Source of the DNA: an uncultured Spirochaetaceae bacterium
GTDB taxonomy: Bacteria; Spirochaetota; Spirochaetia; Sphaerochaetales; Sphaerochaetaceae
DNA length: 33,956 nt
Direction of reading: 5' to 3'
Assembly (NCBI GenBank): GCA_944392735.1
Contig: CALXXR010000167.1
Location: forward strand, 1-33,956
A program made the translations under genes and the position numbers. Shown in pieces: positions 1 to 33,956 of this stretch. Positions within the stretch are counted from its first letter, which is position 1; every line of letters starts with the position of its first letter. The notes below the pieces were generated by a model. It was not told where the DNA came from. It did not search any database and saw nothing but the letters and a program-made list of their open reading frames with translations.

Positions 1-234
1 CTTCACCTTGGTCAGCACATCGTTCGCCGCTCCCTGGTAGATCGCCTCGACTTCGATTCCGCTATCCTTGCCGATGGTTTCGTTGAAGTCCTCGATGATC
101 TCATCGAATGCCGTTCCTATCACGCCGGAGTTCGAATGCCAGATCGTTATGATCCCATCGTCCTCGGAGCTTCCTGCCGCAGATGCGCTGATCGTCATCA
201 TCAGCAGCAGAAGGGCCAATGCAGCTTTCCTCAT
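1..234 (-). CDS. Sugar ABC transporter substrate-binding protein (N-terminal part; runs off the window)
   Basis: Only the first 78 residues are present because the gene leaves the window at base 1. The reverse-strand reading begins MRKAALALLLLMMTISASA, a signal peptide with a positive start and a Leu-rich core. It is followed by the mature start ITIWHSNSGV and the segment DFNETIGKDSGIEVEAIYQG. That pattern (IxxWH, then an amphipathic helix and xxVEAxYQG) is typical of UgpB/MalE-like periplasmic solute-binding proteins of carbohydrate importers. A GGAGGAG ribosome site lies 4-5 nt before the ATG. It follows two permease genes in the same direction with a 16-bp gap, so it is the third gene of an importer operon. 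The substrate cannot be read from this fragment; glycerol-3-phosphate or an oligosaccharide are possible. Confidence 0.88.
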   Translation of the reverse strand, partial: MRKAALALLLLMMTISASAAGSSEDDGIITIWHSNSGVIGTAFDEIIEDFNETIGKDSGIEVEAIYQGAANDVLTKVK

Positions 235-250
235 ATCCTCCTCCCTATCA

Positions 251-1057
251 TCATGATCCGATTCCTCCGGAGAGCGCCTTCATCAGGGCCTTCCTCCCGG
301 CAAGGAGAAGGATCAGGAATGGCAGTGTTATCAGGACGATCGAAGCGAACTGCGCTCCGGTCTCCCCATGCTCGGCGAAGCCAAGCATCGTGATCCCGAC
401 CTGCACCGTCCTCATCCGTGGCCGCGTCGTGACCAGAAGCGGCCAGAGATAGCTGTTGAATGAGGCGATGAAGGACTGGATCGCTATCGTTGCGGCGGCA
501 GGCGCCGTCAGCGGCGTCAGTATGGATGCGATATACCTCAGGTCCCCGGCGCCATCGATGCGCGCGGCATCGTAGATATCCCTGTCATATGAAAGGTATG
601 CGCCGATGAGGATGATCGCCGAAGATGCGGAGAACACCGAGGGCAGCACGATGCCAAGGTAGCTGTCCAGAAGCCCCAGGTGCGCCGTCGTCACGTAGTT
701 CTCGTAGAGCATGGCATCGGATGGGATGAACAGCGTCGATGCAAGCGCGATAGCGATCGGCCTCTTGCCTCTGAACCTGATGTGCGTGATCGCGAAGGCT
801 GTGAGCGTGGAGACTGCGAGGCGCAGCATGGATGCCATCGCTGCCGTGATGAATGAATTCAGCACATAGCGCGGAAAGCGGCTGTGGGCAGCGGCAAGCG
901 CATAGTTATGCAGCGAGAAGCTGGATGGAAGGAGCTTCGCCGTCTCTGCCGTGAAGTCTCCAGGGGAGAAGAACGAGAGGGATAACGTGTACAGGAGGGG
1001 GAAGAGCACTGCCGCAGCCAGAAGTGCGGTCAGGATGATCCTTATGGCCTTAGTCAA
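251..1057 (-). CDS. Carbohydrate ABC transporter permease, MalG/UgpE type
   Basis: 268 residues, a normal length for this family. The N-terminus has one hydrophobic helix (IILTALLAAAVLFPLLYTLS), followed by a periplasmic stretch and several more membrane segments. The cytoplasmic EAA loop, which contacts the ATPase, is seen as YDAARIDGAGDLRYIASI (about residues 159-176), close to the consensus EAAxxDGA. The protein should form a heterodimeric inner-membrane channel with the preceding permease. Its start overlaps the end of that gene by 8 bp, indicating translational coupling. No ATPase gene is in view; spirochaetes and Gram-positives often supply a shared MsiK-like ATPase from elsewhere. Confidence 0.9.
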   Translation of the reverse strand: MTKAIRIILTALLAAAVLFPLLYTLSLSFFSPGDFTAETAKLLPSSFSLHNYALAAAHSRFPRYVLNSFITAAMASMLRLAVSTLTAFAITHIRFRGKRPIAIALASTLFIPSDAMLYENYVTTAHLGLLDSYLGIVLPSVFSASSAIILIGAYLSYDRDIYDAARIDGAGDLRYIASILTPLTAPAAATIAIQSFIASFNSYLWPLLVTTRPRMRTVQVGITMLGFAEHGETGAQFASIVLITLPFLILLLAGRKALMKALSGGIGS

Positions 1058-1895
1058 AGCGGCGCCTCCTTGCGGAGAGTGCCATGATGATGGCCGAGGC
1101 CGCCACCATGATGACGGCGATCGTGTTCTCTGCGGCCCTGTTGCCGCTTCGGAACGCCTCCAGATAGTAGTAGTACATGATCGTCTCGGTCGATCTGAAT
1201 GGGCCTCCTTCCGTGAGCACCATGACCGGCGCTGAAATCAGCAGGGCATCCTTGAACGCCATGAACACGGTCACGGCGAGCATGCTCCGGATCAATGGAA
1301 GCTCGATCGACGAAAGGATCCGCATGCTGGATGCCCCATCGATCATCGCGGCCTCGATGACGCTTTTGTCGATGCTCCTGTATGCGGACGAAAGGAGTAT
1401 GTAGTCTATGGCGAAGTCGAGGAAGACGCCGAGGATGGCAAGGACGATCATCGCTGTCGCTGGGCTGTCCAGCCAGGCGAGGTCGGTGCCGAGGATGCGG
1501 TTGGCGATGCTCACGCGGCCCCGGAACATCTCCTTGAAGACCAGGGCAAGCGCGGAGAGAGAGAAGGCGAGGGGGGATATGAAGATGCATTCTCCTATGC
1601 TGGATATCCTTGATTTCCTCCTCGTGAGCGTCGCGGCAAGCAGCGTCAGAAGCGTATTCAGCGGAAGGAAGATGATGATGAAGCGAAGCGTATTGCCTAC
1701 GCTCGAAAGGAATGCGCTGTCGGTTAGCGTGGAGGCGTAGTTCCTCAGCCCGGCAAGCCCGAGCACCTTCCCCGACTGCGATATCGTCAGGAACGATCCT
1801 ATGAGGCTCTTGGCAAGCGGAAGGAACGAGAAGAGCAGCGCCAGCAGCAGCGCTGGTGCAAGATAGATGAATGCCTTCCGCTCATTCTTCTTCAT
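1050..1895 (-). CDS. Carbohydrate ABC transporter permease, MalF/UgpA type
   Basis: 281 residues from the chosen ATG. The N-terminus MKKNERKAFIYLAPALLLAL is the usual cytoplasmic tail plus first membrane helix of this family. The EAA loop reads VIEAAMIDGASSMRILSSIE (about residues 188-207). A longer reading starting at a TTG at 1934 is possible, but that TTG is the first half of a good -35 box (TTGAAA), so I take the ATG at 1895. No Shine-Dalgarno precedes it and the predicted transcript start lies only about 4 nt upstream, so the mRNA is nearly leaderless. First gene of the importer operon. Confidence 0.88.
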   Translation of the reverse strand: MKKNERKAFIYLAPALLLALLFSFLPLAKSLIGSFLTISQSGKVLGLAGLRNYASTLTDSAFLSSVGNTLRFIIIFLPLNTLLTLLAATLTRRKSRISSIGECIFISPLAFSLSALALVFKEMFRGRVSIANRILGTDLAWLDSPATAMIVLAILGVFLDFAIDYILLSSAYRSIDKSVIEAAMIDGASSMRILSSIELPLIRSMLAVTVFMAFKDALLISAPVMVLTEGGPFRSTETIMYYYYLEAFRSGNRAAENTIAVIMVAASAIIMALSARRRRFD

Positions 1896-1902
1896 AACGT
1901 TA
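1895..1902. promoter_or_regulatory. Palindrome TAACGTTA at the predicted transcript start (possible operator)
   Basis: An 8-bp perfect palindrome with a central CG lies across the predicted start site of the sugar importer operon. A related half (TAACGTAA) occurs at 1991-1998. LacI-family repressors of sugar operons often use CG-centred palindromes, but 8 bp is short and chance is possible. The rest of the gap up to 2145 is AT-rich and holds no other clear feature. Confidence 0.3.
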
Positions 1903-1905
1903 GGA

Positions 1906-1934
1906 AATGTAGCTCCAACGCAATGGATTTTCAA
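1906..1934 (-). promoter_or_regulatory. Promoter of the sugar importer operon
   Basis: On the minus strand TTGAAA (1934-1929) and TACATT (1911-1906) are separated by 17 bp. The first base of the permease ATG (1895) is 10 nt past the -10 box, giving a leader of only a few nucleotides. Pattern match only; not tested. Confidence 0.5.
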
Positions 1935-2145
1935 GATGCTTTGACTTATAATTCCTTCTAAAACAATGATATATCTTACAGAATTAAATCTAACGTAAAG
2001 TTTGGTTATGTAAGGTTTTCTGAGCTATATGGATTCAGGGAATGCATTTGTCCGATGATTTCGCTGCATATGGAGCAAGCTTGGAGTGGATAATGGGCGG
2101 CAAAGGGATTAGACTGGAATGAGAATATCAGCTGGAGGAGAGAGA

Positions 2146-3057
2146 ATGAAACCTACGCTTCTTGTAATGGCTGCGGGACTCGGTTCCCGTTATGGCGGAG
2201 TAAAGCAGATCGATGCAGTCGGCATGCATGGCGAGACGCTCCTTGATTTCGGAGTCTACGATGCATTCCATGCCGGATATGGCAAGGTCGTCTTCATCAT
2301 CAGGAAGGATATCGAGCACGATTTCCGCGAGCGCCTCTTCGATAGGATCGCACGCAATATGGATGCGGATTATGTATTCCAGGACAGGACAGCGCTGCTG
2401 ACAGATGAGGAGGCTGCCGTCTCCGCCGAGCGCACGAAGCCCTGGGGAACGATCCAGGCAGTGCTCTGCGCACGCGATGCCGTGAAGACGCCGTTCACCG
2501 TCATCAATGCCGATGACTACTATGGCCGCAGTGCATATGGCATCCTCGGCGACTATCTCTCGACGCTCAGCAACGATGATACCACGCACGCGATGGTCGG
2601 ATTCATCCTCAAGAACACGATGAGCCCTTCGGGCTCCGTATCCAGGGCGATCTGCGTGATCAAGGATGGCGTGCTCGAGTCGATGGAGGAGAATACGAAG
2701 ATCGAGTACACCGCTGATGGCGGCGTCGTCTCCCACATGCCTTCCGGCGATGTGATGCTCACCGGAGAGGAGTCGGTCTCGATGAACTTCTTCGGCTTCA
2801 CGCCAAAGGCCTTCGAGAGCTTCGATCAGTACTGGGAGGACTTCAAGCGCAAGAATATAAGGGAGATGAAGGTCGAGTGCCTCCTTCCGAACGGCGTTTC
2901 GGAGATGGTCACCTCCGGCAAGGGCTCGGTGAAGGTCTTCTCTACCCCGGACAAGTGGTTCGGCATGACCTATCCTGAGGACAAGGCCAACGTCATGGCG
3001 GAGCTCAGGAAGAAGATCGAGTCCGGCTACTATCCAGAGAAGCTCTGGGAGAGATGA
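2146..3057 (+). CDS. Nucleotidyltransferase family protein (sugar-phosphate nucleotidyltransferase-like)
   Basis: 303 residues. The start MKPTLLVMAAGLGSRYGGVK carries the nucleotide-binding signature LxxAAGxGSRxGxxK of NTP transferases, with a Lys that would contact the phosphates. VINADDYYG (near residues 116-124) supplies the metal-binding Asp pair. The family is a widespread stand-alone nucleotidyltransferase whose sugar substrate is generally unknown. The ATG at 2146 is chosen over one at 2119 because GGAGGAGAG sits just upstream of it and the homology begins there. It is a single-gene unit whose TGA directly abuts the stop codon of the convergent YitT gene, with no spacer and no visible terminator. 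Confidence 0.8.
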   Translation: MKPTLLVMAAGLGSRYGGVKQIDAVGMHGETLLDFGVYDAFHAGYGKVVFIIRKDIEHDFRERLFDRIARNMDADYVFQDRTALLTDEEAAVSAERTKPWGTIQAVLCARDAVKTPFTVINADDYYGRSAYGILGDYLSTLSNDDTTHAMVGFILKNTMSPSGSVSRAICVIKDGVLESMEENTKIEYTADGGVVSHMPSGDVMLTGEESVSMNFFGFTPKAFESFDQYWEDFKRKNIREMKVECLLPNGVSEMVTSGKGSVKVFSTPDKWFGMTYPEDKANVMAELRKKIESGYYPEKLWER

Positions 3058-3963
3058 TCACTGGGCTGTGACATCGCTGTTGTTCGCGATCTTCTCGATC
3101 GGCGTGTAGCCTTCGCCGAGTACATGGAACGTCTCCTGTATGATCATGAAGGCGCGTGGATCAAGGGACTGCACGACGCGTGTCAGGCTCGATATGTTCT
3201 GGTTCGGAATCACGGTCATCAGCATTGGCCGTGATTCTTTCGTGAAGAAGCCCTTCGCGTCGACCACCGTGGCGCCGCGGCCTAATTCATCGATGATGTA
3301 CCTGCCGATCTCATCCATCTGCGAGGAGATGATGTAGACGGTCTTCGCATAGTTGGTTCCCATGGAGAGGACCACCTTGTTGATGGCTATTCCCACGATG
3401 TACACGACGATGAGAGCCACAAGCGCCGACTCGATTCCGAAGAAGATAGCGGATGCTGCAATGATCGCGGCATCGACGATGATCATCGATGTGCCGAGGG
3501 GTATATGCGTGTATCTGGCTATGATCTGAGCGACGATGTCCGTTCCGCCGGTATTCGATCCGGACTTCATCACGATGCCGATTCCGACTCCCGATATGAC
3601 GCCGCCGTAGAGCGCTGATATCCAGAGCGACATCTCCTTTGAGTAGTCTAGGATTCCCTCCGTTCCGAGGAACTCTGTCCATACCCACATGAAGAACGAG
3701 AGCAGCACGGAGCCCAGAAGCGACCGCACGCCATACTGCTTGCCGAAGAGCTTCACTCCGATCAGGTAGATCGGGATCGTGATGGCGAACGATGTGGTGC
3801 TGAGGTCCCATCCGAGCGTGTGGAAGAGGATCGTCGAGATGCCGGATACGCCACCTGGGGCAAGCTTGGCTGGGTTGAAGAAGACGACGATTGCGAATGC
3901 GGTCGCAGCGGAGCCAAGTATGATGTAGAGATAGTCGACCAATACGCGCGTGTTCCTATTCAT
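3058..3963 (-). CDS. YitT family membrane protein (DUF161 plus DUF2179)
   Basis: 301 residues. The first two thirds hold five or six membrane helices, starting YLYIILGSAATAFAIVVFF, with the family signature NPAKLAPGGVSGISTIL and the glycine-rich GSNTGGTDIVAQI. The C-terminal 90 residues (AKTVYIISSQMDEIGRYI to VLGEG) match the soluble DUF2179 domain usual in this family. Function is not established; members are often called membrane proteins of unknown transport role. The start at 3963 gives the standard N-terminus MNRNTRVLVDYL; a longer ORF from 4035 would only add residues overlapping the upstream gene. The start overlaps the stop of the LOG gene by 8 bp, so the two are co-translated. Confidence 0.85.
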   Translation of the reverse strand: MNRNTRVLVDYLYIILGSAATAFAIVVFFNPAKLAPGGVSGISTILFHTLGWDLSTTSFAITIPIYLIGVKLFGKQYGVRSLLGSVLLSFFMWVWTEFLGTEGILDYSKEMSLWISALYGGVISGVGIGIVMKSGSNTGGTDIVAQIIARYTHIPLGTSMIIVDAAIIAASAIFFGIESALVALIVVYIVGIAINKVVLSMGTNYAKTVYIISSQMDEIGRYIIDELGRGATVVDAKGFFTKESRPMLMTVIPNQNISSLTRVVQSLDPRAFMIIQETFHVLGEGYTPIEKIANNSDVTAQ

Positions 3964-4549
3964 TCCGTTCCTTCCTGATCTTCGGCTGTGATTCCAGCCT
4001 TTCGTTCTCAAGCCTGTCCAGAAGCGTGGTGGCATCGCCTTCCGCGATCAGAAGGCGCCTGACGCTCTCCGCGATGAATCCTTCCTCCGTGCCTTTGTCC
4101 AGCATGGCGATGAATGGATCCCAGTAGCCGCAGGCATTCAGCAGCCCGATGTTCCTGCTGTGGTATCCAAGCTGGCGCCAGGTGTAGATCTCGCTGAGCT
4201 CCTCGATCGTCCCGATGCCGCCAGGCATGGCTATGAAGGCATCGGATCTTTCATACATCATCTTCTTGCGCTCATGCATGCCGGGGACGATGATGATCTC
4301 CGATTCGACGTTCCTGCGCCTGACCTCCGGAACATCCATCGCTTCAGGCAGTATGCCCGTGACATGGCCGCCACCCGAACGTACGGTATCCGCGATGATT
4401 CCCATCAGTCCGATGCATCCCCCTCCATAGACAAGGGATATCCCTCTCCTCACCATCTCGGCGCCAAGCTGGCGCGCATAATCGCCGTACTCCGGCCTCC
4501 TTCCCGTGGAGGAGCCGCAGAAGACGGCTATGCTTCTGATTGTGCCCAT
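3956..4549 (-). CDS. LOG family protein (TIGR00730 Rossmann fold; nucleoside-5'-monophosphate phosphoribohydrolase type)
   Basis: 197 residues. Diagnostic motifs are FCGSSTGRRPEY near the N-terminus, SLVYGGGCIGLMG, and the catalytic PGGIGTIEELSEIYTWRQLG, matching the PGGxGTxxE signature of LOG/lysine-decarboxylase-like proteins. Family members hydrolyse nucleotide 5'-monophosphates, releasing base and ribose-5-phosphate (cytokinin activation in plants; mostly unknown in bacteria). I choose the second ATG (4549): a perfect extended -10 (TGCTATAAT) ends 7 nt before it, so the transcript should begin at or next to this ATG. The first ATG (4558) overlaps that box; a weak AAGGA before it leaves some doubt. 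Coupled to the YitT gene. Confidence 0.87.
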   Translation of the reverse strand: MGTIRSIAVFCGSSTGRRPEYGDYARQLGAEMVRRGISLVYGGGCIGLMGIIADTVRSGGGHVTGILPEAMDVPEVRRRNVESEIIIVPGMHERKKMMYERSDAFIAMPGGIGTIEELSEIYTWRQLGYHSRNIGLLNACGYWDPFIAMLDKGTEEGFIAESVRRLLIAEGDATTLLDRLENERLESQPKIRKERNE

Positions 4550-4556
4550 GGCGCCC

Positions 4557-4565
4557 ATTATAGCA
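4557..4565 (-). promoter_or_regulatory. Extended -10 promoter, leaderless LOG gene
   Basis: On the minus strand TGCTATAAT is a perfect -10 hexamer with the TGN extension. It ends 7 nt before the ATG at 4549. No clear -35 box is visible, as usual for extended -10 promoters. Confidence 0.55.
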
Positions 4566-4732
4566 TTCCTTCCGCTTATTCATAGTACCCGTCTGACGAT
4601 TCGGAAATGCATGCTGCGGATGGTCGTGCAGATGGGAATCGAGCAGGACGGATCCGCTTCTATCCAGCTTTTCCTTGCTTGGAGATGCATGGCATGCTTC
4701 TGCATAGTGCTTCACAGCAGCTGGGAATTGAC

Positions 4733-4761
4733 TTGCGGCATGGATTGTGTGGGCTTAGAAT
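4733..4761 (+). promoter_or_regulatory. Promoter of the outer-membrane repeat protein
   Basis: TTGCGG (4733-4738), a 17-bp spacer, then TAGAAT (4756-4761). The start ATG is at 4797 with GGAG 5 nt upstream. An alternative -35 TTGACT (4728-4733) would give an unusual 22-bp spacer. The remaining 4566-4732 has no recognisable feature. Confidence 0.45.
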
Positions 4762-4796
4762 GATTGAAGTATGGCTTGGCCATCAATGGAGATGAT

Positions 4797-7013
4797 ATGC
4801 AGGGACTTAAGAAAATCGTTTTGGCACTGGCTTGTTTGCTGATGATCATATCCATACCGCTTTCAGCAGCGGAGATGACTGTCAGATGGGCATGGACCCA
4901 TGATGATCCGGCAGTGACGGCGTATCGCTACCAGATCGATGGAGAGGATCCAGATGGCTGGACGGTCGTCGGCTCCGATGTCACCTCCATCGAAATCGCT
5001 GGACTCGACGCTGAAGCGGAGCATACGCTCCATCTCCAGAGATCATATGATGGCGAGAACTGGTCGGCGTCCGCCACCAGCACGGCAAAGGCAGATCTCT
5101 CGAAGCAGCCTGCCGTGAGGATCTACAGGTACGGCGGCTATGAGCTCAAGGCGACGGTCGGCGCCGGAGAGACGACGATCGAGTATCCAGCAGCTGCATC
5201 CAAGGCGGATGTCGAGGCGTTCATCGCATATGAAAACAGCCTCCGCGGACTCGGCGATCTCGGCATCGTCTATACCCTCGGCGACGGCGAGGCTGAATTC
5301 GCATATCCGGAGCAGTACACCAAGGATATCGTGATTCCGCAGCTCGATGCGCTCGTTGAGGATCTTGTCGCATACATAACTGCACCAGCGCCCGCAGCAG
5401 AGAGCGCGGCCGAGGCGCCTGCTACTGCAGCTCCGATCGTGAGGACATACAGCTTCGGCGGCTATAGCCTCACTGCAACGATACAGAAGGGCAGCGCGAC
5501 CATCGAGTATCCTGCCATCGCCTCCGACGATGAGGTGAAGGGATTCATAGCGCTTGAGAATGCGAAGTATGGTCTTGGAGGGCTCGGCGTGGTCTATTCG
5601 GTCGATGGACCGGGAAAGGCCTCCTTCTCCTATCCTGAGGCATACGCTCCTGAAGATGTGGCGAAGGAAGTCGATCTCCTTGTCGAGGATCTGATCGCCT
5701 ACATCACCACGCCTGCTGCGGAGATGGAGCCTGAGGCCCCTGTCGATGAGCCCATCGTGAAGAGCTATGAGCATCTCGGATACACGCTCACGGCGACGAT
5801 CGGTACCGGAGAGACGACGATCGAGTATCCTTCGTTCATCACCAATGAGGAGGTTGGGGCGTTCTTCGCAGTGGAGAACGCGAAGTATGGGCTTGGAGAT
5901 CTGGGAGTGAGCTACGCGTTCGGCGAGGCTGGAAGCGTGGAGTTCACCTATCCTGAGGAGTATTCGAAGGAGACCGTGGCAGCAGAGCTCGATCTTCTCG
6001 TTGCGGACCTCATCGCATACGTCACGCCGGCTCCCGCTGCGGTGGATGAGCCCATCGTGAAGAGCTATGAGCACCTCGGATACACGCTCACGGCGACGAT
6101 CGGCACCGGAGAGACGACGATCGAGTATCCTTCGTTCATCACCAATGAGGAGGTTGGGGCGTTCTTCGCAGTGGAGAACGCGAAGTATGGGCTTGGAGAT
6201 CTGGGAGTGAACTACGCGTTCGGCGAGGCTGGAAGCGTGGAGTTCACCTATCCTGAGGAGTATTCGAAGGAGACCGTGGCAGCAGAGCTCGATCTTCTCG
6301 TTGCGGATCTCATCGCATACATAACGCCGCCGGCCGCTCCCGAGCCTGAGGAAGTCGAGGTCGCTGAGGAGCCTGCTCCCGAACCGGTGGAGGAGAGTGC
6401 TCCGATCGCGCCGATCGCTCCTGTCGAGCCAGTAGCCCTCAGCGAGGATGAGCTTGGCTTTGCGTTCTCGCTCCTTGTGAAGGGCGGCGTCGCCTCATCG
6501 TTCGATGATACGTTCACGTTCGATGGCAGGATCTTCGCGGAAGCTGGCGTCGGCCTTGATTTCGCCAACATCCTCCCGATCGGCAACCACTTCGGATTCG
6601 GACTGCGCTCCGATCTTGTTGTGAACTTCATCCCGAAGGCCACCGGCAAGTGGGATATGGCAGATAAGCTCCAGTACTTCAATCTCTTCAACTATGCGGA
6701 GATGACATCGCTGGATCTGAAGCTGATGATGGACATCACGGCAGGTCCGATGGAGCTCTACCTCGGCGGAGGCGCAGGATTCGCAATCGGCAATCCGCAT
6801 GACAATGATGCGGTCTCCACATACCTTGCGCTGGGAACATTCGATGTCGGTTCGGTGCGCTTTGCGATGGATTGGTTCGCCTCGGCCCTCGCTGGCGTCC
6901 GCTTCCACATCGGGGATGTCTTCTCCATCGGTGCGGAGGTCTCCTACCGCTATATGGTCGAGTCCGCCAAGCATATCGGCACAGCGGATCTCGTTCTCGG
7001 ATTCACATTCTGA
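4797..7013 (+). CDS. Outer-membrane beta-barrel protein with FN3-like domain and four tandem extracytoplasmic repeats
   Basis: 738 residues. Order: signal peptide (LALACLLMIISIPLSAAEM, about 1-24); an FN3-like domain (about 25-100; VRWAWTHDDPAVTAYRYQID); four repeats starting near residues 107, 215, 321 and 421; a Pro/Glu-rich linker (about 510-548); and a C-terminal domain of alternating hydrophobic strands ending in Phe (ADLVLGFTF), as expected of an Omp85/BAM-inserted barrel. Each repeat has the pattern GGYxLxATxxxGxTTIEYP, then a helix and VxDLIAYIT. The linker may span the periplasm. Start at 4797: GGAG lies 5 nt upstream and the signal peptide begins there. Function unknown; a surface or cell-wall-binding structural role is inference. 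Repeats 3 and 4 are nearly identical in DNA. Confidence 0.75.
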   Translation: MQGLKKIVLALACLLMIISIPLSAAEMTVRWAWTHDDPAVTAYRYQIDGEDPDGWTVVGSDVTSIEIAGLDAEAEHTLHLQRSYDGENWSASATSTAKADLSKQPAVRIYRYGGYELKATVGAGETTIEYPAAASKADVEAFIAYENSLRGLGDLGIVYTLGDGEAEFAYPEQYTKDIVIPQLDALVEDLVAYITAPAPAAESAAEAPATAAPIVRTYSFGGYSLTATIQKGSATIEYPAIASDDEVKGFIALENAKYGLGGLGVVYSVDGPGKASFSYPEAYAPEDVAKEVDLLVEDLIAYITTPAAEMEPEAPVDEPIVKSYEHLGYTLTATIGTGETTIEYPSFITNEEVGAFFAVENAKYGLGDLGVSYAFGEAGSVEFTYPEEYSKETVAAELDLLVADLIAYVTPAPAAVDEPIVKSYEHLGYTLTATIGTGETTIEYPSFITNEEVGAFFAVENAKYGLGDLGVNYAFGEAGSVEFTYPEEYSKETVAAELDLLVADLIAYITPPAAPEPEEVEVAEEPAPEPVEESAPIAPIAPVEPVALSEDELGFAFSLLVKGGVASSFDDTFTFDGRIFAEAGVGLDFANILPIGNHFGFGLRSDLVVNFIPKATGKWDMADKLQYFNLFNYAEMTSLDLKLMMDITAGPMELYLGGGAGFAIGNPHDNDAVSTYLALGTFDVGSVRFAMDWFASALAGVRFHIGDVFSIGAEVSYRYMVESAKHIGTADLVLGFTF
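5745..6320 (+). repeat. Tandem 300-bp direct duplication inside the outer-membrane protein gene
   Basis: Bases 5745-6020 and 6045-6320 align at an exact 300-bp offset with only four differences (5774/6074, 5804/6104, 5911/6211, 6008/6308). One changes an amino acid (Ser to Asn). The copies encode protein repeats 3 and 4. The older repeats 1 and 2 have diverged. Confidence 0.95.
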
Positions 7014-7030
7014 GAAGAACTGCGAAACAG

Positions 7031-7052
7031 GAGGGCTGGGGAACCAGCCCTC
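7031..7052 (+). terminator. Perfect hairpin between the outer-membrane protein and GNAT genes
   Basis: GAGGGCTGG (7031-7039), loop GGAA, CCAGCCCTC (7044-7052): nine perfect pairs closed by a GNRA tetraloop. No T-run follows, so it may be a weak terminator, a processing site or a 3' stabiliser rather than a true Rho-independent terminator. Confidence 0.5.
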
Positions 7053-7072
7053 TCGCTGTGACTGGAGGTCAT

Positions 7073-7606
7073 ATGATCGAGATAAGGAAGCCATCGGCTG
7101 AGGATGCTGAGGCGATCTACATGATGTACGACGCCATCGTCGATGACACGGAGGGCCGGACGGAGGCATCTCCGAAGTGGACGAAGGGCGTCTATCCCGG
7201 GCTGGAGTATATCAAGGGGGCGATAGAGCGCGGTGATATGTTCGCAGCCTTCGATGACGGCATCGTTGCAGGAGCCGTCATCCGCAATGGACGCATGGCT
7301 CCAGGATACGAGGATGTGGAATGGAGCGTAGAGGCAGGCGCTGATGAGGTCTTCGTGATCCATACCCTTGGCGTCAGCCCGCATCATCAGCACCGCGGAA
7401 TCGCCTCGCTTCTGACGGAGCGTGTTGCCCAGGATGCCCTTGAAAGCGGCAGGAAGGCGGTGCGCCTCGATGTCATCGATGGCAACTATCCCTCGGTGAA
7501 GCTCTTCGAGAAGCTGGGATTCATCAACCATGGCCAGCATATCCTCAGATACGATGGGATGGATGGAGTGCCGTTCACGCTGATGGAGCTTCCCATCGTT
7601 CGTTGA
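7073..7606 (+). CDS. GNAT family N-acetyltransferase
   Basis: 177 residues. The fold is recognised from IRKPSAEDAEAIYMMYDAIV at the N-terminus, the central strand VFVIHTLGVSP, the acetyl-CoA pyrophosphate loop HHQHRGIASLLTERV (Q/RxxGxG/A pattern, about residues 105-119), and the C-terminal DVIDGNYPSVKLFEKLGF. It should transfer an acetyl group from acetyl-CoA to an amine; the substrate is unknown. GGAGG ends a few nt before the ATG at 7073. An in-frame extension upstream to 6872 is a shadow of the preceding gene. It lies 59 bp after the outer-membrane protein gene, separated by a strong hairpin, and may be partly co-transcribed. Confidence 0.87.
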   Translation: MIEIRKPSAEDAEAIYMMYDAIVDDTEGRTEASPKWTKGVYPGLEYIKGAIERGDMFAAFDDGIVAGAVIRNGRMAPGYEDVEWSVEAGADEVFVIHTLGVSPHHQHRGIASLLTERVAQDALESGRKAVRLDVIDGNYPSVKLFEKLGFINHGQHILRYDGMDGVPFTLMELPIVR

Positions 7607-7631
7607 CCGCATATTGTTAATTGGATATTAT
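7603..7631 (+). promoter_or_regulatory. Promoter of the fic gene
   Basis: TTGACC (7603-7608), a spacer of exactly 17 bp, and TATTAT (7626-7631): close to the sigma-70 consensus. The -35 overlaps the stop codon of the GNAT gene. The predicted start at about 7638 gives a 24-nt leader. Confidence 0.65.
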
Positions 7632-7661
7632 CCTGAGTAGAAGGAATAGGCAGGCTCTTTT

Positions 7662-8441
7662 ATGAAAACCGACTGGCTGGACTACAGCCTCGATTATCTA
7701 AGATTCACCATAGAAGCGGATGGCGAGGCGCTCTCGCCGGAACTCGAAGGAAAATTCAGGGAAATACTTGAAGGCAACGTGGCGGCGGAGAAGGAGATCG
7801 CTGCGTTCATCCGCCAGGCGGGTCTCGATGCATCGCTGTATAAGGGCGATGAGGATGAGATGTCCTACTATCCTGAGACAAGGTGCCTCGTCAATTACTT
7901 CGGCCTCAAGGACAAGCCGCAGCTCAAGCGCGTGGACAAGATGGTCTCATCGTTCCGCACGGCAGAGCTTCTCCGCTTGCCTCTGAAGATGCCTTACAAC
8001 TTCGATCACCTTGTTGCGATACACTCCCATCTCTTCGGGGATATCTATCCATCCGCAGGGATGATCAGGGTGTCGTCGCCGAAGAAGCATAGGGAATACT
8101 GCCAGCCTGAGTACATCATCCCCCAGGCTGAGAAGCTCTTCGACAACCTCCGCCAGAGCAGGTACCTGATGGGCATCGATGATGTCGATGACTTCGTCAA
8201 TGAGCTTGCATACTACATGGGCGAGGTCGAAGCGCTCCATCCGTTCATGGATGGCAATGGACGCACGACGCGCCTCTTCTTCGATTCCATGGCGAGAAGC
8301 GCTGGATACATCATCGGCTGGGGCAGCTCCGATCCCGATCATTTCCTGGAGGCGAACGTCGCCGCGCTCGATGGAGACTATCAGGCGCTCATAGACGTGC
8401 TTGAGGAAATCGTGGTTCCCATCGAAGACAAGGACGAATAA
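7662..8441 (+). CDS. Fic/DOC family protein with N-terminal VbhA-like helix
   Basis: 259 residues. The Fic active-site loop is complete: HPFMDGNGRTTR, with catalytic His at 193 and the Asp, Asn and Arg needed for metal and ATP phosphate binding. The upstream FGDIYPSAGMIRV is the usual flap region. Active Fic proteins transfer AMP or another phosphate-linked group to protein hydroxyls. Residues 12-46 resemble the antitoxin VbhA module (SPELEGKFREILEGNVAAEKEI). The inhibitory motif S/TxxxEG/N would be T16-I-E-A-D20-G21, with Asp in place of Glu. Self-inhibition in cis is inference from that alignment. The gene has its own promoter (7603-7631) and a poor ribosome site (AGGCAGG), so expression may be low. 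Confidence 0.9.
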   Translation: MKTDWLDYSLDYLRFTIEADGEALSPELEGKFREILEGNVAAEKEIAAFIRQAGLDASLYKGDEDEMSYYPETRCLVNYFGLKDKPQLKRVDKMVSSFRTAELLRLPLKMPYNFDHLVAIHSHLFGDIYPSAGMIRVSSPKKHREYCQPEYIIPQAEKLFDNLRQSRYLMGIDDVDDFVNELAYYMGEVEALHPFMDGNGRTTRLFFDSMARSAGYIIGWGSSDPDHFLEANVAALDGDYQALIDVLEEIVVPIEDKDE

Positions 8442-8450
8442 TCATAGGTT

Positions 8451-8473
8451 TCAGAAGGACTTAGCACTTCTGA
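8451..8473 (+). terminator. Weak hairpin after fic
   Basis: TCAGAAG (8451-8457) and CTTCTGA (8467-8473) form a 7-bp perfect stem with a 9-nt loop, 10 bp past the fic stop. Only a short T-rich stretch follows, so terminator function is uncertain. Confidence 0.3.
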
Positions 8474-8517
8474 TTCTTCCAAACCCTCCCTATTTTCAAA
8501 AATCTTCAGATAAACAC

Positions 8518-8548
8518 TTGACAGAATTGAACCGGGGGGGGGTAGTCT
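8518..8548 (+). promoter_or_regulatory. Poly-G-containing promoter of the lipoprotein
   Basis: TTGACA (8518-8523), a perfect -35, is followed by a 19-bp spacer containing nine consecutive G, then TAGTCT (8543-8548). The same -10 sequence occurs with an 18-bp spacer before fba, which supports it. The spacer is two bases longer than optimal, so losing one or two G would improve it. Expected transcript start near 8555, ahead of GGAGGAG at 8565-8571. Confidence 0.5.
8534..8542 (+). repeat. Homopolymeric tract of nine G
   Basis: A directly visible mononucleotide run of G9 preceded by CC. It lies between the putative -35 and -10 boxes of the lipoprotein gene. Tracts of this length are prone to slipped-strand length change during replication. 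Confidence 0.95.
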
Positions 8549-8580
8549 GTTATCAGATTAATTTGGAGGAGTGGAATACG

Positions 8581-9882
8581 ATGAAAAAAGTATTCATAGG
8601 AGTGCTCGCAGCACTGATGCTCTTTGCATTCGTGGCTTGCGACAATTCTGGTTCAAATGCGAACCCTGCATACATCGCATATGTAGAGGCAACGCAGAAC
8701 TCAGGTGTTGTTTACGTAGAAGGCGAGAAGGTCGATCCGGCAGACTTCACATTCAAGGGATATGATGTCATTGGAAACGAGGTAGCTACGATTCCTTCGT
8801 CGATGTTCTCAAGCGCTGATCCGGCTCTTACAGCTAAGGATGACAATGCGATTACATTCACATCTTCTGTTTCTAGCATGTATGGTGCTCTTACGGCTGA
8901 GGTTGAGGTTGCTGCAGAGGAAGTCACTGGAATCAAGGTAGATGCAACAAATGCAGAAAAGACATACTACACAGTTATTGCTGATTATGCTTACGAGGAT
9001 GAAGATGCTCGCAAGGAAATAAGCAAGAATGGTATTGTTGTAACTGCTATCTATGAGGGCGGCGAGAAGATCATCGACAATGAACTCGTAAGCTTTGATG
9101 AAAGCAAGATGGGTGACTGGGACGAGGCAGTGGATGTTTGCACAATCACTGTTAAGTTCGCCGAAGAGACAGCAACATTTGATGTAACGCTTGCTGAGAA
9201 TCTTGTTAAGAGCGTTGAGCTGTTGGCAACAAAGGATTACAAGCTTTTCACAGATGTTACTGGCAAGGATGTCCTCAAATATGCAACTTCTGGTAAGGAT
9301 GACACAAATGGCGGCATCTACATGAACAAGATCATGCAGGGTGGTGAGACTGTTCTGATTAAGTCCGAGACCGGCAACATCAAGTATTACAGTGGAGATG
9401 CTGGAGACTACACATTTACATCATGTGATTCTGTTGTAATTCCTGAAAATGGTGGAACGATTACTGTTCGTGCGAAGTATGTCGGAACAGATTGCGCGGT
9501 TGGTGCAACGAGAACTGATGATATTGCAGTAACCGCAGAGAAGGATTCCGTTGCTAAGGTTGAAGTGACAGCAGTTCCTTCTTCACTTAAGAACATCAAC
9601 TACAATGAGGAAGAATCGCTTTCTGGCGTTACTGTAAAGGTGACAATGGCTAGCGGGGATACGCCGGCTACGACTGTTGCTCTTAAGAATGCTGAGTCCG
9701 AGGCAAAGGATAACTACTTCGTCCTGAGCCAGATGGACCTTACAAAAGCAACTGTCGGAGACAGAATTTCCATTACATTCTCTGGTGTTGCAAAAGGTCA
9801 GCCGTTCTCGAAGACGACAGCTGTTCTGATTGTGGCAGATAGCTCAACTGAATCACCAGAGGTTGGTGGATCGAATATCTAA
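8581..9882 (+). CDS. Surface or periplasmic lipoprotein with Ig-like repeats
   Basis: 433 residues. The signal MKKVFIGVLAALMLFAFVAC ends in a lipobox (F-V-A-C20), so Cys20 should be lipidated. The rest reads as three or four beta-rich domains of about 90-100 residues. Two resemble bacterial Ig-like (Big_3) folds: VTGIKVDATNAEKTYYTV to ATFDVTL, and VAKVEVTAVPSSLKNINY to AVLIV, each with a central VTVK/IVVTAIY strand. The exact family is unknown to me. Base composition is visibly more AT-rich than its neighbours (frequent GTT, ACA, ACT, AAT codons), which suggests transfer or relaxed selection. GGAGGAG lies 9 nt before the ATG. An in-frame extension to 8401 is not used. Expression probably depends on the G9 tract upstream. 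Confidence 0.82.
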   Translation: MKKVFIGVLAALMLFAFVACDNSGSNANPAYIAYVEATQNSGVVYVEGEKVDPADFTFKGYDVIGNEVATIPSSMFSSADPALTAKDDNAITFTSSVSSMYGALTAEVEVAAEEVTGIKVDATNAEKTYYTVIADYAYEDEDARKEISKNGIVVTAIYEGGEKIIDNELVSFDESKMGDWDEAVDVCTITVKFAEETATFDVTLAENLVKSVELLATKDYKLFTDVTGKDVLKYATSGKDDTNGGIYMNKIMQGGETVLIKSETGNIKYYSGDAGDYTFTSCDSVVIPENGGTITVRAKYVGTDCAVGATRTDDIAVTAEKDSVAKVEVTAVPSSLKNINYNEEESLSGVTVKVTMASGDTPATTVALKNAESEAKDNYFVLSQMDLTKATVGDRISITFSGVAKGQPFSKTTAVLIVADSSTESPEVGGSNI

Positions 9883-9893
9883 GGGAAATCACA

Positions 9894-9928
9894 GCCTGTT
9901 CCTGACCTGACATGGATCAGGGACAGGC
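9894..9928 (+). terminator. Long hairpin after the lipoprotein gene
   Basis: GCCTGTTCCTGA (9894-9905) pairs with TCAGGGACAGGC (9917-9928): 12 pairs including one G-T, loop of 11. No T-run follows, and AGGAGG of the next gene starts 10 nt downstream. It could attenuate or process the transcript between the two genes. Confidence 0.4.
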
Positions 9929-9948
9929 GCTCGTTCTAGGAGGACGAA

Positions 9949-10158
9949 ATGGAAGAAAGAAACACGTCCCTCCGGAAACACAGGATTCCCTCAGAGAAAA
10001 GAAAGGAATGCCTAGAGCTCTTTGAGCAGGGATACGGATACAAGAAGACCGCACAGCTTGCAGGACTGAACACCTATACGGTCCGCGAGTACAAGCGCAG
10101 GTATGCTGCCGGGGACAACTCCTGGGCAGAGAAGGGCGGCAGGGCTGCCGTTCTATAA
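9949..10158 (+). CDS. Small helix-turn-helix protein (IS3-OrfA-like, possibly a transposase remnant)
   Basis: 69 residues, preceded by a strong AGGAGG (9938-9943) at good spacing. The core KRKECLELFEQGYGYKKTAQ followed by LAGLNTYTVREYKRRYAAGD is a helix-turn-helix of the type at the N-terminus of IS3/IS150 OrfA transposase subunits (kR.e.V.ly..G.s...iA...G....tVr.w...Y). It is shorter than a full OrfA, there is no OrfB, and no clear terminal inverted repeats bracket it. It is either a stand-alone DNA-binding protein or a relic of an insertion sequence. It lies in the AT-richer block with the lipoprotein. Confidence 0.6.
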   Translation: MEERNTSLRKHRIPSEKRKECLELFEQGYGYKKTAQLAGLNTYTVREYKRRYAAGDNSWAEKGGRAAVL

Positions 10159-10354
10159 GATAGGGTAAGAAGCGGATATTCCCGCTCTTCCGTATATCAA
10201 TGTCATGGGTCCAGACTTAGCTTGTGCGGTCTGGACTCAACTTTCAAATCAGGGCTGCTTTGTCATCTTGTGATTCTTGTTATTTCGGCAGAAACCCGGA
10301 TTATTGCCGAATTGGTAGTCGTTGAAGGCTTTCATTTGATGACGCTTCGGCAAA
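10159..10354. other. Non-coding region with inverted repeats after the HTH gene
   Basis: No supported gene. It holds a small hairpin (AGCGG 10171-10175 with CCGCT 10182-10186), a stronger one (GGGTCCAGAC 10207-10216 with GTCTGGACTC 10229-10238, ten pairs with one G-T), and a wider inverted repeat TTGCCGAA (10304-10311) / TTCGGCAA (10346-10353) separated by 34 nt. The second hairpin may end transcription of the HTH gene; the wide repeat has no assigned role. Confidence 0.45.
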
Positions 10355-10386
10355 AATACAGCCCCCGCTTCCGATACCCGGGGGCT
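10355..10386 (-). terminator. Terminator of the gltB-asnB operon
   Basis: On the minus strand AGCCCCCG and CGGGGGCT (plus 10360-10367 and 10379-10386) form an 8-bp GC-rich stem with an 11-nt loop. GTATTTTTG follows. It lies 73 bp past the asnB stop and is a typical Rho-independent terminator. Confidence 0.8.
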
Positions 10387-10459
10387 TTGGATTGAATTAC
10401 CCATGCCTACAACGGCATCTGTATTCTCCCATGGGGAATGGATGCCGTCAAGCCTGATT

Positions 10460-12046
10460 TCATTCGCCGCTCTTGCCGTAATTGGAGAGAACGCGTGCCG
10501 AAGGATCATCGACATTGCATCCAGGCCAGCTGCTGTGAGGCATCCAGAAGCCTGGGATCATGCGATGCTGACCGGGATAGAAGCCTTCGAATATCTCCCT
10601 GTAGAGAAGGGATTCCGGAGTGAATGGCCTGCCATCCTCAGGATACTTCATGTATTCCTTCTCTAGATCCTTTCCTGCATAGATCCTCTCCGCATGCTTC
10701 TTCAGTCCGTCGACCATGCTGTGGCCGACAGCATCGCTGAATGCTGCCTTCTCCCTCCATAGGATGTCGTCGGGAAGCCAGCTGCCATCATCGAAGGCCT
10801 TTCTGAGAAGGTATTTCCCATGACCCGTGCGGTTGAGCTTCATCTCTGGATCTATGGAGAGCACATAGGAGGCGAAGTCCAGATCCCCGAAGGGAACGCG
10901 CGCCTCGAGGCTGTTGTCGGCTATGCACCTGTCGGCCCTGAGCACATCATAGGCGTATATTTCGCGGATGCGCTTCTGGCTTTCCTTCTCGAACGCTTCT
11001 GCGCTGGGAGCGAAATCGGTGTACTTGTAGCCGAAGAGCTCATCCGAGACCTCTCCTGTAAGGAGCACCCTTACGTCGGTGTTCTCATGTATGTATCTGC
11101 AGAGCAGGTACATGCCCATGCTTGCCCTGATGGTCGTTATGTCGTATGTCGCAAGCGACTGTATCACCTCAGGCAATGCGGCGATCACCTCAGCCTCCGT
11201 CATCGTGACGTTCGTATGCTTGGCTCCTAGGTATTCGGCTGTGCGCTCTGCATACTTGGAGTCGATCGGATCGGTGTCCATGCCGATTGAGAATGTGCGT
11301 ATGCCCCGACCGAGCAACTTCGTGGCTATGGAGCAGACGAGGGAGCTGTCGAGCCCGCCAGAGAGCAGGAATGCGACCGGCGTATCCGAGTCGAGGCGCT
11401 TTTCCACGGCCTTGATGAGCTTCTTTCTGATATTCCCTGCAACCTCGTCCTCGCTTCCGTATGCAAAATGATCCACCTGCGATATATCCCGGTAGCAGAT
11501 GAACCGACCATCCTTGAAATAGTATCCGGGAGGGAAGGGCATCACGGTAGCGCAGAATGGCGTAAGCAGGCATGCTTCGCTTGCGAATGCGATATTGCCG
11601 TCACCGTCATAGCCATAGAATAGGGGGCGTATCCCAATCGGGTCGCGCGCTGCGATGAAGCCGTCTTCCGGATCGTATATGACAGTCGCGAATTCCGCAT
11701 CCAGCATGGCGAACATATCCTCGCCATGCTTCTCATAAAGCGGAAGCACCGTCTCGCAGTCCGAATCGGATCCGAATGCATATCCCTCGTTCTCGAGCTG
11801 CCTGCGGATATCCCTGAAGCCATAGATCTCGCCATTGGTGATGCTGAAGCGGCCATTGCGTTCGAATGGCTGCATGCCACGGGAGTCAATTCCCATGATG
11901 GATAGGCGCTGGAAGGCCATATACAGGTCCTTCCCGGGTGAGATGAGCTTGGCCTCGTCGGGGCCGCGGCGCTCGGTGCGCTTGAGAAGGCTTCTTATCT
12001 CCGTCTGCCCCAACAGGTTTCCTCTATAGGCGAATATAGTGCACAT
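10460..12046 (-). CDS. asnB: Asparagine synthetase, glutamine-hydrolysing
   Basis: 528 residues. It converts aspartate, glutamine and ATP to asparagine and glutamate. The N-terminal nucleophile is Cys2 (MCTIFAYRG), with RRGPD, QRLSIMG and NGEIYG of the class II glutaminase domain. The synthetase domain has the pyrophosphate loop SGGLDSS (229-235), then FSIGMDTDPIDSKYAE and LLTGEVSDELFGYKYTD. The length fits the AsnB family. Its ATG is 6 nt past the stop of the preceding glutamate synthase gene and its ribosome site (GAGGGG) overlaps that stop, so it is the last gene of a four-gene nitrogen operon. Asparagine synthesis is thus tied to glutamate and glutamine supply. A terminator lies downstream. 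Confidence 0.95.
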   Translation of the reverse strand: MCTIFAYRGNLLGQTEIRSLLKRTERRGPDEAKLISPGKDLYMAFQRLSIMGIDSRGMQPFERNGRFSITNGEIYGFRDIRRQLENEGYAFGSDSDCETVLPLYEKHGEDMFAMLDAEFATVIYDPEDGFIAARDPIGIRPLFYGYDGDGNIAFASEACLLTPFCATVMPFPPGYYFKDGRFICYRDISQVDHFAYGSEDEVAGNIRKKLIKAVEKRLDSDTPVAFLLSGGLDSSLVCSIATKLLGRGIRTFSIGMDTDPIDSKYAERTAEYLGAKHTNVTMTEAEVIAALPEVIQSLATYDITTIRASMGMYLLCRYIHENTDVRVLLTGEVSDELFGYKYTDFAPSAEAFEKESQKRIREIYAYDVLRADRCIADNSLEARVPFGDLDFASYVLSIDPEMKLNRTGHGKYLLRKAFDDGSWLPDDILWREKAAFSDAVGHSMVDGLKKHAERIYAGKDLEKEYMKYPEDGRPFTPESLLYREIFEGFYPGQHRMIPGFWMPHSSWPGCNVDDPSARVLSNYGKSGE

Positions 12047-12052
12047 ATCCCC

Positions 12053-12769
12053 TCACACTGCAGCATAGAGCTGGCTGTACGATTTCGATTCATCGGCTTC
12101 GATTGCGATGAAGCTGCCCGACATGCAGCGGTCTGCCGAAAGGGAGAACACGGAGGCGAAGTCCTCGATGATCGGCTTCAGGATCCGCTCCTTCTCCTCT
12201 TCATCCACATTCCTCCTCACGAGCTTGTCGGAAAGGTTGAGTGGAGTCCTTTCGGTCCTCAGGTAGATCGTTCCGGCATACATCCCGTTGCCGCAGAAGT
12301 ATCCTGTTATGTCGCGCTGCTCGTCGCCGAGGCCCAGCACGATGATGATCCCGCCTGCAAGGTATTCGCCGAGGAACGATCCTGTGCGTCCTCCGATGAC
12401 GAGTGTGCTCTTCCTGTCCTCGTACGCCTTCATATGCACTCCCGCACGGTATCCGGCATCGCCGAGTACGTATACGCGTCCGCCGCGCATGCCGTACGCG
12501 AGCGCATCGCCAGCGGATCCCCTTATCGCCACGAGTCCGGAATTCATGGTATCCGCGGTGGCATCCTGGGCATTGCCGTCCACGTAGATGGTCCCTCCAT
12601 CAAGATAGGATCCCAGCGCGTTTCCGGGAGTCCCTTCCACATGGAGTATCCCGCTCTTCATGCCGCACCCGATGTAGCGCTCTCCCAGGCATCCTGTGAC
12701 CTCCATCTCCTCGCCTTCATGGGCCTTCAATGCATCAAGCCCATCCTTCCTCATGTCCACTGTCCTCAT
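12053..12769 (-). CDS. Glutamate synthase, alpha-subunit C-terminal (GXGXG beta-helix) domain as a separate subunit
   Basis: 238 residues with repeated G-x-x-x-G turns (GSYLDGGTIYVDGNAQD, GYGMRGG-type GMRGGRVYVLGDAGYRAG, GEYLAGGIIIVLG), the right-handed beta-helix of the GltB C-terminal domain. In classical GltB this is fused to the other domains. Here it is free-standing, as in archaeal and Thermotoga-type enzymes. It has a structural rather than catalytic role in the complex. The start at 12769 is chosen over a longer reading to 12817 because AGGAGA is spaced 6 nt before it and it follows the gltB2 stop directly (stop at 12773-12771). Confidence 0.88.
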   Translation of the reverse strand: MRTVDMRKDGLDALKAHEGEEMEVTGCLGERYIGCGMKSGILHVEGTPGNALGSYLDGGTIYVDGNAQDATADTMNSGLVAIRGSAGDALAYGMRGGRVYVLGDAGYRAGVHMKAYEDRKSTLVIGGRTGSFLGEYLAGGIIIVLGLGDEQRDITGYFCGNGMYAGTIYLRTERTPLNLSDKLVRRNVDEEEKERILKPIIEDFASVFSLSADRCMSGSFIAIEADESKSYSQLYAAV

Positions 12770-12770
12770 T

Positions 12771-14258
12771 TCATTCTCCTGCGTATCCGATTCCGAGTAT
12801 CTCCAGCTCCTTGGCATTGAGATCCACGCCCTTCAGGGCCCTCCTGTTTCCGCGCAGCGCCTCGATGCTGTTTATGCCCATGCCGCCCATGATCTCCTTG
12901 ATCTCGCTGGTCCAGGCCTTCACCAGGTTGCCGAGCCTTGCCGCGCCCTCCTCCGGGTCGAGCCGCTTCGTCAGCTCTGGATCCTGCGTGGCAAGACCCC
13001 ATGCGCATCTTCCTGTGTGGCATGAAGCGCAGATGTGGCAGCCAAGGGCGCATAGCGCAGCTGTTCCGATCGAGACTGCATCGGCTCCAAGCGCTATCGC
13101 CTTGACGACGTCTGAGGAGTTGCGTATGCCGCCGGAGGCGATGACGCTCACGCGGTCTCTGATCCTCTCTTCCCTCAGCCTCTGGTCGACGGCTGCTATG
13201 GCGAGCTCTATGGGGATTCCTACATTGTCCCTGATGCGCTTCGGAGCTGCTCCGGTGCCTCCTCTGAAGCCATCGATCGAGATGATGTCGGCTCCGCTTC
13301 TCGCGATGCCAGAGGCGATCGGCGCGATGTTGTGCACGGCAGCCACCTTGACTATGACGGGCTTGCGGCCGTCTGTCGTTTCCTTTATCGACATCACAAG
13401 CTGTGCAAGATCCTCGATCGAGTAGATGTCATGGTGCGGGGCAGGGCTGATGGCGTCGAGGCCCTCAGGAACCATCCTCGTCCTGGAGACATCGCCGATG
13501 ATCTTCTTCCCCGTGAGATGCCCGCCGATCCCAGGCTTTGCTCCCTGTCCGATCTTGATCTCGATCGCAGCGGCTGTGTTGAGATACGTTGCGTGCACGC
13601 CAAAGCGTCCTGAAGCGACCTGCACGATCGTGCTGCGCTTGTATGGATAGAGGCTTTCATGAAGGCCTCCTTCTCCTGTGTTCCAGTATGTCCCGAGCTT
13701 CTCTGCAGCTGCTGCAAGGGCCTTGTGCACGTTCAGGCTGATGGCCCCGTAGCTCATGGCGGAGAACATGATCGGCGTCCTTAGCTCCAGGTGCGGCGGA
13801 AGGTTGTCCACGAGCCTGCCGCTTCCATCGCGCTCTATCCTCTCCGGACGCTGGCCGAGGAAGACAGCTGTCTCCATGGGCTCCCTCAGCGGATCGATCG
13901 ATGGATTCGTGACCTGGCTTGCGTTGAGGAGCATCCTGTCGAAGTAGATGGGGACGTTCCTTCCAGGAGCCCCCATCGACGAAAGGAGGACGCCTCCTGT
14001 CCTTGCCTGCAGGAAGATCTCCTTCATATCGCTTTCGCCGAAGACGCCGTTGCCGCGGAATCTGTTCCCATCCTCCGTGATGAAGATCGCACCGGTCGGG
14101 CAGAACGAGACGCAGCGCTGGCAATCCACGCACTTGTCGTGATGGAGGATGAGCGTCCTATCCTCTCCCGCTTCTATCGCACCGAATGAGCATTCCCTTG
14201 CGCAGCGCATGCATGAAATACAGCCATCGTCCTTCCTTATCCTATATCGTCTGTCCAT
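12771..14258 (-). CDS. Glutamate synthase, FMN/Fe-S catalytic subunit (archaeal type)
   Basis: 495 residues. The N-terminus has two ferredoxin-like 4Fe-4S motifs: C13-x2-C16-x2-C19-x3-C23 and C43-x2-C46-x2-C49-x3-C53. The rest is the FMN-binding synthase barrel (TPIMFSAMSYGAISLNVHKA, IEIKIGQGAKPGIGGHLTGK, GVHATYL, DGFRGGTGAAP), and the cysteine cluster CALGCHICASCHTGRCAWG corresponds to the 3Fe-4S site of GltB. It makes glutamate from 2-oxoglutarate and ammonia channelled from the amidotransferase subunit. The added ferredoxin domain suggests electrons come from ferredoxin or a separate reductase, since no GltD-like subunit is nearby (inference). GGAGG lies just before the ATG, and the start overlaps gltB1 by 17 bp. 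Confidence 0.93.
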   Translation of the reverse strand: MDRRYRIRKDDGCISCMRCARECSFGAIEAGEDRTLILHHDKCVDCQRCVSFCPTGAIFITEDGNRFRGNGVFGESDMKEIFLQARTGGVLLSSMGAPGRNVPIYFDRMLLNASQVTNPSIDPLREPMETAVFLGQRPERIERDGSGRLVDNLPPHLELRTPIMFSAMSYGAISLNVHKALAAAAEKLGTYWNTGEGGLHESLYPYKRSTIVQVASGRFGVHATYLNTAAAIEIKIGQGAKPGIGGHLTGKKIIGDVSRTRMVPEGLDAISPAPHHDIYSIEDLAQLVMSIKETTDGRKPVIVKVAAVHNIAPIASGIARSGADIISIDGFRGGTGAAPKRIRDNVGIPIELAIAAVDQRLREERIRDRVSVIASGGIRNSSDVVKAIALGADAVSIGTAALCALGCHICASCHTGRCAWGLATQDPELTKRLDPEEGAARLGNLVKAWTSEIKEIMGGMGINSIEALRGNRRALKGVDLNAKELEILGIGYAGE

Positions 14259-15345
14259 CCTTCCTCCCGTCCAGCGTGACTATCACGGCCTCTCCTCCGC
14301 GCGGTGCCCATATTCTGTCGGGCTCCGGCTCGATGCACCTTATCGCGGCTTCTTCGGAACTGAAGTAGACTGTCCTGCCTTTCTCTGCAGCGACCAGGCT
14401 GCGGAGCTTGAGCCTGTCGTTGAGCGCCATCATGCCGCCGCTGAATCCCACGAGGATCGAGAAGGGACCGGTTATGAGGAAGGATGAGAACATCTTCCTC
14501 AGATAGGAAAGCCTCTTCCGTTCCTCCTCGTCCTTGGAGGCTATGGTGGTCCAGAACGGTGCGGCGATGACTTCGGAGCTCTCCTTCATCGTCAGTCCCT
14601 GCTTCCTCGTCAGGTAGTCGAGTATGTATGCGATGACCTCCGTGTCGGTGAGCAGATTGCATGAATAGCCGTGCATCTCCACCGAGCGCCGGTTCGCGTC
14701 GTATGACGATATCTCCCCGTTGTGCACGACCGAGAGGTCAAGCAGTGAGAATGGATGGGATCCTGCCCACCATCCGGGTGTGTTGGTCGGATAGCGGCCA
14801 TGCGCTGTCCAGGCATATCCCTCATACTCCTCGAGCCTGTAGAAATCCGCCACATCCTCAGGGTATCCAACGGCCTTGAATACGCCCATGTCCTTCCCGC
14901 ATGAGACCACATACGCCCCTGGTATCGTGTCGTTGATTGCGATCGTCGTCCTCGATGTATACTCATCCTCGTCGAGCTGGCTGTCCTGCAGCATGTGCGG
15001 GAGCGGGGTGACGAAGTATCTCCAAATAAGAGGGGCGTCCGAGATCTTCGGCGTCTGCCTCACGGGGATCTTCGAAAGGTTTATGATATCGAAGCGCCTG
15101 TCCAGGAAGCGTTCTGCCTCCTCCCTTGCGCTTTGGGAGTCATAGAGCACATGCAAAGCATAGAAGTCCTTGTACTGCGGATAGATGCCATAGCCTGCGA
15201 AGCCGCCTCCAAGGCCGTTGGACCTGTTGTGCATCACGGCTATGCTCCTGCGTATCGCCTCGCCGTCGATGCGCCTGCCGTCCCTGCAGAAGATCCCGCT
15301 TATCGCGCAGCCTGAGCTTATCCTCACTTCTCCTTCTCTTTTCAT
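14242..15345 (-). CDS. Glutamate synthase, glutamine amidotransferase (class II) subunit
   Basis: 367 residues. Ntn-hydrolase glutaminase: the nucleophile is probably Cys13 in SSGCAISGIF, implying removal of a 12-residue propeptide, as in PurF-type enzymes. Family marks include HNRSNGLGGGFAGYGIYP, TAHGRYPTNTPGWWAGSHPF and LSVVHNGEISSYDANR. It releases ammonia from glutamine for the FMN subunit. It is the first gene of the operon and has AGGTGG just before the ATG. A strong terminator-like hairpin lies between its promoter and this start, so transcription is probably controlled by attenuation. It diverges from the glutamine synthetase III gene, which makes the glutamine that it consumes. Confidence 0.9.
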   Translation of the reverse strand: MKREGEVRISSGCAISGIFCRDGRRIDGEAIRRSIAVMHNRSNGLGGGFAGYGIYPQYKDFYALHVLYDSQSAREEAERFLDRRFDIINLSKIPVRQTPKISDAPLIWRYFVTPLPHMLQDSQLDEDEYTSRTTIAINDTIPGAYVVSCGKDMGVFKAVGYPEDVADFYRLEEYEGYAWTAHGRYPTNTPGWWAGSHPFSLLDLSVVHNGEISSYDANRRSVEMHGYSCNLLTDTEVIAYILDYLTRKQGLTMKESSEVIAAPFWTTIASKDEEERKRLSYLRKMFSSFLITGPFSILVGFSGGMMALNDRLKLRSLVAAEKGRTVYFSSEEAAIRCIEPEPDRIWAPRGGEAVIVTLDGRKDGQTI

Positions 15346-15362
15346 CGACCACCTCTTGGAAT

Positions 15363-15402
15363 GAGAAAAGGGCGCTCTAAGATCATCTCTTAGAACGCCC
15401 TT
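15363..15402 (-). terminator. Leader hairpin (putative attenuator) of the glutamate synthase operon
   Basis: On the minus strand AAGGGCG, one mismatch, TCTAAGA, loop GATGA, TCTTAGA, CGCCCTT: fourteen pairs, then TTTTCTC. This is a Rho-independent terminator form, but it lies between the promoter and the first gene, and no gene upstream needs it. A transcript starting near 15408 would enter it almost at once. Confidence 0.7.
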
Positions 15403-15414
15403 GTTCCATGCGCT

Positions 15415-15444
15415 TTTCTACGACATATCCGAGCGGTTTGTCAA
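15415..15444 (-). promoter_or_regulatory. Promoter of the glutamate synthase operon
   Basis: On the minus strand a perfect TTGACA (15444-15439), 18-bp spacer, then TAGAAA (15420-15415). The predicted start is near 15408. Only about 50 bp separate it from the divergent glutamine synthetase promoter, so both may share regulators. Confidence 0.5.
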
Positions 15445-15496
15445 TTGCTCAAATGGATATAGCCTGAATAAAAATCCAATTTGCTGCATAAGGTGC

Positions 15497-15526
15497 TTGA
15501 CGCTATGTGCCGAACGTGCCTATGAT
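15497..15526 (+). promoter_or_regulatory. Promoter of glutamine synthetase III
   Basis: TTGACG (15497-15502), 18-bp spacer, TATGAT (15521-15526): five of six matches in each box. The predicted start near 15533 gives a leader of about 170 nt. Confidence 0.6.
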
Positions 15527-15543
15527 TCCGCTTGAAGTACAGC

Positions 15544-15582
15544 AAAGGCGCTGCGGAGTGAAATCTGCAGCGCCTTTTCTTG
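15544..15582 (+). terminator. Leader hairpin (putative attenuator) of glutamine synthetase III
   Basis: AAAGGCGCTGC (15544-15554) and GCAGCGCCTTT (15567-15577) form an 11-bp perfect stem with a 12-nt loop, followed by TCTTG. It begins about 11 nt after the predicted transcript start and 120 nt before the gene. The T-run is oriented to stop this gene's own transcription. The remaining leader (15583-15690) has no obvious second structure. Confidence 0.7.
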
Positions 15583-15701
15583 TCAGGAAGGCATTTGGGA
15601 TTGCTGCTGATCCTTGGCATGCTGCCGCAGCCTTGGATCCAACCCATAGCCTCCCTGCAGGAGATCTCTGTTCTGGATTCGGATTTGGATAGGAGGATAT
15701 C

Positions 15702-17777
15702 ATGATGAACGTGCCAGAGATGTTCGGTTCCATGGTCTTCAATGACCATATCATGCGGGAGATGCTTCCGAAGAAGGTATATCAATCGCTGCAGAACACG
15801 ATGATAGAGGGGAAGGCCCTCGATGAGGATGCTGCCGATATCGTCGCGGCGGCGATGAAGGAGTGGGCGGTAGGCAAGGGAGCTACGCATTTCACCCACT
15901 GGTTCCAGCCGATGACCGGCGTGACGGCAGAGAAGCATGACAGCTTCCTCACCGTGGACAAGAACGGCTCCGTGATCATGGACTTCTCCGGCAAGGAGCT
16001 CATCAAGGGGGAGCCAGATGCCTCATCGTTCCCATCGGGAGGGCTTCGCGCGACATTCGAGGCCAGGGGCTATACGGCATGGGATCCGACGAGCTATGCG
16101 TTCATCAAGGATGACACGCTCTGCATCCCGACGGCGTTCTGCTCGTATACCGGCCAGATACTAGATAAGAAGACGCCGCTCTTGAGGAGCATGGACGCCA
16201 TCAGCCATGAAGCGGTCAGGGCCCTGAGGCTCTTCGGCAAGAACGTGAAGCGGGTCAATGCCACGATCGGCGCCGAGCAGGAGTACTTCCTCATAGACAA
16301 GGAGGATTTCTCCAAGCGCCTCGACCTCAAGCTCACAGGCCGCACGCTCATTGGCGCGCCGGCTTCGAAGGGGCAGGAGATGGAGGACCATTACTTCGGC
16401 TCGATCAGACCGCGCGTGAAGGCCTTCATGACCGATCTCGATGAAGAGCTGTGGAAGCTCGGCATAACGGCGAAGACGGAGCACAATGAGGTCGCTCCAT
16501 GCCAGCATGAGATGGCCCCCATATTCGACAACGCCAACAAGGCCACCGATGCCAATCAGCTCACGATGGAGATGATGAAGAAGGTGGCGGAGCGCCATGG
16601 CTTTGCATGCCTGCTGCACGAGAAGCCCTTCGAGGGGATAAACGGGTCGGGTAAGCACAACAACTGGGCGCTGAGCACGGATGATGGCGAGAACCTGCTC
16701 GACCCAGGAAGGACCCCGAAGGACAATGCCCAGTTCCTGCTGTTCCTTACAGCCGTGATCAAGGCGGTTGACGAGTACCAGGATCTGCTGAGGATCAGCG
16801 TTGCGAGCGCTGGCAACGACCATAGGCTCGGTGCCAATGAGGCGCCTCCCGCGATCGTCTCGATATTCGTGGGCGAGGAGCTGGACCATGTCATCTCCTC
16901 CATCGTCGACGGAAAGCCATTCGATGGCGGCGGATCCTATCGTCTGGATATCGGCACGGATGTGCTTCCGAAGCTTGCGCGAGACAACTCGGACCGCAAC
17001 AGGACCAGTCCATTCGCCTTCACCGGCAATAAGTTCGAGTTCCGCATGCCCGGCTCGTCGTTCAACATCGCATGCACGAACGTGATGCTCAACACCGCCG
17101 TCGCTGACGCGCTTGCTTCCTTCTGCGATGAGCTAGAAGGCGCCAAGGACTTCGAGGCTGCCCTCAACGAACTGGTTGGAAGGGAGCTTAAGGCGCATAG
17201 GAGGATACTCTTCAACGGCAATGGCTACAGCCATGAATGGGAGGAGGAAGCCGCGCGGAGAGGGCTTTCCAACTACAGGAGGACACCCGATGCCCTTGTG
17301 CACTACTGCGATGAGAAGAACATCGAGCTCTTCAGGCGCCACAGGATATACACCAGGGAGGAGATGGAGTCCAGGCTGGAGATATCGCTGGATGAGTATC
17401 AGAAGGCGCTGCACATCGAAGCTTCGACGATGCTTGAGATGCTCAGGCGCCAGATACTGCCTGCAGCGATGCGCTTCTCAGCGTTCCTTGCGTCCTCCAT
17501 ACAGACGAAGGAGAGCATAGGCATGAGCACCGGTGCGGAGAATGCCTTGGGGGAGAAGGTGAGCGCACTGTCCGATGAGCTTCTTGCCCGGATCGAGGAG
17601 CTTGAGCGCCTTTCATCTGGATTCCCCAGCGATGCAGAGGAGGCCGCCTTCTATGCTGCAGACTCCGTCATACCTGCGATGGAGGCTGCCCGCCGCGCAT
17701 GCGATAGCCTTGAGGCGATCACGGACAAGTCGTTCTGGCCGATTCCGACGTACTCGGACATCCTGTTCTACGTCTGA
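15702..17777 (+). CDS. glnN: Glutamine synthetase type III
   Basis: 691 residues, the GSIII length (about 700) rather than the 440-470 of GSI. It makes glutamine from glutamate, ammonia and ATP as a large cytoplasmic oligomer. Signatures: the GSIII-specific N-terminal region (FGSMVFNDHIMREMLP), the glutamate-binding GATHFTHWFQPMTG (about residues 61-74), the catalytic-site strands IGAEQEYFLID, TEHNEVAPCQHEMAPIF and NGSGKHNNWAL, and the C-terminal GSIII region with the arginine strand KFEFRMPGSS. AGGAGG (15691-15696) is well spaced to the ATG at 15702; a second ATG follows immediately. It diverges from the glutamate synthase operon, forming the GS-GOGAT cycle. A terminator-like leader suggests attenuation. 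Confidence 0.96.
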   Translation: MMNVPEMFGSMVFNDHIMREMLPKKVYQSLQNTMIEGKALDEDAADIVAAAMKEWAVGKGATHFTHWFQPMTGVTAEKHDSFLTVDKNGSVIMDFSGKELIKGEPDASSFPSGGLRATFEARGYTAWDPTSYAFIKDDTLCIPTAFCSYTGQILDKKTPLLRSMDAISHEAVRALRLFGKNVKRVNATIGAEQEYFLIDKEDFSKRLDLKLTGRTLIGAPASKGQEMEDHYFGSIRPRVKAFMTDLDEELWKLGITAKTEHNEVAPCQHEMAPIFDNANKATDANQLTMEMMKKVAERHGFACLLHEKPFEGINGSGKHNNWALSTDDGENLLDPGRTPKDNAQFLLFLTAVIKAVDEYQDLLRISVASAGNDHRLGANEAPPAIVSIFVGEELDHVISSIVDGKPFDGGGSYRLDIGTDVLPKLARDNSDRNRTSPFAFTGNKFEFRMPGSSFNIACTNVMLNTAVADALASFCDELEGAKDFEAALNELVGRELKAHRRILFNGNGYSHEWEEEAARRGLSNYRRTPDALVHYCDEKNIELFRRHRIYTREEMESRLEISLDEYQKALHIEASTMLEMLRRQILPAAMRFSAFLASSIQTKESIGMSTGAENALGEKVSALSDELLARIEELERLSSGFPSDAEEAAFYAADSVIPAMEAARRACDSLEAITDKSFWPIPTYSDILFYV

Positions 17778-17783
17778 ATCGAT

Positions 17784-17823
17784 GCCCTGCAGGTGGCTGC
17801 TGCCTGCCGCCTGCGGGGTTTTC
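17784..17823 (+). terminator. Terminator of glutamine synthetase III
   Basis: CCCTGCAGG (17785-17793) pairs with CCTGCGGGG (17810-17818), nine pairs with one G-T and a 16-nt loop, followed by TTTT. It begins 8 bp after the stop. Confidence 0.75.
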
Positions 17824-17845
17824 CATCCTCAGTTGAGGCTTGAAT

Positions 17846-17873
17846 GAAAAATGGGGCTGCCGAAGCAACCCCA
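17846..17873 (-). terminator. Terminator of the infC-rpmI-rplT operon
   Basis: On the minus strand TGGGGTTGC, loop TTCG, GCAGCCCCA: nine pairs (one G-T) capped by a stable UUCG-type tetraloop, then TTTTTC. It converges with the terminator of glutamine synthetase. Confidence 0.85.
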
Positions 17874-17893
17874 CGTCAACTGGAATGAAGATC

Positions 17894-18244
17894 TCAGAGA
17901 TCTTCGTCCTCGAATGTCTCGATGTCCATATCCTCGGCATCGAGTCCGGCGGAGAAGTCCTCCGCTTCGGAAAGCTCCTGGGAATCGAGCGTGCCGAAAT
18001 CCTCGAAGCCTTCCAGATCGCCGAGCGTGGTATCGAGCTCATCGAGAGCTGAGGCAATGGCCTGATCGATTGCAGCCTGGTCAGTGCTGAGCTTGTCGTA
18101 AAGGTCCTGAAGCTCCTTGTTGTGGTTCTCGACTAGCATGAACCTCGTCTGGAGTTCCTTGTTCTCCTCGCGCAGATGCTTGATGAGTCCAACAGCCTTC
18201 TGCACTCTCATCAGCAAGAGCCTGGTGTTTTCGATCGTGGTCAT
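17894..18244 (-). CDS. Short coiled-coil protein with acidic C-terminus (unknown function)
   Basis: 116 residues. Residues 5-60 form a heptad-rich helix (LLLMRVQKAVGLIKHLREEN, then KELQTRFMLVENHNKELQ) predicted to be a coiled coil. The second half is strongly acidic (EDFSAGLDAEDMDIETFEDE). No membrane segment or enzyme motif. It resembles ZapB-like or cell-division coiled-coil proteins only in general form, so no name is given. AAGGAGG sits 5 nt before the ATG and it starts 9 bp after rplT, so it is co-transcribed with the ribosomal genes and ends at the same terminator. A link to ribosome assembly or cell division is possible but unsupported. Confidence 0.75.
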   Translation of the reverse strand: MTTIENTRLLLMRVQKAVGLIKHLREENKELQTRFMLVENHNKELQDLYDKLSTDQAAIDQAIASALDELDTTLGDLEGFEDFGTLDSQELSEAEDFSAGLDAEDMDIETFEDEDL

Positions 18245-18253
18245 ATAACCTCC

Positions 18254-18610
18254 TTAGGCGAGCGCCTTCTTCACCTCTGACACGAGAGCTGCGAATGCAG
18301 CCTTATCCTCGATGGCCATGTTGGAAAGAGCCTTTCTGTTGAGGGTGCTGTTCATGAGCTTGAGGCCATGCATGAACTGCGAGTAGTTCAGGCCCTCAGC
18401 CTGTACGGCTGCGGAGATCCTGGCGATCCAGAGCTTCCTGAAATCCCTCTTCTTCTCCTTCCTTCCGCGGTATGCATACTGACCTGCCTTTGCGACAGCA
18501 TCCTTAGCAATGCGGTGGTTGGTGCTTCTCCTTCCCCAATAGCCCTTAGCCTGATTGAGGATCTTCTTCCTTCTATCCGAACGCCTGGTTCCATCTACTG
18601 CTCTTGGCAT
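18254..18610 (-). CDS. rplT: 50S ribosomal protein L20
   Basis: 118 residues, the standard length. The start MPRAVDGTRRSDRRKKILNQ with AKGYWGRRS is the L20 RNA-binding extension, and FRKLWIARISAAVQAEGLNY is the diagnostic globular part. It is a primary binder of 23S rRNA needed for early 50S assembly. In many bacteria it also represses its own operon by binding an mRNA leader. It lies 14 bp after rpmI. Confidence 0.98.
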   Translation of the reverse strand: MPRAVDGTRRSDRRKKILNQAKGYWGRRSTNHRIAKDAVAKAGQYAYRGRKEKKRDFRKLWIARISAAVQAEGLNYSQFMHGLKLMNSTLNRKALSNMAIEDKAAFAALVSEVKKALA

Positions 18611-18624
18611 TTCTCACACACTCC

Positions 18625-18825
18625 TTAGTTTGCGTAGGGGAGCATCGACTTTGCTCTCTTCTCTTCGACTGCGGAAAGGATTCCACCATGTCTCAGGTGC
18701 ATCTTCCTCTTGGAGCTCTTCTTCGTGAGAATATGGCGGAGGCCCATCTTCTTGTAAGCCACCTTGCCAGATCCCGTCACCTTGTAGCGCTTGGACGCTG
18801 ACTTTCTTGTTTTCATCTTAGGCAT
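18625..18825 (-). CDS. rpmI: 50S ribosomal protein L35
   Basis: 66 residues, full length. [20 protein letters not shown] is the universal L35 start, followed by [15 protein letters not shown]. It is a very basic 23S rRNA-binding protein and lies between infC and rplT in the conserved order. Confidence 0.98.
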
Positions 18826-18906
18826 ATCTACCTACCTCTCTTCTACGCGCCGCAGGGAACAAGAACCCCTGAAGCTGCGGTATATGGTCTCCGTGCGGAG
18901 ATCCTT
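18826..18906 (-). promoter_or_regulatory. infC-rpmI intergenic leader with hairpins (possible L20 control site)
   Basis: Two structures on the minus strand: CTCCG-CACGG-type stem TCTCCG/CGGAGA just after the infC stop, and a larger one with CCGCAG and CTGCGG arms enclosing an alternative CAGGG/CCCTG pairing. In several phyla L20 binds a leader before rpmI to repress rpmI-rplT. Whether this RNA fits is inference. Confidence 0.35.
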
Positions 18907-19434
18907 TCACTTTGCCTTGGAAGGGGAGACAGTCATGCTCATCATCTTCCCTTCCATCAGAGCGCCCTTGTCCAGATTATACTGCACTCCGAGCTCGGTG
19001 AGGGCATCGAGTATCTTGTCCAGTACAACCTTTCCCAGCTCGGGATGGGCAAGCTCCCTTCCGCGGAAGCGGATGGAGACCTTGACCTTGTTCCCCTGCT
19101 GGAGGAATTCGGCAATGGCCTTGCTCTTGGTTTCCAGGTCATGCTTCTCGATCTTAGGCTGCATCCTGATCTCCTTGATCTTGACGACAGTCTGGTTCTT
19201 CTTCGCTTCCCTGGACTTCTTCTCCATCTCATAGCGGTATCTGCCGAAGTCGAGTATCTTGCAAACGGGAGGATTCGCATTGGGGGAGACCTCTACAAGG
19301 TCCTTTCCCGCCTCTTCTGCCAAGCGGCATGCCTCCGGAACGCTCATTACGCCCCTCTGTACGCCGTCCTCATCAATGACGAGCACCTGATGCGCCCGTA
19401 TCTGCCGATTGATTCTATGCTCCCTAGTAGCCAA
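18907..19434 (-). CDS. infC: Translation initiation factor IF-3 (TTG start)
   Basis: 175 residues. The N-domain is marked by HRINRQIRAHQVLVIDEDG, the linker by a basic helix (RYRYEMEKKSREAKKN), and the C-domain by KIKEIRMQPKIEKHDLETK and VSIRFRGREL. It controls start-codon selection on the 30S subunit. The first codon is TTG, with AGGAG 5 nt upstream and no ATG at the expected N-terminus. infC genes commonly use non-ATG starts because IF-3 discriminates against them, giving autoregulation. First gene of infC-rpmI-rplT. Confidence 0.96.
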   Translation of the reverse strand: MATREHRINRQIRAHQVLVIDEDGVQRGVMSVPEACRLAEEAGKDLVEVSPNANPPVCKILDFGRYRYEMEKKSREAKKNQTVVKIKEIRMQPKIEKHDLETKSKAIAEFLQQGNKVKVSIRFRGRELAHPELGKVVLDKILDALTELGVQYNLDKGALMEGKMMSMTVSPSKAK

Positions 19435-19505
19435 CTGAACTCCTTATAGTACAGATATCTGACCTATTCTCATGAAGAAATGGCGTGACCAAGTCACACC
19501 GTATC

Positions 19506-19535
19506 TTTATATCATAATCCGATGCTCTCTGTCGA
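19506..19535 (-). promoter_or_regulatory. Promoter of the infC operon
   Basis: On the minus strand TCGACA (19535-19530), 18-bp spacer, TATAAA (19511-19506). Start near 19499, leader about 65 nt. The leader contains a small hairpin (GTGAC-TTG-GTCAC core near 19482-19499). Confidence 0.5.
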
Positions 19536-19541
19536 GAGGCG

Positions 19542-19574
19542 AAAAAACGGAGGAGCAGCCGCTGCCGCTCCTCC
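19542..19574 (-). terminator. Terminator of fba
   Basis: On the minus strand GGAGGAGC (19574-19567), 10-nt loop, GCTCCTCC (19556-19549), then GTTTTTT. A strong Rho-independent terminator just past the aldolase stop. It overlaps the upstream side of the infC promoter. Confidence 0.85.
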
Positions 19575-19583
19575 CTCCGTGCC

Positions 19584-20582
19584 TCAGTCGAGTGCATGTC
19601 CTGCGCTGCCAAGAACGTCGATGTTCTTGTGCATATACATCTTCTTAAGCTCCTCGCGAGCTGGTCCAAGATACTTCCTCGGATCGAACTCTGCCGGCTT
19701 CTCATCGAAGATCTTCCTGATCATCGCCGTCATCGCAAGGCGTCCGTCGGAGTCGATGTTGATCTTGCAGACCGCGGACTGCGCTGCCTGCCTGAGATGC
19801 TCCTCGGGGATTCCGACGCTGTCGGCAAGCTTACCGCCATGCTCGTTGATGATCTTCACGTATTCCTGCGGAACGGATGACGATCCGTGGAGGACGATCG
19901 GGAATCCCGGAAGCTGCTTCTCGATCTCGGCGAGGATGTCGAACCTGAGCGGTGGCGGTACGAGGATGCCCTCGGCGTTCCTTGTGCACTGCTCCGGTGT
20001 GAACTTGTACGCTCCATGGCTCGTTCCGATGGAGATGGCGAGCGAATCGACGCCCGTGCGCGTTGCGAAGTCGACGACTTCCTCAGGGCGCGTGTAGTGG
20101 GATACGGCAGAGGATACCTCATCCTCGATTCCCGCGAGGACGCCAAGCTCTCCCTCGACGGTGACGTCATGCTCGTGCGCATAGTCGACGACCTGCTTCG
20201 TCAGGGCGATGTTCTCCTCGTAGGGGAGGTGGGAGCCATCGATCATGACGGAGGAGAATCCGTTGTCGATGCAGTCCTTCGCTGTCTTGAATGAATCGCC
20301 ATGGTCGAGATGGAGGACGATTGGGATGTCGCAGCCGAGCTCATGTGCATACTCGACTCCGCCGCGTGCCATGTTGCGGAGGATGTTGATGTTCGCATAG
20401 TCCCTGGCACCCTTCGATACCTGGAGGATGACAGGCGCCTTCGTCTCCACGCAGGCTGCGATGATTGCCTGCATCTGCTCCATATTGTTGAAGTTGAAGG
20501 CTCCGATGGCATAGTGTCCCTTCATAGCCTTTGCGAACATGTCACGCGAGTTGACAAGTCCTACTTCCTTATAGCTGATCAT
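19584..20582 (-). CDS. fba: Fructose-bisphosphate aldolase, class II
   Basis: 332 residues. It cleaves fructose-1,6-bisphosphate to DHAP and glyceraldehyde-3-phosphate (and the reverse) in the cytoplasm using Zn. Motifs: GAFNFNNMEQMQAI, the zinc and catalytic segment VLHLDHGDSF, DGSHLPYEENI, the Glu in EGELGVLAGIEDE, the second zinc His in IGTSHGAYKF, and LHGSSSVP. The length and sequence style resemble the treponemal enzyme (TP0662 type). AAGGAGG lies 8 nt before the ATG at 20582. Single-gene unit with its own promoter, an operator-like palindrome and a terminator. Confidence 0.97.
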   Translation of the reverse strand: MISYKEVGLVNSRDMFAKAMKGHYAIGAFNFNNMEQMQAIIAACVETKAPVILQVSKGARDYANINILRNMARGGVEYAHELGCDIPIVLHLDHGDSFKTAKDCIDNGFSSVMIDGSHLPYEENIALTKQVVDYAHEHDVTVEGELGVLAGIEDEVSSAVSHYTRPEEVVDFATRTGVDSLAISIGTSHGAYKFTPEQCTRNAEGILVPPPLRFDILAEIEKQLPGFPIVLHGSSSVPQEYVKIINEHGGKLADSVGIPEEHLRQAAQSAVCKINIDSDGRLAMTAMIRKIFDEKPAEFDPRKYLGPAREELKKMYMHKNIDVLGSAGHALD

Positions 20583-20593
20583 AGATCTGCCTC

Positions 20594-20611
20594 CTTATCC
20601 TTTTGGATAAG
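20594..20611. promoter_or_regulatory. Palindrome at the fba transcript start (operator or 5' hairpin)
   Basis: CTTATCC-N4-GGATAAG, a 7-bp perfect inverted repeat, touches the -10 box and covers the predicted start. Its inner edge abuts the AAGGAGG ribosome site. It could bind a repressor or form a 5'-terminal RNA hairpin. Confidence 0.4.
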
Positions 20612-20639
20612 ACTACCCCAATGATGCAAGTGCGGTCAA
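20610..20639 (-). promoter_or_regulatory. Promoter of fba
   Basis: On the minus strand TTGACC (20639-20634), 18-bp spacer, TAGTCT (20615-20610). The -10 matches that proposed for the poly-G lipoprotein promoter. Bases 20640-20823 between this and the next plus-strand promoter show no clear feature. Confidence 0.5.
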
Positions 20640-20823
20640 CCGAAAGCCTCATCCAGCCATCACAGGGAGGATGGTGCTCTTATAGATATGCCTATTGAAG
20701 ATTTCGGTGCAGATGCATTGTTTTCTTCAACAAGTGCCGCACTATGACGATCGCGGCATCCTGCATGTCGGGCTGTGCGATTTCCTGCTGGGCGACTTTG
20801 TCTCATGAGGCATCGTGCGTTGC

Positions 20824-20853
20824 TTGCATCCGGGTGGTGAACATAGGTATTCT
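20824..20853 (+). promoter_or_regulatory. Promoter of the exported protein at 20860 (leaderless)
   Basis: TTGCAT (20824-20829), 18-bp spacer, TATTCT (20848-20853). The ATG begins 6 nt later, where transcription should start. Confidence 0.4.
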
Positions 20854-20859
20854 CTCTGT

Positions 20860-21555
20860 ATGCGCAGAAGGACGTTCCTGACCATAGCCTCGATCGTAAT
20901 CGCAGCCGCATTGGCTTTCCTTGCATTCCATATGACAAGGCCGTCGGTTGCGTTCATCTCGTCGCAATCCTTTCCAGATGGCTACGATCTGCCTCGGCCG
21001 GGGAATATCCTGGAGTACAGGATGACGGGCAATGCCGCCAAGGCTGATGTGGTGCTGGTTGCCCCGGCTGCCTCGGTTCCCGAAGGCGTGGAGGCCTATC
21101 TCTTCGGGAGGGAGGCGGAGGACGGCGAGGAGCCTGTGGCTGTCCTTGCTATCGACGATGAGGCGATGTGGGAGTGCGCTGCAGAGGAAGGCGCTGTCGT
21201 GCTCTATGAGCGCTCCACGGCATATGCCCGCGATATAGCCGAGCACCTGGAATCCCTGGGCCTGGGGATCGAGGCGGTGACGTATTCCGGCCGCATCTCC
21301 GGAGCGAACGCAGAACAGGTCAGGTCGGAGATAGAGGAAGCTGGGGCAGATACGGTGCTTGCCATCACCCCCTCGAGCTCCATTGCGCTTCTTCGCGAGG
21401 AGCACCCGTGGCGCATCGTGATGGATGTGCGCGATGCTGCTGCGATGGAGACGACTCGAGTCGATGCGGCGGTCTCCATCGATTGGGATGCTACGATCCA
21501 GTCGCTGCTTTCAGGAAACGCAGAGCTTTCTTACGGACTCATTGCGCTGGAGTAG
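20860..21555 (+). CDS. Membrane-anchored or exported protein of unknown function
   Basis: 231 residues. MRRRTFLTIASIVIAAALAF with the following LAFHM is a positively charged start and one hydrophobic helix, so the protein is anchored or secreted. The rest alternates beta strands and helices (VAFISSQSFP, ADVVLVAPAAS, VAVLAIDDEAM, ADTVLAITPSSSIALLREEH), a layout like a small type-1 periplasmic binding fold, but no family is recognised. The ATG at 20860 has no good Shine-Dalgarno; a -10-like TATTCT ends 6 nt before it. A longer GTG reading from 20815 would lie upstream of that promoter. Its 3' end overlaps the convergent tatD by 45 bp. Confidence 0.65.
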   Translation: MRRRTFLTIASIVIAAALAFLAFHMTRPSVAFISSQSFPDGYDLPRPGNILEYRMTGNAAKADVVLVAPAASVPEGVEAYLFGREAEDGEEPVAVLAIDDEAMWECAAEEGAVVLYERSTAYARDIAEHLESLGLGIEAVTYSGRISGANAEQVRSEIEEAGADTVLAITPSSSIALLREEHPWRIVMDVRDAAAMETTRVDAAVSIDWDATIQSLLSGNAELSYGLIALE

Positions 21556-22293
21556 GGTAAGGAGGTTCTCCTTCACCTGCATCTTCAGCTCCTCCATATC
21601 CTCTCCCCTGAGCTCGGCAAGGAACGATAGCGTGATGTCCGTCATGGATGGATCGGAGGGCTTCCCCCTCATCGGGACCGGCGCTAGGTATGGCGCATCC
21701 GTCTCGACGAGGATCCTGTCGCCAGGCACTGCCTTCGCGGCCCTCCTGATCCCTTCGTTCGCCTTGTATGTCATGTTCCCTGCAAACGAGATATAGAGCC
21801 CCTTGTCCAGTGCCTTCGCCGCGAGATGCTCATCGGATGAGAAGCAGTGCATGATGCCTCTGCATCTGAAGGCTTCGGAGTCCAGGGCATCGGAGATCTC
21901 CCTGTCTGCATCGCGGGTGTGTATGATGATCGGAAGGTTGAGCTCCGAAGCCAGAGAGACCTGCATCATGAAGAGATCGCGCTGCATTTCGGGCGTGCCG
22001 TATCCCCAATGGTTGTCGAAACCGCATTCGCCGATGGCGTCGGCGCCGAATGCCCTGAAGTCATCGAGGAGCTTCTCCCTCTCATCCTCCGGAGAGATGA
22101 ATCCTTCATCCTGCAGCGACCATGGTCCGGAGCCGATGGAGATGAAGATGCTCCTTGAGGGAGGAAGCAGCGCTATGCGGCCCTCGGCGTCCCCGGCCTC
22201 GGTGCCTATGTCGATGCCGATCAGATCCTCTGGCAGCTTCGCGATTCCTCTCTTCGTCATCGATGATGCGTGGAAGTGGCTGTCTACGATCAT
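21511..22293 (-). CDS. TatD family metal-dependent hydrolase (DNase)
   Basis: 260 residues. Metal ligands of the TIM-barrel hydrolase are all present: DSHFH near the N-terminus, Glu in IGECGFDNHWG, His in IIIHTRDAD, His in GIMHCFSS, and Asp in VETDAPYLAPVPMRG. TatD proteins are 3'-5' exonucleases or deoxyribonucleases implicated in DNA repair and turnover. The start at 22293 forms an ATGA overlap with the stop of the upstream GNAT gene, and GGAG sits 8 nt before it. A longer reading to 22323 is not needed. Its C-terminal 45 bp overlap the convergent gene. Confidence 0.92.
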   Translation of the reverse strand: MIVDSHFHASSMTKRGIAKLPEDLIGIDIGTEAGDAEGRIALLPPSRSIFISIGSGPWSLQDEGFISPEDEREKLLDDFRAFGADAIGECGFDNHWGYGTPEMQRDLFMMQVSLASELNLPIIIHTRDADREISDALDSEAFRCRGIMHCFSSDEHLAAKALDKGLYISFAGNMTYKANEGIRRAAKAVPGDRILVETDAPYLAPVPMRGKPSDPSMTDITLSFLAELRGEDMEELKMQVKENLLTLLQRNESVRKLCVS

Positions 22294-22772
22294 ATGATCT
22301 TCTCCATGTATACCACGGACCACAGCCTGCCGAACTTCTCTCCGCAGTCGGTGAGCTTGCCGACGATGCGGTATCCCATCCTCTCATGGAACTCTACGCT
22401 GCCGGATCCCGGGTGCATGATGATTGCATAGAGGTTCGTGATGCCCTGTGCCTTCAGGCGCTTCTCCATCTCTGCGTAGAGCGCTCTGCCAAGCCCCTTG
22501 CCGCACTCCTCCCTGTCGAGGTAGATCGTCATCTCGACGCAATGCCTGTATGCCTCGCGGGGGAGGAAGCGATGGGCGTATGCATAGCCTAGTATCCTGC
22601 CCTCATCCTCATAGACGATGTATGGATACTCCTTCCCGAATTCCGCCATGCGCCTTGCCATCTCCTCTGCATCCGGCGCCTCGTATTCGAAGGATATCGC
22701 CGTCTCCTCCACATAGAAGCTGTATATCTCGGCGATCCTCGCCGCATCCTTTCTCTCAGCAGTCCTGATCAT
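22290..22772 (-). CDS. GNAT N-acetyltransferase, phosphinothricin-acetyltransferase-like
   Basis: 160 residues. MIRTAERKDAARIAEIYSFY, then VEETAISFEYEAPDAEEM and GYAYAHRFLPREAYRHCVEM are characteristic of the PAT/YncA (MddA) branch. The acetyl-CoA loop is GKGLGRALYAEME, and the end FHERMGYRIVGKL with FGRLWSVVYMEK is typical. Known members acetylate methionine sulfoximine, phosphinothricin or similar amines; the natural substrate here is unknown. Start and stop both share ATGA overlaps with DUF362 and tatD, so the three are tightly co-translated. Confidence 0.9.
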   Translation of the reverse strand: MIRTAERKDAARIAEIYSFYVEETAISFEYEAPDAEEMARRMAEFGKEYPYIVYEDEGRILGYAYAHRFLPREAYRHCVEMTIYLDREECGKGLGRALYAEMEKRLKAQGITNLYAIIMHPGSGSVEFHERMGYRIVGKLTDCGEKFGRLWSVVYMEKII

Positions 22773-23845
22773 AGCGTCCTCAGCATCGATAGTATGTCAT
22801 CCGCCTTCGCAGGGCATCCGGATACGGAGATCCCGGCCTTCGCGCAGCATGCGCCGACGCCTATCTCCGGTGCCTTGCCGCGGTATCCCTGCCCGATGGC
22901 GATCCTCCTGCCTTCGATGGCATGCATGCCGCCTTCCTCCTCCAGCCTCTTCAGGGCATGGATAAGAGAGGCATAGCATGCGGAGCAGGCTTCATCGGGC
23001 TCCGTGTATGCAGAGAGGCGTGCTGCTGTGCCGCTCGGCTTTGCCGAGGTGCGCTCAGGCTCCGACAGCTCGACGACATCCCATTTCCGATATGATCCCA
23101 TGCCTATTTCCTCAGCTTGTTTGATGTATCCTATCTCATCTGGGCTGAACCCCATCAGCGTTGCGGCGTATGAATCGATCAGCAGCGCATCGCGGGAGGC
23201 CATCATCCTGCCCATATCCACGGGATTGCCTCCCTCCTCGAAGTCGAGGTCTCCGCAGAGGCCGTCGGAGATGATGAGATCCGGGTGCAGGACCGTGTTG
23301 AGCGCCGCGATGGGAAGATCCAGCCCGAGGCGGTGGAAATCCCTCTTCGACCTGTCCGAAAGGCAGCCCTTGAGGTTCTTCATCGCATGCGTCATCTTCG
23401 TCTGGCAGTGTCCTTTGAGCACCGGTATGTCGATGATGAAATCCGCATCGAGGATCGTCTCAGATATCTCCATTGGGATGGAGCAGGGGGAGAGCTTCCG
23501 ATAGCGGTCCTTCTTCGTGTCCAGGAGCTTCACTCCATACCTGTCGCGGATCCTATGGTACCCGAGCTTCCTGTATGCCTCCTCGGTGGAGGCTCCGACC
23601 CATGCGCCCTCCGCTATGGTGATGCCATGGAATCCATTCTCTATGAGGTAGGAGACGATCTCCTCCACGATCTCGGTGTGCGTAGTCGCTCCCTGCGATG
23701 GGTCGGAGGGGACGACGAGGTTCGGCTTGAGCACGATCGAGGCATCCTTTCCCCCGATCCTCCCCGCTGTCCCATCATGCTCGAGAAGCGCTCTTGTCAT
23801 CTTCGCTGCGTCATGGCCGTAGATCACGGCGATCCTGCTGTCCAT
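22769..23845 (-). CDS. DUF362 domain-containing protein with Cys-rich C-terminus
   Basis: 358 residues. DUF362 marks: VLKPNLVVPSDPSQGATTHTE near the N-terminus, DADFIIDIPVLKGHCQTKMT, and AMKNLKGCLSDRSKRDFH. The C-terminal 75 residues add cysteines C287-x2-C290 and C333-C334-x9-C344 (GACCAKAGISVSGCPAKADD), a pattern that could bind an Fe-S cluster. Function is not established; the family is often fused to ferredoxin domains. The start at 23845 lacks a Shine-Dalgarno and leaves only 29 bp to the divergent MATE gene; a longer ORF to 23968 would run into that gene. First of the DUF362-GNAT-tatD unit. Confidence 0.85.
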   Translation of the reverse strand: MDSRIAVIYGHDAAKMTRALLEHDGTAGRIGGKDASIVLKPNLVVPSDPSQGATTHTEIVEEIVSYLIENGFHGITIAEGAWVGASTEEAYRKLGYHRIRDRYGVKLLDTKKDRYRKLSPCSIPMEISETILDADFIIDIPVLKGHCQTKMTHAMKNLKGCLSDRSKRDFHRLGLDLPIAALNTVLHPDLIISDGLCGDLDFEEGGNPVDMGRMMASRDALLIDSYAATLMGFSPDEIGYIKQAEEIGMGSYRKWDVVELSEPERTSAKPSGTAARLSAYTEPDEACSACYASLIHALKRLEEEGGMHAIEGRRIAIGQGYRGKAPEIGVGACCAKAGISVSGCPAKADDILSMLRTL

Positions 23846-23857
23846 GTGGAAAGTTAA

Positions 23858-23866
23858 TGATATAAT
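23858..23866 (+). promoter_or_regulatory. Extended -10 promoter of the MATE gene (leaderless)
   Basis: TGATATAAT is a perfect extended -10, ending 8 nt before the ATG at 23875. There is no -35 match and no Shine-Dalgarno. The box sits in the 29-bp gap between divergent starts. Confidence 0.6.
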
Positions 23867-23874
23867 CCCTATCC

Positions 23875-25215
23875 ATGGCAAGCACGGACATGACTCGGGG
23901 AAGCATAATGGGGAATCTTGTGGCATATGCCGTCCCCCTTGTCCTCGGATCCTTGTTCCAGCTTGCATACAATGCCGTGGATTCCATCATCGCAGGCCGC
24001 TTCATCGGCACCGAGGCGCTTGCCGCCACGGGCATGGCAGGACCGGTGATGAACATCCTCATACTCGGCATCTCCGGCCTCTCGATGGGTGCCGGCGTGA
24101 TCATGAGCGCGTACTTCGGGGCAAAGGACTACGGCATGCTCTCGCGGGAGCTGTCGACGCTGCTTGGAGCGGGAGCGGTCTTCTCCATTGCCGCCGCAGC
24201 GCTTGGAATCGCGTTCACGCATCCGCTTCTGATCCTGCTCAACGTCCCCGATGAGGTGCTTGGGATGACGGCTTCGTATCTTCGGGTCATATTCATCGGC
24301 TTGCCGTTCACATGCTTCTACAATGCGCTCTCGCAGGCGATGAAGAGCGTAGGGGATTCGAGGACCCCGCTCAAGTTCCTTGCCGCATCATCGGTTCTCA
24401 ACTGCATCCTGGACCTTATCCTCATCGGAGCGCTGGGCTTTGGCATCATCTGCTCTGCCGTTACCACCGTCGTCGCGCAGGCGGTGTCAGCGATCCTCTG
24501 CCTTGCGTATATCGAGATGAGGATGCCGCTGCTCCGCATCAGGGGGATCGCCATAGACCGTGAGCTCCTTGGCAAGACGCTGTCTTACGGATCGGTCACT
24601 GCCCTCCAGCAGGCATGCCAGCCCGTCGGCAAGCTCCTGATCCAGAGCGCTGTGAACACCCTTGGCGTGGCTGTCGTCGCCGCCTACAACGCCGTCACGA
24701 GGATCGATGACTTCGCATTCACTCCAGAGCAGTCGATAGGACATTCCATAACGACATTCGGAGCCCAGAACAGGGGAGCAGGGGATATGAAGAGGGTTCG
24801 CCGGGGATTCCGGAAAGGCCTGATGCTCGAAGCGATCTACTTCGCCATCATCTGCTCTGCGGTGCTCCTTCTAAACAAGGCCATCATGCCGCTGTTCGTC
24901 AGCGGTTCCGATGCTTCTGTCGTCGTGGAGGAGGGCTGCACGTATCTCTCGACGATGGCATTCTTCTACATCCTCCCTGCGATGACCAACGGCATCCAGG
25001 GCTTCTTCAGGGGCATGGGGGATATGAAGGTGACGCTCATCTCGACATTCATACAGACATCGCTCCGCGTGGTCTTCACATTCCTTCTCGTTCCGGAATT
25101 CGGCATACGCGGCATCGCATTCGCCTGTGCCATAGGCTGGTCGGCGATGCTGCTTTTCGAGGTTCCTTGGTATCTCCATTCCCGGAGAAGGCTCTACGGA
25201 AGCGCAGAGGCCTGA
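23875..25215 (+). CDS. MATE family efflux transporter
   Basis: 446 residues, about twelve membrane helices in two halves. The N-terminus MTRGSIMGNLVAYAVPLVLG with LFQLAYNAVDSIIAGRFIGTEALAATG is typical, and LYN/AYNAVD plus the second-half IQSAVNTLGVAVVAAYNAVTRID match the DinF/NorM-like pattern. It exports drugs or metabolites in exchange for Na+ or H+; the substrate is unknown. MTRGSI (residue 6 Met) could be an alternative start, but the ATG at 23875 fits the promoter. The stop is 4 bp from that of the convergent hipA. Confidence 0.93.
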   Translation: MASTDMTRGSIMGNLVAYAVPLVLGSLFQLAYNAVDSIIAGRFIGTEALAATGMAGPVMNILILGISGLSMGAGVIMSAYFGAKDYGMLSRELSTLLGAGAVFSIAAAALGIAFTHPLLILLNVPDEVLGMTASYLRVIFIGLPFTCFYNALSQAMKSVGDSRTPLKFLAASSVLNCILDLILIGALGFGIICSAVTTVVAQAVSAILCLAYIEMRMPLLRIRGIAIDRELLGKTLSYGSVTALQQACQPVGKLLIQSAVNTLGVAVVAAYNAVTRIDDFAFTPEQSIGHSITTFGAQNRGAGDMKRVRRGFRKGLMLEAIYFAIICSAVLLLNKAIMPLFVSGSDASVVVEEGCTYLSTMAFFYILPAMTNGIQGFFRGMGDMKVTLISTFIQTSLRVVFTFLLVPEFGIRGIAFACAIGWSAMLLFEVPWYLHSRRRLYGSAEA

Positions 25216-25219
25216 CGGA

Positions 25220-26320
25220 TCATCTGCAGGCTGATTCCGTGTCCCTGATGATCTCCTCCCGCACGATCTCATCCAGCGAGAACATGTCCGCCAGCTTCCT
25301 CAGGTCATCCTTTCCGATATCCCTTCCCTTGCCCATGACAGTAGTAGAGTGTTCGCCGAAGTATGTCCGGCTTACGGTGATGTCATATGCGGGGGAAAGC
25401 CGCCATCTTCGATCGCTGTCATCGAAAAGGAATGCGAAGTTCCTTCCATGATCATCCTGGTTTCCAAGGAAGACATTGAAGCATGCTCGGCGGAAAGCTT
25501 CGGCGACAGCCTTTGCATCCTTTGTGAGGATCATGGTGGTTTTCAGAAAATGCTCGTAATCCAGCGAGGGGAAACGATGCGATGATTCAAGAAGTCCCGA
25601 AAGGGTGACCATATGGATCCTTTTCCCTCCGATCCTGTCGAAGCGCCTGGAGGCGAAGAAGCCTTTTGTGGATCGAGATGGAAGGAGTCGAGACTCTGCC
25701 ATATCGATACCTGCATCCAGTGCTCGCCTACTGCATTCGAATTCCTTTGATCCGGCATCGATTCCATCCATGGAAGTCGGAAGCTTGACGATCCAAAGCT
25801 CTCCGTCGATGATTGCATCTATCTTTGGACGAGCTCCTCCTGATGATCCTCCTTTTGCATACATGCAATCCATCTCGGATTCCGATACATTCGATTCATC
25901 GAGAATCCTGTCAGCGATCTGTGTCAGCAGATCGAAGTCGTCAGGGGTGCTGTTCGAGGCTTCTGTCATCTTTGGTCTGTACTCCAATGCCCCAAGCGAG
26001 GTCTTGGAGGCCATTGCGAGGCGGATAAGGGGCGATATCCTTGAAGGATCGTGGCCTTTGGAACGTAGGTACCTGTCTGTGAGAAGCCGTCCCCACCCAT
26101 CTGAGAGGGTATCCTGGAATACGCCGAAGAGCCCCTCCATCTCCCGGTCCTGCGGCATGTACAGCTTCTTGTGAAGAGGTAGTGAGAATGGGCTGATGGA
26201 GTATCCCGAATCAAGCCAATCATCCGAATATTCGAAACTGATGATCCCCCTGCCTGCGGAGGCCAGCGTTCCCACCTTCCTGCCGCAGATGAATGCCTCA
26301 ATCCCGTCGATGCTGATCAT
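25220..26320 (-). CDS. hipA: HipA family toxin (serine/threonine kinase)
   Basis: 366 residues. Kinase parts: the glycine- and serine-rich loop GGSSGGARPK (157-166), Lys179 in LWIVKLPT for ATP, catalytic Asp289 with Asn294 in NQDDHGRNF, and the metal Asp313 in SPAYDI. In E. coli, HipA phosphorylates glutamyl-tRNA synthetase and causes persistence; the target of this one is unknown. All key residues are present, so it is probably active. The start at 26320 has AAGGAG 7 nt upstream; the TTG just before it is not needed. It overlaps hipB by 23 bp, the usual antitoxin-first coupling. Confidence 0.92.
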   Translation of the reverse strand: MISIDGIEAFICGRKVGTLASAGRGIISFEYSDDWLDSGYSISPFSLPLHKKLYMPQDREMEGLFGVFQDTLSDGWGRLLTDRYLRSKGHDPSRISPLIRLAMASKTSLGALEYRPKMTEASNSTPDDFDLLTQIADRILDESNVSESEMDCMYAKGGSSGGARPKIDAIIDGELWIVKLPTSMDGIDAGSKEFECSRRALDAGIDMAESRLLPSRSTKGFFASRRFDRIGGKRIHMVTLSGLLESSHRFPSLDYEHFLKTTMILTKDAKAVAEAFRRACFNVFLGNQDDHGRNFAFLFDDSDRRWRLSPAYDITVSRTYFGEHSTTVMGKGRDIGKDDLRKLADMFSLDEIVREEIIRDTESACR

Positions 26321-26591
26321 CAAGCAGCTCCTTCATCGACGCATAGCGCGGTTTGGGAAAGAGATCAAGAAGGCCTTTCTGCTCATCCAGTATGGTTGCA
26401 ATGAGCACCAGCGAGTGCAGTGATATCTCTCCTTTCTGCTCAAAGCGCCGAAGCGAGGCCAGATTCACGCCTGAACGTTCGGCGAGCTCCTGCTGAGTGT
26501 ATCCTGCCCGCTTCCTGCATGCCTTCTCGTTCATGGCGATGGCTTTGAGGATCTCCCCCGGGGCAAGTATGAATGCATCCAAGTCAATCAT
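26298..26591 (-). CDS. hipB: HipB-type antitoxin (XRE helix-turn-helix)
   Basis: 97 residues. The N-terminal part FILAPGEILKAIAMNEKACR leads into a helix-turn-helix (AGYTQQELAERSGVNLASLR with RFEQKGEISL) seen in antitoxins paired with HipA. It should bind HipA and repress the operon. The ATG at 26591 is chosen because the family conserves the LxPGEI segment before the HTH. It lacks a Shine-Dalgarno; TGATAATAT ends 6 nt before it, so the mRNA is probably leaderless. The first operator touches the start codon. Confidence 0.9.
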   Translation of the reverse strand: MIDLDAFILAPGEILKAIAMNEKACRKRAGYTQQELAERSGVNLASLRRFEQKGEISLHSLVLIATILDEQKGLLDLFPKPRYASMKELLDDQHRRD

Positions 26592-26606
26592 GATAACATA
26601 TTATCA
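26591..26606. promoter_or_regulatory. hipBA operator O1
   Basis: TGATAA-N4-TTATCA, a 6-bp perfect inverted repeat, covers the -10 box and reaches the hipB start codon. Binding here would block transcription. Confidence 0.6.
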
Positions 26607-26625
26607 AAAAAGGCGTGAAAAGCAA
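26598..26625 (-). promoter_or_regulatory. hipBA promoter
   Basis: On the minus strand TTGCTT (26625-26620), 16-bp spacer, TAATAT (26603-26598) with a TGA extension. The ATG is 6 nt past the -10. Confidence 0.5.
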
Positions 26626-26630
26626 GTTTT

Positions 26631-26646
26631 TGCTAAATGCTTAGCA
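26631..26646. promoter_or_regulatory. hipBA operator O2
   Basis: TGCTAA-N4-TTAGCA, also a 6-bp perfect inverted repeat, differing from O1 at one symmetric position. Its centre is exactly 40 bp from that of O1, on nearly the same DNA face, and it lies just upstream of the -35. Confidence 0.55.
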
Positions 26647-26659
26647 CTTTGCGCGGATT

Positions 26660-27676
26660 TCATCTGTCCTTGATGGCACAGATGTTCCTGTCGAATGGTG
26701 GGTGGATCAGCCCCTTCTCGGTGATGATGGCGGTGATGTTCTGATGCGGCGTGACATCGAATGCAGGGTTCCAGACATCCACGTCCTTCGGTGCGATGAG
26801 ACGCTCTCCGATCATCCTGACCTCATCCCCGCTCCGCTCTTCGATGGGGATGTCTCTGCCTTCCTTCATGCCGAAGTCGATCGTGGAGGTGGGTGCTGCG
26901 ATGTAGAAAGGCACTCCATATGCCTTCGCGACGACGCTCAGCGTGAATGTGCCGAGCTTGTTCGCTGCATCCCCGTCCGTCGTGATCCTATCTGCTCCCG
27001 TGATGATCGCATCGATCCTGCCGTCCCTGATGAGCGATGCCGCAGCGCTGTCTGGAATGAGCGTTGTGGGGATGCCTGAACGCACGAGCTCCCATGCCGT
27101 AAGCCTCGCGCCCTGAAGAAGCGGCCTGGTCTCATCGGCGAAGACGCTTATGCCCATTCCCCTCCGGTGCGCTTCCTTGATCACGCCAAGCGCCGTTCCC
27201 CAGCCGCAGGTCGCAAGGGCTCCTGCATTGCAGTGGGTGAGGATGGTGTCGCCGCTATGCAGCACCTTCACGCCATGCTCGGAGAGGGCATGGTTCATGC
27301 GGATGTCCTCTTCCACGATGCAGTCGGCCTCAGCCTTGAGCGCCTCGGGATCGAAGCCCGTCGACTCCGCCTTCTTGGTCATGCGGTCCACGGCCCACAT
27401 CAGGTTGACTGCCGTCGGACGCGATGAGCGTATGGTGGCTGCAAGATCGCCGAATCGCTTCCTGTCGTCTCCTGCTTCGAGAAGAGCGAGGTAGACGCCG
27501 TATGCAGCAGCGCCTCCGATGGCGGGTGCGCCGCGGACGATCATGGAGCGGATGGCCTCGGCAACTTCCTCTGCAGTGGTGCAGTCGATGCATTCCAGCT
27601 TCCCCGGAAGCAGCCTCTGGTCTATGAGGCGGAGGGCGCCGCCTGTGAATTCCAGCGCCCTGAAGTCCTCATCCAT
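26660..27676 (-). CDS. mtnA: S-methyl-5-thioribose-1-phosphate isomerase
   Basis: 338 residues. It converts 5-methylthioribose-1-phosphate to 5-methylthioribulose-1-phosphate in methionine salvage. Motifs: MIVRGAPAIGGAAAYG (about 45-60), the catalytic Cys157 in GALATCGWGTALG, and the catalytic Asp229 in IITGADRITTDGDAANKLGT. Similar eIF2B-fold sugar isomerases exist, but the Cys and Asp pair and overall sequence fit MtnA. Its start overlaps the stop of the cupin gene by one base (TGATG). Last gene of the MtaD-cupin-MtnA operon. Confidence 0.93.
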   Translation of the reverse strand: MDEDFRALEFTGGALRLIDQRLLPGKLECIDCTTAEEVAEAIRSMIVRGAPAIGGAAAYGVYLALLEAGDDRKRFGDLAATIRSSRPTAVNLMWAVDRMTKKAESTGFDPEALKAEADCIVEEDIRMNHALSEHGVKVLHSGDTILTHCNAGALATCGWGTALGVIKEAHRRGMGISVFADETRPLLQGARLTAWELVRSGIPTTLIPDSAAASLIRDGRIDAIITGADRITTDGDAANKLGTFTLSVVAKAYGVPFYIAAPTSTIDFGMKEGRDIPIEERSGDEVRMIGERLIAPKDVDVWNPAFDVTPHQNITAIITEKGLIHPPFDRNICAIKDR

Positions 27677-27999
27677 CAGATGAAATCCTCCCTCTCCGGC
27701 GTGAAGATGTCGACAAGCTCACCCTTCTCTAGGCAGACGAGCGAATGCTCGACGTTGCCCGGGATATAGACGGAATCGCCAGCCGTCATCACGGCCGTAT
27801 CGCCATCAAGCGTGAATTCGAAGCGCCCTGAGAGTATGAGCGCGATCTGCGTATGCGGATGCTTGTGGGGCGTTCCGATGCCGCCGGCATCGAAATAGAG
27901 ATGGCAAGCCATCAGATCCTTGTCATGCGCAAGCACCTTGCGCCTGGACTTTGCGTCCAGCACCCTTGCATCGATGTCCTTATCGAAGAAGAAACCCAT
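27676..27999 (-). CDS. Small cupin protein (KdgF-like)
   Basis: 107 residues, one cupin barrel. The metal-binding motif 1 is HKHPHTQIALILSGRFEF with the His-x-His and Gln typical of KdgF-like cupins. Motif 2 is GDSVYIPGNVEHSL. The C-terminus DIFTPEREDFI is common in this group. A long ORF extending to 28701 in this frame is a shadow of the deaminase gene; the true start at 27999 has a perfect AGGAGGTGA site. Placed between an MTA/SAH deaminase and MtnA, it may act on a methylthio-sugar phosphate. Cupins do such a step in the Rhodospirillum MTA-isoprenoid shunt, but that role here is inference. Confidence 0.88.
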   Translation of the reverse strand: MGFFFDKDIDARVLDAKSRRKVLAHDKDLMACHLYFDAGGIGTPHKHPHTQIALILSGRFEFTLDGDTAVMTAGDSVYIPGNVEHSLVCLEKGELVDIFTPEREDFI

Positions 28000-28001
28000 G
28001 T

Positions 28002-29279
28002 TCACCTCCTGAGTATGTCGTTCCACCGTTCGGTGGTCTTCCTTATAGCCTCTTCCTTGTCCACGGTGAGGAGCCTCCCATGCTCTAGGAGCTTCCTGCC
28101 GCGGCAGAGGACCGTATCGACGTTCTTCCTGTCCGCTGAGAATACGATCGCCGAGAATGGATCGTTGACGGGAGCCATGTTCGCATCGCGTGCATTGATC
28201 AGCGTTATGTCGGCTTCCTTCCCTTCCTCCAGCGTTCCTATGCGTCCATCGAGCCCGAGGGCTCTCGCGCCTCCGATCGTCGCCATCTCGAGGATGTCGT
28301 ATGGCCGTGCCGCCGATGGCGTCATGTTCGCTATGGTGGCAAGCAGCGCCGCTGCATTCATCTCCTTGATCATCGAGAGGTTGTTGTTCGATGATGCGCC
28401 ATCCGTGCCGAGCGCCACGTTGATCCCGTGCTTCAGGTACTGCTTCACCGGCGCGATTCCGGAGGCGAGCTTCATGTTCGATGATGGATTGTGCACGACT
28501 GATACGCCATGGGCCTTCAGCGTCTCCATCTCCGATTCCGAGATGTGCACTCCATGGGCGGCATAGACAGGAACCGAGAAGATCCCGAGGCTGTCCAGCA
28601 GCTCCACCGGAGTCTTCCCGTAGCGGGCGATGCAGTCGTCGACCTCCTTCCTTGTCTCCGATAGGTGGGTGTTGAGCATCGTACCGCGCTCCCTGACCCA
28701 CTCTGCAGCGCGTTCATAGCATTCGGGCGTCGAAGTGTAGACTGCATGCACGGCGGCATCGAGCCTGAACGAATCGTCGTCGCCGATCTCCTCGATGATG
28801 CGCGGTGCGATGTTGCGTATGCGGTCCTCCGCATCAGCATCGTCGTTCATGAATGTCTGTCCTATCACGCCGCGGATTCCGGCCTCGCGTGCCGCCTTGA
28901 CGGTGCTCCATGCATAGAAGTACATATCCGCGAAGGTCGTGCATCCAGATTCTATGAGCTCTGCCGCTCCGAGCCTGGAAGCCTCGTAGATATCTGTTTC
29001 GTTGAGCTTGTCCTCGATGGGGAATATCTCCGAGAGCCAGTCCTGCAGGTTCTCCGATGTGTCCTTGTAGTTGCGCATCAGCACCATCGCCAGATGCGTG
29101 TGGGCATCGACGAAGGCGGGCAGGGCGATCATGCCATCGGCATCGATGGTCTCATCGGCTTCTCCGGATATGCTTCCGACTGCCTTGATGATCCCGTCCT
29201 CGATCAGGATGCTTCCCCGAAGGGACAGCTCCCTTTCGGTCATCGGTATGATGGTGGCATTCTCGATAAGCGTTCTCAT
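28002..29279 (-). CDS. mtaD: 5'-methylthioadenosine / S-adenosylhomocysteine deaminase
   Basis: 425 residues, amidohydrolase barrel. Metal and substrate sites: HTHLAMVLMRNYKDTSENLQ has the His-x-His and the MtaD/SsnA-like MRGx region, followed by WLSEIFPIEDKL, THLSETRKEV, AAHGVHISESEM, and the final Asp in LGTDGASSNNNLSM. Family enzymes deaminate MTA, SAH or adenosine to the inosine forms. With MtnA in the same operon, deamination of MTA to methylthioinosine as the first salvage step is plausible. The ATG lacks a Shine-Dalgarno; TGATACAAT ends 6 nt before it. Its stop is 2 bp from the cupin start. Confidence 0.9.
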   Translation of the reverse strand: MRTLIENATIIPMTERELSLRGSILIEDGIIKAVGSISGEADETIDADGMIALPAFVDAHTHLAMVLMRNYKDTSENLQDWLSEIFPIEDKLNETDIYEASRLGAAELIESGCTTFADMYFYAWSTVKAAREAGIRGVIGQTFMNDDADAEDRIRNIAPRIIEEIGDDDSFRLDAAVHAVYTSTPECYERAAEWVRERGTMLNTHLSETRKEVDDCIARYGKTPVELLDSLGIFSVPVYAAHGVHISESEMETLKAHGVSVVHNPSSNMKLASGIAPVKQYLKHGINVALGTDGASSNNNLSMIKEMNAAALLATIANMTPSAARPYDILEMATIGGARALGLDGRIGTLEEGKEADITLINARDANMAPVNDPFSAIVFSADRKNVDTVLCRGRKLLEHGRLLTVDKEEAIRKTTERWNDILRR

Positions 29280-29285
29280 GCCACC

Positions 29286-29294
29286 ATTGTATCA
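29286..29294 (-). promoter_or_regulatory. Extended -10 promoter of mtaD (leaderless)
   Basis: On the minus strand TGATACAAT, an extended -10 with one mismatch, ends 6 nt before the ATG at 29279. It sits directly beside repeat copy A. Confidence 0.55.
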
Positions 29295-29295
29295 A

Positions 29296-29333
29296 AAGAG
29301 CCACCCCTTCCGGAACGGCTCATCGATCATTTG
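29296..29333. repeat. 38-bp direct repeat, copy A (beside mtaD)
   Basis: Identical to 29994-30031 except for one base (29303 A versus 30001 G), same orientation. It carries a copy of the hairpin GAGCCG...GGCTC and, on the minus strand, TTTT after it, so it may serve as the brnA terminator. Confidence 0.95.
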
Positions 29334-29359
29334 CCGGAACTTCGCATGATCCTGGATCA

Positions 29360-29677
29360 TCAGGCTTTGTGGAAGTCGGCAGGGTGCTCCTCTACATACA
29401 GGCGGAGGGCTTCGTTCATGACCTTCTGATATCCTCTGCCAAGATTGCGATACGTTTCCAGCACGTCCTTGTCCACCCTGATGCTGATAGCTTCCTTGAT
29501 GGGCTTAACAGTAAACCATTCTGGATGCGACTCTCTTGCCTTCCTGTACCGTGAAAGATCCTCGGATGTCTGCTTGGGACAGTCTGAGAAGTCCTCATTC
29601 CTGGCATTCCGTATCTCCTCGATGCGTTCAGGCGTCAGCTTCAGTTCTCTGATTTCATCTAGCGTCATAGTTTTCAT
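29360..29677 (-). CDS. brnA: BrnA-type antitoxin
   Basis: 105 residues. The C-terminal part IKEAISIRVDKDVLETYRNL followed by GRGYQKVMNEALRLYVE matches the BrnA ribbon-helix-helix antitoxin domain (IxIRxDxDVLxxF.xxGxGYQxxxNxxLRxY). The N-terminal part (MTLDEIRELKLTPERIEEIR) is the usual helical toxin-binding region. It should bind BrnT and repress the operon. Its start at 29677 overlaps the end of brnT by 23 bp, with GAGGCG 8 nt upstream. Since the toxin gene is broken, this antitoxin may now act alone. It lies inside a pair of 38-bp direct repeats. Confidence 0.88.
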   Translation of the reverse strand: MKTMTLDEIRELKLTPERIEEIRNARNEDFSDCPKQTSEDLSRYRKARESHPEWFTVKPIKEAISIRVDKDVLETYRNLGRGYQKVMNEALRLYVEEHPADFHKA

Positions 29678-29916
29678 AGTAAATCGCCTCTTCGTTCTTC
29701 TCCGCTGGCCTGGCGGAAATGATCCTTATCCTGTCATTGCCGCGGAATGTGCAAATGACGAATATGCTGTAGCCGGTCTTCTTCATCCGTGGAATGGGTG
29801 GAATCGTATTTCTCGAGCATTTCAGGATCAAGGAAGACCTTCGCTGCTTCCTCGAAGGAAATCCCATGCTTGCGTTTATTCGCCTGATTCTTCGCCTCGT
29901 CCCATTCGAATGTCAT
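29655..29916 (-). pseudogene. brnT: BrnT-type toxin, frameshifted
   Basis: The toxin is split over two frames. From 29916: MTFEWDEAKNQANKRKHGIS with FEEAAKVFLDPEMLEKYDST, then HSTDEE, the BrnT N-terminal half. The other frame continues KTGYSIFVICTFRGNDRIRI then ISARPAEKNEEA, its C-terminal half. BrnT normally reads FEWDxxK...NxxKHGxxFexA...D..HS..EER...G.S....v......iRIISAR as one 90-residue chain and is an mRNA-cleaving RNase. The break is near 29780-29795. Restoring one 11-bp unit (CGGATGAAGAA) would give HSTDEERMKKTGYS, matching the consensus, so a slippage deletion is likely (inference). A sequencing error is the main alternative. Confidence 0.8.
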
Positions 29917-29925
29917 CGCAATGCA

Positions 29926-29954
29926 ATTATATATTCCGATTCCTGTATATACAA
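29926..29954 (-). promoter_or_regulatory. brnTA promoter with palindromic operator
   Basis: On the minus strand TTGTAT (29954-29949), 17-bp spacer, perfect TATAAT (29931-29926), 9 nt before the brnT ATG. The 10-bp palindrome TGTATATACA (29944-29953) covers the -35 and may be the BrnA site. Confidence 0.55.
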
Positions 29955-29987
29955 TGGAAGATTGCATTCAAGCAGCATAGTCGCTGG

Positions 29988-30019
29988 AACAAGAAGAGCC
30001 GCCCCTTCCGGAACGGCTC
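29988..30019 (-). terminator. Terminator of the acyl-CoA synthetase gene
   Basis: On the minus strand GAGCCG (30019-30014), 12-nt loop, CGGCTC (30001-29996), then TTCTTGTT. It starts 5 bp after the stop codon and lies within repeat copy B. Confidence 0.65.
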
Positions 30020-30031
30020 ATCGATCATTTG
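29994..30031. repeat. 38-bp direct repeat, copy B (3' end of the acyl-CoA synthetase gene)
   Basis: This copy contains the stop codon and last bases of the acyl-CoA synthetase plus its terminator hairpin, so it is probably the ancestral copy. Copy A is offset by 698 bp. Confidence 0.95.
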
Positions 30032-31737
30032 ACCAGATTCCTCTTGATCTTCTTCGTGGTCGTCATCTCCATCGGCTTGTCGACGATCGTGAGCTTCTCG
30101 ATCTTCTTGTAGCCGACGAGGTTCTTGTTCACCTCGGATATGATCCCCTCTATATCCTTCCTGATCTCATCGGGCGAGAGGTTCTTCTCCTTGTAGTAAT
30201 CCTCGGAGGGGTAGATGACGGCCTCGATGCATTCGCTTGGCACATCCTTCTTCATCTGGAATCCCCTGATGAGGATCTGCTCGACCTGCTGATAGAGCTG
30301 GAACATATCCTCGATCTCCTCGGGGAAGACGTTCTTGCCGCCCTCGGTGACGATGATGTTCTTGGCCCTTCCCTTGAGGTAGAGGTAGTTCTCGCTGTCG
30401 AGGTATCCGAGATCCCCGGTCTTAAGATAGCCGTTCTCATCGAAGAGGGCCTTCGTGTTCTCCTCATCGTCGAGATAGCCGCGGGTGATGTTCGGTCCCT
30501 TGACCCTGATCTCCCCGATGCCGTCGCTGTCCTTGTCTGCGATGATCATGTCGACGAACGAGAGGACGCGTCCTACGGAGTCCACCTTGAAGTGCTCAGG
30601 CGGGTTGAGCGTGAGGATCGGGGCCGTCTCCGTCAGTCCGTATCCCTGGAGGAAGTTGAGCCCCAGCTGCTGGTACTGCTTGAAGACCGTGGGGGAGAGG
30701 GGGCCTGCGCCGCAGATGAGGATCCTCGAGCTGTCGAGTCCGACCTTGGATGTGATGTTCTTGTCGAAGAATGCCTTGAACGGCGTCTTGCCGAATGCCT
30801 TCTTGCACCATCCGTTGAGCGTCATCAGCGTCCTGACAAGCGCATACGTGAAGGCGCCTTTCGACTTCACCTGCTTGAAGATGCCGGCGATGACCTTGTT
30901 GTAGAGCAGGGGGATTCCCATGAAGATCGTGACCTTGCCCATCTTCATGTCGGCTATCATCCTGGATACGACGATGCCATGTCCGAAGATGCAGTCGGCG
31001 CCATGCTTGATCGTCTCAAGGAGGACTGCGGTGCAGCAGTAGCTGTGGTGAAGCGGAAGCAGGGCGTAGAGCACATCGTTCTCCGTAACTCCCATGCCGT
31101 TTGCTGCCTGATAGACATTGGCTGTGATGTTCCTGTGCGAGAGCACCGCTCCCTTCTCGTTTCCGGTCGTGCCGGATGTGAAGAGGATCGCCGCATCATC
31201 GTACTCGCTTCTCTCGATCTTCCTCTCGAGCGGGGCGATGTCGAGCTCCGTGAACTTCGTCCAGCAGTCGCTCCTGCCCTTGAGCATCGCAGCTCCGAGC
31301 AGGGAGTCGTACCACTTTCCTCCGATGCTCTTCATCTTCTCCAGCACGTCGAAGTCGCAGAGTGCGAACCTGACCTTGGCGAACTCCGAGAGCCTCATGC
31401 ACCTGTCGGTGTGCATCTGGTTGTCGATGGGCACCACGACACCGCCTGCGAAGAGGACCGCGAAGTAGGCGATCGCCCAATCCGGGCTGTTCTTGCCGTT
31501 GACCAGGACCCTGTCGCCGTCGGCCACTCCCTTGGAGCGGAGGAATGCCGCTCCCTTCATTATCCTATCGTAGGCCTCCTTGTATGAGAGGTCCTTCCTA
31601 TCGGGTTCGAATACCGTGAAGCACGGCCTTTCCGGGAAGCGGCTGAGCGCGCTCTCGAAAAGCTCTGGGATCGTGGGCCATTCGCCCTTCACCATCCCCT
31701 TATTCCTGAATTCTTCCAGTTCATCCCATGAATGCAT
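30025..31737 (-). CDS. AMP-dependent acyl-CoA (long-chain fatty acid) synthetase
   Basis: 570 residues. It activates a carboxylic acid with ATP to acyl-AMP and then acyl-CoA (or acyl-ACP). ANL-superfamily motifs: the phosphate loop LFTSGTTGNEKGAVLSHRN, QGYGLTETAPILTLN, the hinge TGDLGYLDSENYLYLKGRAK with NIIVTEGGKNVFPEEIE, and the C-terminal catalytic Lys region TTTKKIKRNLVK. Best fit is a FadD-like long-chain ligase; the chain length is not readable. Start at 31737 with AAAAGGA about 8 nt upstream. A 597-residue ORF on the other strand is a shadow. Single-gene unit; its 3' end is copied as repeat A. Confidence 0.9.
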   Translation of the reverse strand: MHSWDELEEFRNKGMVKGEWPTIPELFESALSRFPERPCFTVFEPDRKDLSYKEAYDRIMKGAAFLRSKGVADGDRVLVNGKNSPDWAIAYFAVLFAGGVVVPIDNQMHTDRCMRLSEFAKVRFALCDFDVLEKMKSIGGKWYDSLLGAAMLKGRSDCWTKFTELDIAPLERKIERSEYDDAAILFTSGTTGNEKGAVLSHRNITANVYQAANGMGVTENDVLYALLPLHHSYCCTAVLLETIKHGADCIFGHGIVVSRMIADMKMGKVTIFMGIPLLYNKVIAGIFKQVKSKGAFTYALVRTLMTLNGWCKKAFGKTPFKAFFDKNITSKVGLDSSRILICGAGPLSPTVFKQYQQLGLNFLQGYGLTETAPILTLNPPEHFKVDSVGRVLSFVDMIIADKDSDGIGEIRVKGPNITRGYLDDEENTKALFDENGYLKTGDLGYLDSENYLYLKGRAKNIIVTEGGKNVFPEEIEDMFQLYQQVEQILIRGFQMKKDVPSECIEAVIYPSEDYYKEKNLSPDEIRKDIEGIISEVNKNLVGYKKIEKLTIVDKPMEMTTTKKIKRNLVK

Positions 31738-31789
31738 TCTGACTGTCCTTTTCCTTTTTCCGTGTTGTCACCCTTACTAGTCAATGTTC

Positions 31790-31818
31790 ACTATATCGAT
31801 TCATGAGGATTATTGCAA
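31790..31818 (-). promoter_or_regulatory. Promoter of the acyl-CoA synthetase gene
   Basis: On the minus strand TTGCAA (31818-31813), 17-bp spacer, TATAGT (31795-31790). The predicted start near 31783 gives a leader of about 45 nt. Bases 31819-31912 show no other feature. Confidence 0.45.
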
Positions 31819-31912
31819 ATGGCAAAGCAAGCTGGAGAAACAAGATAGCAGATGGTCTGTTGCAACATGCTCCGATATGGGGCTGATGGGCGCCATCATG
31901 CGCCATGATCGA

Positions 31913-32665
31913 TCATGGGAAGAGGACGGGATCCGACATGATGTCCTTCAGCTCCGGATAGACGGCATCCGCGGCCTTCCTGAGGCCTTCCTCATCGCCC
32001 GATCCCGTCAGCACAGCCACGACGTAGCCGGCCTTGCCCTGCCGTCCGAACTCCATATCCACGAGCGTATCGCCGATGACAGCGACCTCGCTCGGATCGA
32101 GGCCGTATTCGCGGCAGAACTCCTCGATCGCCTCTGGATTGGGCTTCTTGTGCGTAGGGGAGTCCTTCGTCCTCAGGAACGAGATGTATTCCCTGATCCC
32201 CATCCGCGAAAGGAAGAGCTCCGTGGAGGCGGAGTTGTCGCTCGTGACGATGCCGATCCTGCAGCCCCTGCCATGGAGCGCGGCGATCGTCTCCCGTGTT
32301 CCGGGGAATTCCATCTTCGAAAGCGTGCCGTTCAGGTCGAACCCCTCATGGTTGAGGATGCGCTTGACGGATTTCCAGACGCGCCAGGGATTCATGTGGT
32401 AGCGGAATGTCATCCTCAGTATCCTGAGGGTGGCCAGAAGAAGCCTGTCATGGCGGAAGATGATGCCGTCGGGGTATGTCCTGCCTTCCCTGTCGACTCC
32501 GACGATCCGGCAGAAGTCGGCCACGCATTCGCTCTTCCTCTCCTCGGGCATGCGTGCCCTCGACAGGCCGTTCTCGATGGCATCGGATAATACAGGCCCC
32601 CACACTTCCCCGTATCGGAAGAGGGTTCCGTCCTTATCCAGGATGATGCCTTTGATTCCAGCCAT
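31913..32665 (-). CDS. HAD family hydrolase (phosphoglycolate-phosphatase-like)
   Basis: 250 residues. The four HAD motifs are present: ILDKDGTLF (nucleophile Asp in DxDGT), IVTSDN (Ser/Thr motif II), Lys in THKKPNPEAIEEF, and VIGDTLVDMEFGRQGKAG (acidic motif IV). It probably dephosphorylates a small phospho-metabolite; the cap is of the alpha-helical Gph kind. The start at 32665 gives the family N-terminus MAGIKGIILDKDGTLF; there is no Shine-Dalgarno and TATTCT ends 6 nt before it. It diverges from the SMUG gene with 46 bp between starts. Confidence 0.9.
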   Translation of the reverse strand: MAGIKGIILDKDGTLFRYGEVWGPVLSDAIENGLSRARMPEERKSECVADFCRIVGVDREGRTYPDGIIFRHDRLLLATLRILRMTFRYHMNPWRVWKSVKRILNHEGFDLNGTLSKMEFPGTRETIAALHGRGCRIGIVTSDNSASTELFLSRMGIREYISFLRTKDSPTHKKPNPEAIEEFCREYGLDPSEVAVIGDTLVDMEFGRQGKAGYVVAVLTGSGDEEGLRKAADAVYPELKDIMSDPVLFP

Positions 32666-32711
32666 GATTAAAGAATATGCAAAATGCATCCTTTTGGCTA
32701 CACTGAGTTGG
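32666..32711. promoter_or_regulatory. Divergent leaderless promoter region (HAD / SMUG)
   Basis: Minus: TATTCT (32677-32672) ends 6 nt before the HAD ATG. Plus: TACACT (32699-32704) ends 7 nt before the SMUG ATG. Neither gene has a Shine-Dalgarno, and no -35 boxes are obvious. Confidence 0.4.
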
Positions 32712-33419
32712 ATGGACAGGGTATCGCAGCTGCTGGAAATCTACAGATCGCTCTCCGAGGAGCTCGACGGGCTCGAGCTTGGCTTTTCCGGCTTCGTCTG
32801 CAATCCGCTCGATTATGCATGGGATGCATTCAGCGCCTTCATGCGCATGGGCATCAGGGATGGCCAGAAGCTGCTCTTCGTGGGGATGAATCCCGGTCCA
32901 TACGGGATGATGCAGACGGGGGTTCCGTTCGGGGATCCGGAGATGGTCCGCTCGTATCTCGGCCTCGATGTCCCGATATCGATCCCATCTACGAATCCTC
33001 CGCTCAAGCCCATCATAGGCCCATCATCGACACGCAGGGAGGTCTCGGGGCGCAAGTTCTGGTCCATGGCTGCAGCCTATGGCGATCCCGACCGCTTCTT
33101 CGGCACCGCGGCGGTCATATCATTCTGTCCGCTCGCCTTCATCGATGGCAGGAGGAACGTCACCCCCGAAGAGCTCTCGGTGGAAGACCGAGGGAAGGTG
33201 ATCGGCATCTGCCAGGGCTATCTTGAGCGGATCCTCGATGCGATTGCGATTCCACGCTGCATAGCCTTGGGGGCGTTTGCCGCCAAGAGGCTCAAGGCGG
33301 CAGGCGTCGCGGATGCTGTCTGCTTCCCGCATCCATCGCCGCGCAATCCCTCGTCCTCGGCATTCTGGGACAGCGGCAGGGCGCTTATGGAGCTGAGGAG
33401 GCTTGCCGATGAGGCTTGA
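32712..33419 (+). CDS. SMUG1-like uracil-DNA glycosylase
   Basis: 235 residues. The active-site motif GMNPGPYGMMQTGVPFG is the SMUG1 form of motif A; the second motif is CFPHPSPRNPSSS (HPSPRNP). FFGTAAVISFCPLAFID and RNVTPEEL also match. It removes uracil and related damaged bases from DNA in base-excision repair. Bacterial SMUG1 homologues are less common than Ung. The ATG at 32712 starts the homology; the in-frame extension upstream to 32430 is antisense to the HAD gene. The start is predicted leaderless. Its last 11 bp overlap the ispE start. Confidence 0.93.
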   Translation: MDRVSQLLEIYRSLSEELDGLELGFSGFVCNPLDYAWDAFSAFMRMGIRDGQKLLFVGMNPGPYGMMQTGVPFGDPEMVRSYLGLDVPISIPSTNPPLKPIIGPSSTRREVSGRKFWSMAAAYGDPDRFFGTAAVISFCPLAFIDGRRNVTPEELSVEDRGKVIGICQGYLERILDAIAIPRCIALGAFAAKRLKAAGVADAVCFPHPSPRNPSSSAFWDSGRALMELRRLADEA

Positions 33420-33956
33420 AGCGCAGGCAAAGGTCAACATAGGCCTCATCGTAGGCGGGGCGAGGCCCGATGGCTACCACTCCATCGAGACCGTGATGGC
33501 GCGGATCTCGCTATCGGACATCATCGAGGCAGAGCTATCGAAGTCGTCTGAGCTCTCGGTCTCGATAGATGGCAGCGAATCCTATCTCGACGGTGGCATC
33601 GACTTGATGGAGAAGGCTGCGAGGGCATTCTCGGAGATGACCGGCATCCGGTTCTCCCTGCATCTGGCCATCGATAAGCGCATCCCCTCAGGCTGCGGGC
33701 TCGGGGGAGGCTCATCCGACGCGGCCTCCGTGCTGCGCTTTCTAAACCATTCGTTCTCCGACCCGCTCGATGATGATGGGATCCTTGAATGCGCGCTCTC
33801 CGTCGGCTCCGATGTGCCGTTCTTCGCATCCGGCATGCCATCGGCCCTATGCAGGGGCAGGGGTGAGCTGCTGGAGCCTGCAAGGGCGCCGCATGGCGCA
33901 CGCATCCTCCTCTTCATCCCTCCCGAGCGGACAGCCACCAGGGATGCATATTGGCG
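33409..33956 (+). CDS. ispE: 4-diphosphocytidyl-2-C-methyl-D-erythritol kinase (3' end outside the window)
   Basis: 182 residues are visible. GHMP kinase of the non-mevalonate (MEP) isoprenoid pathway, phosphorylating the 2-hydroxyl of CDP-ME. The N-terminus MRLEAQAKVNIGLIVGGARP followed by DGYHSIETVM matches AKxNxxLxVxGxRxDGYHxxxTxM. The ATP-binding glycine loop is PSGCGLGGGSSDAA (about residues 89-102), and VGSDVPFF is the GSDVPFF signature. GAGGAGG sits 8 nt before the ATG, and the start lies inside the SMUG gene, so the two are coupled. Confidence 0.95.
   Translation, partial: MRLEAQAKVNIGLIVGGARPDGYHSIETVMARISLSDIIEAELSKSSELSVSIDGSESYLDGGIDLMEKAARAFSEMTGIRFSLHLAIDKRIPSGCGLGGGSSDAASVLRFLNHSFSDPLDDDGILECALSVGSDVPFFASGMPSALCRGRGELLEPARAPHGARILLFIPPERTATRDAYW

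What the first reader, a model, noticed from the sequence alone, without database searches (positions are those of the whole stretch)
8518..8580. G9 tract between -35 and -10 of an Ig-like lipoprotein gene: likely phase-variable expression
A perfect TTGACA is separated from TAGTCT by 19 bp that include nine G. Slippage by one or two G would bring the spacer to 18 or 17 bp. The same -10 with an 18-bp spacer is found upstream of fba. In Treponema pallidum, poly-G tract length near tpr promoters is known to set transcription. The gene product is an exported lipoprotein with repeat-like beta domains and AT-rich composition, a typical target for antigen variation.
Basis: partly seen in the sequence, partly recalled or inferred. 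Interest (0 to 1): 0.7.

Follow-up and report, generated by a model that had tools for sequence, protein, structure and literature searches.

The report
Slippery poly-G promoters on spirochaete lipoproteins
In a group of uncultured spirochaetes, dozens of unrelated lipoprotein genes share one short start module whose promoter contains a run of about nine Gs that differs in length between near-identical copies, so each gene can probably be turned up or down at random as the run gains or loses a base.

Summary
TTGACA (8518-8523), a 19-bp spacer ending in G9 (8534-8542) and TAGTCT (8543-8548) lie 32 bp before a lipoprotein start codon (8581). It is not a lone site. The same layout occurs at about 280 sites in 39 of 48 genomes of the genus, against 5 for the reversed pattern. 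Of 113 sites found by pattern alone with a readable gene, 106 precede a lipoprotein, against 2 of 16 ordinary TTGACA promoters. T fills the sixth -10 position in 145 of 147 sites although the search did not ask for it. Near-identical promoters usually differ in G count (18 of 21 pairs; pairs not independent). The promoter is part of a module of about 165 bp that ends close to the lipobox cysteine and precedes at least 41 clusters of mature proteins. Best reading: slipped-strand transcriptional phase variation of a lipoprotein repertoire, as in meningococcal porA and T. pallidum tpr. Within-population length variation and an effect on expression are not shown. 'Ig-like' is unverified. The mechanism is known; its genus-wide use as a shared promoter-leader cassette was not found described in the papers searched.

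The parts
8482..8646 (+). promoter-leader cassette: 36 bp upstream, promoter, 5' UTR, ribosome site, signal peptide to just past Cys20
   Evidence: 94% identical to a second copy in the same genome (G000:C165) with no similarity of note on either side
8518..8523 (+). -35 hexamer TTGACA
8524..8533 (+). fixed part of the spacer, GAATTGAACC (10 bp)
   Evidence: 10 bp is the commonest non-G length, 72 of 150 sites
8534..8542 (+). G9 tract, the likely slippage element, directly abutting the -10
   Evidence: length differs between near-identical promoters; G not C, and abutting the -10, across the genus
8543..8548 (+). -10 hexamer TAGTCT
   Evidence: family consensus TAGNCT; sixth base T in 145 of 147 sites though not asked for
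8565..8569 (+). Shine-Dalgarno-like GGAGG
   Evidence: sequence
8581..8640 (+). lipoprotein signal peptide through the lipobox cysteine (Cys20)
   Evidence: translation MKKVFIGVLAALMLFAFVAC
8581..9882 (+). lipoprotein gene, 433 aa, mature part of unknown fold
   Evidence: member of the largest cluster (56 of 146) of lipoproteins behind such promoters; no family match

Best explanation
The G9 tract is the slippage element of a transcriptionally phase-variable promoter. During replication the tract gains or loses G (inferred), which changes the -35/-10 spacing in single-base steps around 17-20 bp (shown as differences between copies) and so raises or lowers transcription of the lipoprotein (inferred). 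In this genus the promoter is one part of a module of about 165 bp, from upstream of the -35 to about the lipobox cysteine, that sits in front of many otherwise unrelated lipoproteins (shown). Because each gene has its own tract, a clonal population should hold cells with different lipoprotein sets (inferred). I commit to shorter tracts (7-8 G, 17-18 bp) being more active than 9-10 G (19-20 bp); this direction is the weakest step.
For: Genus-wide recurrence: 279 sites in 39 of 48 genomes against 5 for the reversed pattern. True promoters: -10 last base T in 145 of 147, not asked for. Target: 106 of 113 pattern-found sites precede lipoproteins against 2 of 16 ordinary promoters, p = 6e-12. Instability: among promoter pairs with at least 90% flank identity, tract length differs in 18 of 21; one pair has 0 substitutions in 156 flank bases and G10 against G9; the window promoter is G9 and its 94% identical copy in the same genome is G8. 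G6 sites, too short to slip readily, have 17-18 bp spacers in 10 of 12. The same layout varies in length within isolates and alters expression in T. pallidum tprL (PMC7864442).
Against: No read-level or strain-level data: length differences are between paralogues and species, pairs share members, and exact counts come from assemblies. No expression data. Near-exclusive use of G on the coding strand touching the -10 (213 against 6 for C) is more than slippage alone requires. Which length is ON is uncertain: consensus promoters in the genus peak at 16 bp and other spirochaete clades have poly-G spacers of 15-16 bp.
Confidence: 0.76

Rival explanations
1. The G tract is a fixed functional part of a conventionally regulated lipoprotein promoter, for example a regulator site or a G-rich extended -10-like context that helps RNA polymerase, and its length differences have little effect.
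For: Strong strand and position preference: G not C, directly touching the -10. Spacer length is concentrated at 18-19 bp in the genus.
Against: A fixed site would be expected to keep its length, yet it is the most variable part of near-identical promoters. Runs of 8-12 G are costly to maintain without a use for their instability (inference). Spacing of 15 to 22 bp would affect any sigma-70 promoter.
Confidence: 0.16
2. The tract is neutral: the cassette spread by duplication and gene conversion for its promoter and signal peptide, and the homopolymer is carried along and drifts.
For: Cassettes are homogenised within genomes: best match in the same genome for 64 of 112 against 5.6 with shuffled labels.
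Against: The layout also occurs in other spirochaete clades with different spacers and in other phyla, which a neutral hitch-hiker would not explain, and it is tied to lipoproteins or exported proteins there too.
Confidence: 0.06
3. The tracts, or their lengths, are artefacts of sequencing or assembly.
For: Most genomes are metagenome assemblies, and some contigs end inside cassettes.
Against: The tracts sit at one exact place between a -35 and a -10, on both strands, in assemblies whose record names point to several projects, including a named Streptobacillus notomytis strain. Only the exact counts could be affected.
Confidence: 0.02

Closest known systems
Neisseria meningitidis porA promoter
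   Same: Poly-G tract between -35 and -10 whose length sets spacing and transcription of a surface protein (as summarised in PMC7864442)
   Different: One gene there; here a shared cassette before dozens of unrelated lipoproteins per genus. Length effect not tested here.
Treponema pallidum tpr genes (tprL and subfamily II promoters)
   Same: Spirochaete, poly-G in the promoter region, length 7-11 with 9 commonest within isolates, expression near background with 10 G in a reporter (PMC7864442)
   Different: Genes are Tpr outer-membrane proteins, not lipoproteins with this leader; no shared promoter-leader cassette is described in that paper's passages read here.
Variable lipoprotein families of mycoplasmas (Vlp, Vsa, Vpma; from general knowledge)
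   Same: A repertoire of lipoproteins with conserved 5' regions and divergent mature parts, varied at the level of the promoter
   Different: Switching there uses other repeats or DNA inversion; here a G tract abuts the -10.

Membership tests
Slipped-strand phase-variable promoter (porA type) | homopolymer long enough to slip (8 or more) between -35 and -10 | tested here: met
   G9 at 8534-8542 within a true promoter layout
Slipped-strand phase-variable promoter (porA type) | tract length differs between otherwise near-identical promoters | tested here: met
   18 of 21 pairs at 90% or more flank identity; window G9 against own copy G8
Slipped-strand phase-variable promoter (porA type) | tract length varies among cells of one population | not testable with these tools
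   no reads and one genome per species
Slipped-strand phase-variable promoter (porA type) | expression depends on tract length | not testable with these tools
   needs a reporter or transcript data
Slipped-strand phase-variable promoter (porA type) | controls a surface or exported protein | tested here: met
   lipobox ORF after 106 of 113 sites; surface exposure itself untested
Treponema pallidum tpr promoters | Tpr protein encoded downstream | tested here: not met
   lipoprotein with no Pfam or NCBIfam match
Ig-like (Big domain) lipoprotein | match to a bacterial Ig-like domain model or fold | tested here: inconclusive
   no model match for the protein or two relatives; structure model too poor to use

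The most novel reading that the evidence does not exclude
A recombining promoter-leader cassette (slippery G tract, -10, ribosome site and lipoprotein signal peptide, ending near the cysteine) acts as a ready-made module that places new mature proteins under phase variation, so that one genus runs a large, independently varying lipoprotein coat; and the same layout, with G8-10 abutting the -10, has arisen repeatedly in host-associated bacteria of several phyla.
Probability: 0.5. Interest if true: 0.82.

Novelty: new variant of a known kind. Interest (0 to 1): 0.7.

Why it matters
If true, uncultured spirochaetes that are not known pathogens diversify their envelope with a phase-variation repertoire comparable in kind to those of classic pathogens, through one shared export-and-switch module. 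It makes a prediction testable from metagenome reads alone: each locus should show a spread of G lengths. It also suggests that poly-G spacer promoters are common and under-annotated in host-associated bacteria: 30 other genomes (29 of them not spirochaetes), chosen because each had at least one hit, carry 1 to 32 such sites each, with none for the reversed control.

Tried and rejected
Pfam, NCBIfam and PDB sequence searches gave no family for the lipoprotein. The AlphaFold model was too poor to search with, so no fold search was run. Ordinary TTGACA/TATAAT spacing in the genus was used to look for the optimum; it peaks at 16 bp with a second rise at 19-20 that includes repeated orthologues, so it does not settle which G count is ON. 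Paper searches (phase variation with Sphaerochaeta; promoter homopolymers in gut metagenomes; treponeme poly-G and lipoproteins) found no description of this system; the library lacks most subscription journals. A class search centred on a non-spirochaete locus was not accepted and was replaced by a search of the genomes behind loci. Artefact of sequencing was considered and set aside (see rivals).

Full report
WHAT IS THERE. The ORF 8581-9882 encodes a 433-aa lipoprotein with signal peptide MKKVFIGVLAALMLFAFVA and Cys20. A G8 run on its own could be chance in this window; its place between two promoter hexamers could not easily be (expected 0.03, pattern chosen after the fact).

IT IS A FAMILY OF PROMOTERS. 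The lipoprotein has homologues in 16 of 60 relatives, and most of those loci have the same layout with 6 to 12 G. A search by pattern only, TTGAC-N(9-20)-G6-TA, gives 279 sites in 39 of 48 same-genus genomes; the pattern read backwards gives 5 (sums are mine from the table). The search did not ask for the last -10 base, yet it is T in 145 of 147 sites with 8 or more G, as expected for a true -10. The family -10 is TAGNCT.

WHAT IT CONTROLS. For sites found by pattern alone with a readable gene, 106 of 113 are followed by a lipobox ORF, mostly 20-45 nt downstream. Of the other seven, at least one is a lipoprotein that my rule missed and two look secreted. Ordinary TTGACA promoters in one genome of the genus gave 2 of 16, one of them doubtful; Fisher p = 6e-12. 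The mature parts of 146 such lipoproteins fall into 41 clusters at E 1e-4; the window protein is in the largest, of 56.

A SHARED CASSETTE. The window promoter has a 94% identical copy in the same genome over 165 bp (8482-8646), with no similarity of note on either side; that copy has G8. Two contigs of genome G018 are identical over about 183 bp except for G10 against G9 and then diverge; G069 and G032, two species, share about 172 bp with one mismatch and three gap positions, G8 against G10 among them. Across the genus, homology between best-matching cassettes stops a median 6 nt past the Cys codon, and the best match is in the same genome for 64 of 112 sites against 5.6 with shuffled labels. 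This points to duplication and within-genome homogenisation of a promoter-leader module; the recombination itself is inferred.

IS THE TRACT UNSTABLE? Among pairs of promoters at least 90% identical over about 156 flank bases, tract length differs in 18 of 21, while the same flanks hold on average less than one gap column per pair. Pairs share members, so these are not 21 independent events, and the comparison is between paralogues and species, not cells of one population. Tract lengths are 8 (22), 9 (81) and 10 (26) of 150; spacers 18 (36) and 19 (68). Sites with only G6 have spacers of 18 (8) and 17 (2) of 12, as if a locked promoter must sit nearer the sigma-70 optimum of about 17 (general knowledge). 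That is my main ground for calling shorter tracts ON. Consensus promoters in the genus peak at 16 bp, and other spirochaete clades hold poly-G spacers of 15-16 bp, so the direction could differ.

STRAND AND POSITION. Allowing up to 6 nt between tract and -10, G on the coding strand gives 213 matches in the genus (a few counted twice) and C gives 6; nearly all listed G tracts touch the -10 directly. Slippage alone would not demand this. Common descent, or a benefit of G next to the -10 (an extended -10-like context), may explain it.

BEYOND THE GENUS. In 395 genomes of the class, 79 genomes in 24 genera have the layout against 1 control hit. In other spirochaete clades 23 of 31 sites precede lipoproteins and 28 of 31 exported proteins. 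Thirty genomes behind such loci (one a Treponema) carry 1 to 32 sites each and none in the control; they were chosen for having one hit.

CONTEXT. Poly-G spacer control is known for meningococcal porA, and tprL of T. pallidum varies from 7 to 11 G with 9 commonest, with reporter output near background at 10 G (PMC7864442). A study of treponeme genomes counts homopolymers without describing this layout in the section read (PMC8049484), and the general survey of homopolymers stresses coding tracts (PMC2831843). Verdict: real, a mechanism of a known kind, in a genus-wide modular form that I did not find described.

Noticed in passing
L063 (own genome, G000:C44), tract at about 1500-1510: A G10 tract lies inside the leader of a lipoprotein gene; at this length the ATG frame runs to a stop and the lipoprotein body is in another frame, so the gene looks like a translational contingency locus, OFF in the assembly.
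   Followed up: partly
genomes behind L101, L116, L133, L141, L172 (G410, G415, G419, G423, G432): Host-associated bacteria of other phyla carry 13 to 32 poly-G spacer promoters per genome with none in the reversed control, for example Streptobacillus notomytis (21) and rabbit-gut Bacilli (32 and 20).
   Followed up: partly
loci of f24, g29 and g39 genomes (L380-L408): Other spirochaete clades use the same layout but with shorter spacers, mode 15-16 bp instead of 18-19.
   Followed up: partly
window 9949-10158 (+): A 69-aa helix-turn-helix-like ORF just after the lipoprotein gene resembles the start of a transposase or repressor-type protein, perhaps a remnant; read by eye only.
   Followed up: no
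window 20610-20639 (-): The fba gene has TTGACC-N18-TAGTCT with only GGGG before the -10: the same -10 type in a promoter without a slippery tract.
   Followed up: yes
G027 C26 and C27, G064 C15 and C90, G018 C6 and C48: Contigs of these assemblies end or begin inside the cassettes, so repertoires are probably undercounted in short-read assemblies.
   Followed up: no
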